Assembly (NCBI RefSeq): GCF_021497885.1
Contig: NZ_CP046523.1
Span: forward strand, 849,501-913,500
Length of the DNA stretch: 64,000 bases
Direction: 5' to 3'
Origin: Streptococcus oralis
GTDB lineage: Bacteria > Bacillota > Bacilli > Lactobacillales > Streptococcaceae
Shown here: positions 1 through 64,000 of the stretch, piece after piece
How the letters are laid out: the number at the start of each line of letters is the position of its first letter
How positions within the stretch are numbered: the stretch's first letter is position 1
Made by a program: the position numbers and the translations under genes
The notes under the pieces: model-generated
What the model saw: only the letters and a program-made list of their open reading frames with translations
Database searches by the model: none
What the model was told of the DNA's origin: nothing

Positions 1-38
1 AAAATTGGCAACACTTACTCCTACCATTCGCCCAGTAT

Positions 39-111
39 AGAGATTGTGAGACAAGAGCAAGGGCGCAAGCCGAAGGCAATGCGCCCGAAGCACGCAGTTC
101 TCTCAATCTCT
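39..111. repeat. Nested inverted repeats upstream of the IME relaxase (structured origin region)
   Basis: An outer 12-base arm at 39-50 pairs with 100-111 (11 of 12 positions). A perfect inner 7-bp stem pairs GGGCGCA (61-67) with TGCGCCC (80-86). The fold lies directly before the oriT-like hairpin. Its place beside a rolling-circle-type initiator suggests a single-strand origin or an accessory relaxase site; the role is inferred. Confidence 0.5.
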
Positions 112-120
112 AAGGAAATA

Positions 121-142
121 GCTGGCGTTTCTAACAGCCAGC
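121..142 (+). other. Predicted oriT / nick hairpin of the IME
   Basis: A perfect 6-bp inverted repeat, GCTGGC (121-126) and GCCAGC (137-142), encloses the 10-nt loop GTTTCTAACA. The loop ends in CTAACA, as do the oriT loops of Tn916 and ICEBs1, which are processed by MOBT relaxases. CTAACA also survives beside a G6 arm at the Tn916 junction (2659-2670). It lies about 105 bases before the relaxase start, as expected for an origin and its cognate relaxase. Confidence 0.6.
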
Positions 143-246
143 AAACAGATACACTTAAGGCAACGCCCTAAGTAACGTGTCGTCAGCAAAACTCAATAGT
201 AACATTGACCTACGCATTTAGCAATTATAGAAAGGAGGCATTACAG

Positions 247-1239
247 ATGAAAAATAACCTTCAAGCACTACGAGAATATCAAAGCCAAGTAGATTTATCA
301 GAACTAGAAAAATCTATTTATATCAGTATTGACCGACTAACAGTAATTCTTGATAGAGACAACTGTTCTCTAAGACGTATATTTTGGGAATTAAGAAATT
401 CTATCGATTCTATTATTCAAGAATTTAGCATTCAAGCAAATCTAAAAGAAGATTATTTTACACTTTATAAAATGGTAAATGAGGATAGTATTAATCTAAT
501 TTTCTTCCAATTATCAACCTATGGTGGTTTTCAAGTCATACGTTTAGACTTCAACCCAAACTCGCTTAAAGAATTTGGAGGTCTTCAAGTATGGCGACAG
601 ATTATGAATTATGCTCGATTAAATGGATTAGATGTTAGACTATCACGCTTAGACCTTGCTTTTGATATCTTTAACAGACCAGAAATAGTCTTTTTACAAC
701 ATATCAAAGGTGGAGTTAGTCATAAAATATTCTATGGTAGAGGAGGAAACATAGAAAGCAAATACTGGGGTGCTAGTGGTAGTAATGTTCAAGTACGTTT
801 ATACGATAAGAACATAGAGGTATTAAGTCATAAGAGAGCCGATAAATTAAATATCGAGAGTAAACCTTTCTGGTGGCGGTTGGAGTTTCAACTTCGAACA
901 AAGGCTATAAACTCAGAAACCATTTCAGAGATTTCCAAACGACTAGAGAATTTTAGTTTTTTTAGTCTTTCAAGTGTTCCAGATGATAGCAAAGCATTTG
1001 CTTATATCTTTCTCCATGCACCAGCTCTTTTACCCGAATTATTCCCCTATCTGAAACCTAACACTATAAGAGTCAAAAAAACTAGGCTTAGAAAACACCT
1101 AAAAGCATTTGATAGTAACTCATTTTCTTTAGAGCTTCAAGATGCACTAAAAAAACAAATACCTCGATTAAACAATGAATTAAAACAATTAATAGGAGAA
1201 TTCATTGAACTTACTAGTAAAGGAGAAGATAATTTATGA
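247..1239 (+). CDS. Rep_trans-family replication initiation / MOBT-type relaxase of the IME
   Basis: Probably nicks the element's own oriT to start rolling-circle replication and mobilisation. The ATG at 247 follows AAAGGAGG (231-238) at 8 nt and is preferred over the upstream TTG at 205, giving 330 residues. Visible Rep_trans signatures are SRLDLAFD in the first half, VRLYDKNIE (candidate catalytic Tyr) and WWRLEFQLR. These parallel KRLDLAIND, YFCIYEKDY and RFEIRLKN in the Tn916 relaxase encoded at 2801. Unlike that protein it has no obvious N-terminal helix-turn-helix. It overlaps the next gene by 4 nt. A purely replicative Rep cannot be excluded. Confidence 0.75.
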   Translation: MKNNLQALREYQSQVDLSELEKSIYISIDRLTVILDRDNCSLRRIFWELRNSIDSIIQEFSIQANLKEDYFTLYKMVNEDSINLIFFQLSTYGGFQVIRLDFNPNSLKEFGGLQVWRQIMNYARLNGLDVRLSRLDLAFDIFNRPEIVFLQHIKGGVSHKIFYGRGGNIESKYWGASGSNVQVRLYDKNIEVLSHKRADKLNIESKPFWWRLEFQLRTKAINSETISEISKRLENFSFFSLSSVPDDSKAFAYIFLHAPALLPELFPYLKPNTIRVKKTRLRKHLKAFDSNSFSLELQDALKKQIPRLNNELKQLIGEFIELTSKGEDNL

Positions 1240-1439
1240 ACGATAAACTAACTATGACAGTACAAGATATTATGGACTTAGGGTTCTCAAAATGGACTGC
1301 TTATAATATTCTACGACAAGCAAAACATATTATGATTGAGCGTGGTTTCGATTTCTATAACAATAAAGGGCTCGGAACTGTTCCCGTATCAGTTGTATCA
1401 GAAATTCTTGGATTGGAGGAACTAAATGTCAAAAACTAG
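1236..1439 (+). CDS. DUF3173-family small DNA-binding protein (likely excisionase-like)
   Basis: A 67-residue protein with a predicted helix-turn-helix (VQDIMDLGFSKWTAYNILRQAK). DUF3173 proteins are typically encoded just before tyrosine integrases of streptococcal mobile elements and are thought to act as directionality factors; that role is inferred here. The ATG overlaps the relaxase stop by 4 nt, and the gene's own 3' end overlaps the integrase start by 14 nt, so the three genes are translationally linked. No other domain is visible. Confidence 0.75.
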   Translation: MNDKLTMTVQDIMDLGFSKWTAYNILRQAKHIMIERGFDFYNNKGLGTVPVSVVSEILGLEELNVKN

Positions 1440-2565
1440 ATATACTGGTGTTACCAAAGACGATAAAACTGGGAAATATACTTATTATTTTAAAGCTGGA
1501 GTTGACCTAGCTACTGGTAAACCATATCAAGAACGCAGACGTGGTTTTGAAACCGCAAAAGAAGCCTTCGAAGCACGTACAAGAGCATTAAATAAAGTGC
1601 ATCAAAAAGGTGGAATTAAACACACTCAATGGACGTTTAAACAATTTATGGACGAAGTATTTATACCAAATTATTATGCTACTACAAGTCCAGACCTCGA
1701 ACGAAGACGTCAAGTTATATTTGATGAATTTATCCAATATTTTGGTAAGAAAAAACCTAGAGAAATTACAACTTATGATGTAATAAATTATAGGAATAGT
1801 TTATTAGAAAAATATTCAAATTCATATGCAAGGAACAAAATGACATTGCTTAATCAAGTTTTAAAAACCGCAAAAAAATATGGATTAATTTTCCATGAAA
1901 TACCTACAAGTAATATCAGTCCTATTCCAATAACAAAAAAACATATAGATTTTTGGACAAAAGATGAATTTCAAAAAGTAATACAATCCCTTGATAAAGA
2001 GAGTTATTTTGAGCATTTTATTTATACGCTCTTTTGGCTTTATTATTTTACGGGAATGCGTGTAAATGAGGCGACTGCTCTTTATTGGGAGGATGTGGAT
2101 TTTGAAAAGAAAACTCTAGCTATCAATCACAACTTACAGTATATAAATCGTGAAAACTGGGAACGCCGTAACAAGCTAAAAACTGAAAGCTCTCGGCGTA
2201 CTATTGGACTAGATGATAATACTCTAAAAGTGCTTAAGGAGTGGAAAGAAAGACAAGAAAAAGTCGATAAAATACCATTCATTCTGTCGCCCGACGGAGT
2301 TCCATATCGTAAACGTAGTATTAGAGACCAAATTTTAAAATACTCTAAGCGTGCTGGTGTTAAATACATTCAACCAAAAGGTTTGAGGCACTCCCACGCA
2401 TCATTGCTTATTAATGAGTATAATGTAAATGCCCTATATATTCAAAGACGTTTAGGTCATTCTGATGTCAAAACAACACTTAGCATTTATAGTCATTTAT
2501 ACCCGAACGCAGATACCGAATTAACCGATAAACTCAATCTCATATCAAATGATTTTATTGATTAA
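1426..2565 (+). CDS. Tyrosine recombinase / integrase of the IME
   Basis: A 379-residue site-specific recombinase that would integrate and excise the IME. It has an N-terminal AP2-like arm-binding region (about 1-60), a SAM-like core-binding domain (about 65-165) and a C-terminal catalytic domain. Catalytic motifs are TGMRVNEA (Arg near 211), GLRHSHAS (near 320), RLGHSDV (near 343) and the tyrosine in LSIYSHLY (near 354). The ATG follows GGAGGA (1415-1420). The stop is about 90 bases from the Tn916 oriT remnant, so the gene abuts the attachment site, as usual for integrases. The inferred target is the oriT of Tn916-type elements. Confidence 0.9.
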   Translation: MSKTRYTGVTKDDKTGKYTYYFKAGVDLATGKPYQERRRGFETAKEAFEARTRALNKVHQKGGIKHTQWTFKQFMDEVFIPNYYATTSPDLERRRQVIFDEFIQYFGKKKPREITTYDVINYRNSLLEKYSNSYARNKMTLLNQVLKTAKKYGLIFHEIPTSNISPIPITKKHIDFWTKDEFQKVIQSLDKESYFEHFIYTLFWLYYFTGMRVNEATALYWEDVDFEKKTLAINHNLQYINRENWERRNKLKTESSRRTIGLDDNTLKVLKEWKERQEKVDKIPFILSPDGVPYRKRSIRDQILKYSKRAGVKYIQPKGLRHSHASLLINEYNVNALYIQRRLGHSDVKTTLSIYSHLYPNADTELTDKLNLISNDFID

Positions 2566-2573
2566 ATCTACTT

Positions 2574-2596
2574 AGCTACCAAAAGAGCTACCAAAA
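2574..2596 (+). repeat. Tandem 11-bp direct repeats next to the IME integrase
   Basis: AGCTACCAAAA occurs at 2574-2584 and again at 2586-2596, between the integrase stop and the attachment site. Such repeats are commonly arm-type binding sites for the integrase N-terminal domain; this function is inferred. Confidence 0.5.
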
Positions 2597-2612
2597 AATA
2601 AATAAGTATCTA

Positions 2613-2640
2613 AAAAGCCTTATTTTAAAGGGCTTTTTTT
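2613..2640 (+). terminator. Rho-independent terminator after the IME integrase
   Basis: AAAAGCC (2613-2619) pairs with GGCTTTT (2631-2637), followed by a T run to 2640. It would end the relaxase-DUF3173-integrase transcript inside the IME. Confidence 0.6.
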
Positions 2641-2648
2641 AAGATTTT

Positions 2649-2671
2649 CCCACTATATCTAACAGGGGGGT
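2649..2671 (+). other. Disrupted oriT of the Tn916-family element at the IME right junction
   Basis: CTAACAGGGGGGT (2659-2671) is the nick loop and right arm of the Tn916/ICEBs1-type oriT hairpin. An intact site should have six C residues as the left arm; here only CCC (2649-2651) precedes it and the hairpin cannot form. This places the IME crossover within oriT, just before the loop. The intact Tn916 sequence is recalled from memory. Confidence 0.7.
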
Positions 2672-2741
2672 ACAAATCGACAGGAAACAGTCAAAAAAAC
2701 ATTAGAAAATCCTTTGGTTACAAGGGATTTACAAAATTTCA

Positions 2742-2777
2742 GCGTATGTCAAATGGGCTTTAAAAGTTGACATACGC
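2742..2777 (+). other. Inverted repeat before orf20, candidate single-strand origin (sso) of Tn916
   Basis: GCGTATGTCAA (2742-2752) and TTGACATACGC (2767-2777) form a perfect 11-bp stem with a 14-nt loop immediately before orf20. A functional sso has been mapped in Tn916 between oriT and orf20; this hairpin is the obvious structured element there. Confidence 0.5.
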
Positions 2778-2800
2778 CTTTTTGATTGGAGGGATTTTTA

Positions 2801-4204
2801 CTGAATGAACAAACTTGGTTACAGCATTTAAAAGAAAAACGCTTGGCTTATGGACTATCTCAAAACCGTTTAGCTGTTGCGACTGGTATTACAAGGCAGT
2901 ATCTAAGCGATATTGAAACAGGAAAAGTCAAGCCATCAGAGGATTTACAGCAGTCCCTTTGGGAAGCTCTGGAACGCTTCAATCCCGACGCTCCCCTTGA
3001 AATGCTGTTTGATTATGTAAGGATTCGCTTTCCCACAACGGACGTACAGCATGTGGTCGAAAACATCTTACAACTGAAACTGTCCTATTTTCTTCATGAG
3101 GACTATGGTTTCTATTCTTATTCAGAGCATTATGCTTTAGGCGATATATTCGTTCTCTGCTCCCACGAACTGGACAAAGGAGTTCTGGTGGAATTGAAAG
3201 GTCGTGGGTGTCGGCAATTTGAAAGCTATCTTCTGGCTCAACAAAGAAGCTGGTATGAGTTCTTTATGGACGCTTTGGTGGCTGGCGGTGTGATGAAACG
3301 CCTTGACCTTGCCATTAACGATAAGACAGGGATTTTGAATATCCCTGTACTCACTGAAAAGTGCCAACAGGAAGAATGTATCTCCGTCTTCCGCAGTTTT
3401 AAAAGCTATCGCAGTGGCGAACTGGTACGCAAAGATGAAAAGGAATGTATGGGAAATACCCTCTATATCGGTTCATTACAGAGTGAAGTTTATTTCTGTA
3501 TCTATGAAAAGGACTATGAACAGTACAAGAAAAATGATATTCCCATTGAAGACGCAGAAGTAAAAAACCGTTTTGAGATTCGATTGAAAAATGAGCGTGC
3601 CTATTATGCAGTCCGTGATTTACTCGTCTATGACAATCCAGAGCATACCGCCTTTAAAATTATCAATCGGTATATCCGTTTTGTAGATAAAGACGATTCC
3701 AAACCTCGTTCTGATTGGAAACTGAATGAAGAATGGGCTTGGTTTATTGGGAACAATCGTGAACGATTAAAACTAACCACAAAACCAGAGCCTTACTCCT
3801 TCCAAAGGACGCTGAACTGGCTATCTCATCAAGTTGCCCCGACCTTAAAGGTTGCGATTAAACTTGATGAAATCAACCAGACGCAGGTTGTAAAAGACAT
3901 TCTCGACCATGCGAAACTGACAGACCGACACAAGCAGATTTTGAAGCAACAGTCAGTAAAAGAACAGGACGTGATAACAACAAAAAAAGGATATCTGTCA
4001 ACCATACCAGTTGACAGATATCCAAAAAAAGATATAATGGGAGATAAGACGGTTCGTGTTCGTGCTGACTTGCACCATATCATAAAAATCGAAACAGCAA
4101 AGAATGGCGGAAACGTAAAAGAAGTTATGGAAATAAGACTTAGAAGCAAACTTAAGAGTGTGTTGATAGTGCATTATCTTAAAATTTTGTATAATAGGAA
4201 TTGA
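2801..4204 (+). CDS. orf20: Orf20-type MOBT relaxase with an altered C-terminus fused to an omega-repressor remnant
   Basis: Nicks the oriT of Tn916 to start rolling-circle transfer. An N-terminal XRE helix-turn-helix (about residues 5-60, LSQNRLAVATGITRQYLSDIE) precedes the Rep_trans relaxase domain (KRLDLAIND, YFCIYEKDY, RFEIRLKN). The likely start is the non-standard CTG at 2801, 7 nt after GGAGGG (2788-2793); an in-frame TTG at 2786 lies too close to that site. Native sequence ends near 3988. The frame then runs through an IS-end palindrome (3989-4023) and the omega remnant, stopping at 4202-4204. The conserved catalytic part is complete, so activity may persist. Its usual upstream partner orf21 is separated from it by the IME. 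Confidence 0.85.
   Translation: MNEQTWLQHLKEKRLAYGLSQNRLAVATGITRQYLSDIETGKVKPSEDLQQSLWEALERFNPDAPLEMLFDYVRIRFPTTDVQHVVENILQLKLSYFLHEDYGFYSYSEHYALGDIFVLCSHELDKGVLVELKGRGCRQFESYLLAQQRSWYEFFMDALVAGGVMKRLDLAINDKTGILNIPVLTEKCQQEECISVFRSFKSYRSGELVRKDEKECMGNTLYIGSLQSEVYFCIYEKDYEQYKKNDIPIEDAEVKNRFEIRLKNERAYYAVRDLLVYDNPEHTAFKIINRYIRFVDKDDSKPRSDWKLNEEWAWFIGNNRERLKLTTKPEPYSFQRTLNWLSHQVAPTLKVAIKLDEINQTQVVKDILDHAKLTDRHKQILKQQSVKEQDVITTKKGYLSTIPVDRYPKKDIMGDKTVRVRADLHHIIKIETAKNGGNVKEVMEIRLRSKLKSVLIVHYLKILYNRN
3989..4023. repeat. 35-bp palindrome made of ISL3-type element ends
   Basis: GGATATCTGTCAAC (3989-4002) and GTTGACAGATATCC (4010-4023) form a perfect 14-bp inverted repeat around CATACCA. The right part (4002-4023) is the exact reverse complement of the left end of the IS at 5391-5412. 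It therefore looks like a residual, inverted IS end joining orf20 to the erm(B) segment. Confidence 0.65.
4025..4132 (+). pseudogene. Remnant of the omega (RHH) copy-control repressor of Inc18/pSM19035-type plasmids
   Basis: The frame reads KKDIMGDKTVRVRADLHHII and on through NGGNVKEVME. I recognise this as the central ribbon-helix-helix region of the pSM19035 omega repressor. Native omega is about 71 residues; here both ends are missing and the frame is joined to orf20 upstream and unrelated codons downstream. An internal ATG lies at 4037. It marks the erm(B) segment as derived from a streptococcal or enterococcal plasmid. Confidence 0.75.
4167..4195 (+). promoter_or_regulatory. erm(B) promoter
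   Basis: A perfect TATAAT (4190-4195) lies about 58 bases before the leader peptide. The -35 is weak: TTGATA at 4163-4168 is 21 nt away, and TAGTGC at 4167 has 17-nt spacing. Only the -10 is well supported. Confidence 0.5.
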
Positions 4205-4252
4205 AGTTAAATTAGATGCTAAAAATTTGTAATTAAGAAGGAGGGATTCGTC

Positions 4253-4336
4253 ATGTTGGTATTCCAAATGCGTAATGTAGATAAAACATCTACTGTTTTG
4301 AAACAGACTAAAAACAGTGATTACGCAGATAAATAA
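4253..4336 (+). CDS. ermBL: Erm(B) leader peptide (ErmBL)
   Basis: A 27-residue ORF starting MLVFQMRNVDKTSTVL, preceded by AAGGAGGG (4238-4245). This is the known erm(B) leader. Macrolide-bound ribosomes stall while translating it, which changes pairing in the following leader RNA and exposes the erm(B) ribosome-binding site. The sequence looks full length, so expression is probably inducible. Confidence 0.9.
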   Translation: MLVFQMRNVDKTSTVLKQTKNSDYADK

Positions 4337-4460
4337 ATACGTTAGATTAATTCCTACCAGTGACTAATCTTATGACTTTTTAAACAGATAACTAAAATTA
4401 CAAACAAATCGTTTAACTTCTGTATTTGTTTATAGATGTAATCACTTCAGGAGAGATTAC

Positions 4461-5198
4461 ATGAACAAAAATATAAAATATTCTCAAAACTTTTTAACGA
4501 GTGAAAAAGTACTCAACCAAATAATAAAACAATTGAATTTAAAAGAAACCGATACCGTTTACGAAATTGGAACAGGTAAAGGGCATTTAACGACGAAACT
4601 GGCTAAAATAAGTAAACAGGTAACGTCTATTGAATTAGACAGTCATCTATTCAACTTATCGTCAGAAAAATTAAAACTGAATACTCGTGTCACTTTAATT
4701 CACCAAGATATTCTACAGTTTCAATTCCCTAACAAACAGAGGTATAAAATTGTTGGGAATATTCCTTACCATTTAAGCACACAAATTATTAAAAAAGTGG
4801 TTTTTGAAAGCCGTGCGTCTGACATCTATCTGATTGTTGAAGAAGGATTCTACAAGCGTACCTTGGATATTCACCGAACACTAGGGTTGCTCTTGCACAC
4901 TCAAGTCTCGATTCAGCAATTGCTTAAGCTGCCAGCGGAATGCTTTCATCCTAAACCAAAAGTAAACAGTGTCTTAATAAAACTTACCCGCCATACCACA
5001 GATGTTCCAGATAAATATTGGAAGCTATATACGTACTTTGTTTCAAAATGGGTCAATCGAGAATATCGTCAACTGTTTACTAAAAATCAGTTTCATCAAG
5101 CAATGAAACACGCCAAAGTAAACAATTTAAGTACCATTACTTATGAGCAAGTATTGTCTATTTTTAATAGTTATCTATTATTTAACGGGAGGAAATAA
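4461..5198 (+). CDS. ermB: 23S rRNA (adenine-2058-N6) dimethyltransferase Erm(B)
   Basis: Dimethylates A2058 of 23S rRNA with S-adenosylmethionine, giving macrolide-lincosamide-streptogramin B resistance. The 245 residues are the usual length. The SAM-binding motif [10 protein letters not shown] is at about 35-44 and the catalytic motif GNIPYHLS near 99-106. The ATG follows AGGAGAG (4450-4456). A 124-nt leader after ErmBL can form alternative hairpins for translational attenuation. Its base composition and the omega remnant point to plasmid origin, unlike the flanking Tn916 backbone. I see no disruption. Confidence 0.97.
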
Positions 5199-5202
5199 TT
5201 CT

Positions 5203-5334
5203 ATGAGTCGCTTTTTTAAATTTGGAAAGTTACACGTTACTAAAGGGAATGGAGATAAATTATTAGATATACTACTGACAGCTTCCAAGAAGCTAAAGAG
5301 GTCCCTAGCGCCTACGGGGAATTTGTATCGATAA
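5203..5334 (+). CDS. Small basic ORF downstream of erm(B) (plasmid-derived)
   Basis: A 43-residue ORF starting MSRFFKFGKLHVTKGNGDKL, 4 nt after the erm(B) stop, with GGGAGG at 5188-5193 as ribosome-binding site. The same short ORF habitually accompanies erm(B) in plasmid and transposon copies (from memory). Its end overlaps the hairpin at 5300-5366, so it may be a truncated reading frame rather than a functional protein. No domain is recognised. Confidence 0.5.
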   Translation: MSRFFKFGKLHVTKGNGDKLLDILLTASKKLKRSLAPTGNLYR

Positions 5335-5366
5335 GGGGTACAAATTCCCACTAAGCGCTCGGGACC
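5300..5366. repeat. Large hairpin downstream of erm(B)
   Basis: Outer arms GGTCCCTAGCGC (5300-5311) and GCGCTCGGGACC (5355-5366) and inner arms GGGAATTTGTA (5317-5327) and TACAAATTCCC (5339-5349) nest around an 11-nt loop. It could slow transcription from erm(B), or may be a relic of a plasmid recombination site. Confidence 0.6.
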
Positions 5367-5417
5367 CCTTGTAGGAAAATGTCCTAAGTGGGATATCTGT
5401 CAACTGGTATGGTTGAC

Positions 5418-5453
5418 TAAAAATACTTCCTACGAAAATGTAGGGGGTATTTT
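5418..5453. terminator. Bidirectional hairpin terminator inside the IS left end
   Basis: AAAATACTTCCTAC (5420-5433) pairs with GTAGGGGGTATTTT (5440-5453), a 14-bp stem with two G-U pairs and a GAAAAT loop, flanked by A and T runs. It can stop transcripts from erm(B) on the plus strand and from the transposase on the minus strand. Confidence 0.6.
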
Positions 5454-5454
5454 T

Positions 5455-6702
5455 TTACGAAAAAATACAATCGATTCTTAAAAAGAAAAATTTTTGATTG
5501 GCAAAACCATAACAAGTTCGTTTTAGGGTTTTGATTTTGCGATTGATGCCTTCTAAAGGACCATTAGAGTATTCAAATTTAGCGCTATTTAAGACATATT
5601 TTCTGTTTTGACGAAGGGTTTGAATAGCAGTATCCATTTCTGTATTGGTTTTTTGGTAGTCTAAGATGGTTGACTCTAGTAATTCACTATTGCGCTCGTT
5701 TAGGGCTTTCGTGATATCTTGGTAAGTTTGGTATACTTCAGCGAACTTGGAAAATTTACTAGTAATGAGATCAACAGCATTTTGGCGAGTCATATATTGT
5801 TTAACGCCGCGAAGAAAAACTACTTCTTCAGGGTGAAGATCTTCAGCTTTTTTATGGAATAGCTTCCAATGTGACTTCATAATTTTATATTCTTGGCTCT
5901 GTTTATCAAGTTGCTTTAGGATAGAGATACGACAATTGTCCAAAGCGCGACCAGCTAATTGTACAAGGTGGAAGCGATCAATAATGATATTGGCATTAGG
6001 GAAAAGGCGATAGATAAAACTTTGATATTGAGCATTTAAATCAATTACAACTGATTGAACGCATTCGCGTTCGGCTTTTGAATAACGACTTTCAAAATAA
6101 TCAACAATGGTAGGTGATAGACGATCCTGTAACTTTGTGACAATTTGGTGGGTTTCAGCGTCACAACAGATAAAGGACATCACAGACTTAATTGAACGAA
6201 ACTCGTCAAAACATAGATGCTTAGGCAACTTAGCCACACGATAGTGTGGTTCCATGCGCTCTAAGATTGTTCGACGAACACTGCTAGGAGAGCAGTGACA
6301 CATTTCAGCAATAAGCTGACCAGATAAGCCTTTACGAGCTAAAAGCATGATTTGATTTTTGAGATCACTGGATAAGGTTTGATTTTCTTTGGTTAAATTA
6401 GTAATAGCACCAAAAGTAGTATGGCATGATTTACATTTATAGCGTTGTTTACGAAGCTCTAGTTCATATCTTCTCCCATTTAAACTTGCCAGTCGTACAT
6501 GAGTTTTGCGAAAGCCATCCTTATTAACTGTGGGAAAGCCACAGTTACGACAACGATTAATCGGATAAGAAAGAGTAGCTGTTATTAGCGTTATATACTC
6601 TTTAACAGAATCGTTGTTGTGTTCAGCTTCTTCAACAGAAATAATTTTAATATTTTTATCTTTAATTCCAAGAATATTTAGGATAGAATCATTATGGGAC
6701 AT
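5455..6702 (-). CDS. ISL3-family transposase
   Basis: A 415-residue DDE transposase of normal length for the family. The N-terminal zinc ribbon carries CRNCGF and CKSCHTTF (cysteines near 36-39 and 91-94). A helix-turn-helix follows (LSGQLIAEMCHCSPSSVRR). The catalytic acidic residues are apparent in VVIDLNAQY, IIIDRFHLV and LEGINRKIK. The ATG at 6702 sits about 127 bases inside the IS right end, preceded on the minus strand by GAAGG. The frame is intact, so the element may be active. Confidence 0.9.
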   Translation of the reverse strand: MSHNDSILNILGIKDKNIKIISVEEAEHNNDSVKEYITLITATLSYPINRCRNCGFPTVNKDGFRKTHVRLASLNGRRYELELRKQRYKCKSCHTTFGAITNLTKENQTLSSDLKNQIMLLARKGLSGQLIAEMCHCSPSSVRRTILERMEPHYRVAKLPKHLCFDEFRSIKSVMSFICCDAETHQIVTKLQDRLSPTIVDYFESRYSKAERECVQSVVIDLNAQYQSFIYRLFPNANIIIDRFHLVQLAGRALDNCRISILKQLDKQSQEYKIMKSHWKLFHKKAEDLHPEEVVFLRGVKQYMTRQNAVDLITSKFSKFAEVYQTYQDITKALNERNSELLESTILDYQKTNTEMDTAIQTLRQNRKYVLNSAKFEYSNGPLEGINRKIKTLKRTCYGFANQKFFFLRIDCIFS

Positions 6703-6749
6703 TTGTTTAACCTTCTTTCATGATTTTTGTGGTGAATTGATTGTATAAC

Positions 6750-6777
6750 GAGGGGACAGCAAATGTCCTCTTTTTTG
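6750..6777 (+). terminator. Terminator-like hairpin near the IS right end
   Basis: GAGGGGACA (6750-6758) and TGTCCTC (6764-6770) form a stem with one bulge, followed by six T residues. It would stop plus-strand readthrough before orf19, or insulate the IS. Confidence 0.45.
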
Positions 6778-6881
6778 TATAAAAAAATCTGGCATGGAAT
6801 CTCTATCCATACCAGAAAGTGTATACCCCAAAAAAATAACTCAAATACAAATTCATTGAATATAGAGAGGAGAACATTTTT

Positions 6882-7103
6882 ATGAATTTTGGACAAAACC
6901 TTTATAACTGGTTTCTATCAAACGCTCAATCACTGGTGCTTTTAGCAATCGTTGTGATTGGCTTGTATCTTGGCTTCAAGCGTGAGTTTAGCAAACTGAT
7001 TGGCTTTTTAATTATTGCGATTATTGCGGTTGGCTTAGTCTTCAACGCTGCTGGAGTAAAAGACATTTTACTAGAGCTATTCAATCGCATTATTGGTGCT
7101 TAA
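6882..7103 (+). CDS. orf19: Orf19, TcpD-like small membrane protein of the mating pore
   Basis: A 73-residue protein with two predicted membrane segments (about 16-31 and 37-55) and short charged ends. In Tn916 and related elements this position encodes a small TcpD-like component of the type IV secretion channel. The ATG follows GAGAGGAGAA (6867-6876). It heads the conjugation gene run through orf13 on the same strand. The IS and erm(B) lie upstream, so its native promoter context is partly replaced. Confidence 0.75.
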   Translation: MNFGQNLYNWFLSNAQSLVLLAIVVIGLYLGFKREFSKLIGFLIIAIIAVGLVFNAAGVKDILLELFNRIIGA

Positions 7104-7219
7104 ATAAAACCGTTCTTTTGTGGAATATAAGTGGTTTTCTTATGTTCCGCAAAGGAATAGTACACCAAACGAAGTGCGGTAGGGATTTTTGAATCTCTAC
7201 AAAGAAAGGACGTGAATAT

Positions 7220-7717
7220 ATGGACGATATGCAAGTCTATATTGCGAATTTAGGCAAATACAATGAGGGCGAATTGGTCGGTGCGTGGTTTACCTTTCCC
7301 ATTGACTTTGAGGAAGTCAAAGAGAAAATCGGCTTGAATGATGAATATGAGGAATACGCCATTCATGACTACGAGTTACCCTTTACGGTTGACGAATACA
7401 CTTCCATTGGCGAACTCAATCGCCTATGGGAAATGGTATCGGAGTTGCCAGAAGAACTACAATCGGAGCTATCTGCTCTGCTCACTCATTTTTCAAGTAT
7501 TGAAGAATTAAGCGAACATCAAGAAGATATTATCATTCATTCCGATTGTGATGATATGTCTGACGTGGCACGCTACTACATTGAAGAAACGGGTGCTTTA
7601 GGCGAAGTGCCAGCCAGTCTTCAAAACTATATTGATTATGAATCCTATGGTCGGGATTTAGACCTTTCGGGAACGTTTATCTCAACCAATCACGGGATTT
7701 TTGAAATCGTCTATTAA
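7220..7717 (+). CDS. ardA: ArdA antirestriction protein (Orf18)
   Basis: A 165-residue, strongly acidic DNA mimic that inhibits type I restriction enzymes, protecting the incoming single-to-double-strand transposon in a new host. The run of Asp and Glu, the YIANLGKYNEGELVGAWF start and the C-terminal FEIVY are typical of Tn916 ArdA, whose structure is known. Length is as expected. The ATG follows GAAAGGA (7202-7208). It lies within the conjugation operon, between orf19 and orf17. Confidence 0.93.
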   Translation: MDDMQVYIANLGKYNEGELVGAWFTFPIDFEEVKEKIGLNDEYEEYAIHDYELPFTVDEYTSIGELNRLWEMVSELPEELQSELSALLTHFSSIEELSEHQEDIIIHSDCDDMSDVARYYIEETGALGEVPASLQNYIDYESYGRDLDLSGTFISTNHGIFEIVY

Positions 7718-7803
7718 ATCTGTCGGTACATTCTTACTGGCAGATTTTCTTGTTTACGGGGTAGTCAAAAGACTATCCCCATTTTTATGAAAGGATTGAT
7801 TAC

Positions 7804-8196
7804 ATGAAGAAAATACGAAGCTATACCAGTATCTGGTCTGTGGAAAAGGTACTGTATTCTATCAATGATTTTAGACTTCCGTTTCCCATAACCTTTACGC
7901 AAATGACATGGTTTGTCGTGTCACTCTTTGCAGTGATGATACTTGGCAACTTGCCCCCTCTTTCCATGATAGAGGGAGCATTTCTCAAATACTTTGGGAT
8001 TCCTGTGGCTTTCACATGGTTTATGTCTACAAAAACTTTTGATGGTAAAAAGCCTTATGGATTTTTGAAGTCTGTCATTGCTTATGCACTGCGACCAAAG
8101 CTGACCTATGCAGGAAAAAAAGTAACGCTTGGCAGAAACCAGCCACAAGAAGCCATTACAGCAGTTAGGAGTGAATTTTATGGCATATCCAATTAA
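7804..8196 (+). CDS. orf17: Orf17, TcpE-like conjugation membrane protein
   Basis: A 130-residue protein of the TcpE family with two closely spaced hydrophobic segments (about 31-70) and a basic C-terminus. It is an inner part of the Tn916 mating apparatus, associated with the VirB4-like ATPase encoded next. The start ATG at 7804 follows GAAAGGATT (7789-7797). Its 3' end overlaps the start of orf16 by 17 nt, indicating coupled translation. No defect is seen. Confidence 0.85.
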   Translation: MKKIRSYTSIWSVEKVLYSINDFRLPFPITFTQMTWFVVSLFAVMILGNLPPLSMIEGAFLKYFGIPVAFTWFMSTKTFDGKKPYGFLKSVIAYALRPKLTYAGKKVTLGRNQPQEAITAVRSEFYGISN

Positions 8197-10627
8197 ATAC
8201 ATTGAAAACAATCTCGTCTGGAATAAAGACGGGGAATGTTATGCTTACTATGAGCTTGTTCCTTACAATTACTCATTTCTAAGTCCAGAACAGAAAATAC
8301 AAGTGCATGATTCTTTCAGACAGCTTATCGCACAAAATCGTGATGGCAAAATTCATGCTTTACAAATCAGTACAGAATCCAGCATACGTTCTGCACAAGA
8401 GCGTTCCAAAAATGAAGTCACTGGCAAGCTCAAAGCGGTTGCCTATGACAAAATCGACCAACAGACAGACGCTTTAATATCCATGATTGGCGAAAATCAA
8501 GTGAACTACCGTTTCTTTATCGGCTTTAAGTTGCTTCTCAACGATCAGGAGTTTTCTATGAAAAGTCTTACCGTTGAAGCAAAAAATGCTTTGTCTGATT
8601 TTGTCTATGATGTGAACCATAAGCTGATGGGCGATTTTGTTAGTATGAGTAATGATGAAATCCTGCGTTTTCAGAAGATGGAAAAGCTCTTAGAAAATAA
8701 AATCTCTCGTCGTTTCAAAATCCGCAGGTTAGATAAGGACGACTTCGGCTATCTGATTGAACACCTTTACGGACAGACAGGCACTGCCTATGAAGAGTAT
8801 GAGTACCATCTATCAAAGAAAAAGCTGGATAATGAAACGCTGATTAAATACTATGACTTGATTAAGCCTACTCGCTGTTTGGTGGAAGAAAAACAGCGAT
8901 ATTTGAAAATCCAGCAGGAAGATGAAACCGTCTATGTAGCTTACTTTACCATTAACAGCATTGTCGGAGAACTGGACTTCCCGTCCTCTGAAATCTTCTA
9001 CTACCAGCAACAGCAATTTACATTCCCGATTGATACGTCAATGAATGTGGAAATTGTAGCGAATCGTAAAGCCCTATCTACTGTCCGCAATAAAAAGAAA
9101 GAACTGAAAGACTTGGATAACCACGCTTGGCAAAGTGATAATGAAACCAGCTCCAATGTGGCGGAAGCTCTGGAAAGTGTGAATGAGCTGGAAACCAATT
9201 TAGACCAAAGCAAGGAATCTATGTACAAGCTGTCTTATGTGGTAAGGGTATCAGCAAATGATCTTGACGAACTCAAACGTCGTTGTAATGAAGTGAAAGA
9301 TTTTTATGACGATTTAAGCGTAAAACTGGTACGACCATTTGGGGATATGCTCGGCTTACATGAAGAATTTTTACCTGCCAGCAAGCGTTATATGAATGAT
9401 TATATTCAATACGTGACCTCTGATTTCCTCGCTGGTTTAGGTTTTGGTGCTACTCAAATGCTGGGGGAAAATGAGGGGATTTATGTTGGCTACAGCTTAG
9501 ATACTGGACGCAATGTCTATCTGAAACCTGCTCTTGCCAGTCAAGGGGTTAAGGGTTCAGTAACCAATGCGTTAGCGTCGGCTTTTGTTGGTTCGCTGGG
9601 TGGTGGTAAATCCTTTGCGAATAACCTTATCGTCTATTATGCGGTGCTTTATGGGGCACAAGCAGTGATTGTAGACCCAAAAGCAGAACGTGGCAGATGG
9701 AAAGAAACCTTGCCAGAGATTTCCCATGAAATCAATATCGTCACTCTGACTTCTGATGAGAAAAACAAAGGCTTACTTGACCCTTATGTGATTATGAAAA
9801 ATCCCAAAGATTCTGAATCACTGGCTATTGATATTCTGACATTCCTTACGGGGATTTCCTCTCGTGATGGGGAACGCTTCCCAATCCTTAGAAAAGCCAT
9901 TCGTGCAGTAACCAATAGTGAAGTACGAGGGTTGATGAAAGTGATTGAGGAATTACGGGTTGAGAATACGCCACTAAGTACCAGTATAGCCGACCATATC
10001 GAAAGTTTTACAGACTATGACTTTGCACATTTATTATTCAGTAATGGTTATGTGGAGCAGTCTATCAGCTTAGAAAAACAACTGAACATTATACAGGTTG
10101 CGGACTTGGTACTTCCCGACAAGGAAACTTCCTTTGAGGAATATACCACTATGGAGCTTTTATCCGTTGCTATGCTGATTGTCATTAGTACCTTTGCTTT
10201 AGACTTTATCCATACAGACCGAAGCATTTTCAAGATTGTAGATTTAGACGAAGCATGGAGCTTTTTACAGGTAGCACAAGGAAAAACACTATCTATGAAG
10301 CTGGTTCGGGCTGGTCGTGCTATGAACGCTGGGGTATATTTCGTGACCCAAAATACAGACGACCTCTTAGATGAAAAACTGAAAAATAACCTCGGCTTAA
10401 AATTTGCATTTCGTTCCACTGACCTTAACGAGATTAAAAAGACCTTAGCCTTTTTTGGTGTAGACCCAGAGGACGAAAACAATCAGAAGCGATTGCGTGA
10501 TTTGGAAAACGGGCAATGCCTTATCAGTGATTTATATGGTCGTGTCGGTGTGATACAGTTCCACCCTGTATTTGAAGAACTGCTCCATGCCTTTGATACC
10601 AGACCACCTGTGCGAAAAGAGGTGTAA
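8180..10627 (+). CDS. orf16: Orf16, VirB4-like conjugation ATPase (TcpF)
   Basis: An 815-residue ATPase that energises the mating channel at the membrane. The ATG at 8180 after TTAGGAG is preferred over the upstream in-frame TTG at 8129. Walker A (GSLGGGKSFANN) lies near residues 470-481 and the Walker B-type IVDLDEAW near 682-690. RAGRAMNAGVYFVTQN downstream is typical of the VirB4/TraC group. It overlaps orf17 and is followed 2 nt later by orf15. Intact. Confidence 0.93.
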   Translation: MAYPIKYIENNLVWNKDGECYAYYELVPYNYSFLSPEQKIQVHDSFRQLIAQNRDGKIHALQISTESSIRSAQERSKNEVTGKLKAVAYDKIDQQTDALISMIGENQVNYRFFIGFKLLLNDQEFSMKSLTVEAKNALSDFVYDVNHKLMGDFVSMSNDEILRFQKMEKLLENKISRRFKIRRLDKDDFGYLIEHLYGQTGTAYEEYEYHLSKKKLDNETLIKYYDLIKPTRCLVEEKQRYLKIQQEDETVYVAYFTINSIVGELDFPSSEIFYYQQQQFTFPIDTSMNVEIVANRKALSTVRNKKKELKDLDNHAWQSDNETSSNVAEALESVNELETNLDQSKESMYKLSYVVRVSANDLDELKRRCNEVKDFYDDLSVKLVRPFGDMLGLHEEFLPASKRYMNDYIQYVTSDFLAGLGFGATQMLGENEGIYVGYSLDTGRNVYLKPALASQGVKGSVTNALASAFVGSLGGGKSFANNLIVYYAVLYGAQAVIVDPKAERGRWKETLPEISHEINIVTLTSDEKNKGLLDPYVIMKNPKDSESLAIDILTFLTGISSRDGERFPILRKAIRAVTNSEVRGLMKVIEELRVENTPLSTSIADHIESFTDYDFAHLLFSNGYVEQSISLEKQLNIIQVADLVLPDKETSFEEYTTMELLSVAMLIVISTFALDFIHTDRSIFKIVDLDEAWSFLQVAQGKTLSMKLVRAGRAMNAGVYFVTQNTDDLLDEKLKNNLGLKFAFRSTDLNEIKKTLAFFGVDPEDENNQKRLRDLENGQCLISDLYGRVGVIQFHPVFEELLHAFDTRPPVRKEV

Positions 10628-10629
10628 AT

Positions 10630-12807
10630 GTGAAACCATCAATAGTAAACAGAATAAAATCAAACTGGACGCTGAAACGTCTAGGTAAAGTGGCAATGAC
10701 AGTGGCTTTCACACTTGTGATTGCCATTTTTCTTTTAGCCATGCTGGGAACGGTGGTTCAAGCTGCGAGCTTGGTAGATGATACGGTCAATGTGGCAAAT
10801 GAATACAGCCGATACCCACTTGAAAACTATCAACTGGATTTTTATGTGGATAATAGCTGGGGCTGGCTTCCGTGGAACTGGTCGGACGGGATTGGAAAAC
10901 AGGTCATGTATGGACTATATGCCATTACCAATTTTATTTGGACAATCAGTTTGTATGTTTCCAATGCGACAGGTTACTTAGTACAGGAAGCCTATTCCTT
11001 AGACTTCATTTCCGCTACAGCAGATTCCATTGGTAAGAATATGCAGACCTTAGCTGGTGTGAGTGCAAACGGATTTTCAACAGAGGGTTTCTATGTTGGA
11101 TTCCTCTTACTCTTGATTTTGGTTCTTGGGGTTTATGTTGCCTATACGGGACTGATAAAGAGAGAAACCACAAAGGCAATTCATGCCATTATGAATTTTG
11201 TGCTGGTGTTTATCCTATCGGCTTCCTTTATTGCCTACGCTCCCGACTACATTAAAAAAATCAATGACTTTTCATCAGACATCAGTAATGCCAGTTTATC
11301 ACTTGGCACGAAGATTGTCATGCCCCATTCCGATAGTCAAGGCAAGGACAGCGTGGACTTAATCAGAGATAGCCTGTTTTCCATACAGGTTCAGCAACCG
11401 TGGCTACTGCTTCAATACAACAGTTCAGACATTGAAAGTATCGGTATTGACCGTGTGGAAAGCCTGCTCTCCACCAGCCCAGATTCCAACAATGGCGAAG
11501 ACAGAGAAAAAATTGTTGCGGAAGAAATTGAAGACAGAAGCAATACCAATCTAACCATTACAAAGACCATTAACCGTTTAGGTACAGTCTTCTTCCTATT
11601 TGTCTTCAATATTGGGATTTCCATATTTGTATTCCTATTAACAGGAATCATGATTTTCTCGCAGGTACTTTTTATCATCTATGCTATGTTTCTGCCTGTG
11701 AGCTTTATTTTAAGCATGATTCCATCATTTGATGGTATGTCAAAACGAGCCATAACAAAGCTCTTTAATACCATTTTGACACGAGCTGGAATCACATTGA
11801 TTATTACGACAGCATTTAGTATTTCAACCATGCTCTATACCTTATCGGCTGGTTATCCGTTCTTTTTGATTGCTTTTCTACAGATTGTGACCTTTGCAGG
11901 AATCTACTTCAAGCTGGGCGATTTAATGAGTATGTTTTCTCTACAGAGTAACGATTCTCAAAGTGTGGGAAGTCGTGTGATGAGAAAACCTCGTATGCTT
12001 ATGCACGCTCACATGCACCGTCTACAGCGGAAACTTGGACGTTCCATGACTACTCTAGGGGCTGGGTCTGCCATTGTTACAGGTAAAAAAGGACAGTCGG
12101 GTTCGGGGAGTTCTGCAAGGACACAAGCAGATCACTCCCGACCAGACGGAAAGGAAAAATCAACACTTGGAAAACGTATCGGTCAAACCATCGGTACAGT
12201 AGCTGATACCAAAGACAGAATGGTAGACACTGCTAGTGGTTTGAAAGAACAGGTTAAAGATTTGCCGACCAATGCAAGATATGCAGTATATCAAGGAAAA
12301 TCCAAAGTAAAAGAGAATGTCCGTGATTTAACCAGTAGTATTTCTCAAACCAAAGCGGACAGAGCCAGTGGACGCAAGGAACAGCAGGAACAAAGGCGAA
12401 AAACCATTGCGAAGCGTCGCTCTGAAATGGAACAGGTCAAACAGAAAAAACAGCCTGCTTCTTCTGTTCATGAAAGACCGACTACAAGACAAGAACAATA
12501 TCATGATGAACAGACCTCAAAACAGTCTAATATTCAGACTTCATATAAGGAATCTCAACAAGCCAAACAAGAGCGTCCAGCAGTTAAGTCCGATTTTTCA
12601 AGTCCAAAAGTGGAACGCCAAGGCAATACCGTTCAAGAAAAAACCGTTCAAAAGCCAGCAACTTCAACCACTACAGCAGATAGAACTTCACAACGTCCAA
12701 TCACAAAAGAACGTCCGTCTACTGTTCAAAGAGTACCACTACAAAATACAAGAAGTAGACCACCAATCAAAACCGCCACCATTAAGAAAGTCGGTAAGAA
12801 ACCATGA
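10630..12807 (+). CDS. orf15: Orf15, VirB6-like multi-span membrane protein
   Basis: A 725-residue polytopic channel component of the Tn916 conjugation system. It starts with GTG at 10630; the overlapping ATG at 10628 is followed at once by a stop. An N-terminal hydrophobic segment (about 17-40) and further segments around 85-105, 155-200, 310-360 and 375-425 are visible. They are followed by a long, basic, Gln/Lys/Ser-rich tail of about 270 residues, presumably cytoplasmic. It ends in a 4-nt overlap with orf14. Confidence 0.88.
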   Translation: MKPSIVNRIKSNWTLKRLGKVAMTVAFTLVIAIFLLAMLGTVVQAASLVDDTVNVANEYSRYPLENYQLDFYVDNSWGWLPWNWSDGIGKQVMYGLYAITNFIWTISLYVSNATGYLVQEAYSLDFISATADSIGKNMQTLAGVSANGFSTEGFYVGFLLLLILVLGVYVAYTGLIKRETTKAIHAIMNFVLVFILSASFIAYAPDYIKKINDFSSDISNASLSLGTKIVMPHSDSQGKDSVDLIRDSLFSIQVQQPWLLLQYNSSDIESIGIDRVESLLSTSPDSNNGEDREKIVAEEIEDRSNTNLTITKTINRLGTVFFLFVFNIGISIFVFLLTGIMIFSQVLFIIYAMFLPVSFILSMIPSFDGMSKRAITKLFNTILTRAGITLIITTAFSISTMLYTLSAGYPFFLIAFLQIVTFAGIYFKLGDLMSMFSLQSNDSQSVGSRVMRKPRMLMHAHMHRLQRKLGRSMTTLGAGSAIVTGKKGQSGSGSSARTQADHSRPDGKEKSTLGKRIGQTIGTVADTKDRMVDTASGLKEQVKDLPTNARYAVYQGKSKVKENVRDLTSSISQTKADRASGRKEQQEQRRKTIAKRRSEMEQVKQKKQPASSVHERPTTRQEQYHDEQTSKQSNIQTSYKESQQAKQERPAVKSDFSSPKVERQGNTVQEKTVQKPATSTTTADRTSQRPITKERPSTVQRVPLQNTRSRPPIKTATIKKVGKKP

Positions 12808-13685
12808 AGTTGAAAACTTTAGTGATTGGTGGTTCTGGATTATTCTTGATGGTCTTCTCACTGCTTCTGTTTGTTGCCATTTTATTTTCAGATGAACAGG
12901 ACAGCGGAATTTCCAATATTCATTATGGAGGTGTGAATGTTTCCGCAGAAGTGCTGGCTCATAAGCCTATGGTAGAAAAATATGCCAAAGAATATGGCGT
13001 TGAAGAATATGTCAACATACTTCTTGCGATTATACAGGTGGAATCGGGCGGTACTGCGGAAGATGTTATGCAGTCCTCGGAATCCCTCGGTCTTCCACCT
13101 AATTCATTGAGTACAGAAGAATCCATTAAGCAAGGTGTGAAGTATTTCAGTGAATTATTAGCCAGTAGCGAAAGGCTCAGTGTAGATTTAGAATCGGTTA
13201 TCCAGTCCTACAATTATGGTGGTGGTTTCTTAGGGTATGTGGCTAATCGTGGAAATAAATATACCTTTGAACTGGCTCAAAGTTTCTCAAAAGAGTATTC
13301 AGGTGGCGAAAAAGTGTCTTACCCCAATCCCATAGCCATACCTATCAATGGGGGCTGGCGATACGTTTACGGTGGAGCTTCCCCGACTACTTCTTTTGAT
13401 TGTAGCGGACTGACACAATGGACGTATGGAAAAGCTGGAATTAACTTACCACGAACCGCACAACAGCAATATGATGTGACCCAGCATATCCCACTATCGG
13501 AAGCACAAGCTGGCGATTTGGTTTTCTTTCATTCTACCTATAACGCTGGCTCTTATATTACTCATGTTGGGATATACCTTGGCAATAACCGTATGTTTCA
13601 TGCAGGCGACCCAATCGGTTATGCCGACTTAACAAGCCCCTACTGGCAACAGCATTTAGTGGGAGCAGGACGAATCAAACAATGA
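12804..13685 (+). CDS. orf14: Orf14, bifunctional lysozyme-like / NlpC-P60 cell-wall hydrolase
   Basis: A 293-residue peptidoglycan hydrolase that opens the wall for the mating channel. An N-terminal membrane anchor (about 5-28) is followed by a lysozyme-like domain with the likely catalytic Glu in QVESGG (about 80-85). The NlpC/P60 endopeptidase domain carries the catalytic Cys in FDCSGL (near 198) and His in HVGIYL (near 253). The ATG overlaps the orf15 stop, and the stop overlaps orf13, both by 4 nt. All expected catalytic residues are present. Confidence 0.92.
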   Translation: MKLKTLVIGGSGLFLMVFSLLLFVAILFSDEQDSGISNIHYGGVNVSAEVLAHKPMVEKYAKEYGVEEYVNILLAIIQVESGGTAEDVMQSSESLGLPPNSLSTEESIKQGVKYFSELLASSERLSVDLESVIQSYNYGGGFLGYVANRGNKYTFELAQSFSKEYSGGEKVSYPNPIAIPINGGWRYVYGGASPTTSFDCSGLTQWTYGKAGINLPRTAQQQYDVTQHIPLSEAQAGDLVFFHSTYNAGSYITHVGIYLGNNRMFHAGDPIGYADLTSPYWQQHLVGAGRIKQ

Positions 13686-14617
13686 GAAAGGAAGATTTAA
13701 TGATGAAATTTAGAAAAAATCAGAATAAAGAAAAACAGATACCAAAGGAAAAGAAACCTCGTGTCTACTATAAGGTCAATCCTCATAAAAAGGTTGTGAT
13801 TGCCTTGTGGGTACTTTTAGGGCTTAGTTTCAGCTTTGCGATATTCAAGCACTTTACAGCTATAGATACTCATACTATTCACGAAACAACTATCATAGAA
13901 AAGGAATACGTTGATACTCATCATGTAGAAAATTTTGTAGAGAACTTTGCGAAAGTCTACTATTCATGGGAGCAATCCGATAAGTCCATTGATAATCGAA
14001 TGGAAAGTCTAAAAGGCTATCTGACAGATGAACTTCAAGCTCTCAATGTTGATACAGTACGCAAAGATATTCCTGTATCGTCTTCTGTAAGAGGATTTCA
14101 GATATGGACGGTAGAGCCAACTGGCGACAATGAGTTTAATGTAACCTACAGTGTAGACCAGCTCATTACAGAGGGAGAAAATACAAAGACCGTCCACTCT
14201 GCTTATATAGTGAGTGTCTATGTAGATGGTTCTGGAAATATGGTACTGGTTAAGAATCCGACCATTACCAACATACCTAAGAAATCAAGTTATAAACCAA
14301 AAGCCATTGAAAGTGAGGGGACGGTTGATTCCATTACAACCAATGAAATCAATGAGTTTTTAACGACGTTCTTCAAGCTCTATCCTACAGCGACAGCCAG
14401 TGAACTTTCCTACTATGTGAATGACGGGATATTAAAACCAATCGGAAAAGAGTACATCTTTCAAGAACTGGTAAATCCTATTCACAATCGTAAGGATAAT
14501 CAAGTCACGGTATCGCTGACAGTGGAGTATATCGACCAGCAGACCAAAGCAACGCAGGTATCTCAATTTGATTTGGTACTTGAAAAGAACGGGAGTAATT
14601 GGAAGATTATAGAATAA
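13682..14617 (+). CDS. orf13: Orf13, TcpC-like conjugation protein
   Basis: A 311-residue bitopic protein. A basic cytoplasmic start precedes one membrane segment (about 39-58, VVIALWVLLGLSFSFAIF) and two extracellular NTF2-like TcpC repeats. TcpC anchors the mating complex to the cell envelope. The ATG at 13682 overlaps the orf14 stop; a second in-frame ATG at 13700, after AAAGGAAG, is an equally good start. It is the last gene of the conjugation run before the tet(M) region. Confidence 0.87.
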   Translation: MRKEDLMMKFRKNQNKEKQIPKEKKPRVYYKVNPHKKVVIALWVLLGLSFSFAIFKHFTAIDTHTIHETTIIEKEYVDTHHVENFVENFAKVYYSWEQSDKSIDNRMESLKGYLTDELQALNVDTVRKDIPVSSSVRGFQIWTVEPTGDNEFNVTYSVDQLITEGENTKTVHSAYIVSVYVDGSGNMVLVKNPTITNIPKKSSYKPKAIESEGTVDSITTNEINEFLTTFFKLYPTATASELSYYVNDGILKPIGKEYIFQELVNPIHNRKDNQVTVSLTVEYIDQQTKATQVSQFDLVLEKNGSNWKIIE

Positions 14618-14686
14618 CAAATATTGGTACATTATTACAGCTATTTTGTAATCACGTACTCTCTTTGATAAAAAATTGGAGATTCC

Positions 14687-14715
14687 TTTACAAATATGCT
14701 CTTATGTGCTATTAT
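14687..14715 (+). promoter_or_regulatory. tet(M) promoter
   Basis: TTTACA (14687-14692), a 17-nt spacer and TATTAT (14710-14715) stand upstream of the tet(M) leader region. The position agrees with the promoter described for Tn916 tet(M). Confidence 0.75.
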
Positions 14716-14746
14716 TTAAGTATCTATTTAAAAGGAGTTAATAAAT

Positions 14747-14770
14747 ATGCGGCAAGGTATTCTTAAATAA
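14747..14770 (+). CDS. Seven-residue leader ORF upstream of tet(M)
   Basis: ATG at 14747 reads MRQGILK and stops. It is preceded by AAGGAG (14732-14737). Its codons form the left arm of a long inverted repeat (14756-14853), so its translation could affect leader folding. Function is inferred from position only. Confidence 0.4.
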   Translation: MRQGILK

Positions 14771-14853
14771 ACTGTCAATTTGATAGTGGGAACAAATAAT
14801 TGGATGTCCTTTTTTAGGAGGGCTTAGTTTTTTGTACCCAGTTTAAGAATACC
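14756..14853 (+). terminator. Long-range inverted repeat in the tet(M) leader
   Basis: GGTATTCTTAAA followed by TAAACTG (14756-14774) faces CAGTTTA overlapping TTTAAGAATACC (14839-14853). The arms enclose T-rich stretches and can compete with the downstream attenuator. Confidence 0.5.
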
Positions 14854-14891
14854 TTTATCATGTGATTCTAAAGTATCCGGAGAATATCTGT

Positions 14892-14978
14892 ATGCTTTGT
14901 ATGCCTATGGTTATGCATAAAAATCCCAGTGATAAAAGTATTTATCACTGGGATTTTTATGCCCTTTTGGGTTTTTGA
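14892..14978 (+). CDS. orf12: Orf12, tet(M) leader peptide
   Basis: A 28-residue ORF starting MLCMPMVMHKNPSDKSIYHW. Its second half spans the attenuator hairpin and its stop is 15 nt before the tet(M) ATG. In Tn916, tetracycline is proposed to alter translation of this leader so that transcription reads through the attenuator into tet(M) and beyond. The sequence looks canonical. Confidence 0.85.
   Translation: MLCMPMVMHKNPSDKSIYHWDFYALLGF
14921..14960 (+). terminator. tet(M) transcription attenuator
   Basis: AAATCCCAGTGATAAA (14921-14936) and TTTATCACTGGGATTT (14941-14956) form a perfect 16-bp stem with an AGTA loop, followed by T residues. It lies inside the orf12 frame, as in Tn916. Confidence 0.85.
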
Positions 14979-14993
14979 ATGGAGGAAAATCAC

Positions 14994-16913
14994 ATGAAAA
15001 TTATTAATATTGGAGTTTTAGCTCATGTTGATGCAGGAAAAACTACCTTAACAGAAAGCTTATTATATAACAGTGGAGCGATTACAGAATTAGGAAGCGT
15101 GGACAAAGGTACAACGAGGACGGATAATACGCTTTTAGAACGTCAGAGAGGAATTACAATTCAGACAGGAATAACCTCTTTTCAGTGGGAAAATACGAAG
15201 GTGAACATCATAGACACGCCAGGACATATGGATTTCTTAGCAGAAGTATATCGTTCATTATCAGTTTTAGATGGGGCAATTCTACTGATTTCTGCAAAAG
15301 ATGGCGTACAAGCACAAACTCGTATATTATTTCATGCACTTAGGAAAATGGGGATTCCCACAATCTTTTTTATCAATAAGATTGACCAAAATGGAATTGA
15401 TTTATCAACGGTTTATCAGGATATTAAAGAGAAACTTTCTGCCGAAATTGTAATCAAACAGAAGGTAGAACTGTATCCTAATATGTGTGTGACGAACTTT
15501 ACCGAATCTGAACAATGGGATACGGTAATAGAGGGAAACGATGACCTTTTAGAGAAATATATGTCCGGTAAATCATTAGAAGCATTGGAACTCGAACAAG
15601 AGGAAAGCATAAGATTTCAGAATTGTTCTCTGTTCCCTCTTTATCATGGAAGTGCAAAAAGTAATATAGGGATTGATAACCTTATAGAAGTTATTACTAA
15701 TAAATTTTATTCATCAACACATCGAGGTCCGTCTGAACTTTGCGGAAATGTTTTCAAAATTGAATATACAAAAAAAAGACAACGTCTTGCATATATACGC
15801 CTTTATAGTGGAGTACTACATTTACGAGATTCGGTTAGAGTATCAGAAAAAGAAAAAATAAAAGTTACAGAAATGTATACTTCAATAAATGGTGAATTAT
15901 GTAAGATTGATAGAGCTTATTCTGGAGAAATTGTTATTTTGCAAAATGAGTTTTTGAAGTTAAATAGTGTTCTTGGAGATACAAAACTATTGCCACAGAG
16001 AAAAAAGATTGAAAATCCGCACCCTCTACTACAAACAACTGTTGAACCGAGTAAACCTGAACAGAGAGAAATGTTGCTTGATGCCCTTTTGGAAATCTCA
16101 GATAGTGATCCGCTTCTACGATATTACGTGGATTCTACGACACATGAAATTATACTTTCTTTCTTAGGGAAAGTACAAATGGAAGTGATTAGTGCACTGT
16201 TGCAAGAAAAGTATCATGTGGAGATAGAACTAAAAGAGCCTACAGTCATTTATATGGAGAGACCGTTAAAAAATGCAGAATATACCATTCACATCGAAGT
16301 GCCGCCAAATCCTTTCTGGGCTTCCATTGGTTTATCTGTATCACCGCTTCCGTTGGGAAGTGGAATGCAGTATGAGAGCTCGGTTTCTCTTGGATACTTA
16401 AATCAATCGTTTCAAAATGCAGTTATGGAGGGGATACGCTATGGCTGTGAACAAGGATTGTATGGTTGGAATGTGACGGACTGTAAAATCTGTTTTAAGT
16501 ATGGCTTATACTATAGCCCTGTTAGTACCCCAGCAGATTTTCGGATGCTTGCTCCTATTGTATTGGAACAAGTCTTAAAAAAAGCTGGAACAGAATTGTT
16601 AGAGCCATATCTTAGTTTTAAAATTTATGCGCCACAGGAATATCTTTCACGAGCATACAACGATGCTCCTAAATATTGTGCGAACATCGTAGACACTCAA
16701 TTGAAAAATAATGAGGTCATTCTTAGTGGAGAAATCCCTGCTCGGTGTATTCAAGAATATCGTAGTGATTTAACTTTCTTTACAAATGGACGTAGTGTTT
16801 GTTTAACAGAGTTAAAAGGGTACCATGTTACTACCGGTGAACCTGTTTGCCAGCCCCGTCGTCCAAATAGTCGGATAGATAAAGTACGATATATGTTCAA
16901 TAAAATAACTTAG
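14994..16913 (+). CDS. tetM: Tetracycline ribosomal protection protein Tet(M)
   Basis: A 639-residue EF-G-like GTPase that removes tetracycline from the 30S A site. GTPase motifs are AHVDAGKTT (about 10-18), DTPGHMDF (about 74-81) and NKID (about 128-131). The C-terminal EF-G-like domains are complete. The ATG at 14994 follows GGAGG (14981-14985) and is preferred over the in-frame ATG at 14979, which overlaps the orf12 stop. Expression is controlled by the leader and attenuator just upstream. No truncation or mosaic break is evident by eye. Confidence 0.98.
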
Positions 16914-17010
16914 TGTATTTTATGTTGTTATATAAATATGGTTTCTTGTTAAATAAGATGAAATATTTTTTAATAAAGATTTGAATTAAAGTGTAAAGGA
17001 GGAGATAGTT

Positions 17011-17199
17011 ATTATAAACTACAAGTGGATATTGTGTCCTGTATGTGGAAATAAAACACGATTAAAGATAAGGGAAGATACTGAATTAAAAAAATTCCCC
17101 CTCTATTGTCCGAAATGCAGACAAGAAAATTTAATTGAAATAAAGCAGTTCAAAGTAACTGTGATTACAGAGCCAGACGCAAAGACGCAGAGCCGATAA
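17011..17199 (+). CDS. Cysteine-rich KTR-domain protein (Orf6 position of Tn916)
   Basis: About 62 residues with WILCPVCGNKTRLKIREDTE and a second pair in YCPKCRQEN, giving a CxxC...CxxC zinc-ribbon with the KTR motif. There is no ATG, GTG or TTG between the upstream in-frame stop (16987) and this frame. Initiation must use ATT (17011) or ATA (17014), which lie 6 and 9 nt after the strong AAAGGAGGAG (16995-17004), or TTG at 17032, which would remove most of the N-terminus. The same arrangement is familiar from Tn916. Function unknown; transcribed from tet(M). Confidence 0.65.
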   Translation: MINYKWILCPVCGNKTRLKIREDTELKKFPLYCPKCRQENLIEIKQFKVTVITEPDAKTQSR

Positions 17200-17231
17200 A
17201 ATGAGATTAATACAATCTCATTTTATCGGCT
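17191..17231. terminator. Bidirectional terminator between the KTR gene and orf9
   Basis: An 18-bp perfect stem (17191-17208 with 17214-17231; left arm AGCCGATAAAATGAGATT) with an AATAC loop separates the convergent KTR gene and orf9. Its left arm overlaps the KTR stop codon. Confidence 0.8.
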
Positions 17232-17258
17232 CTTTCCGTTATGTATGGATTCTTTTAA

Positions 17259-17612
17259 TTAGTCTTCGATGTTTCTTGCTTCGTTGATACCGCTGGCTAA
17301 AGATTCCATTAAGGATAGTTCTTTGTCTGTAAAGCTATCCATGTATTTCTCTATCTGTAATCGTCGGGTGCTTTTTACCAAGTTATTAGCAGGTAAGAAA
17401 AATTCATCAACGGAAACATGAAGTAACGATACAAGGTCATAAAGAACTTGTATGCTGGGGTGTTGCCCTTTATTTTCAATATTAGTTAAGTACCGTGGGT
17501 CAATTTCAATCAATGCTCCCACTTGTTCACGAGTTAAACCTCGTTTCAATCGAGCTTCTTTAATGGCTAAACCAAAGGCTCTAAAATCATATTTATCTTC
17601 TTTTTTACGCAT
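17259..17612 (-). CDS. orf9: Orf9, XRE-family repressor of the Tn916 regulatory module
   Basis: A 117-residue Cro/CI-type regulator, with a helix-turn-helix at about 14-70 ([21 protein letters not shown]). In the Tn916 model it represses the opposed orf7/orf8 promoter, and antisense or readthrough from the tet(M) side relieves this when tetracycline is present. It is the only minus-strand gene of the backbone here. The ATG follows AGGTGG on the minus strand. Length is normal. Confidence 0.88.
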
Positions 17613-18116
17613 AGTAGACCACCTCTATACATTTTATTGTTCCTACTGAATTAAAAACAGGTATAGAAAAACGTGTTATATGGTTTATAGGTTTATATTT
17701 AATAAAAAGCACTACTAAACGCCAATAAAAAAAACCGTTATATGGTAGTGCTATTTACGCTGTTAAAATATTGTATATTACTTCCAAATGGCGGTTTGTT
17801 GGAGGTCAACGTCGCCATGAAGTACATCATATACAATAAATTTCCTTACATTGGGTTCTTGTCAAAAAAAGTCGTCTATCTGCAATAGATAAGTACGTCC
17901 ACCAATGTGGTTTTATAAATCATATAGATAGAATAACAGAAGCATGTAAACAGAGAAATAAATCTGTTTATATGCTTTTTTGGCTATTCAGAACTTTTTT
18001 ACAAAGTTTATTTATCAGTAATGCAACAAATCCCCCTTTCACATTGGGACTAAGAGTGAAAGGAGATAAACGAGCAAGGCTCACTTCCTTTCCTAGACAG
18101 AAAGGGGGTGAGAAAC
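17613..18116. promoter_or_regulatory. Regulatory intergenic region between orf9 and orf7
   Basis: About 500 bases containing the divergent control region of the Tn916 regulatory module. Visible items are a 23-codon ORF at 17817-17888 and AAAGGGGG before orf7. I cannot assign promoters with confidence by eye. Confidence 0.5.
17817..17888 (+). CDS. Possible 23-residue peptide between orf9 and orf7
   Basis: The ATG at 17817 reads MKYIIYNKFPYIGFLSKKVV and ends after 23 residues. GGAGG (17801-17805) lies 11 nt upstream, slightly far. It could be the small orf10 listed in some Tn916 annotations, but I am not sure of that identity. It may equally be untranslated leader. Confidence 0.3.
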   Translation: MKYIIYNKFPYIGFLSKKVVYLQ

Positions 18117-18539
18117 ATGAAACCATCTTCTTTTCAGACCACAATAGAAAATCAGTTTGACTATATCTGTAAACGTGCTATGGAAGACGAGCGAAAGAAT
18201 TATATGCTTTATCTTTCAAGGATTGCAAAGCGTGAGGTGTCCTTTTCGGATGTTGGCGATTATCTTGTTAGCCAGTTTGCGACAACAGATAACTATTCAA
18301 CTGACTTTCAGATTTTTACACTCAATGGGTTATCAGTAGGCGTTGAAAATGATTTGTTGAGTGAAGCATTACGTGAGTTGCCAGACAAGAAACGTGAAAT
18401 TCTACTGCTGTTTTACTTTATGGACATGAGCGATTCAGAAATTGCAGACCTGTTGAAATTGAACCGTTCTACTGTCTATCGGCATAGAACCAGTGGACTA
18501 GCCTTAATTAAAAAGTTTATGGAGGAATTTGAAGAATGA
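18117..18539 (+). CDS. orf7: Orf7, sigma-70-family-like regulator
   Basis: A 140-residue protein with a C-terminal sigma region-4-type helix-turn-helix (SDSEIADLLKLNRSTVYRHR). With Orf8 it is proposed to activate transcription of xis, int and onward around the circular form into the transfer genes. The ATG at 18117 follows AAAGGGGG at good spacing and is chosen over the GTG at 18108. The stop overlaps orf8 by 4 nt. Typical Tn916 length. Confidence 0.87.
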   Translation: MKPSSFQTTIENQFDYICKRAMEDERKNYMLYLSRIAKREVSFSDVGDYLVSQFATTDNYSTDFQIFTLNGLSVGVENDLLSEALRELPDKKREILLLFYFMDMSDSEIADLLKLNRSTVYRHRTSGLALIKKFMEEFEE

Positions 18540-18766
18540 AAACACAATATCCTATGATTCCCTTTCCTCTCATTGTAAAGGCAACAGATGGCGATACCGA
18601 AGCGATTAACCAGATTCTACATCATTACAGAGGGTACATAACGAAGCGTTCCCTACGACTTATGAAAGATGAATATGGCAATCAAAGTATGGTCGTTGAT
18701 GAAGTCTTACGTGGAAGAATGGAAACCAGACTGATTACAAAGATTTTGTCATTTGAAATTAAGTAA
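18536..18766 (+). CDS. orf8: Orf8, helix-turn-helix regulator partner of Orf7
   Basis: A 76-residue protein, starting MKTQYPMIPFPLIVKATDGD and translated in a 4-nt overlap with orf7, with GGAGG inside the orf7 end as ribosome-binding site. It resembles the sigma-like helix-turn-helix small proteins of Tn916 and probably works with Orf7 in the positive loop that switches on excision and transfer after tetracycline induction. No separate promoter is visible. Confidence 0.82.
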   Translation: MKTQYPMIPFPLIVKATDGDTEAINQILHHYRGYITKRSLRLMKDEYGNQSMVVDEVLRGRMETRLITKILSFEIK

Positions 18767-18784
18767 TATCCTCTCTCCTTTCGT

Positions 18785-18813
18785 GGAAGCGTGCTAAACC
18801 ATTCCACGCTTCC
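18785..18813 (+). terminator. Hairpin downstream of orf8
   Basis: GGAAGCGTG (18785-18793) and CACGCTTCC (18805-18813) form a perfect 9-bp stem. No strong T tract follows, so it may act as a pause or partial terminator between orf8 and xis. Confidence 0.4.
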
Positions 18814-18869
18814 CGAACAGGGAGGTTTGTTATTCCACCAAAGCATATTGAGCTTTCAATGTGTTTTGA

Positions 18870-19226
18870 TAGGCTAACGAGCCATTGTTCTTTGAAAACT
18901 GAATAAAAGTAATCGAATACGTTTCGATAAGAAAAGAGCCAACGGAACTAACCGCCATGACCTATCTTATAAAGATAGCGAGCGATTCATGTTAGTGATC
19001 CGAGAAGCAATCTTTAGCAGGATTGCCTGCAACGACATTCTTATCGTGATAATGATACTCCCATACAGTCAATAGTCCGAGCGTGATAAAACCGTCGCAG
19101 GCAATGAGTATGGCTACATGAGAACCATGCAGGGGTGGAACTCCCGTGAGCTTTGCTAAAGCTGTTCGATTGCTGGTAAAACAACTTTTATGAAATCCAA
19201 ATAAGTGATTTGGAAAGGAGGATTTT
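18870..19226 (+). other. Structured GC-richer leader region upstream of xis-int
   Basis: About 360 bases without a convincing plus-strand gene. Long-range pairing is possible between ATTGCCTGC (about 19022-19030) and GCAGGCAAT (about 19095-19103). Local hairpins include TTATC-GT-GATAA and AGCTTT-GCT-AAAGCT. A minus-strand 83-codon frame here (18992-19243) is the old Tn916 orf5 and is probably not a gene. The region may be a structured untranslated leader for xis-int. Confidence 0.45.
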
Positions 19227-19430
19227 ATGAAGCAGACTGACATTCCTATTTGGGAACGTTATACCCTAACCATTGAAGAAGCGTCAAAATATTTTCGTAT
19301 TGGCGAAAACAAGCTACGACGCTTGGCAGAGGAAAATAAAAATGCAAATTGGCTGATTATGAATGGCAATCGTATTCAGATTAAACGAAAACAATTTGAA
19401 AAAATTATAGATACATTGGACGCAATCTAG
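19227..19430 (+). CDS. xis: Excisionase Xis of Tn916
   Basis: A 67-residue winged-helix DNA-binding protein that directs the integrase to excision. The motif [20 protein letters not shown] is the Tn916 Xis recognition region. The ATG follows AAAGGAGG (19213-19220). It lies 81 bases before int on the same strand, as in Tn916. The sequence looks intact, so the excision module should work despite the nested insertions at the other end. Confidence 0.94.
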
Positions 19431-19511
19431 CGTCGCCAAAGGGTCTTGTATATGATAAAATAGTATTAAGTCGTATCAAGGCTCTTTCCATAAAGGAAAG
19501 GAGCAAATGCC

Positions 19512-20729
19512 ATGTCAGAAAAAAGACGTGACAATAAAGGTCGAATCTTAAAGACTGGAGAGAGCCAACGAAAAGACGGAAGATACTTATACAAATATAT
19601 AGATTCATTTGGAGAACCGCAATTTGTTTACTCGTGGAAACTTGTGGCTACAGACCGAGTACCAGCAGGAAAGCGTGATTGTATCTCACTTAGAGAGAAA
19701 ATCGCAGAGTTACAGAAAGACATTCATGATGGTATTGATGTTGTAGGAAAGAAAATGACACTCTGCCAGCTTTACGCAAAACAGAACGCTCAAAGACCAA
19801 AGGTTAGAAAAAACACTGAAACTGGACGCAAATATCTTATGGATATTTTGAAGAAAGACAAGTTAGGTGTAAGAAGTATTGACAGTATTAAGCCATCAGA
19901 CGCTAAAGAATGGGCTATTAGAATGAGTGAAAATGGTTATGCTTATCAAACCATCAATAACTACAAACGTTCTTTAAAGGCTTCATTCTATATTGCTATA
20001 CAAGATGATTGTGTTCGGAAGAATCCATTTGACTTTCAACTGAAAGCAGTTCTTGATGATGATACTGTCCCTAAGACCGTACTAACAGAAGAACAGGAAG
20101 AAAAACTGTTAGCCTTTGCAAAAGCTGATAAAACCTACAGCAAAAATTATGATGAAATTCTGATACTCTTAAAAACAGGTCTTCGTATTTCAGAGTTTGG
20201 TGGTTTGACACTTCCAGATTTAGATTTTGAGAATCGTCTTGTCAATATAGACCATCAGCTATTGAGAGATACTGAAATTGGGTACTACATTGAAACACCA
20301 AAGACCAAAAGTGGCGAACGTCAAGTTCCTATGGTTGAAGAAGCCTATCAAGCATTTAAGCGAGTGTTAGCGAATCGAAAGAATGATAAGCGTGTTGAGA
20401 TTGATGGATATAGTGATTTCCTCTTTCTTAATAGAAAGAACTATCCAAAAGTGGCAAGTGATTACAACGGCATGATGAAAGGTCTTGTTAAGAAATACAA
20501 TAAGTATAACGAGGATAAATTGCCACACATCACTCCACATAGTTTGCGACATACATTCTGTACCAACTATGCAAATGCAGGAATGAATCCAAAGGCATTA
20601 CAGTACATTATGGGACATGCTAATATAGCCATGACGCTGAACTATTACGCACATGCAACATTCGATTCTGCAATGGCAGAAATGAAACGCTTGAATAAAG
20701 AGAAGCAACAGGAGCGTCTTGTTGCTTAG
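19512..20729 (+). CDS. int: Tn916-family integrase
   Basis: A 405-residue tyrosine recombinase that excises and integrates the conjugative transposon, usually at AT-rich sites. It has an N-terminal arm-binding domain (about 1-74), a core-binding domain (about 80-180) and a catalytic domain with TGLRISEF (Arg near 225), HSLRHTF (near 343), GHANIAM (near 368) and the nucleophile in LNYYAHAT (Tyr 379). The ATG follows AAAGGAG (19496-19502). It is the last gene before the right end of the element, about 175 bases away. Intact. Confidence 0.97.
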   Translation: MSEKRRDNKGRILKTGESQRKDGRYLYKYIDSFGEPQFVYSWKLVATDRVPAGKRDCISLREKIAELQKDIHDGIDVVGKKMTLCQLYAKQNAQRPKVRKNTETGRKYLMDILKKDKLGVRSIDSIKPSDAKEWAIRMSENGYAYQTINNYKRSLKASFYIAIQDDCVRKNPFDFQLKAVLDDDTVPKTVLTEEQEEKLLAFAKADKTYSKNYDEILILLKTGLRISEFGGLTLPDLDFENRLVNIDHQLLRDTEIGYYIETPKTKSGERQVPMVEEAYQAFKRVLANRKNDKRVEIDGYSDFLFLNRKNYPKVASDYNGMMKGLVKKYNKYNEDKLPHITPHSLRHTFCTNYANAGMNPKALQYIMGHANIAMTLNYYAHATFDSAMAEMKRLNKEKQQERLVA

Positions 20730-20880
20730 TAGTACAAATGAATTTACTACTTATTTACCACTTCTGACAGCTAAGACATGAGGAAATATGCAAAGAAACG
20801 TGAAGTATCTTCCTACAGTAAAAATACTCGAAAGCACATAGAATAAGGCTTTACGAGCATTTAAGAAAATATAAAAAGAT

Positions 20881-20904
20881 AATTAGAAATTTATACTTTG
20901 TTTA
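20881..20904 (+). repeat. Right terminus of the Tn916-family element
   Basis: AATTAGAAATTTATACTTTG followed by TTTA matches my memory of the Tn916 right end, whose imperfect inverted copy forms the left end. The next bases are chromosomal and AT-rich, as in preferred Tn916 targets. The exact last base is uncertain by a few nucleotides, and the coupling sequence cannot be defined without the left junction. Confidence 0.6.
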
Positions 20905-20966
20905 TACAAAAATTTTGTCTTTTATCATATTTTTTTGAAAAAAGCTAGTAATTTGACTGAAAAAAT

Positions 20967-20995
20967 TTGCAATTCTCCACAAGAAAATATATAAT
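20967..20995 (+). promoter_or_regulatory. Promoter of the small-peptide unit
   Basis: TTGCAA (20967-20972), a 17-nt spacer and a perfect TATAAT (20990-20995) lie 44 bases before the 16-codon ORF. An alternative -35, TTGACT at 20953-20958, is too far for normal spacing. Confidence 0.65.
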
Positions 20996-21038
20996 ATAGT
21001 TGAGATGGAAAAACGTTTTTTAAAAGGAGGTGCACATT

Positions 21039-21089
21039 ATGTTCTTAGGATTCTACTTCCGTTTTTGGCTCAGCATTTGGTGGCGTTAA
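21039..21089 (+). CDS. 16-residue aromatic peptide ending Trp-Trp-Arg
   Basis: The ORF reads MFLGFYFRFWLSIWWR. AAGGAGG (21024-21030) is spaced 8 nt from the ATG, an excellent ribosome-binding site. Half of the residues are aromatic. A good promoter upstream and a nested hairpin terminator downstream enclose it as a unit of about 180 bases. No gene follows on the same strand for over 2 kb, and no regulator gene is adjacent. Possibilities are a peptide pheromone of the double-tryptophan type, an orphan attenuation leader (the WWR ending resembles E. coli TrpL), or a small membrane-active peptide. I cannot choose between them. Confidence 0.55.
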   Translation: MFLGFYFRFWLSIWWR

Positions 21090-21112
21090 TAGAGGTTAGT
21101 GGTTGTTAAATT

Positions 21113-21177
21113 AAACTCAAATAGCTTTATGCCAGTAAGAAACTGAAATATTCAGTTTAATATGAGTTTTATTTTTC
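21113..21177 (+). terminator. Nested terminator after the small-peptide ORF
   Basis: Outer arms AAACTCA (21113-21119) and TGAGTTT (21163-21169) enclose a perfect hairpin AAACTGAA-ATA-TTCAGTTT (21140-21158), followed by a T-rich tract. Confidence 0.65.
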
Positions 21178-21266
21178 TAGTAAATCAACGTTTTCTATCA
21201 CAACTCTATTGCAGTTAAGCTATGATATGTGATGATTGTCAACCCTATCTTGTTAACATTTTTATG

Positions 21267-21298
21267 GTCTCGAGAAATCTTATTTCTTGGGACTTTTT
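21267..21298 (+). terminator. Second plus-strand terminator in the spacer
   Basis: A 12-bp stem (21267-21278 with 21282-21293, two G-U pairs) with a CTT loop is followed by TTTTT. No ORF with a convincing start precedes it, so it may end a small RNA or catch readthrough from the peptide unit. Confidence 0.55.
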
Positions 21299-21344
21299 CT
21301 ATTGTTTGAAAGGTTGTTTGTTGATTTTGTTGAACTAGGAGAAC

Positions 21345-21379
21345 AAAAAAAGACAAACTACTTTAAAAAGTAATTTGTC
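21345..21379 (-). terminator. Terminator of the minus-strand permease operon
   Basis: GACAAACTACTTT and AAAGTAATTTGTC form a near-perfect hairpin (21352-21379). Read on the minus strand it is followed by seven T residues. Confidence 0.7.
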
Positions 21380-21396
21380 TGTTGTCGGGTTACTTT

Positions 21397-22215
21397 TTAT
21401 TGAAAGACACGATAGACATAAGGATTTTCTGGTTTATCTACTTTTGTGAAACTCTCAACTTCCAGTGTTGGGAGTTTTTGTTTGAGTTCTTTATGGTAGT
21501 GGAGGGTCAGGGTTCCCCTAGCGGTAATCCAAGTATTATCAGGATACTGGCGTGAGTTCCCCTTGGTCAAGAGTCCATATACACCAGAGTCTGCGATACA
21601 GTGGATGATTCCAAAGCGAAAGAGGAACTGGCTATCTGGATGGCTAGGATCGTTATAGACAAAACCTGTAAACTCGATTTTCTTTCCTTCAAACTCTTGT
21701 GGATAGTCATAGAGAACTTCCATGACTTCCATATAGTTTTCGTCTGTAACCTGAATGGTTGGCTGGGAGAGGTATTTATCAGCTGTAGTCCGCATTTCCT
21801 TTTCATAAGCAGACTTGGAAAAATAGGTACTGGTATCGGGTTTGAGGTATTGACTGGATGTACCTTCGCTTGCCTGAATAGCTGTATCGATTCCCTCAGC
21901 AAGCGGGAAATGATAGCCTTTGGCAGATACGGTTCTCGAGTCCAAACTTACTGTCGGAAAGGCAACTCCAATCAAGAGAGGTAGAGACAGTAAAAGGATA
22001 CTGATTCGTCTAGCTCGACGACTTTCTAAATGGCTGGGAGAGTTGATTTTCTTAATCCAGATGTAGAATTGCACCAGAGCCAACAGAAGAGAAAGGACCA
22101 TGGAGATATAGACTAGATAGGAATAGTGGAGGTTGATGTAGTGGCTGAGCTTTCCAGATAGCTGTAGATAAAGGGTCAGAGCAAAATAGCCCAATAGAAT
22201 GAAAAATCGAATCAT
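21397..22215 (-). CDS. TIGR03943 / DUF1980-family membrane-associated protein
   Basis: A 272-residue protein. Two membrane segments at the N-terminus (about 5-20 and 33-53) and a third near 70-87 precede an extracellular region ending in a DUF1980-type domain, with FTGFVYND and FRFGIIHCIADSGVYGLL. Members are encoded beside YraQ-type permeases and are annotated as permease subunits; the substrate is unknown. The ATG overlaps the permease stop by 4 nt, so the two are cotranslated. A terminator follows the stop. Confidence 0.8.
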   Translation of the reverse strand: MIRFFILLGYFALTLYLQLSGKLSHYINLHYSYLVYISMVLSLLLALVQFYIWIKKINSPSHLESRRARRISILLLSLPLLIGVAFPTVSLDSRTVSAKGYHFPLAEGIDTAIQASEGTSSQYLKPDTSTYFSKSAYEKEMRTTADKYLSQPTIQVTDENYMEVMEVLYDYPQEFEGKKIEFTGFVYNDPSHPDSQFLFRFGIIHCIADSGVYGLLTKGNSRQYPDNTWITARGTLTLHYHKELKQKLPTLEVESFTKVDKPENPYVYRVFQ

Positions 22216-23117
22216 AACATCACCCCCATCATGTAAGAATAAAGCAAGACAAGCAGAGTCACGATGCCCATGAATTGCCAGATGAAGCGCGCTTTGAGAT
22301 AGTGTTTCATCATGAGGAGATTTTTGATATCAAGCATGGGGCCAATGACCAGAAAAGCAAGGACTGGCGCTAGGCCGAAGCTCGAGAGGAGAGAAGCGCC
22401 GATAAAGGCGTCTGCCTCGCTACAAAGTGAGAGGAGAAAGGCTAGTAACATGAGCAGGAGAATTGCAAGAAGTGGACTAGCACTGATAGAGGTCAGGATC
22501 CGAGTCGGAACATAGACCTGAACGATAGCTGCAAAGAGACAGCCAAAGACCAAGTAACGCCCCATATCGAAAAATTCATCAATAGCCTGCACAAAAATCT
22601 GAAGAATTTTTCTACTAGGCTTCAAATGAGAAAAATCATGTTCATGACAATAGATATGATTCTCTTTTTGAATGGGTTCCTTCCAGAAAAATCCTAGAAA
22701 AATACCCAGCACCAAAGCAATCACAATCGCTCCCAGAGCTCGCAAGAAGGCAAGCTTTATTGAATTGCCAAAGGCAGAATAAGTAGCGAAAAGAACGATA
22801 GGATTGATGATGGGAGCAGTCACCAGAAAGGGAACTGCCGTGTAGCTGGGGATTTTCTTTTCCAAAAAACGATTGATAATCGGGACGATTCCACACTCAC
22901 AAGAAGGAAAGAGAAAGCCGATGAAGGTACCAAAAAAAATCCTCCCCCAACGATTGCGAGGGAGAAATTCAGTGACTTTTTCAGGTGTGATATAGACTTC
23001 GATCCAGCCGGAAATGAGACTCCCAATCAGAACAAAAGGAAGGGCTTCAATGATAATGGAGAGAAAAATAGCCCCTGCTTGTAATACACTAGGAGGAAGA
23101 GATTGGAAAATCGTCAT
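22212..23117 (-). CDS. YraQ/DUF318-family permease
   Basis: A 301-residue polytopic membrane protein of the permease family PF03773 (related to ArsP). It has about eight hydrophobic segments, including ALPFVLIGSLISGWIEVYI near 25-43 and the conserved SCECGIVPII (near 72-81) whose cysteines are family hallmarks. It is thought to move a small solute, perhaps a metal-sulfur or organo-metal species, together with the DUF1980 partner; this is inferred. It starts directly after the stop of a 43-residue ORF, making a three-gene minus-strand operon. Confidence 0.82.
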   Translation of the reverse strand: MTIFQSLPPSVLQAGAIFLSIIIEALPFVLIGSLISGWIEVYITPEKVTEFLPRNRWGRIFFGTFIGFLFPSCECGIVPIINRFLEKKIPSYTAVPFLVTAPIINPIVLFATYSAFGNSIKLAFLRALGAIVIALVLGIFLGFFWKEPIQKENHIYCHEHDFSHLKPSRKILQIFVQAIDEFFDMGRYLVFGCLFAAIVQVYVPTRILTSISASPLLAILLLMLLAFLLSLCSEADAFIGASLLSSFGLAPVLAFLVIGPMLDIKNLLMMKHYLKARFIWQFMGIVTLLVLLYSYMMGVML

Positions 23118-23249
23118 CTATTTTTTCTTCTCAACTTTTTCTTTTTTATCTTTATCATCTGGGAAAGTGACCTGTGTTAAGTCTGGAAGTTTGGCAAATT
23201 CTTCAAACATTTTGTCCAAGTCATCAGTTTTCGTAAATTTAACAGCCAT
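23118..23249 (-). CDS. Small acidic/basic hypothetical protein (43 residues)
   Basis: The frame reads MAVKFTKTDDLDKMFEEFAK and ends in a lysine-rich KKEKVEKKK tail. The ATG (23247-23249) is preceded on the minus strand by AGAGGTAG, and the stop directly abuts the permease start at 23117, so it is the first gene of that operon. It has no membrane segment and no domain I recognise. Its charge pattern and coupling suggest a real small protein, possibly a regulator or chaperone of the permease. Confidence 0.65.
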   Translation of the reverse strand: MAVKFTKTDDLDKMFEEFAKLPDLTQVTFPDDKDKKEKVEKKK

Positions 23250-23385
23250 GGGCCTACCTCTTTTCTAAATTCTACCTCTATTATACTATTATTTTGCGGA
23301 AAAGGGATTATTTTTATTTTGAGAATCAAAGAGGTAAAAACAGGTAAGGTGAAACAAGCCTTGTCCCTTATGGTATAATAGGTTT

Positions 23386-25515
23386 ATGGATAAAAAATAT
23401 GAAAAAATCTCCCAAGATTTGGGAGTGACCTTAAAGCAAATCGATACTGTTCTAAGTCTGACGGCAGAAGGGGCGACAATTCCCTTCATCGCGCGTTACC
23501 GGAAGGACATGACTGGTAGTCTGGATGAGGTGGCGATTAAGGCTATTATCGACTTGGATAAAAGTCTGACAAATCTCAACGACCGTAAAGAAGCTGTCTT
23601 AGCTAAGATTCAAGAACAAGGCAAACTAACCAAGGAATTGGAAGCAGCTATTTTGGCAGCTGAGAAATTAGCAGACGTAGAAGAACTCTATCTTCCTTAT
23701 AAGGAAAAACGTCGGACCAAGGCAACCATTGCCCGTGAAGCTGGACTCTTTCCTCTTGCTCGCTTGATTTTGCAGAATGTAGCTGACTTAGAGAAAGAGG
23801 CTGAGAAGTTTGTCTGTGAAGGCTTTGCGACTGGTCAAGAAGCCTTGGCTGGTGCGGTTGATATCTTGGTCGAAGCCTTATCGGAAGATGTGACTTTACG
23901 TTCACTGACCTATCAGGAAGTGTTTAGACACTCTAAAATCACTTCGCAAGTCAAGGATGAAAGTCTCGATGAAAAACAAGTTTTTCAGATTTATTATGAT
24001 TTTTCAGAGACCGTTGGCAACATGCAGGGTTATCGTACCTTGGCCCTCAATCGTGGGGAAAAACTAGGTATTTTGAAGGTTGGCTTTGAACATGCGACAG
24101 ACCGTATCTTATCTTTCTTTGCTGCTCGTTTTAAGGTGAAAAATGCCTATATAGATGAAGTTGTTCAACAGTCAGTTAAGAAAAAGGTCTTGCCTGCTAT
24201 TGAGCGACGCATTCGGACAGAATTAACTGAGAAAGCAGAAGAAGGAGCTATCCAACTCTTTTCTGACAATCTGCGTAATCTCCTATTGGTTGCTCCGCTG
24301 AAAGGGCGTGTGGTTCTAGGTTTTGACCCTGCCTTTCGTACAGGTGCCAAGCTGGCTGTCGTTGATGCGACAGGAAAAATGCTGACGACCCAAGTCATCT
24401 ATCCTGTTAAACCAGCCTCAGCTCGTCAAATCGAAGAAGCCAAGAAAGATTTGGCGGACTTGATTGGTCAATACGGTGTGGAAATTATTGCTATCGGAAA
24501 TGGGACGGCCAGTCGGGAAAGCGAAGCCTTTGTTGCGGAAGTTCTGAAAGATTTTCCTGAGGTTAGCTATGTTATCGTCAATGAAAGTGGCGCTTCTGTC
24601 TACTCTGCCAGTGAACTTGCTCGTCAGGAGTTTCCAGAATTAACTGTTGAAAAACGCTCTGCTATCTCTATTGCCCGACGTTTACAGGATCCCCTTGCCG
24701 AATTGGTCAAAATCGATCCTAAGTCAATCGGTGTCGGGCAATACCAGCACGATGTCAGTCAGAAGAAACTGTCTGAAAGTCTGGACTTTGTCGTGGATAC
24801 CGTGGTTAACCAAGTCGGTGTCAATATCAACACAGCCAGCCCAGCACTTCTCTCCCACGTAGCTGGACTTAATAAAACTATCTCTGAAAATATTGTCAAA
24901 TACCGCGAGGGAGAAGGAAAAATCACTTCACGCGCCCAAATTAAGAAGGTTCCTCGTCTGGGTGCCAAGACCTTTGAACAGGCTGCTGGTTTCCTCCGTA
25001 TCCCAGAAAGTAGCAATATCCTTGATAATACGGGAGTTCACCCAGAAAACTATGCTGCGGTTAAGGAGCTCTTCAAACGCTTGGATATCAAGGACTTAAA
25101 TGAAGAAGCACAAAACAAGCTTAAGTCGCTTTCAGTTAAGGAAATGGCGCAAGAACTAGACCTTGGTCCAGAAACGCTTAAAGATATCATTGCAGACCTT
25201 CTCAAACCAGGTCGAGATTTCCGTGATTCCTTTGATGCACCTGTGCTTCGTCAAGATGTCTTGGATATCAAAGACTTAAAAGTCGGCCAGAAGCTAGAAG
25301 GTGTGGTGCGTAATGTTGTTGATTTCGGTGCATTCGTTGATATTGGGATTCACGAGGATGGCTTGATCCATATTTCCCACATGAGTCACAAATTTATCAA
25401 ATATCCTAGTCAAGTGGTGTCTGTTGGAGATTTGGTAACGGTTTGGGTTAAGAAAATCGATACCGAACGTGAAAAAGTCAATCTGTCGCTCCTAGCTCCA
25501 GATGAATCTAACTGA
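23386..25515 (+). CDS. tex: Tex-family RNA-binding transcription accessory protein
   Basis: A 709-residue cytoplasmic protein. It shows the N-terminal Tex helical region, a YqgF/RNase H-like domain (around 305-430, [16 protein letters not shown]), tandem helix-hairpin-helix motifs (about 475-560) and a C-terminal S1 RNA-binding domain (about 620-705, [20 protein letters not shown]). Tex influences transcription and gene expression in streptococci. The ATG is 9 bases after a TATAAT-like region with little leader. Its stop overlaps the next gene by 14 nt. Full length. Confidence 0.93.
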
Positions 25516-25945
25516 GTACGTTCAATCTGTTTCCCTCGAAGACTTTGGTAGACCTTTCACGCACCAAGCCCAGTGGAATTCTCGTCTGCGAACGACAGGT
25601 GGACGATTTTTCCCTAAGGATGGGCATTTGGATTTTAATCCTAAGATTTATAATGAACTAGGTTTGGAAGTCTTTCGCAAAATCGTGCGCCATGAACTCT
25701 GTCACTATCACCTTTATTTTCAGCAAAAGGGGTATCGACATAAGGACCGAGATTTCAAGGAACTTTTGAAAGAGGTGGATGGACTACGCTTTGTACCACC
25801 TTTGAAAAGTCAGGATAGTTACCTAGTCTATCAGTGCCAATCTTGCCAACAAACCTATCAACGCAAGAGAAAGATTGACACGAAACGCTATCGCTGTGGC
25901 GTCTGCCGAGGTAAACTCGTTATCTTAAATCGGCCTAAGGACTGA
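25502..25945 (+). CDS. SprT-like zinc-dependent protein
   Basis: A 147-residue SprT-family protein. The zinc-protease-like motif [12 protein letters not shown] (HExxH-type, His near 64 and 68) is followed by a C-terminal zinc ribbon with CQSC and CGVC pairs (about 118-140). Bacterial members are small and largely uncharacterised; a protease or nucleic-acid-associated role is inferred. The ATG lies inside the end of tex (14-nt overlap), indicating coupled expression. Confidence 0.85.
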
Positions 25946-26004
25946 TGTTCTTGTTCCCGTTTTATGCTATACTACTTGTAAGAATACCGAAAGAGGAACA
26001 AATC

Positions 26005-26277
26005 ATGAATACAAAATTTTATAAAATGAGACGAAATCGCATGGTGTCAGGAGTTTTAGCTGGCCTATCAGACAAGTGGAAACTTGATGTAACCCTAGTC
26101 CGCTTTCTCTTCGCCATTTTCACTGTGGCAAATTTTGGAATCGGTGTGATTATTTACATCATCCTTGCCTCTATCCTGCCAACTAAGGAAGAGATTGATG
26201 CGGAAATGTATGGAACAGGACCACGAAAAATCAAAGAAGCCCAACCAATAAATGATGATGATGGCTGGTTTTGGTGA
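26005..26277 (+). CDS. PspC-domain membrane protein
   Basis: A 90-residue protein with an N-terminal PspC domain (RNRMVSGVLAGLSDKWKLD) and one or two membrane segments (about 36-62). PspC-domain proteins take part in envelope stress sensing; here the gene stands alone. The ATG at 26005 follows GAAAGAGG (25989-25996) and replaces the longer frame beginning at 25945, whose extra N-terminus overlaps the ribosome-binding region. A strong terminator follows. Confidence 0.87.
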   Translation: MNTKFYKMRRNRMVSGVLAGLSDKWKLDVTLVRFLFAIFTVANFGIGVIIYIILASILPTKEEIDAEMYGTGPRKIKEAQPINDDDGWFW

Positions 26278-26340
26278 GATTTAACAGGAAGTATTTATTA
26301 TTTGCACTATGTTACTTAAAAGAAGCAGCATAAATGACTG

Positions 26341-26376
26341 AAAATCCCTTGTGGTTATTTAGCCACAAGGGATTTT
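26341..26376. terminator. Bidirectional terminator between the PspC gene and the ABC ATPase gene
   Basis: AAAATCCCTTGTGG (26341-26354) and CCACAAGGGATTTT (26363-26376) form a perfect 14-bp stem and separate convergent genes. Confidence 0.85.
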
Positions 26377-26381
26377 GGTAT

Positions 26382-27032
26382 TTAAGTATATTCTTTTCCA
26401 TCTTGAGAGAGATGAATTACCTGATCAGCCATTTTCCAGATACTAGGATTGTGAGTTGCGATGATAATTGTTCTATTAGCATTACGAAGTTCAAGGAGAA
26501 TTTCCATAATTTCCTTGGAATTTTTTGGATCTAGCGAGGCGGTAGGCTCATCAGCTAAAATCAAAGGAGGATCTTTCAGGATAATCTTAGCAAGCGCTAA
26601 GCGTTGAGCTTCACCACCAGATAATTCATAGATTTTTTGGTTGAGACTTAGATAATCTAGTCTGACAGCTTGTAGTGCTTGAAGAAGAAGTCTCTCTTTT
26701 TCTTGTTTCTTGTTCTGTTTTTTGCCAATCAGTCCCAGCTCAAGATTTTCTCGAATGGTCTGACTTTCTAATAGTCCGAAGTTCTGGAAGAGATAACCTA
26801 GCTCGTTACGATAGAATTCCTCATTTTTTAGTGAAGTCAAAGGCTTTCCTTTGTAAACTATTTCTCCTTTGTCGAAAGTCTCTAGTTTTGCAAGCATATT
26901 GAGCAAAGTGGTTTTTCCACAACCACTGTCTCCTATCAAAGCATACACCATACCACTTTGAAAATTCAGATTCAAGTCTGAAAAAATAATACGAGAACCA
27001 AATTGTTTCCAAATATGTTGTAATTCAATCAT
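26382..27032 (-). CDS. ABC transporter ATPase, bacteriocin-associated
   Basis: A 216-residue ATP-binding subunit of the LolD/MacB-like class. Walker A GDSGCGKTT is near 33-41, signature LSGGEAQR near 137-144 and Walker B LILADEP near 158-164. The ATG at 27032 follows AGGAGG on the minus strand and is preferred to longer in-frame starts. It sits 1 nt after the stop of the 664-residue membrane partner, so the two form a transporter typically linked to bacteriocin export or immunity. No bacteriocin precursor is recognised nearby. Confidence 0.87.
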   Translation of the reverse strand: MIELQHIWKQFGSRIIFSDLNLNFQSGMVYALIGDSGCGKTTLLNMLAKLETFDKGEIVYKGKPLTSLKNEEFYRNELGYLFQNFGLLESQTIRENLELGLIGKKQNKKQEKERLLLQALQAVRLDYLSLNQKIYELSGGEAQRLALAKIILKDPPLILADEPTASLDPKNSKEIMEILLELRNANRTIIIATHNPSIWKMADQVIHLSQDGKEYT

Positions 27033-27033
27033 A

Positions 27034-29028
27034 CTATCCTCCTTTGATGATGCTAGCATAGGTTTTACTTTCCTTCTTATCACAGATTTTCAATAGAAGA
27101 ACGGCTAAACTTGAAAAGCTGAAAAATAGGATCAGGGTAATCCAGATATTCTTAGAAATAATGAAAGCTAGACCACTTCCGAGAAAGAGAGCTATTATTT
27201 GAGAAGTGATATATCTACTGTGTAATTCAAAGAAATAATAGCCTGCGATTTTTTTCAAGAATATGGTTTTGCGAAAGGCTTCAAAATAGAGCAGATTTAA
27301 ACTTGTAAACAGCAAAATTGAAGTCAAAATAGCAAACATAGCACTCGCTAAGTTACTAAAAATTTCGATTTTAATTTTTTGATTTAACTGGAGATAGGTT
27401 TCCCTAGCAGACGATAGCTTTGAGACCATATGATCAAGTTGATAGTGTTTCAAAAGTTCTTGTGTCTGGTGGAGGTCTGTAAAATAGAGATATTCTAGAT
27501 TTGTAAACCAGAAGATGGAGGAAGCCTTGCCAAGTGCTTTAGGAGAAAGCACAAGAAAGATGGGATTTGATAACCATTGATCATAAGCAATATGGGCGGT
27601 ATTATAGAGAAATACATCATTTTTTTGATTGGTATAAGCTATACTAACTTCGACAGTTTGATTAGACTTGCTACTGTATAATCGGTTGGTTAACTCTTGT
27701 TGCAAGGTTGATTTTATATCTTTTTCATTTTTTTGTAGTTCTTCTGGGAGTATGGCAAGAATCTGTCCATCTTTGAGGGTGTTGATTTTTTGAAAGGTTT
27801 CTGATGTTAACTTTATACCTTCTTTTTTGAAGTAGTTAGGTGTTACATAGAGAATATTTTTTCCTTCCACACCATAAGGGTTATTTTCAGTTTCATTATG
27901 ATTTGAGGTAGCTTGCTTAAGAGCTTGCTCAACTAGATTATGTTTAATAAGGAAGGCATTCTCATTATCTATAGCATGCTGAATAAAGTCAAACCATTTA
28001 TCAGCATTTGTCTGCAGTTCATCTAAATTTTTCATCTGACTGGAACGCCCTGTTTGAAGAGTAACAACATTGGAGCGTTGTTCCCAAGTAGCTTGTCCAG
28101 CCTCATTTTTCTCAAGTATATGATAGTAAGTAGACATACGTCCAAATCCTACAATAACCAGTAGAATGGCAAGTACCTGACCAAAGTAGAGAATGCGTAG
28201 GATTGACTTGATTGGTAATTTCCCTTTGATGATAGAGAGGAGATGAACTTTTTTCAAAGAAATGGTAAAAAGAAGGGCAATTAGGAGGCTAAGTAAGAAA
28301 AGTAGGCTATTGTAAAGAATAAAAAGTATTCCTAAAAAAGTTTGAACCTCATAAGGATATCCTAGGGAAATGAGCAAGACACTTGCTATCAGCAAAGCAG
28401 GTAGACCAAAAAGAAGGATATCAAGTCCGTCTCTTGCGAGAGAACGAAAAAAGAGATGGCTCAGTCGTTCTCCAGAAATCAACCGAATCCCTGACTGAGA
28501 GAGAGATTGAATCTGACCGATAACAATCAAAGCTAAGAAAGTCAGCAAAAAGATTAACATACTGGTAAGTTGATTAGGTTGGGTAAAGAGGGCAAATACA
28601 AAGGATACTCTGTCATTTTCAAATGCATTCGCTTTTTCTAGTCCAAGTTCTTTCAGATGAGTGGCCAATTCTTGACTAGTTAGGGATCCGCTGATAATAT
28701 TGTAGTTGTTGAGAAGATCGCTTTTGTGAATGCTTTCTTGACTTGCTGGAGGCATCCAGTCTGGGAGTTGCCCATCTCCAAACGCTTCGTAGTAAGTTTG
28801 TGATTTTCCATCACTATCTACTTCCCAAATGGTTCTTGCGATGAGACTATTATGTTTCCTAGCAAGACTGTCTAATTCTTGTTTGAGGGTAGTATAATCG
28901 GCTTGTCCACTGTGTACAGCCACACCTGGAAATAGGCGTTGAGGAAGAGCTTCTTTCCAAAAGGACAGAGTCGCAATGAGGAAGAAAGTTAAAAGAAGAT
29001 TGCTGATGAAGAGAAAAACACGTTTCAT
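27034..29028 (-). CDS. Bacteriocin-associated integral membrane protein (DUF1430 / TIGR01654-type)
   Basis: A 664-residue membrane protein with an N-terminal segment (about 5-22), a long extracellular domain, a cluster of segments around 150-300, a second extracellular domain and C-terminal segments around 560-650. This FtsX-like layout matches the permeases found beside lactococcin 972-like bacteriocins. With the ATPase downstream it probably exports or protects against a peptide. The ATG follows AGAGGTTCC on the minus strand. The substrate is unknown. Confidence 0.8.
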   Translation of the reverse strand: MKRVFLFISNLLLTFFLIATLSFWKEALPQRLFPGVAVHSGQADYTTLKQELDSLARKHNSLIARTIWEVDSDGKSQTYYEAFGDGQLPDWMPPASQESIHKSDLLNNYNIISGSLTSQELATHLKELGLEKANAFENDRVSFVFALFTQPNQLTSMLIFLLTFLALIVIGQIQSLSQSGIRLISGERLSHLFFRSLARDGLDILLFGLPALLIASVLLISLGYPYEVQTFLGILFILYNSLLFLLSLLIALLFTISLKKVHLLSIIKGKLPIKSILRILYFGQVLAILLVIVGFGRMSTYYHILEKNEAGQATWEQRSNVVTLQTGRSSQMKNLDELQTNADKWFDFIQHAIDNENAFLIKHNLVEQALKQATSNHNETENNPYGVEGKNILYVTPNYFKKEGIKLTSETFQKINTLKDGQILAILPEELQKNEKDIKSTLQQELTNRLYSSKSNQTVEVSIAYTNQKNDVFLYNTAHIAYDQWLSNPIFLVLSPKALGKASSIFWFTNLEYLYFTDLHQTQELLKHYQLDHMVSKLSSARETYLQLNQKIKIEIFSNLASAMFAILTSILLFTSLNLLYFEAFRKTIFLKKIAGYYFFELHSRYITSQIIALFLGSGLAFIISKNIWITLILFFSFSSLAVLLLKICDKKESKTYASIIKGG

Positions 29029-29044
29029 AGGAACCTCTTTCTAA

Positions 29045-29066
29045 AAAAGAGGGAGCTGAACCTCCC
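29045..29066 (-). terminator. Hairpin just upstream of the bacteriocin-associated gene
   Basis: GAGGGAG and CTCCCTC around CTGAAC form a stem. On the minus strand it is followed by TTTTTTAG. It would partly terminate transcripts coming from the short ORFs upstream, and could act as an attenuator for the ABC genes. Confidence 0.55.
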
Positions 29067-29069
29067 TCC

Positions 29070-29162
29070 TTATAGCAGTGATACGAATGATAGTTTAGCA
29101 CCTTTAAAAATAATTAGCAGAAAGCCAATTCTTTTACAAGATGTTAAAGAAAGCCTTTTCAT
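29070..29162 (-). CDS. Possible 30-residue hydrophobic cationic peptide
   Basis: The frame reads MKRLSLTSCKRIGFLLIIFK and ends FVSLL just before a terminator hairpin. Basic and hydrophobic character would suit a peptide substrate of the downstream transporter, but no good ribosome-binding site is visible. An overlapping frame (29134-29226, starting MATIGSPVIACFILKK) competes, so this may be chance. Confidence 0.2.
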   Translation of the reverse strand: MKRLSLTSCKRIGFLLIIFKGAKLSFVSLL

Positions 29163-29247
29163 AACTTAATTTTACTATTTTTTTAAGAATAAAACAAGCA
29201 ATGACAGGACTCCCTATAGTAGCCATTTTCAAAAAAATTCCTCAATC

Positions 29248-29261
29248 TTACAAAAATGTAA
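29248..29261 (+). promoter_or_regulatory. BceR-type operator
   Basis: TTACA-AAAA-TGTAA is an exact match to the recalled BceR-family consensus TNACA-N4-TGTAA. The palindrome extends to 18 bp (29246-29263), and a second TGTAA half-site follows at 29278-29282. It lies upstream of the BceAB-like transporter genes, which in Firmicutes are controlled by such response regulators. Confidence 0.6.
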
Positions 29262-29349
29262 GATTAAAGTCTCTTTTGTAAGGTTAGGTTATGGCAGGCC
29301 GCCTTTTTTTACGATAAACTAGACTCATAATGAACAAAGGAGCAACATC

Positions 29350-29460
29350 ATGAAAAGAATCTTACAAAAGAAAAGAAGAAAACCAAGCCAAAAAGATATC
29401 GAGCGTGTTCAACTGGGATGCGCTATGATGCAAGCACAGTTTCAATTGATGGGATATTAA
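29350..29460 (+). CDS. Small basic protein preceding the BceAB-like transporter
   Basis: A 36-residue ORF starting MKRILQKKRRKPSQKDIERV and ending QFQLMGY. AAAGGAG (29336-29342) is 7 nt from the ATG, and the stop is 13 nt before the ATPase start, so it is clearly part of that operon. It is strongly basic at the start and has no membrane segment. I do not recognise a family. It could be a regulatory or accessory peptide for the transporter or a leader ORF. Confidence 0.65.
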   Translation: MKRILQKKRRKPSQKDIERVQLGCAMMQAQFQLMGY

Positions 29461-29473
29461 GAAGGAGAAAATC

Positions 29474-30232
29474 ATGACACTTTTAGATGTAAAACACGTT
29501 CAAAAAATCTATAAAACACGTTTTCAAGGCAACCAAGTAGAGGCACTCAAAGATATTCACTTTACCGTAGAGAAGGGTGACTACGTTGCTATCATGGGTG
29601 AGTCTGGTTCAGGAAAGTCAACCCTGCTCAACATCCTAGCTATGCTGGATAAACCGACTAGCGGGCAGGTTTACTTAAACGGAACAGACACAGCCACTAT
29701 TAAGAATTCACAGGCTTCGAGTTTCCGTCGTGAGAAGTTGGGATTTGTCTTTCAAGATTTTAACTTGCTAGATACCCTGTCTGTTAAGGACAATATCTTG
29801 CTTCCGCTAGTGTTATCTCGAAAACCTATCACTGAGATGATGAAGAAATTGGTGGTAACAGCTGAGAATTTGGGCATCAACCAATTGCAAGAGAAGTACC
29901 CTTACGAGATCTCAGGTGGTCAAAAACAGCGGGTAGCAGTAGCACGCGCCATCATCACTGAACCTGAAATTCTCCTTGCAGATGAGCCAACAGGAGCCCT
30001 TGACTCCAAATCATCAGCAGCTCTTCTAGATGTTTTTGATGAAATCAATGAACGAGGCCAAACCATTCTTATGGTAACTCACTCAACCGCGGCAGCCAGC
30101 AGGGCCAAGCGCGTTCTCTTTATCAAAGACGGCATTCTTTACAACCAAATCTACCGCGGAGACAAGACAGAGCGTCAGATGTTCCAAGAAATCTCTGATA
30201 CTTTGACTGTTATGGCAAGCGAGGTGAATTAG
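29474..30232 (+). CDS. BceA-like antimicrobial-peptide ABC transporter ATPase
   Basis: A 252-residue ATPase of the peptide-sensing BceA class. Walker A GESGSGKST is near 43-51, signature ISGGQKQR near 146-153 and Walker B ILLADEP near 169-175. With the next gene it probably removes bacitracin-type or lantibiotic peptides from lipid II-cycle targets and signals to a BceRS-type system, which is not in the window. The ATG follows GAAGGAG (29461-29467). The 1-nt gap to the permease gene indicates cotranslation. Pneumococci have a homologous pair linked to bacitracin resistance. Confidence 0.88.
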   Translation: MTLLDVKHVQKIYKTRFQGNQVEALKDIHFTVEKGDYVAIMGESGSGKSTLLNILAMLDKPTSGQVYLNGTDTATIKNSQASSFRREKLGFVFQDFNLLDTLSVKDNILLPLVLSRKPITEMMKKLVVTAENLGINQLQEKYPYEISGGQKQRVAVARAIITEPEILLADEPTGALDSKSSAALLDVFDEINERGQTILMVTHSTAAASRAKRVLFIKDGILYNQIYRGDKTERQMFQEISDTLTVMASEVN

Positions 30233-30233
30233 T

Positions 30234-32222
30234 ATGTTCCGATTGACTAATAAGTTAGCGGTGTCAAACTTAATCAAAAACCGCAAACTCTACTATCCCT
30301 TTGCCCTTGCTGTTCTCTTAGCAGTGACCATCACCTATCTCTTTTACTCACTGTCACTTAATCCTAATATTGGCAAGATCCGTGGGGGAGAAACTATCTC
30401 TATGACCCTGGCTCTCGGTATGGTGGTTGTTACCATCGCTTCTGGAATTATTGTCCTTTATGCCAATAGTTTTGTCATGAAGAACCGCTCAAAGGAGCTG
30501 GGTGTATATGGTATGCTGGGTCTTGAAAAGCGCCATTTAATCAGTATGGTTTTTAAGGAGCTTGTTATTTTTGGTTCCTTAACCTTGACAGCTGGTCTCG
30601 GCTTAGGAGCCCTCTTTGATAAACTAATCTTTGCTCTTCTTCTGAAGTTAATGAAAATGAAGGTAGAGCTCGTTTCAACCTTCCAACCAATCGTCTTTAT
30701 TTTAGTTCTCATCGTCTTTGGCGCTATCTTCCTAGGTTTGATTTTTATCAATGCATTTCGCATCGCACGCATGAATGCCCTTCAGCTCTCTCGTGAAAAA
30801 GCCAGTGGTGAGAAAAAAGGACGATTCTTAGGTTTCCAAACCATTCTAGGTCTAATCAGTCTAGCAGCTGGTTACTACCTAGCAATAACAGTCGAAAACC
30901 CACTTTCTGCTGTTCTGATTTTCTTCGTAGCAGTTTTGTTGGTAATCTTTGGTACCTATCTCTTGTTTAATGCAGGGATCACAGTTTTCCTACAAATATT
31001 GAAGAAAAATAAGCGTTACTATTACCAACCTAATAACATGATTTCCGTGTCCAATCTCATTTTCCGCATGAAGAAAAATGCGGTTGGTCTGGCGACGATT
31101 GCTATTCTCTCAACCATGGTCTTGGTGACTATGTCTGCTACAACGAGCGTCTTCAAGGCTTCAGAAACTTTCAAAAAGGTCATGAATCCACATGATTTTG
31201 GGATAACAGGACAGAATGTTGAAAAAGAAGACATAGAAAAACTCTTGAACCAGTATGCTAGCGATAAGGGATTGACTGTAACAAAGAAAGAAGTCCTTAC
31301 ATACAGTAACTTTGGTGTGGCAAATCAAGAAGGTACAAAATTGACAATTTTTGAGAAAGGTCAAAATCGTGTTCAACCGAAAACTATTTTTATGGTCTTT
31401 GACCAAAAAGACTATGAGAATATGACGGGGCAAAAACTTGCACTTTCAGGTAAGGAAGTTGGATTGTTTACTAAAAACAAAGAACTTCAAGGACAAAAAG
31501 AACTGACTCTGAATGACCAGATCTACACAATCAAGGAAGAAATCAAAAAGGATTTTATTCTTGAACATGTCCCAAATCAGTACAATATTCTAACTTCGGA
31601 CTATAACTATCTGGTTGTTCCTGACCTACAAGCCTTTCTTGACCAACATCCTAATTCTTCTATCTTTAATCAATACTATGGTGGTATGAATGTAACGGCT
31701 AGCGAGGACGAGCAGCTTAAAATTGCAGATGACTATTCAAAATTCGTTAACAACTTTAATAGAGAATTAAACAAAGAAGGAAGCTATGTTTATGGAAGTA
31801 ACCTGGCTGATAGTAGTGCTCAGATGAGTGCTCTCTTTGGTGGAGTCTTCTTCATCGGTATCTTCCTTTCTATCATCTTTATGGTGGGAACAGTCCTCGT
31901 TATCTACTACAAACAAATCTCTGAAGGCTATGAAGACCGTGAACGTTTCATCATTTTGCAAAAAGTCGGTCTCGATCAAAAGCAAATCAAGCAAACCATC
32001 AACAAACAGGTCCTAACTGTTTTCTTCCTCCCATTGCTATTTGCCTTCCTACACCTTGCCTTTGCCTATCACATGCTTAGCCTCATCCTAAAAGTCATTG
32101 GGGTACTAGATGCAACCATGATGTTGACTGTCACTTTGTCGATTTGTGCAATCTTCCTCATCGTCTATGTTTTAATTTTTATGATTACCTCAAGAAGCTA
32201 TCGCAAGATTGTGCAAATGTAA
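30234..32222 (+). CDS. BceB-like antimicrobial-peptide ABC transporter permease
   Basis: A 662-residue permease with ten predicted membrane segments and the large extracellular domain (about 310-520) characteristic of BceB proteins, which is thought to bind the peptide target complex. FtsX-like domains flank it. The ATG at 30234 lies 1 nt after the ATPase stop. A terminator follows directly. The neighbouring ATPase, small basic protein and BceR-type box all support the antimicrobial-peptide detoxification assignment. Confidence 0.88.
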   Translation: MFRLTNKLAVSNLIKNRKLYYPFALAVLLAVTITYLFYSLSLNPNIGKIRGGETISMTLALGMVVVTIASGIIVLYANSFVMKNRSKELGVYGMLGLEKRHLISMVFKELVIFGSLTLTAGLGLGALFDKLIFALLLKLMKMKVELVSTFQPIVFILVLIVFGAIFLGLIFINAFRIARMNALQLSREKASGEKKGRFLGFQTILGLISLAAGYYLAITVENPLSAVLIFFVAVLLVIFGTYLLFNAGITVFLQILKKNKRYYYQPNNMISVSNLIFRMKKNAVGLATIAILSTMVLVTMSATTSVFKASETFKKVMNPHDFGITGQNVEKEDIEKLLNQYASDKGLTVTKKEVLTYSNFGVANQEGTKLTIFEKGQNRVQPKTIFMVFDQKDYENMTGQKLALSGKEVGLFTKNKELQGQKELTLNDQIYTIKEEIKKDFILEHVPNQYNILTSDYNYLVVPDLQAFLDQHPNSSIFNQYYGGMNVTASEDEQLKIADDYSKFVNNFNRELNKEGSYVYGSNLADSSAQMSALFGGVFFIGIFLSIIFMVGTVLVIYYKQISEGYEDRERFIILQKVGLDQKQIKQTINKQVLTVFFLPLLFAFLHLAFAYHMLSLILKVIGVLDATMMLTVTLSICAIFLIVYVLIFMITSRSYRKIVQM

Positions 32223-32223
32223 A

Positions 32224-32258
32224 AAAGATACCTCGATGCTGGTCGAGGTATTTCTTTT
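32224..32258. terminator. Terminator shared by the BceB-like and VIT genes
   Basis: ATACCTCGA (32228-32236) and TCGAGGTAT (32243-32251), extended by A and T runs on both sides, lie between convergent genes. Confidence 0.8.
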
Positions 32259-32261
32259 ATC

Positions 32262-32957
32262 TTAGATACTAAAGAGTTGTCCTAAGAGGAAGGTTACTCC
32301 CATGGTGAGAAGTCCGATACAGAGGTTACGGATCATAGCAGTTTTCGTAGGAGCTTTTCCTAATTTAGCACTGGTATAGCCAGTGACGAGAAGGGAAAGG
32401 GCCACGATAAAAACAGTAGCAGGAATGCGATAGTCACTTGGAAAGACAGTGATCGAAAGCATAGGAGGAAGACTTCCCAGTACAAAGGCGATAAAGCTAG
32501 AGATGGCAGCATGCCAAGGATTGGTAAATTCTTCGTACTCGATACCGTATTTTTCCTCGACCAAGGCTTTGAGTGGATTTTTTAAAAAGGCCTTGTTGGT
32601 CAAGAGTTGGGCGGACGTTTCACACTCACCATTTTGAAGGTAAGCGGCATAGAGGGATTGTTTTGCAGATTCGATGTCCTTATCCAAGAGCAATTGTTCT
32701 CTGGCAACAGCGGCTTCTTCCGTGTCTTTCTGAGTGGATACAGAGACATATTCGCCACCTGCCATAGAAAAAGCACCAGCGAGGATAGCGGCCAATCCTG
32801 ATAAAAAGATAATCAAGATACTGCTCGTCGCACTGGCAACACCGATAACGACTCCAGCGATGGAAATAATCCCGTCATTGGCACCCAGAACACCCGCGCG
32901 CAGGATATTGAGTCGGCCTGCAAAGTTTGCATCAATTTCATGTTTTATTTCTGTCAT
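32262..32957 (-). CDS. VIT-family (Ccc1-like) iron/manganese membrane transporter
   Basis: A 231-residue protein of the VIT1/CCC1 family. It shows the family start GANDGIISIAGVVIG (about 24-38), paired membrane segments with an acidic cytosolic loop, and a C-terminal pair (about 165-228). These proteins move Fe2+ or Mn2+ out of the cytosol. The start at 32957 lies 6 nt after AAAGGAG on the minus strand; a longer frame to 33005 lacks a good site. It stands beside the efe iron operon, divergently transcribed. Confidence 0.85.
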   Translation of the reverse strand: MTEIKHEIDANFAGRLNILRAGVLGANDGIISIAGVVIGVASATSSILIIFLSGLAAILAGAFSMAGGEYVSVSTQKDTEEAAVAREQLLLDKDIESAKQSLYAAYLQNGECETSAQLLTNKAFLKNPLKALVEEKYGIEYEEFTNPWHAAISSFIAFVLGSLPPMLSITVFPSDYRIPATVFIVALSLLVTGYTSAKLGKAPTKTAMIRNLCIGLLTMGVTFLLGQLFSI

Positions 32958-33117
32958 AGTCATCTCCTTTCTCTCCATTATAGAGAAAAGAGTAGGGGAA
33001 AACAATCTTTTTAAACTATCTGAAAAAAGTTCTACAATTCTAATTTTTAAGCGCTTTTCTAATTCTGCCGAAAAATGCTACTTCAAATTCTCCAATATTA
33101 AATTTTCTGACAATTTG

Positions 33118-33146
33118 TTGAAAAACTAAGGAAAGGATGTCATAAT
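33118..33146 (+). promoter_or_regulatory. Promoter of the efe-tat operon
   Basis: TTGAAA (33118-33123), a 17-nt spacer and CATAAT (33141-33146) lie 47 bases before efeO. I could not identify a convincing Fur-, PerR- or MtsR-type operator by eye. Confidence 0.5.
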
Positions 33147-33192
33147 GGAACGTAAAATAAATTCAGGCTTCCTGAACCAATAGGAGTAACTA

Positions 33193-34065
33193 ATGAAAAA
33201 ACTAGGTGTTGTCCTTTTATCTTCTGCTTTGCTATTGACAGCATGTGCAGTCCGTTTTGAAAAATCAACCGAGACAAGTGATTCCTCTAAGGTGACAGCT
33301 TTATCAGATGACAAACAAAAACTACTTGATAAGGCAACCGCAGATTATAAGACTTTTGTTCAAGGACAAATTGATAAGCTTTTAACGGATACAGAAGGAT
33401 TTGTCCAGCTTTTGAAAGACGGAAAATTGGAGGAAGCCAAGAAAGCTTATCCACTTGTTCGTATGGCTTATGAACGTTCAGAACCAATCGCTGAGAGTTT
33501 TGGTGAGTCAGATGTCAAGATTGACTTCCGTTTAGCAGACTATATGGACGAAAACAAGACAGAGGAAGGTTGGTCAGGTTTCCACCGTATCGAGCGTATC
33601 CTTTGGGAAGAAAACACAACTAAGGGGATCGAAAGTTATGGAGATCAGCTTGTCAATGATATCAAAGAGTTGAAGGCTAAGGTAGCGACTGTTGAAGTAG
33701 ATCACAAGATTATGTTGACTGGAGCAGTTGACTTGCTTAACGAAGTGGCGACAAGCAAGATTACGGGTGAAGAGGAAATCTACTCTCATACAGATTTGTA
33801 CGACTTCCGCGCTAATATCGAGGGAGCTGAAAAGATATTTCAACTCTTTAAACCTTTACTAGAAAAATCAGATGCTGCTTTAGTTAAAGAATTAGAAGCT
33901 GATTTCAAATCTGTTAATAGCTTGTTGGACAAACATATGACAGATAAGGAACACTACAAACTTTATACAGACTTAACCAAAGAAGACACCAAGGAATTGG
34001 CTGAAGCCGTGACAAAACTTGGTGAACCTCTATCACAAATGGGCAAATTTCTTGATGGAGAATAA
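33193..34065 (+). CDS. efeO: EfeO/EfeM-like iron-uptake lipoprotein
   Basis: A 290-residue imelysin (peptidase M75)-like lipoprotein. The signal peptide ends in the lipobox LLTAC (Cys 18). The metal-binding HxxE motif is in FHRIERILWEE (about 130-140). It would bind iron at the cell surface and pass it to the FTR1-type permease encoded two genes on. This form lacks the cupredoxin domain of the longer EfeO proteins. The ATG follows TAGGAG (33181-33186). First gene of the operon, 5 nt before efeB. Confidence 0.9.
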   Translation: MKKLGVVLLSSALLLTACAVRFEKSTETSDSSKVTALSDDKQKLLDKATADYKTFVQGQIDKLLTDTEGFVQLLKDGKLEEAKKAYPLVRMAYERSEPIAESFGESDVKIDFRLADYMDENKTEEGWSGFHRIERILWEENTTKGIESYGDQLVNDIKELKAKVATVEVDHKIMLTGAVDLLNEVATSKITGEEEIYSHTDLYDFRANIEGAEKIFQLFKPLLEKSDAALVKELEADFKSVNSLLDKHMTDKEHYKLYTDLTKEDTKELAEAVTKLGEPLSQMGKFLDGE

Positions 34066-34070
34066 GCGGT

Positions 34071-35285
34071 ATGACTAAGAAAGACGAAAAGTTTTTTGAG
34101 AAAAAAATGGACCGTCGAGAATTTCTAAAAAAAGCGGGTATTGGAGGTGCTGGTCTAGCACTTGGTCTCTCTGGTGCCTCCGCTTTTTTAGCGCCTAAGC
34201 TAGACAAGCAGGAAAAAATCTCGGACGGTAATGAAAAGATTGACTTTTATGGGAAACACCAAGCGGGTATCACGACCCCTATGCAGAAGAATATCTATTT
34301 TGTTGTCCTAGATTTGCATACGACAGATAAAGATAAGATTATCCAGCTTTTTAAGGATTGGACGGATTATAGTGCCAAGTTGGTAGAAGGAGAATTGGTC
34401 AAAAAAGATGGTCAGAATGCCCTCTTGCCTCCTAGCGATACTGGAGAAACAGTGGGGCTAAATCCTCATCGTTTAACGCTGACTTTTGGTGTGTCTGCTA
34501 GTTTCCTGAAAAAGATGAATTTGGAGCACAAGCGTCCTCAACTTTTTAGGGATTTCCCCCCCTTTCCAAAGGAGCAACTGCGTGAAAAATATACTGGTGG
34601 AGATATTGTTATCCAAGCCTGTGCAGATGACGAGCAAGTTGCTTTTCATGCTATTCGCAATCTTATCCGTAAAGGGAGAAATGCAGTGACCCTCCGTTGG
34701 AGCCAATCTGGATTTGCTGCTATTGGGGATCGTATGGAGACACCACGCAACCTTTTTGGTTTCAAAGATGGAACAGCCAATGTGACCAAAGAAAAGGATT
34801 TTGATCGTGTTGTCTGGGCCGACAGCAAGGACTGGATGGAAAATGGATCCTATATGGCCGTTCGTCGCATCCAAATGTTTCTCGATACTTGGGATCGAAC
34901 CAATCTTGAAGAGCAAGAAAATACCTTTGGTCGTTATAAGGAAAGTGGTGCTCCCTTTGGTAAGAAGAATGAGTTTGATGAAGTAGATTTGAGTCTTTTA
35001 CCAAATGATTCGCATGTTCGATTAGCCAAAGAGGTAGATAAGCCACTCTTACGACGTTCCTATTCATACTCAGATGGCATTGATGATAAGACTGGACAAT
35101 TTGACACAGGCTTACTCTTTATCTCTTTCCAGAAAGATCCAGACAATTTTGTCAAGGTTCAAACCAACCTCGGAGCTACAGACAAGATGAATGAGTATGT
35201 AACCCACATCGGTAGCGGTCTTTTTGCCTGCTTTGGTGGAGTAGAGAAAGGAGGCTATATTGGTCAGAAATTATTGGAAGACTAG
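34071..35285 (+). CDS. efeB: EfeB-like Dyp-type heme peroxidase with Tat signal
   Basis: A 404-residue Dyp-type peroxidase, probably exported folded with heme and acting in iron recovery or peroxide reduction. The twin-arginine motif DRREFLKKAG (about 14-23) precedes a hydrophobic stretch and a processing-type site near 40. The conserved GXXDG is present as GFKDGTAN (near 229-236). The ATG at 34071 follows the efeO stop by 5 nt. Its Tat signal matches the presence of tatC and tatA in the same operon. It overlaps efeU by 26 nt. Confidence 0.92.
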   Translation: MTKKDEKFFEKKMDRREFLKKAGIGGAGLALGLSGASAFLAPKLDKQEKISDGNEKIDFYGKHQAGITTPMQKNIYFVVLDLHTTDKDKIIQLFKDWTDYSAKLVEGELVKKDGQNALLPPSDTGETVGLNPHRLTLTFGVSASFLKKMNLEHKRPQLFRDFPPFPKEQLREKYTGGDIVIQACADDEQVAFHAIRNLIRKGRNAVTLRWSQSGFAAIGDRMETPRNLFGFKDGTANVTKEKDFDRVVWADSKDWMENGSYMAVRRIQMFLDTWDRTNLEEQENTFGRYKESGAPFGKKNEFDEVDLSLLPNDSHVRLAKEVDKPLLRRSYSYSDGIDDKTGQFDTGLLFISFQKDPDNFVKVQTNLGATDKMNEYVTHIGSGLFACFGGVEKGGYIGQKLLED

Positions 35286-36948
35286 CATTTGTTTCTTGGC
35301 TTTGTCTGTTCTCTTGTTAACTATTTCTCCTGTTAGTGCGAAGGAAAGTCTGAGTTCTTATTTTGTAAAGATTACGGATGCCTCTCAGGCTTTAAAAAAC
35401 GGAAATCAGGCAGAAGCCAAGGCCCTAGTTAGAGAAATGGCAATGGATTTTGAAACAGTAGAACATGCTGATTCAGATGCTGGAAAGGTTGTCAAGGAAA
35501 AACTTGACCTGTCAGGGGAGATTAGTGAAGAAAATCTGACACAGATCTCCTCTGCCCTTCTAGCTTTTGAAAAAGAGCAAAATCCAGTAGATCTTGATGC
35601 TGAAAAGGAAAAACTTGTCAGTCGCTTAAGACCACGTTTTGAGACTTTGGATAAGGCAATTTCTTCCAAAGACATAGAGCAAATTCGAGAAGCCTATAAA
35701 AAGATGAATTCCACTTGGACGATCAATGAGAGTGTTGTCCGTGACAACAGTACAGCTCATTATGGTCAAGTAGAAACAGCTATTTCTTTCTTACGGAGTA
35801 GCATTGAAACGGAGCCGACAGATTATGATGCTATCCAGTCTTCTTTTAATGGCTTAAAAACTGCCATTGATAACTTCGTAGATGGCAAAGAAGTGGCGAC
35901 AAGTTCCTCTAATCTAAGTCTCAAAGATGGCATTTCCCTTCTCAAAAAAGCCTTGGAAGAATTTAAAGCTGGAAACCCGACGGCAGGGACAGTTGCCATG
36001 AAAGAGTTTATTACTATATGGCCAACTGTTGAAGGTTCTGTTAGTACGACCAATCCTTCCCTCTACACCCGAGTTGAAAGTGAAAGCCCTGTAATCATGG
36101 TTAAGGGAAGTGAGAAGGAATATCAAGAAAAATTAGAAAAACTGATTGCAGATTTATCTCAAATTGACACTAGTGCTACCTACAATGCTTTTGATGCTAT
36201 GCTCATTCTCTTACGTGAAGGAGTAGAGGCCCTCTTAATCGTCATGGCTCTAGTCACAACTTTAAAAGCAGCCAAGATGCGCAAAGGACTCAAGTGGGTA
36301 TACGGTGGAGCCCTAACAGGTATCGTTGCGAGTCTAGTGATTGCATTTATACTACAAATTGCCTTTCCTGCAGTAACATCAGGGGTCAATCGCGAAATCA
36401 TCGAAGGATCTGTTGGTATTTTTGCGGTAGTGATGATGATTTTGATTGGTATCTGGCTTCACAGTAAATCCTCGATCAAAAAATGGAATGACTTTATGGA
36501 TTCGCAGATGAAAACTGTGACCAAGACAGGTTCATTCATTTCCATGTTTGCTCTTAGTTTTCTAGCTGTTTTCCGTGAAGGAGCAGAGACCATTCTATTT
36601 TACGTAGGGATTTTACCGAAAATATCTCGTTTTGAGTTTATCCTAGGTATTTCTCTAGCCTTGTTAGTCTTGCTGATTATTGCATTTCTGATGAACAAGG
36701 CGAGTCAATTCTTCCTACCTCATAAGGTCTTCTTTATCTTAACTTGGATGATTTATGCTCTTGCCTTCAAGATGCTTGGAGTTAGTGTGCATGCTTTGCA
36801 GCTGACAAATATGGCACCAAATCACCTGCTATCAAGTTTCCCAACTATCGACCTATTGGGCATCTATCCAAGTTGGGAAGGTTTAGGAAGTCAACTAGTC
36901 TTTTTGATAATTGTTTTGGTTGTCACATTGAGACAGGGTGAAAAGTAG
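35260..36948 (+). CDS. efeU: EfeU-like FTR1-family iron permease
   Basis: A 562-residue permease. A signal-like segment (about 8-27) and an extracellular helical domain of about 280 residues precede the FTR1 membrane domain. The two REXXE iron-transfer motifs are REGVEALL (near 318-325) and REGAETIL (near 438-445). TTG at 35260 follows GAAAGGAGG (35244-35252) at about 7 nt and is the best start, inside the end of efeB. It directly abuts tatC. The long N-terminal domain is seen in other Gram-positive members. Confidence 0.9.
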   Translation: MVRNYWKTSICFLALSVLLLTISPVSAKESLSSYFVKITDASQALKNGNQAEAKALVREMAMDFETVEHADSDAGKVVKEKLDLSGEISEENLTQISSALLAFEKEQNPVDLDAEKEKLVSRLRPRFETLDKAISSKDIEQIREAYKKMNSTWTINESVVRDNSTAHYGQVETAISFLRSSIETEPTDYDAIQSSFNGLKTAIDNFVDGKEVATSSSNLSLKDGISLLKKALEEFKAGNPTAGTVAMKEFITIWPTVEGSVSTTNPSLYTRVESESPVIMVKGSEKEYQEKLEKLIADLSQIDTSATYNAFDAMLILLREGVEALLIVMALVTTLKAAKMRKGLKWVYGGALTGIVASLVIAFILQIAFPAVTSGVNREIIEGSVGIFAVVMMILIGIWLHSKSSIKKWNDFMDSQMKTVTKTGSFISMFALSFLAVFREGAETILFYVGILPKISRFEFILGISLALLVLLIIAFLMNKASQFFLPHKVFFILTWMIYALAFKMLGVSVHALQLTNMAPNHLLSSFPTIDLLGIYPSWEGLGSQLVFLIIVLVVTLRQGEK

Positions 36949-37680
36949 ATGGATACAAAAGAATTGACAATCGTTGAACATCTGGTAGAATTTAGAAAGA
37001 GATTCATTGCTGTTATAGTCTGTTTTTCTATAGTTTTCTGCGGAGCTTTATTGTTTGCTGATCAGCTTTATTACTATCTGACTCAGTCCTTTAATCAAAA
37101 GTTGATTGTATTAGGTCCAAATGACATTCTGTGGATTTATTTGCGCTTGGCGAGTCTAATGTCCTTTACCATTACGCTACCTTTTACAGTTTATCAGATT
37201 TGGAGTTTTATCAAACCAGGATTGAAAACAGAAGAAGCAAGAGCAATCTTTGTCTATATTCCAGCTAGTTTTATTTGCTTTCTACTTGGACTGGCCTTTG
37301 GATTCTACTTTGTGACACCAGCCTTACTTCAAGTGCTTTTAGGTCTTGGGGAAGGATTATTTGAAACTCAATTAACAGCGCAGAACTACTTAGCCTTTGT
37401 TTTTCAAACAACCCTACCCTTGGGTTTCATCTTTGAATTGCCTGTCATCATCGCTTTTCTAACGTCGATTGGCTTGATTGGACCAGGGTTCTTAGTTACC
37501 TATCGCCGTTATGCATACTTTATTTTATTGGTACTAGCTGTTATTTTGACACCTGCTGATTTTATCAGCGATCTAGCTATGACTGTTCCTTTAATCTCGC
37601 TCTATGAGCTTAGTATTGCAATTAGCAAGAGTATTGTAAAGAAAAAAATGAAAGGAGAAAAGAATGGGAATCTTACGTGA
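36949..37680 (+). CDS. tatC: Twin-arginine translocase subunit TatC
   Basis: A 243-residue protein with six membrane segments. The TatC signatures include LVEFRKRF near the N-terminus (about 12-19), FTITLPFTVYQIWSFIKPGL (about 75-94) and the P-rich FELPVIIAFL region. It recognises twin-arginine signals and, with TatA, exports folded proteins; EfeB is the obvious substrate. It follows efeU with no gap, and its 3' end overlaps tatA by 17 nt. Confidence 0.94.
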   Translation: MDTKELTIVEHLVEFRKRFIAVIVCFSIVFCGALLFADQLYYYLTQSFNQKLIVLGPNDILWIYLRLASLMSFTITLPFTVYQIWSFIKPGLKTEEARAIFVYIPASFICFLLGLAFGFYFVTPALLQVLLGLGEGLFETQLTAQNYLAFVFQTTLPLGFIFELPVIIAFLTSIGLIGPGFLVTYRRYAYFILLVLAVILTPADFISDLAMTVPLISLYELSIAISKSIVKKKMKGEKNGNLT

Positions 37681-37834
37681 TATCGGTGCTCCAGGATTGA
37701 TTATCATTGTTTTAGGGGCACTCTTAATCTTTGGACCAAAACGGTTACCAGAACTTGGTGAATCAATCGGTAAAATGCTGTCTGAATTTAAAAAGGCAGT
37801 TAAAGGAATTGGTGACCAAGATCAGGAAAAGTAA
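37664..37834 (+). CDS. tatA: Twin-arginine translocase subunit TatA
   Basis: A 56-residue TatA. An N-terminal membrane helix (LIIIVLGALLIFGPKRLPEL) with the FGPKRLP hinge is followed by an amphipathic helix (GESIGKMLSEFKKAVKG) and a short charged tail. The ATG at 37664 follows AAAGGAG (37651-37657), inside the end of tatC. It is the last gene of the efeOBU-tatCA operon and forms a minimal TatAC system. Confidence 0.92.
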   Translation: MGILRDIGAPGLIIIVLGALLIFGPKRLPELGESIGKMLSEFKKAVKGIGDQDQEK

Positions 37835-37856
37835 TCTATTCCATAATCATACATAA

Positions 37857-37919
37857 AAACAAGAAAGTTAGGAACTGTAGCTATCGAGACAAATTTGAAC
37901 AGTTTCCTAGCTTGTTTTT
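37857..37919 (+). terminator. Terminator of the efe-tat operon
   Basis: Arms built from AAAACAAG...AGGAACTG and CAGTTTCCTAGCTTGTTTT pair with a small bulge and end in TTTTT. Confidence 0.65.
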
Positions 37920-37936
37920 GTATTCTAAAAAATGTG

Positions 37937-37969
37937 TTTAAGTTTTCTTTAAGGTTTATATTATATTCT
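37937..37969 (+). promoter_or_regulatory. CiaR-binding site and associated promoter upstream of tarI
   Basis: TTTAAG (37937-37942), five bases and TTTAAG (37948-37953) match the CiaR consensus TTTAAG-N5-TTTAAG exactly. A -10-like TATTCT (37964-37969) follows at the 10-nt spacing typical of CiaR-activated promoters. In pneumococcus CiaR activates a promoter ahead of the lic operon, which agrees with this position. Confidence 0.75.
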
Positions 37970-38126
37970 AAAGAACTCTATATTAACCGAATGTTATAAA
38001 GGAAATATAGAGGATAATCTATTTTTCTTTCTTAATTTGTTATGAACTTTTCAGATTTAGTTTCGTATTGTTCACTTTTTGACCGAAATAGTTAGTGGAT
38101 TCAACTAAATGACTCTCTGTCTTTTC

Positions 38127-38155
38127 TTCATTATAGAGGCAGATTGTGATATAAT
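38127..38155 (+). promoter_or_regulatory. Extended -10 promoter of tarIJ-licABC
   Basis: TGA-TATAAT (38147-38155) is an extended -10. A weak TTCATT -35 (38127-38132) has 17-nt spacing. It lies 43 bases before tarI. Confidence 0.6.
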
Positions 38156-38197
38156 AGATGGTAATGAGTTTTTTAGAATAAACAAAGGAGAAAATAT

Positions 38198-38905
38198 ATG
38201 ATCTATGCAGGAATCCTAGCCGGAGGAACTGGCACACGCATGGGAATCAGTAATTTACCAAAACAATTTTTGGAGTTGGGTGATCGTCCTATTTTGATTC
38301 ACACAATCGAAAAATTTGTCTTGGAGCCAAGCATTGAAAAAATTGTAGTTGGAGTTCATGGAGATTGGGTATCACACGCTGAGGACTTGGTTGACAAGTA
38401 TCTTTCTCTTCACAAGGATCGTATCATCATTACCAAGGGTGGTGCTGATCGTAATAGCAGTATCGAGAAGATTATAGAAGCCATTGATGCCTACCGTCCA
38501 ATTACTCCAGAAGATATCGTGATTACCCACGACTCTGTTCGTCCCTTTATCACACTTCGCATGATTCAGGACAATATCAAGCTCGCTCAAGATCATGATG
38601 CAGTTGACACAGTAGTAGAAGCGGTTGATACCATTGTTGAAAGCACTAATGGGCAGTTTATCACTGATATTCCAAATCGTGCTCACCTTTATCAAGGTCA
38701 AACACCTCAGACTTTCCGCTGCAAGGATTTCATGGATTTGTATGGTTCCCTATCTGATCAAGAAAAGGAAATCCTGACGGATGCATGTAAGATTTTTGTC
38801 ATCAAAGGGAAAGATGTTGCCCTAGCTAAAGGGGAATACTCAAACCTTAAAATCACAACTGTAACAGACTTAAAAATCGCGAAAAGCATGATTGAGAAAG
38901 ACTAA
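38198..38905 (+). CDS. tarI: Ribitol-5-phosphate cytidylyltransferase TarI
   Basis: A 235-residue IspD/TarI-type enzyme making CDP-ribitol from CTP and ribitol-5-phosphate, for teichoic acid synthesis. The nucleotide-binding start LAGGTGTRMG is at about 7-16. THDSVRPF (about 110-117) and KITTVTDL near the end are conserved. TarI rather than IspD is supported by the adjacent tarJ and lic genes. The ATG follows AAAGGAG (38185-38191). Cytoplasmic. First gene of the choline/teichoic acid operon. Confidence 0.92.
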   Translation: MIYAGILAGGTGTRMGISNLPKQFLELGDRPILIHTIEKFVLEPSIEKIVVGVHGDWVSHAEDLVDKYLSLHKDRIIITKGGADRNSSIEKIIEAIDAYRPITPEDIVITHDSVRPFITLRMIQDNIKLAQDHDAVDTVVEAVDTIVESTNGQFITDIPNRAHLYQGQTPQTFRCKDFMDLYGSLSDQEKEILTDACKIFVIKGKDVALAKGEYSNLKITTVTDLKIAKSMIEKD

Positions 38906-38909
38906 GGAT

Positions 38910-39932
38910 ATGATTAATCAAATTTATCAACTGACCAAACCAAAGTTTATCAATGTAAAATACCAAGAAGAGGACATTGATCAGGAGAATCATATCCTGA
39001 TTCGTCCAAATTATATGGCGGTTTGTCATGCGGATCAACGTTACTATCAAGGGAAGCGTGATCCAAAGATATTGGCTAAAAAGCTTCCTATGGCGATGAT
39101 ACACGAATCTTGTGGAACTGTTATTTCAGATCCAACTGGGACTTATGAGGTCGGTCAAAAGGTAGTTATGATTCCAAATCAACCGCCTATGCAGAGTGAC
39201 AAGGAGTTCTACGAGAACTACATGACAGGGACCTACTTCCTATCTAGTGGTTATGATGGCTTTATGAGAGAATTTGTCTCTCTACCAAAAGATCGTGTTG
39301 TGTCTTATAATGACATTGAGGACACAGTTGCAGCCATTACCGAGTTTGTAAGTGTTGGTATGCATGCCATGGATCGATTCTTGAATCTTGCCCACAGCAA
39401 GCGAGAGCGCATCGCAGTTATCGGAGATGGAAGTTTGGCCTTTGTGGTTGCCAATATTATCAATTACACTCTACCAGAAGCAGAGATTATCGTGATTGGC
39501 CGTCATTGGGAAAAATTGGAGCTTTTCTCTTTTGCAAAAGAGTGCTACATCACGGATAACATTCCCGAGGATTTGACCTTTGATCATGGATTTGAATGCT
39601 GCGGTGGTGATGGTACAGGTCCAGCTATCAATGATTTGATTCGCTATATTCGTCCACAGGGAACGATCCTCATGATGGGAGTGAGCGAATACAAGGTTAA
39701 TATCAATACACGAGATGCTTTGGAAAAAGGATTGTTATTAGTAGGTTCATCTCGCTCAGGACGCGTCGATTTTGAGAAGGCCATTCAAATGATGGAAGTT
39801 AAAAAGTTTGCGAATCGTCTGAAGAATATCCTTTATGTTGAAGAACCAGTGAGAGAAATCAAGGACATTCACCGTGTCTTTGCTACAGACCTAAATACTG
39901 CTTTTAAAACAGTATTTAAGTGGGAAGTGTAG
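38910..39932 (+). CDS. tarJ: Ribulose-5-phosphate reductase TarJ
   Basis: A 340-residue zinc-type alcohol dehydrogenase-like enzyme that reduces ribulose-5-phosphate to ribitol-5-phosphate with NADPH, feeding TarI. Metal-site residues lie in AVCHADQRYY (about 34-43) and MIHESCGTV (about 62-70). The nucleotide-binding region is IAVIGDGSLAFVVANII. ATG at 38910 follows AAGGAT and is chosen over the TTG at 38892, which overlaps tarI. It is 15 nt before licA. Confidence 0.92.
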   Translation: MINQIYQLTKPKFINVKYQEEDIDQENHILIRPNYMAVCHADQRYYQGKRDPKILAKKLPMAMIHESCGTVISDPTGTYEVGQKVVMIPNQPPMQSDKEFYENYMTGTYFLSSGYDGFMREFVSLPKDRVVSYNDIEDTVAAITEFVSVGMHAMDRFLNLAHSKRERIAVIGDGSLAFVVANIINYTLPEAEIIVIGRHWEKLELFSFAKECYITDNIPEDLTFDHGFECCGGDGTGPAINDLIRYIRPQGTILMMGVSEYKVNINTRDALEKGLLLVGSSRSGRVDFEKAIQMMEVKKFANRLKNILYVEEPVREIKDIHRVFATDLNTAFKTVFKWEV

Positions 39933-39947
39933 GAGATGGAGGCTATT

Positions 39948-40817
39948 GTGGAGAAACTCATCAAAGAAAAAATTTCTTCTTTGCTATCTGAAGAAGAGGA
40001 AGTCCTCAGTGTTGAACAGCTAGGCGGTATGACCAATCAAAACTACTTGCTTAAAACAACCTCCAAACCCTATATTGTTAAGTTTTTCGGAAAAGGAACT
40101 GAAAAGCTCATCAATCGTCAAGATGAAAAATACAACCTTGAATTGTTGAAAGATTTGAATCTTGATGTCAAGAATTATCTCTTTGATATTGAGTCAGGGA
40201 TTAAGGTTAATGAGTACATCGAATCAGCAGTAACTCTTGATTCAACATCAATCAAGACCAAGTTTGAAAAGATTGCCCCGATTCTACAGACCATTCATGC
40301 ATCAGGTAAAGAACTAAGAGGAGAGTTTGCTCCTTTTGAGGAAATCAAAAAATACGAAGCCCTGATTGAGGGAAATATCCCTTACGCCAACTATGAAGCT
40401 GTAAGAAAAGATGTATTTTCGCTAGAGAAAAGGTTGGCTGATTTGGGTGTCGACAGAAAGTCTTGTCATATCGACTTGGTACCAGAAAACTTTATCGAAT
40501 CACCACAAGGACGCATGTATTTGATCGACTGGGAATACTCTTCTATGAATGACCCGATGTGGGATTTGGCAGCTCTTTTCTTAGAGTCTGAATTTACAAA
40601 TCAGGAAGAAGAAAACTTCCTTTCCTACTATGAGAGTGACAAAACACCTGTATCTCGCGAGAAGATTCGAATCTATAAAATCTTGCAAGATACCATTTGG
40701 AGTTTGTGGACAGTGTATAAAGAGGCTCAAGGGGCTGACTTTGGAGATTATGGTGCGAGTCGTTACAAAAGAGCTGTTGATGGTTTGACCTATTATGGAG
40801 GTTTGGATGAAGAATAA
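39948..40817 (+). CDS. licA: Choline kinase LicA
   Basis: A 289-residue kinase of the choline/aminoglycoside kinase fold that phosphorylates imported choline. Catalytic loop motifs are CHIDLVPENFI (about 175-185) and LIDWEYSSMNDPMWDL (about 194-210). GTG at 39948, 5 nt after ATGGAGG, gives the length I recall for pneumococcal LicA; an ATG at 39936 has its GGAG immediately adjacent and is less likely. Its end overlaps licB by 11 nt. Confidence 0.92.
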   Translation: MEKLIKEKISSLLSEEEEVLSVEQLGGMTNQNYLLKTTSKPYIVKFFGKGTEKLINRQDEKYNLELLKDLNLDVKNYLFDIESGIKVNEYIESAVTLDSTSIKTKFEKIAPILQTIHASGKELRGEFAPFEEIKKYEALIEGNIPYANYEAVRKDVFSLEKRLADLGVDRKSCHIDLVPENFIESPQGRMYLIDWEYSSMNDPMWDLAALFLESEFTNQEEENFLSYYESDKTPVSREKIRIYKILQDTIWSLWTVYKEAQGADFGDYGASRYKRAVDGLTYYGGLDEE

Positions 40818-41685
40818 AAATGGTGTCTCTTTCGGTCTGCTCTCAGGGATTTTCTGGGGGCTAGGTCTGACAATTAGTTCTTATATCTTTTCGATTTTTA
40901 CAAATCTTTCTCCCTTTGTGGTGGCGGCTGCTCATGATTTCTTGAGTATCTTTATCTTGTTAGCTTTTCTTTTGGTAAAAGAAGGAAAAGTTCGACTCTC
41001 GATTTTTCTAAATATTCGAAATGTCAGTGTTATTATCGGAGCCTTGCTAGCTGGACCAATAGGAATGCAGGCCAATCTTTATGCGGTTAAGTATATCGGT
41101 AGTTCTCTTGCATCTTCAGTATCAGCTATCTACCCAGCAGTTTCTGTTTTACTAGCATTTTTCATTTTGAAACACAAGGTATCTAAGAATACTGTGTTTG
41201 GTATTTTGTTGATTATCGCAGGTATTATTGCCCAGACTTACAAAGTTGAGCAGGTTAATTCTTTTTATATCGGAATTCTTTGTGCATTAGTTTGTGCCAT
41301 CGCCTGGGGAAGTGAAAGTGTCCTTAGTTCCTACGCCATGGAAAGTGAATTAAGTGAAATTGAAGCACTCCTAATCCGTCAAGTAACCTCATTCTTGTCA
41401 TACCTTGTCATTGTCCTTTTTTCTCATCATTCATTTGCAGAAGTAGCAGATGGACAATTACTCGGTTTGATGTTAGTCTTTGCAGCATGTAATATGATTT
41501 CTTATTTGGCTTATTACATTGCAATCAATCGGCTACAACCAGCAAAAGCAACTGGTTTGAACGTAAGCTATGTCGTTTGGACAGTATTGTTCTCAGCAAT
41601 GCTTTTAGGTACACCACTCGATATGGTAACCATTATTACATCGCTTGTTGTCATGGCTGGTGTTTATATTATTATTAAAGAATAA
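40807..41685 (+). CDS. licB: Choline uptake permease LicB
   Basis: A 292-residue DMT-superfamily permease with ten predicted membrane segments in two repeated halves. It imports choline for phosphorylation by LicA and decoration of teichoic acids. The ATG at 40807 lies 5 nt after GGAGG (40797-40801), within the licA 3' end. A start at 40795 lacks spacing. It is 11 nt before licC. The sequence shows no interruption. Confidence 0.92.
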   Translation: MKNKNGVSFGLLSGIFWGLGLTISSYIFSIFTNLSPFVVAAAHDFLSIFILLAFLLVKEGKVRLSIFLNIRNVSVIIGALLAGPIGMQANLYAVKYIGSSLASSVSAIYPAVSVLLAFFILKHKVSKNTVFGILLIIAGIIAQTYKVEQVNSFYIGILCALVCAIAWGSESVLSSYAMESELSEIEALLIRQVTSFLSYLVIVLFSHHSFAEVADGQLLGLMLVFAACNMISYLAYYIAINRLQPAKATGLNVSYVVWTVLFSAMLLGTPLDMVTIITSLVVMAGVYIIIKE

Positions 41686-41696
41686 AGGAGAATAGC

Positions 41697-42386
41697 GTGA
41701 AAGCAATTATCTTGGCAGCGGGATTGGGAACTCGTCTGCGTCCTATGACTGAAAATACCCCCAAAGCCTTGGTTAAGGTCAACCAAAAACCCTTGGTAGA
41801 ATACCAAATTGAATTCTTGAAAGAAAGAGGAATTGATGAGATTATCATCGTTGTTGGCTACCTCAAAGAACAATTTGACTACCTAAAAGAAAAATATGGT
41901 GTTCGTTTAGTCTTTAACGACAAGTATGCTGATTACAACAACTTTTACTCACTTTATCTCGTTAAAGAAGACTTGGCTAACAGCTATGTGATTGATGCGG
42001 ATAACTATCTTTTCAAAAATATGTTTAGAAACGATCTTAAACGTTCAACCTATTTCAGTGTTTATCGTGAAGACTGTGAGAATGAATGGTTCTTGGTTTA
42101 TGGTGATGACTATAAAGTTCAAGACATCATCGTTGATAGCAAGGCTGGCCGTATTTTGAGTGGGGTTTCATTCTGGGATGCTCCAACTGCTGAAAAGATT
42201 GTTGGTTTTATTGACAAAGCATACGCAAGTGGTGAATTTGTTGATCTCTATTGGGACAACATGGTTAAAGACAATATCAAAGAATTAGATGTGTATGTCG
42301 AAGAATTAGAAGGCAACAGCATCTATGAAATCGATAGTGTTAAGGACTATCAAAAGCTAGAAGAAATTTTATCTTCCATTAACTAA
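41697..42386 (+). CDS. licC: CTP:phosphocholine cytidylyltransferase LicC
   Basis: A 229-residue nucleotidyltransferase making CDP-choline from CTP and phosphocholine. The signature LAAGLGTRLRPMTENTPKAL begins at about residue 5, and VIDADNYLF supplies the metal-binding acidic residues (around 97-105). It starts with GTG at 41697 after AAAGGAG (41684-41690). It completes the licABC module; the transferase genes licD1/licD2 are not in this window. A terminator follows. Confidence 0.93.
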   Translation: MKAIILAAGLGTRLRPMTENTPKALVKVNQKPLVEYQIEFLKERGIDEIIIVVGYLKEQFDYLKEKYGVRLVFNDKYADYNNFYSLYLVKEDLANSYVIDADNYLFKNMFRNDLKRSTYFSVYREDCENEWFLVYGDDYKVQDIIVDSKAGRILSGVSFWDAPTAEKIVGFIDKAYASGEFVDLYWDNMVKDNIKELDVYVEELEGNSIYEIDSVKDYQKLEEILSSIN

Positions 42387-42406
42387 ATAACATTAGAATC
42401 AGTAAC

Positions 42407-42430
42407 AAAAAGACCTATTTTGGTCTTTTT
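42407..42430 (+). terminator. Terminator of the tarIJ-licABC operon
   Basis: AAAAAGACC (42407-42415) and GGTCTTTTT (42422-42430) form a perfect 9-bp stem followed by more T residues. Confidence 0.85.
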
Positions 42431-42515
42431 TTGTTTGAAATGCACGAAAATAGAATTTAAAAAGATTGTTTGATAATGATTGTAATTAATTAAAAAAACA
42501 CAATCAACAAAAAAG

Positions 42516-42534
42516 AAACAAAATAAAACAAAAA
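42516..42534 (+). promoter_or_regulatory. A-rich direct-repeat operator upstream of the PTS genes (copy 1)
   Basis: AAACAAAATAAAACAAAAA ends 3 nt before the -35 element. The identical 19-mer occurs at 54622-54640 upstream of lacR. Its AAAC...AAAAC periodicity resembles DeoR-family operators, so LacR is the likely ligand (inferred). Confidence 0.5.
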
Positions 42535-42537
42535 GTA

Positions 42538-42566
42538 TTGACAACGATTTCATATAGTGTTATACT
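42538..42566 (+). promoter_or_regulatory. Promoter and cre-like site of the galactitol-family PTS operon
   Basis: TTGACA (42538-42543), a 17-nt spacer and TATACT (42561-42566) make a strong promoter. TTGACAACGATTTCAT (42538-42553) matches the CcpA cre consensus with one mismatch and overlaps the -35, suggesting catabolite repression. Confidence 0.7.
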
Positions 42567-42603
42567 TATAACGTAAAAGTTAATTGAAAGAAGGGAAACT
42601 GTT

Positions 42604-43080
42604 ATGGGATTAGATCATTTCTTTGACAAAGACCTCGTGTTTTGCTTAGAAGCGGATAATCAAGAACAACTCTTTGATCAGGTAGCAACCTTATTGGAAG
42701 AACGAAAAATCGTGACTCCAACTTATCGTGAAGCCTTGATCACGCGTGAAAAGTCATTTCCGACTGGCTTAGATATGGAATTTCTGGGAAAGGACTTGCC
42801 AAATGTAGCGATTCCTCATACAGATATTGTTCATAATCTAGCCGAGAAAGTGGTGGTTGTTCGATTAGAAAAACCAGTAACTTTTCACAATATGATTGCT
42901 CCTGATAAGGAAGTAGAAGTATCCCTACTCTTCTTTATCATTAACAACTCAAGTTCAAGTCAAACAAATATTCTGGCTCAGTTGATGGACTTTTTCACAG
43001 GAAATGGACATCTGGAAGATCTATCAAAAATTTCGGAACCAGAAAAACTTTATGCTTACATTGCTGAAGCAACAGCTTAA
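42604..43080 (+). CDS. PTS EIIA component, galactitol/fructose-mannitol class
   Basis: A 158-residue EIIA domain protein. It accepts phosphate from HPr at the histidine in VAIPHTDI (near 68) and passes it to the EIIB encoded next. The ATG follows GAAGGGAAAC (42591-42600). In S. gordonii a homologous three-gene PTS next to the lac genes serves galactose, so galactose rather than galactitol is the likely substrate here. Cytoplasmic, first gene of a three-gene operon. Confidence 0.88.
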   Translation: MGLDHFFDKDLVFCLEADNQEQLFDQVATLLEERKIVTPTYREALITREKSFPTGLDMEFLGKDLPNVAIPHTDIVHNLAEKVVVVRLEKPVTFHNMIAPDKEVEVSLLFFIINNSSSSQTNILAQLMDFFTGNGHLEDLSKISEPEKLYAYIAEATA

Positions 43081-43117
43081 TCTTGTATATTAAAAAATAA
43101 AATCGGAGGAAATCCAA

Positions 43118-43423
43118 ATGATCAAAATTCTCGCTGCCTGCGGTGCAGGTGTTAACTCAAGTCACCAAATTAAAAGTGCTCTTGAAGAAGAGCTTTCAAA
43201 TCGTGGTTACGATGTTCACTGTGATGCAGTTATGGTAAAAGATGTGAATGAAGACCTTATGAAAGGCTACGATATCTTTACACCAATCGCTGCAACAGAT
43301 CTTGGCTTTGAACCAGGTATTCCAGTTATTGAAGCTGGACCAATCTTGTTCCGTATTCCAGCAATGAGCGCTCCTGTATTTGACAATATTGAGGTAGCTA
43401 TCAAAGAACACGGACTAAGCTAA
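43118..43423 (+). CDS. PTS EIIB component, galactitol family
   Basis: A 101-residue EIIB with the phosphocysteine loop ACGAGVNSSH (Cys near 8). It transfers phosphate from EIIA to the sugar carried by EIIC. The ATG follows GGAGGAAA (43105-43112). Length is normal for GatB. It lies between the EIIA and EIIC genes with spacers of 37 and 44 nt. No unusual feature. Confidence 0.9.
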   Translation: MIKILAACGAGVNSSHQIKSALEEELSNRGYDVHCDAVMVKDVNEDLMKGYDIFTPIAATDLGFEPGIPVIEAGPILFRIPAMSAPVFDNIEVAIKEHGLS

Positions 43424-43467
43424 TTATTATTTTGTAAGATTCCATAAAAATAAAGGGAGGAACTATT

Positions 43468-44943
43468 ATGGATGTCATTATCGAACTAGCCAATAAGATT
43501 TTCAAGCCAGTCTTGGAAATGGGTGGTCCTATCATCATGCTGATCATCTTGACAGTATTGGCTCTACTTTTTGGAGTGAAATTCTCCAAAGCGCTTGAAG
43601 GTGGTATCAAACTTGCCATCGCTCTTACTGGTATCGGTGCTATCATCGGTATGCTCAACGGAGCTTTCTCAGCATCTCTTGCGAAATTCGTTGAAAACAC
43701 TGGTATTCAATTGAACATCACTGACGTTGGTTGGGCACCACTTGCTACGATCACTTGGGGTTCTGCATGGACACTTTACTTCTTGCTTGTGATGTTGATT
43801 GTCAACGTTGTGATGCTTGCTATGAAGAAAACGGACACACTTGATGTCGATATCTTCGATATCTGGCACTTGTCAATCACTGGTCTTCTGATCAAATGGT
43901 ACGCAGACAACAATGGAGTTAGCCAAGGAGTTTCACTTTTCATCGCAACTGCAGCAGTTGTGCTTGTAGGTGTTTTGAAAATCATCAACTCTGACTTGAT
44001 GAAACCAACATTCGACGACCTTCTTAATGCACCAAGTTCATCACCAATGACTTCAACTCACATGAACTACATGATGAACCCAGTTATCATGGTTTTGGAT
44101 AAGATCTTCGATAAAGTATTGCCAGGTCTTGATAAATACGACTTTGATGCTGCAAAATTGAACAAGAAAATCGGTTTCTGGGGATCAAAATTCTTCATTG
44201 GTTTCATTCTTGGTATTGTTATTGGTTTGATGGGAACTCCACACCCAGTTGCTGGTGTAGAAGGAGCCGATAAATGGGAACTTGTTATTAAAGGTTGGTT
44301 GAGCCTTGGTTTGACTGCCGGTGTCTCCTTGGAGCTCTTCTCACTTATCGGATCTTGGTTCATCGCAGCCGTAGAACCACTTTCACAAGGTATTACAAAC
44401 GTTGCTACTAAACGTCTTCAAGGACGTAAATTCAACATCGGTCTTGACTGGCCTTTCATCGCTGGTCGTGCTGAAATCTGGGCTTGTGCCAACGTACTTG
44501 CTCCAATCATGCTAGTAGAAGCAGTGCTTCTTTCAAACGTCGGAAATGGTATCTTGCCACTTGCAGGTATCATCGCTATGGGTGTAACTCCAGCTCTTTT
44601 GGTTGTTACTCGTGGTAAATTGCTCCGTATGATCATCTTCGGAACACTCTTGTTGCCACTCTTCCTTCTTTCAGGTACTCTTATCGCTCCATTTGCAACT
44701 GAACTTGCGAAAGGTGTAGGTGCCTTCCCAGAAGGTGTGAGCCAAACTCAATTGATCACTCACTCAACTCTTGAAGGACCAATCGAAAAACTATTTGGTT
44801 GGGCAATCGGTAATGCTACAACAGGTGATATCAAAGCAATCCTTGGTGCAGCAGCCTTCCTTGTATTCTATGTAGGTATCTTTGCTTGGTATAGAAAACA
44901 AATGATCAAACGTAACGAAGAATACGCAGCAAATGCTAAATAA
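43468..44943 (+). CDS. PTS EIIC component, galactitol family
   Basis: A 491-residue membrane channel with about nine to ten hydrophobic segments, starting at about 15-35 and 45-65. It transports the sugar across the membrane for phosphorylation by EIIB. Its size exceeds the usual 450 of enteric GatC but fits streptococcal members. The ATG follows GGGAGGAA (43456-43463). Because lacABCD follows nearby, the imported product is probably galactose-6-phosphate, which LacAB isomerise (inferred). Confidence 0.9.
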   Translation: MDVIIELANKIFKPVLEMGGPIIMLIILTVLALLFGVKFSKALEGGIKLAIALTGIGAIIGMLNGAFSASLAKFVENTGIQLNITDVGWAPLATITWGSAWTLYFLLVMLIVNVVMLAMKKTDTLDVDIFDIWHLSITGLLIKWYADNNGVSQGVSLFIATAAVVLVGVLKIINSDLMKPTFDDLLNAPSSSPMTSTHMNYMMNPVIMVLDKIFDKVLPGLDKYDFDAAKLNKKIGFWGSKFFIGFILGIVIGLMGTPHPVAGVEGADKWELVIKGWLSLGLTAGVSLELFSLIGSWFIAAVEPLSQGITNVATKRLQGRKFNIGLDWPFIAGRAEIWACANVLAPIMLVEAVLLSNVGNGILPLAGIIAMGVTPALLVVTRGKLLRMIIFGTLLLPLFLLSGTLIAPFATELAKGVGAFPEGVSQTQLITHSTLEGPIEKLFGWAIGNATTGDIKAILGAAAFLVFYVGIFAWYRKQMIKRNEEYAANAK

Positions 44944-44969
44944 TTCGCTCCTATAAAATGTAAATTGTG

Positions 44970-45016
44970 AAAACTAGGTTGTCAATTTCCGACATTGGGA
45001 GTGACAACCTAGTTTT
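44970..45016 (+). terminator. Terminator after the PTS operon
   Basis: AAAACTAGGTTGTCA (44970-44984) and TGACAACCTAGTTTT (45002-45016) form a perfect 15-bp stem, followed by T residues. Confidence 0.85.
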
Positions 45017-45050
45017 TTATATAAAGATCTAAAAATAGTTGGAGAATATT

Positions 45051-45947
45051 ATGGTAATTGAAATAAAATCAGATCAGTTAACGGTTCAGTTTAAAACCTT
45101 AGGTGGCGCCTTGTCATCAATCAAGGATCGAGATGGCATTGAGTATCTGTGGCAAGGAGATGCCACCTATTGGAGTGGGCAAGCTCCAGTACTTTTTCCA
45201 ATCTGTGGCTCTTTGAGAGAGGATACAGCCTTCTACAGTCACGCAGATGGAACGGAGACGAAAGGAAACATTCCTCGTCACGGTTTGGTCCGTAAAAAAG
45301 AATTTGAATTAGTTGAACAGACAGAAAACAGTGTTACTTTTGCTATCGAAGATGATGAGAATACTTATCAAAACTATCCTTATCATTTCCGCCTTGAAAT
45401 CACTTATCTAGTGACTGGCAAGACTGTTCGTACTCAATACAAGATTTTCAATAAAGAAACGAATAAAGTAATGCCATTCTTTATAGGAGGACATCCAGGG
45501 TTTAATTGCCCTCTGCTGGATGGCGAAACTTATGAAGATTACTATTTAGAGTTTGAGAAAGAAGAGACTTGCTCTGTTCCCCGGCCTTTCCCAAAAACAG
45601 GAATGTTAGACTTCCAAGATAGAAGTCCATTGTTGGATGGGCAAAAAGAATTAGACCTTAGCTATGATTTGTTTAGCACAGATGCAGTGACTTTGGATGA
45701 GTTGCAATCCAGAACAATTGCCCTTCGTTCGCGCAAGCATGAGAAGGGATTAAAAGTACACTTCCAAGAGTTCTCAAATCTCATCATTTGGTCAACTTTG
45801 AATAAGGGACCTTTCATTGCGTTTGAACCATGGTCTGGCTTGTCAACATCTCTTGAAGAAGGAGATCATTTAGAAGATAAGAAAAACGTTCGTCTCTTGG
45901 AACCCGGTCAAGTGGATCAAATTGGTTTTGATATTGAAATCTTTTAG
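45051..45947 (+). CDS. Aldose 1-epimerase-family protein (LacX-like)
   Basis: A 298-residue beta-sandwich epimerase-like protein. Candidate active-site residues include the histidine in NIPRHGLVRKKEF (near 79) and another in FIGGHPGFNCPL (near 150). LacX-type members accompany lac operons and may interconvert sugar anomers; the exact substrate is unknown. The ATG at 45051 follows GGAG (45041-45044) at 6 nt and replaces a TTG at 45039. It sits between the PTS terminator and the lac promoter. Confidence 0.8.
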   Translation: MVIEIKSDQLTVQFKTLGGALSSIKDRDGIEYLWQGDATYWSGQAPVLFPICGSLREDTAFYSHADGTETKGNIPRHGLVRKKEFELVEQTENSVTFAIEDDENTYQNYPYHFRLEITYLVTGKTVRTQYKIFNKETNKVMPFFIGGHPGFNCPLLDGETYEDYYLEFEKEETCSVPRPFPKTGMLDFQDRSPLLDGQKELDLSYDLFSTDAVTLDELQSRTIALRSRKHEKGLKVHFQEFSNLIIWSTLNKGPFIAFEPWSGLSTSLEEGDHLEDKKNVRLLEPGQVDQIGFDIEIF

Positions 45948-45982
45948 ATTAAAAAATAAAACACAAAAACAAACATTTACTG

Positions 45983-46011
45983 TTGACTTTTTCTGAAAAT
46001 AGGAGTATATT
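45983..46011 (+). promoter_or_regulatory. lacABCD promoter
   Basis: TTGACT (45983-45988), a 17-nt spacer and TATATT (46006-46011) stand 228 bases before lacA. A-rich sequence resembling the 42516 operator (AAATAAAACACAAAAACAAA) lies just upstream. Confidence 0.65.
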
Positions 46012-46032
46012 ATGTTTGTAAACAACAAATGA

Positions 46033-46047
46033 TGTTTGCAACAAACA
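46033..46047 (+). promoter_or_regulatory. Candidate LacR operator downstream of the lac promoter
   Basis: TGTTTG-CAA-CAAACA is a perfect inverted repeat about 22 bases after the -10 element. A related TGTTTGTAAACA occurs at 46013-46024. LacR binding at two sites around the lac promoter is known in lactic streptococci and lactococci; assignment here is by position. Confidence 0.5.
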
Positions 46048-46090
46048 AATAATCACTTGTTATATTCTCTTTCGCGGAGAAAGTTTGTTT

Positions 46091-46200
46091 CTAGGAAACT
46101 GATTTCCTAGACTTGGATAAGGTGTTATTCATCTCATTCAATCAAATTTGTCAATAAACTGCTAGAAAGTCTTTTGTAGGTAAACTGCTAGTTACAAAAG
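46091..46200 (+). other. Structured lacA leader with duplicated 11-mer
   Basis: A hairpin CTAGGAAA-CTGA-TTTCCTAG (46091-46110) is followed by two copies of TAAACTGCTAG (46155-46165 and 46181-46191). The second copy sits in the loop of a CTTTTGTA/TACAAAAG hairpin (46171-46200). This could be an RNA control element; no known class is recognised. Confidence 0.4.
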
Positions 46201-46238
46201 TCTTTACTGGCCTAGAATAATAAAAAGGAGTAAACAAT

Positions 46239-46664
46239 ATGTCTATTGTTATCGGTGCAGATGCTGCAGGTTTGAGATTGAAAGAAGTTGTGAAAGACTT
46301 CTTGGAAAAAGAAAATTTCCACGTTGTGGATGTTACAGCTGAAGGTCAAGACTTTGTTGATGTGACTCTTGCTGTTGCTGCAGAAGTAAACAAAGAAGAA
46401 CAAAATCTTGGTATCGTGATTGATGCTTATGGGGCTGGTCCATTCATGGTCGCAACTAAAATCAAAGGAATGGTTGCTGCAGAAGTATCTGACGAACGTT
46501 CAGCTTATATGACTCGTGGACACAACAACTCACGTATGATCACTATGGGTGCACAACTTGTTGGTGATGAATTGTCTAAAAATATTGCTAAAGGTTTTGT
46601 TAACGGCAAATACGACGGTGGTCGTCACCAAATTCGTGTTGATATGTTGAACAAAATGTGCTAA
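46239..46664 (+). CDS. lacA: Galactose-6-phosphate isomerase subunit LacA
   Basis: A 141-residue RpiB-like subunit that with LacB converts galactose-6-phosphate to tagatose-6-phosphate. Conserved features include the N-terminal [25 protein letters not shown] (about 65-75) and the C-terminal [10 protein letters not shown]. The ATG follows AAAAAGGAG (46222-46230). First gene of the tagatose pathway operon lacABCD. Normal length. Confidence 0.95.
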
Positions 46665-46694
46665 TTAGATTACAGTAAGAAAGGTAAGATAAAA

Positions 46695-47210
46695 ATGAGA
46701 ATTGCAATTGGATGTGACCACATCGTAACAGATGAAAAAATGGCGGTTTCAGAATTTTTGAAATCAAAAGGATATGAAGTCATCGACTTTGGTACCTATG
46801 ACCACACACGTACTCACTACCCAATCTTTGGTAAAAAAGTTGGTGAAGCCGTTACAAGCGGTCAAGCTGATCTTGGGGTATGTATCTGTGGAACTGGTGT
46901 TGGTATCAACAACGCTGTTAACAAAGTCCCAGGTGTACGCTCTGCCTTGGTTCGTGATATGACAACAGCTCTTTATGCAAAAGAACAATTGAACGCCAAC
47001 GTTATTGGTTTTGGTGGTAAAATCACTGGTGAATTGCTTATGTGCGATATCATTGAAGCTTTCATCAATGCTGAATACAAACCATCAGAAGAAAACAAAA
47101 AATTGATTGCGAAAATTGAGCACGTTGAAACTCACAATGCTCATCAAGCAGATGCAAACTTCTTTACAGAATTCCTTGAAAAATGGGATCGCGGTGAATA
47201 CCACGACTAA
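46695..47210 (+). CDS. lacB: Galactose-6-phosphate isomerase subunit LacB
   Basis: A 171-residue RpiB-family subunit with [13 protein letters not shown] at the start, [20 protein letters not shown] (about 60-80) and a C-terminal extension ending KWDRGEYHD. It forms the isomerase with LacA. The ATG follows AAGAAAGGTAAG (46677-46688). Eleven bases separate it from lacC. No anomalies. Confidence 0.95.
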
Positions 47211-47220
47211 GAGGTGACGC

Positions 47221-48150
47221 ATGATTTTAACAGTCACAATGAATCCATCCATTGATATTTCTTATCCTTTGGATGAATTGAAAATTGACACTGTCAACCG
47301 TGTGGTGGACGTGACCAAGACAGCTGGTGGTAAAGGTCTCAATGTTACACGAGTTCTTTCAGAATTTGGTGATTCTGTTCTTGCTACTGGTTTAGTTGGT
47401 GGCAAACTTGGTGAGTTTTTAGTAGAACACATCGACGATAAAGTAACGAAACGTTTCTTCTCAATTCAAGGAGAGACTCGTAACTGTATCGCTATTCTAC
47501 ACGGAGACAACCAAACAGAAATCCTTGAAAAAGGGCCTGAAGTTCTAGAACAAGAAGGGCAAGACTTCTTGGTTCATTTCGAAAATCTTCTTGACACTGT
47601 GGAAGTAGTAGCCATCTCTGGTAGTCTGCCAGCAGGTCTTCCAGTTGACTACTATGCAAGCTTAGTAGAACTTGCTAATCGCGCAGGAAAACCAGTTGTT
47701 CTGGATTGCTCAGGTGCTGCCCTTCAGGCGGTTCTTGAATCACCACATAAACCAACAGTAATCAAACCAAATAACGAAGAATTGTCTCAGCTTCTTGGGA
47801 AAGAAGTTTCTGAGGATTTGGATGAATTAAAAGAAGTTCTTCAAGAGCCTCTATTTGCAGGGATTGAGTGGATAATCGTTTCACTTGGTGCAAATGGTGC
47901 TTTTGCAAAACATGGGGATACTTTCTACAAGGTAGATATTCCAAGAATTCAGGTAGTTAATCCTGTCGGATCTGGAGATTCTACTGTTGCAGGTATTTCA
48001 TCAGGCCTTCTTCATAAGGAATCTGATCAAGAACTTCTTATCAAGGCCAATGTCCTTGGTATGCTCAATGCTCAAGAAAAGATGACAGGTCATGTCAATA
48101 TGGCCAACTATCAAGCTTTATATGATCAATTAATAGTAAAAGAGGTATAA
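47221..48150 (+). CDS. lacC: Tagatose-6-phosphate kinase LacC
   Basis: A 309-residue PfkB-family kinase converting tagatose-6-phosphate to tagatose-1,6-bisphosphate with ATP. The N-terminal sugar-binding [13 protein letters not shown] (about 35-47) and the C-terminal catalytic [13 protein letters not shown] (about 245-257, Asp as base) are present. The ATG follows AAGAGGTGAC (47209-47218). It is 1 nt before lacD. Normal length. Confidence 0.95.
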
Positions 48151-48151
48151 A

Positions 48152-49132
48152 ATGGTTTTAACAGAAAATAAACGTGCATGCTTGCAAAAACTCTCTGATG
48201 AAAACGGCATCATCTCAGCTCTTGCCTTTGACCAACGTGGTGCTTTGAAACGTCTCATGGCTCAATACCAAACAGAAGAGCCAACTATGGCTCAAATGGA
48301 AGAACTCAAAGTCTTGGTAGCGGATGAATTGACAAAATACGCATCCTCTATGCTTCTTGACCCAGAGTATGGACTTCCAGCTACAAAAGCGCTTGATGCC
48401 AACGCCGGCCTTCTCCTTGCTTATGAAAAAACTGGCTACGACACAACAAGTACCAAACGCTTGCCAGACTGCTTGGATGTTTGGTCTGCCAAACGCATCA
48501 AGGAACAAGGTGCAGATGCTGTTAAGTTCTTGCTTTACTACGATGTAGACAGCTCTGACGAACTCAACCAACAAAAACAAGCCTACATCGAACGCATTGG
48601 CTCTGAGTGTGTGGCGGAAGACATTCCATTCTTCCTTGAAATCTTGGCTTACGATGAAAAAATCGCTGACGCAGGTTCTGCAGAATACGCAAAAGTGAAA
48701 CCACACAAGGTTATCGGTGCCATGAAGGTCTTCTCAGACCCACGCTTCAACATCGATGTCTTGAAAGTGGAAGTTCCAGTCAACGTCAAATACGTTGAAG
48801 GCTTTGGCGATGGTGAAATCGTTCATACACGTGAAGAAGCAGCAGCCTTCTTCAAAGCGCAAGATGAAGCAACTAACTTGCCATACATCTACTTGAGTGC
48901 AGGTGTGTCAGCTAAACTCTTCCAAGAAACCCTTGTCTTTGCCCACGAATCAGGCGCAAACTTCAACGGAGTTCTTTGTGGCCGTGCTACATGGGCGGGA
49001 TCAGTTGAAGCCTACATCAAAGACGGTGAAGCAGCAGCTCGTGAATGGCTACGTACAACTGGATTTGAGAACATTGACGAACTCAACAAGGTTCTTCAAA
49101 CAACAGCGACTTCATGGACTGAACGTGTATAA
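48152..49132 (+). CDS. lacD: Tagatose-1,6-bisphosphate aldolase LacD
   Basis: A 326-residue class I aldolase cleaving tagatose-1,6-bisphosphate to dihydroxyacetone phosphate and glyceraldehyde-3-phosphate. [15 protein letters not shown] (about 21-35), VKFLLYYD (about 123-130) and [16 protein letters not shown] (with the likely Schiff-base Lys near 204) are family features. The ATG follows AAAGAGGT (48139-48146). Codon choice is noticeably biased to favoured codons, suggesting high expression. Last gene before the lacT leader. Confidence 0.95.
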
Positions 49133-49192
49133 GTTTTCCCCCTCCTAATCTTAGGAACATTGATCTAAATAAAAATTTTTAAAAAAGTTGAA

Positions 49193-49229
49193 TGTAAAGG
49201 TTTACAAAAAAACTTACTTGTGCTATACT
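49193..49229 (+). promoter_or_regulatory. lacTFEG promoter with overlapping cre-like site
   Basis: TTTACA (49201-49206), a 17-nt spacer and TATACT (49224-49229) form the promoter. TGTAAAGGTTTACA (49193-49206) is a near-palindromic cre site with one mismatch (GG for CG at its centre), overlapping the -35. Confidence 0.7.
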
Positions 49230-49249
49230 TAAATCACAAGTTAATACAA

Positions 49250-49335
49250 GGTGAGTGTTACTAAGTAATATTAGGCATGATCACAGGTGAATTAGAAATC
49301 GGCTGATTTTCTAGTTCATTTGTGGTCATTTTTTG
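49250..49335 (+). terminator. RAT antiterminator target and terminator in the lacT leader
   Basis: A long hairpin from GATCACAGGTGAATTAGAAA to TTTTCTAGTTCATTTGTGGT (49279-49328) is followed by a T run. The preceding GGTGAGTGTTACTAAGTAAT (49250-49269) has the form of a ribonucleic antiterminator for BglG-type proteins. LacT is the expected ligand. Confidence 0.75.
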
Positions 49336-49371
49336 TACTAATATACCTTTAAGATATAAAAGGAGGTTGAC

Positions 49372-50208
49372 ATGTATCGAATTCTAAATCCAATGAATCA
49401 CAATGTCTCGCTTGTCAGAAATGATAAAGGAGAAGAAGTGATTGTGATTGGTAAGGGGATTGCATTTGGAAAGAAGAAGGGGGATTTGATTGCTGAACAG
49501 CAGGTTGAGAAAATCTTTCGGATGAAGACCGAAGAGTCAAGAGAAAACTTTATGGCTCTCCTCAAAGATGTTCCGCTTGATTTTATCACAGTGACTTATG
49601 AAATCATTGATAAGCTATCAAAGAAATATCATTATCCGATTCAAGAGTATCTCTACGTAACCTTGACAGATCATATTTACTGTTCTTACCAAGCTCTAGC
49701 ACAAGGAAGGTACAAGGATAGTAATCTGCCAGATATTTCCACTAAGTATCCTGTCGCTTTTCAAATTGCAAATGAAGCATTTGAAATTTACCGTCAGAAG
49801 CTAGCGGATCATTTTCCTGAGGACGAAATTATTCGGATTGCTTATCATTTCATCAATGCTGAGGGTGAGAATGAAGTCCAAATGGTTGAGTCTATTGATA
49901 AGAGGAAAGAAATTCTCAGGAATGTTGAAGAAGTGCTAAAGGGTTATGCAATTCAACGAACCAAAGAGAATAATCATTTCTATGATCGCTTTATGATTCA
50001 TTTGAATTATTTCCTGGATTATTTAGACCGCTCTAGAGATGATAACCAATCACTTCTGGATATGGAAGATCATATTAAACAATCCTATCCAAAAGCGTTC
50101 GAGATTGGTTCCAAGATCTATGATGTGATTACGCAACATACGGGTCTTGATTTGTATAAAAGTGAACGAGTTTATCTAGTTCTACATATCCAACGTTTAT
50201 TGTCATAA
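49372..50208 (+). CDS. lacT: BglG-family transcription antiterminator LacT
   Basis: A 278-residue RNA-binding antiterminator. The N-terminal CAT-type RNA-binding domain (about 1-57, [20 protein letters not shown]) is followed by two PTS regulation domains with the expected histidines (TDHIYCSY near 100, [13 protein letters not shown] near 160, [11 protein letters not shown] near 209). It binds the leader RAT site when lactose PTS flux dephosphorylates it, allowing readthrough into its own operon. The ATG follows AAAGGAGG (49359-49366). Normal length. Confidence 0.94.
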
Positions 50209-50243
50209 AAATTTATTTAAAACTATATAAGGAGAATTCTATC

Positions 50244-50561
50244 ATGAATAGAGAAGAAGTAACATTGTTAGGTTTTGAAATCGTAGCCTATGCTGGTGAT
50301 GCTCGTTCAAAACTATTGGAAGCCTTGAAGGCTGCTGAAGCTGGTGATTTTGAAAAAGCGGACGCTCTGGTAGAGGAAGCTGGTAGCTGTATTGCAGAGG
50401 CTCACCACGCGCAAACAAGTCTATTGACTAAGGAAGCTTCAGGTGAGGACTTAGCTTATAGTGTAACCATGATGCATGGCCAAGACCACTTGATGACAAC
50501 TATTTTGTTAAAAGATTTGATGCACCATTTAATTGAACTGTACAAGAGAGGAGTTAAATAA
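50244..50561 (+). CDS. lacF: Lactose-specific PTS EIIA component LacF
   Basis: A 105-residue helical EIIA of the lactose/cellobiose class. The active histidine is in [10 protein letters not shown] (about 76-85). It shuttles phosphate from HPr to LacE. The ATG follows AAGGAGAA (50230-50237). Its stop overlaps the lacE start by 1 nt. Normal length and sequence. Confidence 0.95.
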
Positions 50562-52255
50562 TGAATAAACTAATTGCATTTATTGAGAAAGGAAAACCTT
50601 TCTTTGAGAAATTATCTCGTAATATCTACCTTCGTGCTATTCGTGATGGTTTCATTGCAGGTATGCCTGTTATTCTCTTCTCAAGTATTTTTATCTTGAT
50701 TGCCTTTGTACCAAACTCATGGGGCTTTAAATGGTCTGATGAAGTTGTAGCTTTTCTGATGAAACCTTATAGCTATTCTATGGGTATTCTGGCTCTCTTG
50801 GTAGCTGGTACAACAGCTAAATCATTGACCGACTCAGTAAACCGTAGCATGGAGAAAACCAATCAAATCAACTATATGTCAACACTGTTAGCAGCAATTG
50901 TTGGTTTGTTGATGTTAGCAGCTGATCCTATCGAAAATGGTCTAGCTTCTGGATTCTTGGGGACAAAAGGTTTGCTTTCAGCCTTCCTTGCAGCCTTTGT
51001 TACTGTAGCCATCTATAAGGTTTGTGTTAAGAACAATGTCACTATTCGCATGCCTGACGAAGTTCCACCAAATATCTCACAAGTCTTTAAAGATGTGATT
51101 CCATTCACTCTATCAGTGGTTTCTCTTTATGCTCTTGATTTACTAGCTCGTCATTTTGTTGGTGCAAGCGTAGCTGAATCAATCGGTAAATTCTTTGCAC
51201 CATTATTCTCTGCAGCTGATGGCTATCTTGGTATTACTATTATCTTTGGTGCTTTTGCCTTCTTCTGGTTTGTTGGGATTCATGGTCCATCTATCGTTGA
51301 ACCAGCAATCGCGGCTATTACCTATGCCAATGCCGAAGTCAACTTGAACCTTCTCCAACAAGGGATGCACGCTGACAAGATTCTTACTTCTGGTACACAA
51401 ATGTTTATCGTTACCATGGGTGGTACTGGTGCGACACTGGTTGTTCCATTCATGTTCATGTGGTTAACAAAATCAAAACGTAACCGTGCAATCGGACGTG
51501 CTTCAGTAGTTCCAACTTTCTTTGGTGTAAATGAACCAATCTTGTTTGGTGCACCGCTTGTATTGAACCCGATTTTCTTTATTCCATTTATCTTTGCGCC
51601 AATTGCCAACGTATGGATCTTTAAATTCTTCATTGAGACGCTTGGCATGAACTCATTTACTGCCAACCTTCCTTGGACAACACCAGGTCCGCTCGGTATT
51701 GTTCTCGGTACAAACTTCCAATTCTTGTCATTTGTTCTTGCTGCTTTGTTAATCCTTGTTGACGTAGCCATTTACTACCCATTCCTCAAGGTTTATGATG
51801 AACAAATCCTCGAAGAGGAGCGTTCTGGTAAAGCCAATGATGAATTGAAAGAAAAAGTAGCAGCAAACTTCAATACTGCCAAAGCAGATGCTATTCTTGA
51901 AAAAGCAGGTGTAGAAGCAGCGCAAAACACAATCACAGAAGAAACAAATGTTCTCGTTCTCTGTGCAGGAGGAGGTACAAGTGGTCTCCTTGCAAATGCT
52001 CTGAACAAGGCAGCTGCAGAGTACAAAGTTCCTGTTAAAGCAGCAGCTGGTGGCTATGGAGCTCACCGTGAAATGTTGCCTGAGTTTGATCTGGTTATCC
52101 TTGCTCCTCAGGTAGCTTCTAACTTTGAAGATATGAAAGCAGAAACCGACAAACTTGGTATCAAACTTGCTAAGACAGAAGGTGGCCAATACATTAAACT
52201 GACTCGTGATGGAAAAGGCGCTCTTGCCTTTGTTCAAGCGCAGTTCGAAGAATAA
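50561..52255 (+). CDS. lacE: Lactose-specific PTS EIICB component LacE
   Basis: A 564-residue fused transporter. The N-terminal EIIC membrane domain (about 1-410, around ten segments) is joined by a charged linker to the cytoplasmic EIIB domain, whose phosphocysteine lies in [14 protein letters not shown] (near 471). It imports lactose as lactose-6-phosphate. It starts at the lacF stop after AGAGGAG. Complete. Confidence 0.95.
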
Positions 52256-52327
52256 AATGTAAATAGCGAAGAAGTGAGATGGAGGAACTCCTCCCAACTA
52301 TACCCCCATCTCATTTCTATTTCTTGA

Positions 52328-53746
<1,419 letters not shown>

Positions 53747-53757
53747 AACTAAAACCA

Positions 53758-53793
53758 TAAAAATTCCCCACCAGAAAGGTAGGGGATTTTTTA
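53758..53793. terminator. Bidirectional terminator between lacG and lacR
   Basis: AAAAATTCCCC and GGGGATTTTTT arms with an ACCAGAAAGGTA-type centre separate the convergent genes and would serve both; the right arm touches the lacR stop. Confidence 0.8.
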
Positions 53794-54558
53794 TGGTTTT
53801 GATAAAAGAATGGTTGTTTGTTTCGACAAATCTTCAAATGTTTCCTGACTCAGTTTGGAATCTGAAACGATGGTATCAATATCAGAGATATTGTAGAAAG
53901 TGTAAAAATCAAATTTATTAAACTTGCTGTGATCTGCCAGTAAGTATTTTTTATTGGCATTATTCAAGGCGATTCGTTGAGCCTCTCCCTCTTGCTCACT
54001 AAAGGTGGCAATAGCCTTATCCTTGATGCCATTACAGCTAACAAAAGCCTTAGAAAACTGAAGATTTGCCAAATCCTGCAAGGTAAGTGTCCCCACAAAA
54101 GCACCGGTGATAGAGCGATAGTTTCCACCAATCAAGATCAAATCTGTTAGTTTTCGTTCGTTTAGGATGAGAAAAACAGGAAGACTGTTTGTTACAACAC
54201 GAATGTTATCGATAGGGAGCTCACGAGCAAAACATTCTAAGGTTGTTCCTGGGCCGATAAAAATGGTCTCTCCTTCGTCAATCAAATGACCAGCAAAACG
54301 GCTAATTTCTTGTTTTTCAGCAATCTGCAAGCCTTGTTTTTCGACATTTGAGCGTTCGTTGTTTAAGAGAGAACCTGTACGAAGTTTTTCAGCGCCACCG
54401 TGCACACGAACCAGCAAATCCTTATCTGCCAATTCTTGTAAGTATCGACGGGCTGTCATATCTGACACATCAAGACTATCCATAATCTCTTTTACAGTAA
54501 TGGTGCCTTTTGTGTTTACTGCTTCTAGAATACTATCTAGTTTTTCTTGCTTTAGCAT
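53791..54558 (-). CDS. lacR: DeoR-family lactose operon repressor LacR
   Basis: A 255-residue repressor. The N-terminal DeoR helix-turn-helix (ITVKEIMDSLDVSDMTARRY, about 19-38) precedes an isomerase-like sugar-phosphate sensing domain with FIGPGTTLECFA and a KYLLADHSKFNK signature. Tagatose-6-phosphate is the known inducer of LacR. The ATG at 54558 follows GAGGTGAT on the minus strand; a GTG at 54567 lies within that site. It is convergent with lacG, and an A-rich operator copy lies in its promoter region. Confidence 0.93.
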   Translation of the reverse strand: MLKQEKLDSILEAVNTKGTITVKEIMDSLDVSDMTARRYLQELADKDLLVRVHGGAEKLRTGSLLNNERSNVEKQGLQIAEKQEISRFAGHLIDEGETIFIGPGTTLECFARELPIDNIRVVTNSLPVFLILNERKLTDLILIGGNYRSITGAFVGTLTLQDLANLQFSKAFVSCNGIKDKAIATFSEQEGEAQRIALNNANKKYLLADHSKFNKFDFYTFYNISDIDTIVSDSKLSQETFEDLSKQTTILLSKP

Positions 54559-54621
54559 CCTTATCACCTCGATTTCTACTATTATTATCTTACCATAAAA
54601 CGCTCAATCAATCAAATAAAA

Positions 54622-54640
54622 AAACAAAATAAAACAAAAA
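54622..54640 (-). promoter_or_regulatory. A-rich direct-repeat operator upstream of lacR (copy 2)
   Basis: The 19-mer AAACAAAATAAAACAAAAA is identical to 42516-42534. It lies 64 bases before the lacR start, compatible with autoregulation by LacR. Confidence 0.5.
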
Positions 54641-54645
54641 CAAAA

Positions 54646-54677
54646 ATACCATGGTTGTTTTAAACAAACCATGATAT
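54646..54677 (-). terminator. Terminator of nrdF
   Basis: ATACCATGGTTGTTT (54646-54660) and AAACAAACCATGATAT (54662-54677) form a long hairpin. On the minus strand it is followed by TTTTTGTTTTTG. Confidence 0.75.
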
Positions 54678-54695
54678 TTTGAATGTTTGGTCAAA

Positions 54696-55658
54696 TTAGT
54701 CCAAACCGTAGTTGTAATCCTCGTCTTGCATGGCTTCAACTTCACCAAGGAGGTAACCATTTCCGACTTGAGAGAAGAAGTCGTGGTTAGAAGTTCCTGT
54801 TGAAATACCGTTCATGACGATAGGATTGACATCATCAGCTGAATCTGGGAAGAGTGGATCTTGTCCTAGGTTCATAAGGGCCTTATTGGCATTGTATCGA
54901 AGGAAGGTTTTAACTTCTTCGGTCCAACCAACACCGTCATAGAGACTTTCAGTATAACCTTCTTCGTTCTCGTAGAGGGTATAGAGCAGGTCGTACATCC
55001 ATTCTTTAAGTTTTTCTTGCTCTTCTTCAGGCAATTCGTTAAAACCAAGTTGGAATTTGTAACCAATGTAAGTTCCATGAACAGACTCATCACGGATGAT
55101 CAGTTTGATGATTTCCGCAACGTTGGCCAGTTTGTTGTTACCGAGATAGTAGAGTGGTGTAAAGAAACCAGAGTAGAAGAGGAAGGTTTCAAGGAAAACG
55201 CTGGCAACTTTCTTTTCTAGCGGGCTACCATTGAGATAGATTTCATTGATAATTTCCGCTTTTCTTTGTAGGTAGGGGTTAGTGTTGGTCCATTCAAAGA
55301 TTTCTTCGATTTCAGCCTTAGTATTCAAGGTTGAAAAGATAGAAGAATAGGATTTTGCGTGGACAGATTCCATAAACTGAATGTTGTTAAAAACAGCTTC
55401 CTCATGGGGTGTACGGATGTCTGAGCGAAGCGCTTGAACCCCTGTTTCAGATTGCATGGTATCTAAAAGGGTCAAACCACCAAAGACTTTTCCAACCAAG
55501 TCTTTTTCTTTGATTGATAGTTTTCTCCAGTCGTCTAGGTCATTTGACAAGGGGATACGCGTATCGAGCCAGAATTGCTCCGTTAGCTTTTCCCAAGTTG
55601 ATTTGTCGATGACATCTTCGATGGCATTCCAGTTAATGGCTTTGTAGTAAGTTTCCAT
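54696..55658 (-). CDS. nrdF: Class Ib ribonucleotide reductase beta subunit NrdF
   Basis: A 320-residue di-metal radical subunit. Metal-ligand helices appear in HEEAVFNNIQFMESVHAKSY and in RDESVHGTYIGY. It supplies the tyrosyl radical to NrdE for making deoxyribonucleotides; class Ib enzymes often use manganese with NrdI, which is not in the window. It is separated from nrdE by 194 nt containing a hairpin, so it may be expressed at a different level. The ATG follows AAAGAGATT on the minus strand. Confidence 0.94.
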   Translation of the reverse strand: METYYKAINWNAIEDVIDKSTWEKLTEQFWLDTRIPLSNDLDDWRKLSIKEKDLVGKVFGGLTLLDTMQSETGVQALRSDIRTPHEEAVFNNIQFMESVHAKSYSSIFSTLNTKAEIEEIFEWTNTNPYLQRKAEIINEIYLNGSPLEKKVASVFLETFLFYSGFFTPLYYLGNNKLANVAEIIKLIIRDESVHGTYIGYKFQLGFNELPEEEQEKLKEWMYDLLYTLYENEEGYTESLYDGVGWTEEVKTFLRYNANKALMNLGQDPLFPDSADDVNPIVMNGISTGTSNHDFFSQVGNGYLLGEVEAMQDEDYNYGLD

Positions 55659-55736
55659 TTGAAATCTCTTTCTGTATGTAATAATGCGATTGTCAAATCA
55701 TCTCTATTTTATCATAGTCTGAGAAGAGTATCGCAC

Positions 55737-55760
55737 AAAAAGTCGGAAGACCGACTTTTT
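55737..55760 (-). terminator. Hairpin between nrdE and nrdF
   Basis: AAAAAGTCGG (55737-55746) and CCGACTTTTT (55751-55760) pair around AAGA. On the minus strand it would terminate or attenuate nrdHE transcripts before nrdF. Confidence 0.7.
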
Positions 55761-55852
55761 AGTTCTTCATAGTATTTAAGATACTTATCAAGTTTTGTCT
55801 GACGGGTAACTTAATCAGTAGTCTGAGAAAATGTGGTTGCCTCAGATAAAAA

Positions 55853-58012
55853 TTAAATCACACAGCTTTCACATTGGTTAGCACCAACTTCCCCACCGTC
55901 ATCTGTAAAGGTACGGACGTAGTAGATAGACTTGATACCCTTGTTAAAGGCATAGTTACGAAGGATTGACAAGTCACGTGTCGTTTGTTTGTTTTCTTTC
56001 TTCCATTCGTAAAGACCTTTTGGAATGTCGCTACGCATGAAGAGAGTGAGTGAAAGCCCTTGGTCCACGTGCTCAGTCGCAGCAGCGTAAACATCAATCA
56101 CCTTACGCATATCCATGTCGTAAGCAGAAGTGTAGTAAGGGATAGTATCTGTTGACAAACCTGCAGCAGGATAGTAGATTTTACCAATTTTCTTTTCCTG
56201 ACGTTCTTCGATACGTTGCGTAATCGGGTGGATAGAAGCAGAAACATCGTTGATGTAACTGATAGAACCATTTGGAGCAACAGCTAGACGGTTTTGGTGA
56301 TAAAGACCATCTGCTTGAACCTTTTCGCGAAGTTCAGTCCAGTCAGCAGCGCTTGGAATAAAGACATCTTTGAAGAGTTCTTTAACACGGTCTGATTTTG
56401 GAACAAATTCGCCTGTCACATATTTGTCAAAGTAGCTACCGTTAGCATAGTCTGATTTTTCAAAGTTGTGGAAGGTGATACCACGTTCACGGGCTATATT
56501 GTTTGATTCCACCAAGGTCCAGTAGTTCATAAGCATAAAGTAGATGCTTGTAAATTCAACTGACTCAGCTGATCCATATTCGATCAGTTGTTGGGCAAGG
56601 TAACTATGAAGTCCCATGGCACCAAGGCCAAAGGTGTGAGCCAAACTATTTCCGTGGTCGATAGTAGGAACAGCTACGATGTGCGAACTATCTGTAACGA
56701 AAGTAAGGGCACGAACCATAGCGCGGATAGAACGACCAAAGTCAGGTGAGGTCATCATGTTGACCACGTTTGTTGATCCAAGGTTACATGAAACGTCTGT
56801 TCCCATTTGAAGGAATTCTTGAGCATCGTTGATCAAGCTTGGTTCTTGAACTTGAAGAATCTCAGAACACAAGTTACTCATGATGATTTTTCCATCAACA
56901 GGATTTGCACGGTTGGCTGTATCAATGTTGACTACATAAGGGTAACCAGACTCTTGTTGCAATTTAGAAATTTCAGTTTCCAAATCACGAGCTTTGATTT
57001 TTGTCTTGCGGATGTTTGGATTTGCGACCAATTCATCGTATTTTTCAGTGATGTCGATATAGTTGAACGGCACACCATATTCAAGCTCTACAGAGTATGG
57101 GCTAAAGAGATACATTTCTTCATTTTTACGAGCCAATTCGTAGAATTTATCTGGTACCACTACACCAAGTGAAAGAGTCTTCACACGAACTTTTTCATCG
57201 GCATTTTCTTTCTTAGTAGAAAGGAAGGCGATGATGTCAGGGTGAAAGACGTTGAGGTAGACAACCCCAGCACCTTGACGTTGCCCGAGTTGGTTTGAGT
57301 AAGAGAAGCTGTCTTCAAAAAGCTTCATAACTGGTACGACACCAGAAGCAGCACCTTCATAACCTTTGATAGGAGCTCCGGCTTCACGAAGGTTGCTGAG
57401 GGAAATTCCCACACCACCACCGATACGTGAAAGTTGAAGAGCTGAGTTGATGGAACGTCCGATAGAGTTCATATCATCAGTCACCTGAATCAAGAAACAG
57501 GATACCAACTCCCCACGACGAGCACGTCCAGCATTCAAGAAGGAAGGAGTAGCAGGTTGGTAGCGTTGGTGGATGATTTCATTGGCAATATCAGTCGCAA
57601 TCGCTTCATCACCATCTGCAAAATATAGTGCGTTAAAGAAGACACGGTCTTCCATGCTTTCAAGATAGTATTCCCCGTCGTTAGTCTTCAAGGCATATTG
57701 ATTATAGAACTTATAGGCAGCCATGAAAGACTTGAATTGAAAGTTTTGGTCCTTGATAAATTGATGCAATTCTTCCAAAAACTCTGAACGGTATTTCTTG
57801 ATAAATGCTGTTTCAATGTAGTTGTGTTCAATGAGGTAGTTGATTTTATCAGTGATTGAATCAAAAACCATAGTGTTTGGAACCACATTTTCTTTAAAGA
57901 AGGCATCCAAGGCTTCTTTATCTTTATGAAGCATGATTTGTCCATTGACAGGACGGTTGATTTCGTTATTGAGACGGAAGTAAGTCACGTCCTCAAGATG
58001 TTTTAATCCCAT
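55853..58012 (-). CDS. nrdE: Class Ib ribonucleotide reductase alpha subunit NrdE
   Basis: A 719-residue catalytic subunit reducing ribonucleoside diphosphates. Active-site features include the cysteine in ELVSCFLIQVTDDM, the radical-site cysteine in SNLCSEI and the C-terminal redox pair CESCVI, which is reloaded by NrdH. Normal length for class Ib without an N-terminal ATP cone. The ATG follows GGGAAATTTT on the minus strand (a weak site). It is 80 nt downstream of nrdH. Confidence 0.95.
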   Translation of the reverse strand: MGLKHLEDVTYFRLNNEINRPVNGQIMLHKDKEALDAFFKENVVPNTMVFDSITDKINYLIEHNYIETAFIKKYRSEFLEELHQFIKDQNFQFKSFMAAYKFYNQYALKTNDGEYYLESMEDRVFFNALYFADGDEAIATDIANEIIHQRYQPATPSFLNAGRARRGELVSCFLIQVTDDMNSIGRSINSALQLSRIGGGVGISLSNLREAGAPIKGYEGAASGVVPVMKLFEDSFSYSNQLGQRQGAGVVYLNVFHPDIIAFLSTKKENADEKVRVKTLSLGVVVPDKFYELARKNEEMYLFSPYSVELEYGVPFNYIDITEKYDELVANPNIRKTKIKARDLETEISKLQQESGYPYVVNIDTANRANPVDGKIIMSNLCSEILQVQEPSLINDAQEFLQMGTDVSCNLGSTNVVNMMTSPDFGRSIRAMVRALTFVTDSSHIVAVPTIDHGNSLAHTFGLGAMGLHSYLAQQLIEYGSAESVEFTSIYFMLMNYWTLVESNNIARERGITFHNFEKSDYANGSYFDKYVTGEFVPKSDRVKELFKDVFIPSAADWTELREKVQADGLYHQNRLAVAPNGSISYINDVSASIHPITQRIEERQEKKIGKIYYPAAGLSTDTIPYYTSAYDMDMRKVIDVYAAATEHVDQGLSLTLFMRSDIPKGLYEWKKENKQTTRDLSILRNYAFNKGIKSIYYVRTFTDDGGEVGANQCESCVI

Positions 58013-58092
58013 AAAATTTCCCTTATCTAATTACAAAAGAAAGGCCTCTAAGTTAGCCCTAGAAGCAATTTCTTCTGGATGATGTACTAAGA

Positions 58093-58311
58093 TTATGCTA
58101 ATTGTTTCAGTTTTCCTGGTTGGAAACCTGAAAAGACTTCAGTTGGTGTTTGGATAACAGGAGCAGCGCTGAAACCAAGCTCTTTAACTTGGTCGATATA
58201 CTCTGGTTGCTCGTCGAGATTGATCTCACGATAAGCGACATTGTTGCTATCCAAGAAACGTTTGGTCATTTTACATTGTACACAATTATTTTTAGAATAA
58301 ACCGTTACCAT
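58093..58311 (-). CDS. nrdH: Glutaredoxin-like protein NrdH
   Basis: A 72-residue thioredoxin-fold electron donor for NrdE, with the redox motif CVQC (about 10-13) and the FSAAPVI cis-proline region followed by FSGFQPGKL. The ATG at 58311 follows ATGAGGAG on the minus strand at 7 nt and is preferred over the longer frame from 58326. First gene of the nrdH-nrdE-nrdF set. Confidence 0.94.
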   Translation of the reverse strand: MVTVYSKNNCVQCKMTKRFLDSNNVAYREINLDEQPEYIDQVKELGFSAAPVIQTPTEVFSGFQPGKLKQLA

Positions 58312-58345
58312 TTCGTAACTCCTCATAAAATTTGATTACTTTCTT

Positions 58346-58373
58346 AGTATATCAGAAAAAAAAACTTTGTCAA
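58346..58373 (-). promoter_or_regulatory. nrdHEF promoter
   Basis: On the minus strand TTGACA (complement of 58368-58373), a 16-nt spacer and TATACT (complement of 58346-58351) lie about 35 bases before nrdH. Confidence 0.7.
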
Positions 58374-58985
58374 ACTTTTTAAACTAAATCTTGTGCCTAA
58401 AAGTTACAGTTTTAAAATTAAAATACAAGATATAGTGGTTTTTGAAAGAAGTTGAAAATGGCAAAAATCGTAAGAGCATGAATAAGTTTAGCGGAGACAA
58501 TGCTTTAACAAAACTGAAACTGTAATATTAATGAAAAAAAGAAAGTCTCTGCACAAGATGTCCCTATATTTTGTATTAAAATATTTAAAAGATAACTAAA
58601 ATGAAGATGTTAGATTATACTGCATTCATCCAAATAGATTATGAATTTCGTATTCTTGATAGAGAGTATATAACTGTAATTTTTGGGAAGTATTCGCTTT
58701 ATGTGGTATACTAGTAGTGACCATAGAACTTATAGATAGGAATAAATTTAAAAATGAAGCTATGAAAAGAGTTTATAGCGATTACGATATTTAGGTATAT
58801 AGACTATTTAAAAAATATAAAAGACAGTAGATGAGTTAGATAAATGTTGAATATGCAAAAACTATTAGAATAGAGTTATTCACTTTAGAAACTTATACTT
58901 ACTGTGGAAATATATAGTATAATGTTGTTAGGGAAATAGGATTAATAGATTAATAAATGAAAGAATGCAAATCAGGAGGTGCGTG
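58374..58985. other. AT-rich intergenic stretch between nrdH and the hydrolase
   Basis: About 610 bases with no convincing gene. The longest noticed frame, about 37 codons from an ATG near 58601, lacks a ribosome-binding site. A perfect TATAAT occurs near 58917 and may belong to the hydrolase promoter, without a clear -35. Nothing else is recognised. Confidence 0.4.
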
Positions 58986-60206
58986 GTGAAAGAAAACGAG
59001 GTTATTTTAAAACGGCAATCTACTCGTGTATTTTTTAAGAATGGGGATACGGATTTTTTCTTTAATTGGTTGCTAGGAATCGGTGAAGTTTTTGGCTTCT
59101 CTCATGGAGAGCTGTATTATCTTGCTCAAAAGTTAGGTAATTCACCAAAACCTGATGACTGGAAAAATGAGTTTTTATCACATGTGAACTATCTTGAACA
59201 AAAGGTTAGTAATTTAGGTTTGAGTGAACAAACAAAGGCGCAGTATTATCTCGCACAGACCTACTCACTTCGATCGGCAATCCAGTTTACTGATCCATTT
59301 TCTGCCGAATACTTACCTATCGTTTGTCAAATGGAGAAGGCGTTCTCTAGTGCAATTCATTCACTAGGTACACCGATTGAAAAACTAACTATTGCTTATC
59401 AGGATTCCTACTTGCCTGGTTATTATCTTCATAGCGGTGATAATTGCCCAACGCTGATTATGATCGGTGGAGGTGATACTTATCGCGAAGATTTATTTTA
59501 TTTTGCAGGATATCCTGGATGGATACGAAATTATAATGTTTTAATGGTTGACCTTCCTGGTCAAGGGAGCAATCCTAGTAGAGGGCTAATCTTTGGTGTG
59601 GATGCCTCTATTCCAATTTCATTATGCATAGACTGGTTGGAAAATAGAAATCCTAAACTAAATTATTTAGCCATTTATGGTGTCAGCGGAGGGGGATATT
59701 TTACCGCACAAGCTGTCGAAAAGGATCCAAGAATTCATGCTTGGATTGCTAGTACCCCTATTTACGACGTTGCAGAGCTCTTCAGAAAAGAATTCGGATC
59801 AAGTTTGAAAGCACCTAGTTGGTTAATAAATGCCATTTTAAAATTAGCTGGAAATTTGAATGAATCAGCAAATTTGAATCTTAAAAAGTATGCATGGCAG
59901 TTTGGTACTTCTGATTTTAAGAGTGCTATTGATGATGTATTTAACTATGCAAAGAATGTAGATTATAAAAAAATTCAATGCCCATGCCTGTTTATCATGG
60001 GAAAGGGTGAGGGTGCTGAACTGCAGCATCAAACTAAGGTAATTTATGAATCACTTAAATCTAAAAATCAACAAACTAAACTTCAAGTATTTGAGGCGGA
60101 AAGTGGTGCGGACGCTCATTGCCAAGTCAATAATTTAAGACTCGCCCATAATGTCGTTTTTGATTGGTTGGATACTTTATTTGAATGGAATCAATCAAAG
60201 TTTTAG
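58986..60206 (+). CDS. Alpha/beta hydrolase-fold protein (FrsA / dihydropseudooxynicotine hydrolase-like)
   Basis: About 406 residues. An N-terminal helical cap region (about 1-140) precedes the hydrolase core with the oxyanion strand LIMIGGGDTYRED (about 148-160), the nucleophile elbow YGVSGGGYF (Ser near 233) and a C-terminal candidate His in GADAHCQVNN. The start is GTG at 58986, 6 nt after CAGGAGG (58973-58979); ATG at 58965 lacks a site. The substrate is unknown. It stands alone between nrdHEF and ptsHI, flanked by AT-rich non-coding DNA, suggesting an accessory insertion. Confidence 0.8.
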   Translation: MKENEVILKRQSTRVFFKNGDTDFFFNWLLGIGEVFGFSHGELYYLAQKLGNSPKPDDWKNEFLSHVNYLEQKVSNLGLSEQTKAQYYLAQTYSLRSAIQFTDPFSAEYLPIVCQMEKAFSSAIHSLGTPIEKLTIAYQDSYLPGYYLHSGDNCPTLIMIGGGDTYREDLFYFAGYPGWIRNYNVLMVDLPGQGSNPSRGLIFGVDASIPISLCIDWLENRNPKLNYLAIYGVSGGGYFTAQAVEKDPRIHAWIASTPIYDVAELFRKEFGSSLKAPSWLINAILKLAGNLNESANLNLKKYAWQFGTSDFKSAIDDVFNYAKNVDYKKIQCPCLFIMGKGEGAELQHQTKVIYESLKSKNQQTKLQVFEAESGADAHCQVNNLRLAHNVVFDWLDTLFEWNQSKF

Positions 60207-60579
60207 TTCTACTTATACTACTTAGATATATCTACATTTTTACTGTTAGGTGCTACAAGCCTATTTTACTTTAAGTAGCAAATTGAATAAATTCTCTACT
60301 GTTGATGGTAAGAGTAGGTTTTAGAATTTCAGTATTTGATGAAGCCTTTTCAAATAATAGGTTGGCTGAGTTATATTAATTATAACTAAATAGTATTATT
60401 TTTTCATTATTTACTAGGATTGTCTTCTGATTGATATTAAGAGAAAATAGCTTTGAAAATTGAATTTTGATGATAACATTTTTGAACAATTAGTGTTTAG
60501 ATATGCTATTTAATTGCTAGAGTGCTCATTATAATAGAAAAAGAAGTAATTTCATTTTCAGTAAAAGTCCATAAAATAC
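60207..60579. other. Non-coding AT-rich stretch before ptsH
   Basis: I see no ORF with a ribosome-binding site and no strong hairpin in these roughly 370 bases. Confidence 0.4.
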
Positions 60580-60608
60580 TTGAAAAATTATCTTGAAGAT
60601 GATATAAT
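60580..60608 (+). promoter_or_regulatory. ptsHI promoter
   Basis: TTGAAA (60580-60585), a 17-nt spacer and a perfect TATAAT (60603-60608) lie 63 bases before ptsH. Confidence 0.75.
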
Positions 60609-60670
60609 ACAATCTTGTAAGGGTTATCACATATAACTCAAAAAGAAAACACTTAAAGGAGAGTCAAACT

Positions 60671-60934
60671 ATGGCTTCTAAAGATTTCCACGTAGTGGCA
60701 GAAACAGGTATTCACGCACGTCCAGCAACATTGTTGGTTCAAACAGCTAGCAAATTTGCTTCAGATATCACTCTTGAGTACAAAGGTAAATCAGTAAACC
60801 TTAAATCTATCATGGGTGTTATGAGTCTTGGTGTTGGCCAAGGTGCTGACGTTACAATTTCAGCTGAAGGTGCAGATGCTGACGACGCAATCGCTGCTAT
60901 CACTGAAACTATGGAAAAAGAAGGATTGGCATAA
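60671..60934 (+). CDS. ptsH: Phosphocarrier protein HPr
   Basis: An 87-residue central PTS phosphocarrier. His15 lies in [10 protein letters not shown] and regulatory Ser46 in [11 protein letters not shown], so both enzyme I phosphorylation and HPr kinase control with CcpA are possible. It feeds all the EIIA proteins encoded in this window. The ATG follows AAAGGAGAG (60655-60663). It is 5 nt before ptsI. Highly biased codons indicate strong expression. Confidence 0.97.
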
Positions 60935-60939
60935 GGAAA

Positions 60940-62673
60940 ATGACAGAAATGCTTAAAGGAATCGCAGCATCTGATGGTGTTGCAGTTGCAAAAGCATATC
61001 TACTCGTTCAACCGGATTTGTCATTTGAGACTGTTACAGTCGAAGATACAAACGCAGAAGAAGCTCGCCTTGATGTCGCTCTAAAAGCATCACAAGACGA
61101 GCTTTCTGTTATCCGTGAGAAAGCAGTAGGTACGCTCGGTGAAGAAGCAGCTCAAGTTTTTGACGCTCACTTAATGGTTCTTGCTGACCCAGAAATGATT
61201 AGCCAAATCAAGGAAACAATCCGTGCGAAGAAAGTGAATGCAGAAGCAGGTCTGAAAGAAGTAACAGACATGTTTATCACTATCTTTGAGGGCATGGAAG
61301 ACAACCCATACATGCAAGAACGTGCAGCGGATATCCGCGACGTGACAAAACGTGTATTGGCAAACCTCCTTGGTAAAAAATTGCCAAACCCAGCTTCTAT
61401 CAATGAAGAAGTGATCGTGATTGCGCACGACTTGACTCCTTCTGATACAGCTCAATTGGACAAAAACTTTGTTAAAGCTTTTGTAACCAACATCGGTGGA
61501 CGTACAAGCCACTCAGCTATCATGGCACGTACACTTGAAATTGCTGCTGTATTGGGTACAAACAACATCACTGAAATCGTTAAAGATGGTGACATCCTTG
61601 CCGTTAACGGTATCACTGGTGAGGTTATTATCAACCCAACTGATGAGCAAGCAGCAGAATTCAAGGCAGCTGGTGAAGCTTATGCGAAGCAAAAAGCTGA
61701 ATGGGCACTCTTGAAAGACGCTAAAACAGTAACTGCTGACGGTAAACACTTTGAATTGGCTGCTAATATCGGTACTCCAAAAGACGTTGAAGGTGTCAAT
61801 GCCAACGGTGCCGAAGCTGTTGGTCTTTATCGTACAGAGTTCTTGTACATGGATTCTCAAGACTTCCCAACAGAAGACGAGCAGTATGAAGCTTACAAGG
61901 CTGTACTTGAAGGAATGAACGATAAACCTGTTGTCGTTCGTACAATGGATATCGGTGGAGATAAGGAACTTCCTTACTTCGATATGCCTCATGAAATGAA
62001 CCCATTCCTTGGATTCCGTGCCCTTCGTATCTCTATTTCTGAAACTGGAGATGCTATGTTCCGCACTCAAATCCGTGCTCTTCTTCGTGCGTCTGTACAC
62101 GGTCAATTGCGTATCATGTTCCCGATGGTTGCGCTCTTGAAAGAATTCCGTGCAGCGAAAGCAGTCTTTGATGAAGAAAAAGCAAACCTTCTTGCTGAAG
62201 GAGTTGCAGTTGCGGATAATATCCAAGTTGGTATCATGATCGAAATCCCAGCAGCAGCAATGCTTGCAGACCAATTTGCTAAAGAAGTTGACTTCTTCTC
62301 AATTGGTACAAACGACTTGATCCAATACACAATGGCAGCAGACCGTATGAACGAACAAGTTTCATACCTTTACCAACCATACAACCCATCAATCCTTCGT
62401 TTGATTAACAACGTTATCAAAGCAGCTCACGCTGAAGGTAAATGGGCTGGTATGTGTGGTGAGATGGCTGGTGACCAAAAAGCTGTTCCACTTCTTGTAG
62501 GAATGGGCTTGGATGAGTTCTCTATGTCAGCAACATCTGTCCTTCGTACACGTAGCCTGATGAAAAAACTCGACACAGCTAAGATGGAAGAGTACGCAAA
62601 CCGTGCCCTTACAGAATGCTCAACAATGGAAGAAGTTCTTGAACTTCAAAAAGAATACGTTAATTTTGATTAA
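60940..62673 (+). CDS. ptsI: Phosphoenolpyruvate-protein phosphotransferase (enzyme I)
   Basis: A 577-residue enzyme that takes phosphate from phosphoenolpyruvate to HPr. The phosphohistidine is in [12 protein letters not shown] (near 190). The PEP-binding C-terminal domain shows [16 protein letters not shown] and the catalytic Cys region GMCGEMAGD (near 500). The ATG follows AAGGAAA after ptsH in a bicistronic operon. Codons are strongly biased. Normal length. Confidence 0.97.
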
Positions 62674-62681
62674 TCGAAAAG

Positions 62682-62711
62682 TCCTTGCAACTGTGTTGTA
62701 GGGATTTTTTT
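62682..62711 (+). terminator. Terminator of ptsHI
   Basis: TCCTTGCAAC (62682-62691) pairs with GTTGTAGGGA (62695-62704), ten pairs including two G-U, with a TGT loop and a seven-T tail. Confidence 0.75.
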
Positions 62712-62792
62712 GATATTTCTAAAAGAAGTTTCAGGAAAACGGATTATATGACCCCTTTTAAAGAAAAAGTAGTGGTGCAGAATAAAAAATAC

Positions 62793-62804
62793 TTAACTGG
62801 TTCA
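62793..62804 (+). promoter_or_regulatory. Upstream AdcR-like half-conserved operator
   Basis: TTAACTGGTTCA matches the AdcR consensus TTAACYRGTTAA at 10 of 12 positions and lies 9 bases before the pht -35. Confidence 0.55.
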
Positions 62805-62812
62805 TAAAATTC

Positions 62813-62854
62813 TTGACAAGCTGCAAATTTAGGAGTAAACTATTAACCAGTTAA
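62813..62854 (+). promoter_or_regulatory. pht promoter with an exact AdcR operator
   Basis: TTGACA (62813-62818), a 17-nt spacer and TAAACT (62836-62841) form the promoter. TTAACCAGTTAA (62843-62854) matches the AdcR zinc-repressor consensus exactly and covers the expected transcription start. pht genes are known AdcR targets. Confidence 0.85.
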
Positions 62855-62925
62855 GCACTAGAGAGGAGTTTCTGCAATTTAGGAATGAATTGCAACTAGA
62901 AATATCAAAAAGAAAGAGAGTTTCG

Positions 62926-64000
62926 ATGAAAATTAATAAAAAATATCTAGCAGGTTCTGCGGCAGCCTTGATTTTAAGTGTTTGTTCTTATGAGTTGGGA
63001 TTGTATCAAGCTAGAATAGTCAAGGAAAATAATCGTGTGTCTTACGTTGATGGAAAACAAGCAGCGCAAAAAACGGAGAATCTAACTCCTGATGAGGTTA
63101 GTAAAAAAGAAGGCATCAATGCCGAACAAATCGTCATCAAGATAACTGATCAAGGTTATGTCACTTCACATGGAGACCACTATCATTATTACAATGGGAA
63201 GGTCCCTTATGATGCTATCATCAGTGAAGAGTTGCTGATGAAGGATCCAAACTACCAGCTCAAGGACGAAGATATTGTCAGTGAAATCAAGGGTGGTTAT
63301 GTAATCAAGGTGGACGAAAAATACTATGTTTACCTTAAGGATGCAGCCCATGCGGATAATGTCCGTACAAAAGAAGAAATCAATCGGCAAAAACAAGAGC
63401 ATAGTCAGCATCGTGAAGGAGGAACTTCAGCAAACGATGGTGCGGTAGCCTTGGCACGTTCACAGGGACGCTACACCACAGATGATGGTTATATCTTTAA
63501 TGCCTCTGATATCATTGAAGATACTGGCGATGCTTATATCGTTCCTCATGGCAACCATTACCATTACATTCCTAAGAGTGAGTTATCAGCCAGCGAATTG
63601 GCTGCCGCAGAAGCCTTTCTATCTGGTAGAAGTGGTCAATCAAACACTGCTACTTATCGCCGTACCAACAACAACAGTACCAGCAGCGATGTAGATAGAT
63701 GGACCCCATCCTATAATAATCACGGCAGTGGCTATACGAACACGAACACAGCTAACAACAGTAGCGACGATAGCCAAGCAAGTCAAAGTGATGAGGATAT
63801 TGATAGCCTTCTGAAACAACTTTATGCCTTGCCACTCAGCCAACGACATGTCGAATCTGATGGCCTTGTTTTTGATCCAGCACAAATTACAAGTCGAACA
63901 GCTAGAGGTGTAGCTGTACCTCATGGCGATCATTACCACTTCATCCCTTACTCTCAAATGTCTGAATCGGAAGAACGAATCGCTCGTATTATTCCTCTAC
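62926..64000 (+). CDS. Histidine-triad (Pht) surface protein, 5' part
   Basis: A zinc-scavenging surface protein cut by the window end; 358 residues are visible. An N-terminal signal-like segment (about 8-25, with a Cys in ILSVCSYE as possible lipid site) is followed by three HxxHxH triads: HGDHYHYY (near 82-89), HGNHYHYI (near 208-215) and HGDHYHFI (near 333-340). The ATG follows AGAAAGAGAG (62911-62920), a modest site. Pneumococcal PhtA, PhtB and PhtD share this start and the position after ptsI; which paralogue this is cannot be decided from the visible part. Zinc-repressed through AdcR. Confidence 0.92.
   Translation, partial: MKINKKYLAGSAAALILSVCSYELGLYQARIVKENNRVSYVDGKQAAQKTENLTPDEVSKKEGINAEQIVIKITDQGYVTSHGDHYHYYNGKVPYDAIISEELLMKDPNYQLKDEDIVSEIKGGYVIKVDEKYYVYLKDAAHADNVRTKEEINRQKQEHSQHREGGTSANDGAVALARSQGRYTTDDGYIFNASDIIEDTGDAYIVPHGNHYHYIPKSELSASELAAAEAFLSGRSGQSNTATYRRTNNNSTSSDVDRWTPSYNNHGSGYTNTNTANNSSDDSQASQSDEDIDSLLKQLYALPLSQRHVESDGLVFDPAQITSRTARGVAVPHGDHYHFIPYSQMSESEERIARIIPL

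What the first reader, a model, noticed from the sequence alone, without database searches (positions are those of the whole stretch)
1..2671. An IME sits inside the oriT of a Tn916-type element
The integrase of the left-hand element ends about 90 bases before CTAACAGGGGGGT, the nick loop and right arm of the Tn916/ICEBs1-type oriT. The left C6 arm is missing, so the crossover lies within oriT. The host element's relaxase gene orf20 is thereby cut off from orf21-orf24 and its own origin is broken. One element parasitises the transfer origin of another that also carries erm(B) and tet(M). IMEs with this habit are known in streptococci, but this nested arrangement deserves close definition.
Basis: partly seen in the sequence, partly recalled or inferred. 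Interest (0 to 1): 0.8.

Follow-up and report, generated by a model that had tools for sequence, protein, structure and literature searches.

The report
Hitchhiker element inside resistance transposon's origin
A small mobile element has inserted itself into the start signal for DNA transfer of a larger antibiotic-resistance element in a Streptococcus, as a described family of such hitchhikers does, and it appears to carry a transfer start signal of its own built around the same short DNA word.

Summary
Extending the contig leftward, the missing half of the Tn916-type oriT hairpin (C6 arm) lies 4.8 kb upstream, 40 bases after orf21, with orf22 and orf23 before it. Between the halves sits a 4.83-kb IME: HTH regulator, HEAT/alkylation-type and EXLDI-family cargo, Rep_trans-like relaxase, DUF3173 protein, tyrosine integrase. 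Alignment to an intact Tn916-type element (pCF10) gives a 7-base imperfect core, TWTCTAA, containing the nick word CT'AA. This is a new member of a described family, IME_oriT (Libante 2020: 64 elements, 53 in oriT); insertion at the nic site is also published. Published matings with a sibling found that the IME leaves and transfers in trans with its own relaxase without lowering ICE transfer, so "parasitises" is too strong. Not found in the texts I read: a conserved hairpin 84 bases before the relaxase ORF start (window 121-142) with the same loop word, present (some with a shortened or altered stem) in 35 of 35 distinct family and sister loci examined. It is my candidate for the IME's own nick site. 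The host ICE is Tn6002-like; its MobT frame continues into an Omega-repressor domain. Interest is modest.

The parts
1..2662 (+). Right 2.66 kb of the IME; the whole element is G000:C1:847327-852155 (4,829 bp with one core copy; the second core copy ends at 852162), so it begins 2,174 bases left of the window
38..112 (.). Inverted repeat (14-nt arms, 47 apart, 93% complementary) with a nested 7-bp repeat, just before the nick hairpin; part of the presumed IME origin
   Evidence: DNA fold of 36-145, z = -7.15
121..142 (+). Candidate IME nick hairpin GCTGGC-GTTTCTAACA-GCCAGC; CT'AA at 131-134
205..1239 (+). IME relaxase, Rep_trans-like (TTG start is mechanical; ATG at 247 after an AGGAGG-like stretch is likelier, read by eye)
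   Evidence: PF02486, E 2.4e-4, below curated cut-off; motifs shared with Orf20
1236..1439 (+). DUF3173 protein; stands where the family's figure legend places the RDF/xis gene (role inferred)
1426..2565 (+). Tyrosine integrase of the IME
2575..2595 (+). Paired GCTACCAAA repeats, matched by a pair near the left end (L003:11927-11946); presumed integrase arm sites
2612..2638 (+). Terminator-like hairpin between integrase and attR, on the orf20 side (weak)
   Evidence: z -1.71; 10 of 200 shuffles fold as well; not listed by the scan
2656..2662 (+). attR core TATCTAA, containing CT'AA; left counterpart TTTCTAA at L003:11827-11833
2663..2671 (+). Right part of host oriT: rest of loop, G6 arm (2665-2670) and T
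2742..2777 (+). Inverted repeat 71 bases past the G6 arm, near the place of the MobT bind site IR2 described for ICESt3
   Evidence: PMC9371924 passages
2786..4204 (+). Host relaxase mobT/orf20, its frame running on into an Omega-repressor domain (residues 386-457)
3989..6828 (.). Stretch absent from pCF10 (2.84 kb): erm(B) element inserted in orf20, with an ISL3-family transposase; Tn6002-like
14979..16913 (+). tet(M) of the host ICE
19512..20729 (+). Host Tn916-type integrase; collinearity with pCF10 ends at 20904

Best explanation
The window holds an IME_oriT-family integrative and mobilizable element that its own tyrosine integrase inserted, in the family's usual orientation, into the nick loop of the oriT of a Tn6002-like (Tn916 family) ICE. 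Shown: the two halves of the hairpin, the 7-base core, the IME gene set, and like junctions in relatives. Inferred from published work on a sibling: the IME excises, is nicked by its own Rep_trans relaxase at its own origin, and uses the ICE's coupling protein and mating pore to reach a recipient, where it inserts into another MobT-type oriT; the ICE moves once the IME has left. Proposed here: the IME's own nick site is the hairpin at window 121-142, whose loop carries the same CT'AA word that lies in the crossover core.
For: Left half of oriT with orf21-23; collinearity and 7-base overlap with pCF10; 10 family integrase matches (94-100% identity; two of them cut at a contig end) in 8 of 284 Streptococcus genomes, own included (the other matches in 72 genomes are 34-40% identical); 8 of these 10 elements have at least one end in a MobT-type oriT, all 8 in the same orientation, 2 of 10 lie elsewhere; arm repeats at both ends; catalytic motifs RLDLA and YxKxxE shared with Orf20; hairpin loop word in 43 of 43 rows, 35 distinct loci, 90% identity between clades against 50% around it; Libante 2020, main text of all six parts read, supplements not seen.
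Against: No excision or transfer data for this element. The relaxase matches PF02486 only below the curated cut-off (21.2 against 29.6 bits) and matches no NCBIfam model. The hairpin stem is conserved in sequence rather than covarying, and 6 of 43 rows have a 5-bp or altered stem, so conservation could reflect another role. Two of 10 relatives sit in sites without an oriT.
Confidence: 0.9

Rival explanations
1. The host ICE is a dead relic: the IME is stuck, and split oriT plus a run-on MobT have ended its transfer.
For: oriT halves 4.8 kb apart; MobT frame altered at its end; no other exact TCTAACAGGGGG in the genome.
Against: IME relaxase, DUF3173 and integrase frames are open; MobT covers 383 of 383 positions of the MobT model; sibling IMEs excise (PMC7563843).
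Confidence: 0.2
2. attR still works as a weak origin for the host MobT, so the IME can travel in cis as part of the ICE.
For: attR keeps CT'AA, the G6 arm and a downstream bind-site-like repeat; a weaker fold remains (-4.1 against -8.8 kcal/mol for an intact relative).
Against: No cis-mobilisation detected for IME_SsalL25_oriT (PMC7563843); [quoted passage not shown]
Confidence: 0.07
3. The integrase recognises chiefly the C-run and G-run arms, and the nick word is incidental.
For: One secondary site (L008) has CCCC and GGG nearby but a changed word; another (L006) keeps TCTAA with short arms.
Against: TCTAA is kept at every oriT insertion seen here although the loop around it differs between Tn916 and ICESt3 types; Libante 2020 also infers a short conserved nic-containing target.
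Confidence: 0.2
4. Assembly artefact joining an IME to a Tn916 copy.
For: None found.
Against: Like junctions stand in other genomes (L010 both sides; L009 left; L112 both); single-contig genome.
Confidence: 0.01

Closest known systems
IME_oriT family (Libante 2020, PMC7563843; earlier reports by Puymege 2015 and Douarre 2015 known to me here only through its citations)
   Same: Rep_trans-type relaxase, RDF and tyrosine integrase genes, regulator, mixed cargo, insertion in the stem-loop upstream of a MobT gene; an alkylation-repair cargo is reported in the S. anginosus NCTC11064 member
   Different: Host here is a Tn6002-like ICE with erm(B) in orf20; cargo is an EXLDI-family plus a HEAT/alkylation-type protein; the text read does not describe the hairpin proposed here as the IME's own nick site
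Tn6002 / Tn916 (host ICE)
   Same: 98.7-99.9% identical collinear blocks with a Tn916-type element; 2.84-kb erm(B) insertion in orf20
   Different: oriT split by the IME; orf20 frame continues into an Omega-repressor domain
MobT / Rep_trans origins (ICEBs1, ICESt3, Rep_trans plasmid dso)
   Same: CT'AA in the loop of a GC-rich hairpin (PMC9371924 passages)
   Different: IME hairpin has GCTGGC/GCCAGC arms; no HTH domain was found in its relaxase, unlike host MobT

Membership tests
IME_oriT | Closely related relaxase and integrase | tested here: met
   Relaxase 89-98% (full-length loci) and integrase 94-99% identical to the other family elements, most of them in MobT-type oriTs; the published reference proteins were not compared directly
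IME_oriT | Insertion in the oriT stem-loop upstream of a MobT gene | tested here: met
IME_oriT | Flanking direct repeats | tested here: met
   7-base imperfect repeat TTTCTAA / TATCTAA
IME_oriT | PF02486 (Rep_trans) relaxase | tested here: inconclusive
   E 2.4e-4 but below the curated cut-off; motifs RLDLA and YxKxxE present
IME_oriT | No mating-pore genes of its own | tested here: met
   six main ORFs scanned, none of that kind; short ORFs not scanned
IME_oriT | Excision and mobilisation in trans with its own relaxase | not testable with these tools
   shown for a sibling only (PMC7563843)
Tn916 / Tn6002 (host) | Tn916 backbone with tet(M) and erm(B) element in orf20 | tested here: met
   definition from a passage of PMC4321634
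MobT relaxase (host orf20) | NF041493 over cut-off | tested here: met
   737 bits against 600, 383 of 383 positions
Intact MobT oriT | Both arms of the nick hairpin together | tested here: not met
   arms 4.8 kb apart; attL fold -1.3 and attR -4.1 against -8.8 kcal/mol for an intact relative

The most novel reading that the evidence does not exclude
Integration and transfer of these IMEs are written in one word: the integrase uses the inverted repeat and CT'AA loop of MobT-type nick hairpins as its crossover site, and each IME's own origin (the conserved hairpin before its relaxase gene) carries the same word, so every IME_oriT brings a latent attachment site with it and origins can collect nested elements.
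Probability: 0.3. Interest if true: 0.55.

Novelty: new member of a known kind. Interest (0 to 1): 0.3.

Why it matters
It adds a fully delimited case in which an IME occupies the origin of an erm(B)/tet(M) ICE, which bears on how annotation judges whether such an ICE can move. The candidate nick hairpin of the IME, if right, supplies the origin that the 2020 study of this family does not locate in its text, and makes the relation between integration core and nick site testable with purified proteins.

Tried and rejected
Plasmid records hold no near relative of the IME at megablast sensitivity. A tandem of two complete IMEs in one oriT was suspected in G242 from two left ends 4.86 kb apart; tblastn found no relaxase or integrase relative between them, and the ORFs there look like ABC-transporter and two-component genes, so I read it as an extra left end with cargo. 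I first took both the W position and the base after TCTAA as segregating inside the crossover; ICESt3-type oriTs have T at the latter place natively, so only the W position is kept. The count of 92 of 284 genomes with the pattern is an upper bound for intact oriTs, since a recurrent hit (L082 type) was not shown to be an oriT. The terminator-like hairpin is weak and the pattern scan did not list it. None of the 20 left ends is flanked by a GCTGGC arm, so I have no case of an IME inside another IME's own hairpin; this counts against the novel reading. A single-strand, integron-like mode of integration was considered and has no evidence.

Full report
Setting. The window is G000:C1:849501-913500 of a single-contig, 1.94-Mb genome. 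I fetched G000:C1:835501-853500 as L003, so that L003 position = window position + 14000.

The observation. Left of the window stand two DUF961 genes (orf23, orf22) and the FtsK gene orf21, L003:10394-11779. Forty bases after orf21 comes the C6 arm of the nick hairpin (L003:11820-11825), then G and TTTCTAATTCCGAG. On the other side, window 2645-2671 reads TTTTCCCACTA-TATCTAA-CAGGGGGGT. Against the Tn916-type element of pCF10 the left flank aligns from L003:9303 to 11833 at 99.9% and the right flank from window 2656 to 3988 at 98.7%; on pCF10 these matches overlap by 7 bases. The IME is therefore 4,829 bp with a 7-base imperfect repeat, TTTCTAA at the left and TATCTAA at the right.

The core and its position. 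The nick site of this ICE superfamily is CT'AA in the loop of a GC-rich hairpin (PMC9371924, passages), so the nick lies inside the 7-base core. That these IMEs insert in the nic site is published (PMC5704250 passages; PMC7563843). Of the Tn916-type loops (GTWTCTAACA) printed, whose list is cut, 41 have A at the second core position and one has T; relatives' right ends suggest T for the IME. In Tn916-type hosts the base at attL/attR is T/A here, A/not seen in L009, T/T in L010 and A/T in G242. It is thus resolved either way, as expected of a position inside the strand-exchange region. This is inference from four elements.

Relatives. The integrase has 10 matches of 94-100% identity, own included and two cut at a contig end, in 8 of 284 Streptococcus genomes; 72 of 284 have any match at E <= 1e-60, the rest being 34-40% identical. 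By coordinates I matched these to the named loci (S. oralis, S. sanguinis, S. parasanguinis, S. australis, S. timonensis and an unnamed species). Eight of the 10 have at least one end in a MobT-type oriT: four of Tn916 type (own, G006, G242, one of G124) and four of ICESt3 type (G143, G271 twice, the other of G124); the type is read from the flanking bases, and for the two of G124 only the left end is on the contig. All eight have the same orientation. Two (G187, G144) sit elsewhere.

The IME's own origin. Window 121-142 is GCTGGC-GTTTCTAACA-GCCAGC. It is the only place in the window, on either strand, with a perfect 6-bp stem around NNNTCTAAYA; 200 mononucleotide shuffles, one strand, gave a mean of 0.01. 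One search examined 43 loci, of which 8 repeat an element under a second id, leaving 35 distinct: 12 of the family (two with a cut relaxase) and 23 of a sister clade whose relaxases are 55-59% identical. Loci had been made for only 30 of the matches; the others, among them the more distant ones, were not examined. All 43 rows carry TCTAACA, 83-85 bases before the relaxase start used as reference; 37 of 43 have the 6-bp stem, 3 have 5 bp and 3 have one altered arm base. In an alignment of 9 family and 21 sister sequences (duplicates and the two cut ones dropped) cross-clade identity is 0.90 in the hairpin and 0.50 outside, and the best 22-base windows overlap it. The stem does not covary, so the case rests on conservation, position and the known nick word. 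The preceding inverted repeat and hairpin fold strongly as DNA (36-145, z -7.15). I did not find this hairpin described in PMC7563843 (main text), in passages of PMC5357655, PMC5704250, PMC7563491, PMC9371924, PMC12614216 and PMC11389934, nor through the searches; supplements and the 2015 papers were not seen.

What the insertion does to the host. orf20 is parted from orf21, and the oriT arms from each other. DNA folds of 42-base pieces give -8.8 kcal/mol for an intact relative, -1.3 for attL and -4.1 for attR. attR keeps CT'AA, the G6 arm and, 71 bases on, an inverted repeat near the place of the MobT bind site described for ICESt3. A weak terminator-like hairpin lies between integrase and attR. 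The genome has no other exact TCTAACAGGGGG. Whether MobT can act here was not tested.

Known biology. Libante 2020 describes 64 such elements, 53 in oriTs of Tn916, ICESt3 and ICE6013 family ICEs, and one inside an unrelated IME. For IME_SsalL25_oriT they saw excision, transfer that needs its own relaxase, no cis-mobilisation, and unchanged ICE transfer. This is why I grade 'parasitises' as unsupported and file the element as a new member of that family. Interest is modest: the arrangement is known; the added value is the exact core, the host and the candidate origin. None of 20 left ends examined lies in a GCTGGC-type hairpin, which counts against the bolder reading that the IMEs' own origins serve as attachment sites.

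Host relaxase. orf20 covers the whole MobT model but its frame continues past the erm(B)-element junction into an Omega-repressor domain, giving 472 aa, against 401 in pCF10 and 420 in pR31-snf2-M. A Tn916-like element with a 2.8-kb erm(B) fragment in orf20 is named Tn6002 (PMC4321634, passage).

Noticed in passing
window 2786-4204: MobT frame runs on into an Omega-repressor domain at the erm(B)-element junction, a 472-aa fusion not seen in the two records compared.
   Followed up: partly
L112 (G242:C3:30001-48000, reversed) 3993-8853: A second copy of the IME left end 4.86 kb outward, with ABC-transporter-like and two-component-like genes between: growth of the IME at its left end.
   Followed up: partly
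L113, L114, L115, L123 (G088, G099, G186, G167): IME left ends of about 55-126 bases at what looks like one shared site with a C-run, with no close relaxase or integrase relative in the stretch fetched; 20 left ends in 17 of 284 genomes against 10 family integrases.
   Followed up: partly
L121 and L122 (G187): A stretch of 1,131 bases with IME left end and flank is 100% identical at two chromosomal places, one beside a sister-clade relaxase, the other beside a family IME.
   Followed up: partly
G000:C1:1253971-1255063: A second IME-type relaxase (57% identical) in the same genome with the same kind of nick hairpin.
   Followed up: partly
L013 and L014 (Streptococcus sp. HMSC074B11, S. infantis DD18): Elements in which only the first 59 residues of the relaxase match, with a left flank that is not an oriT.
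   Followed up: no
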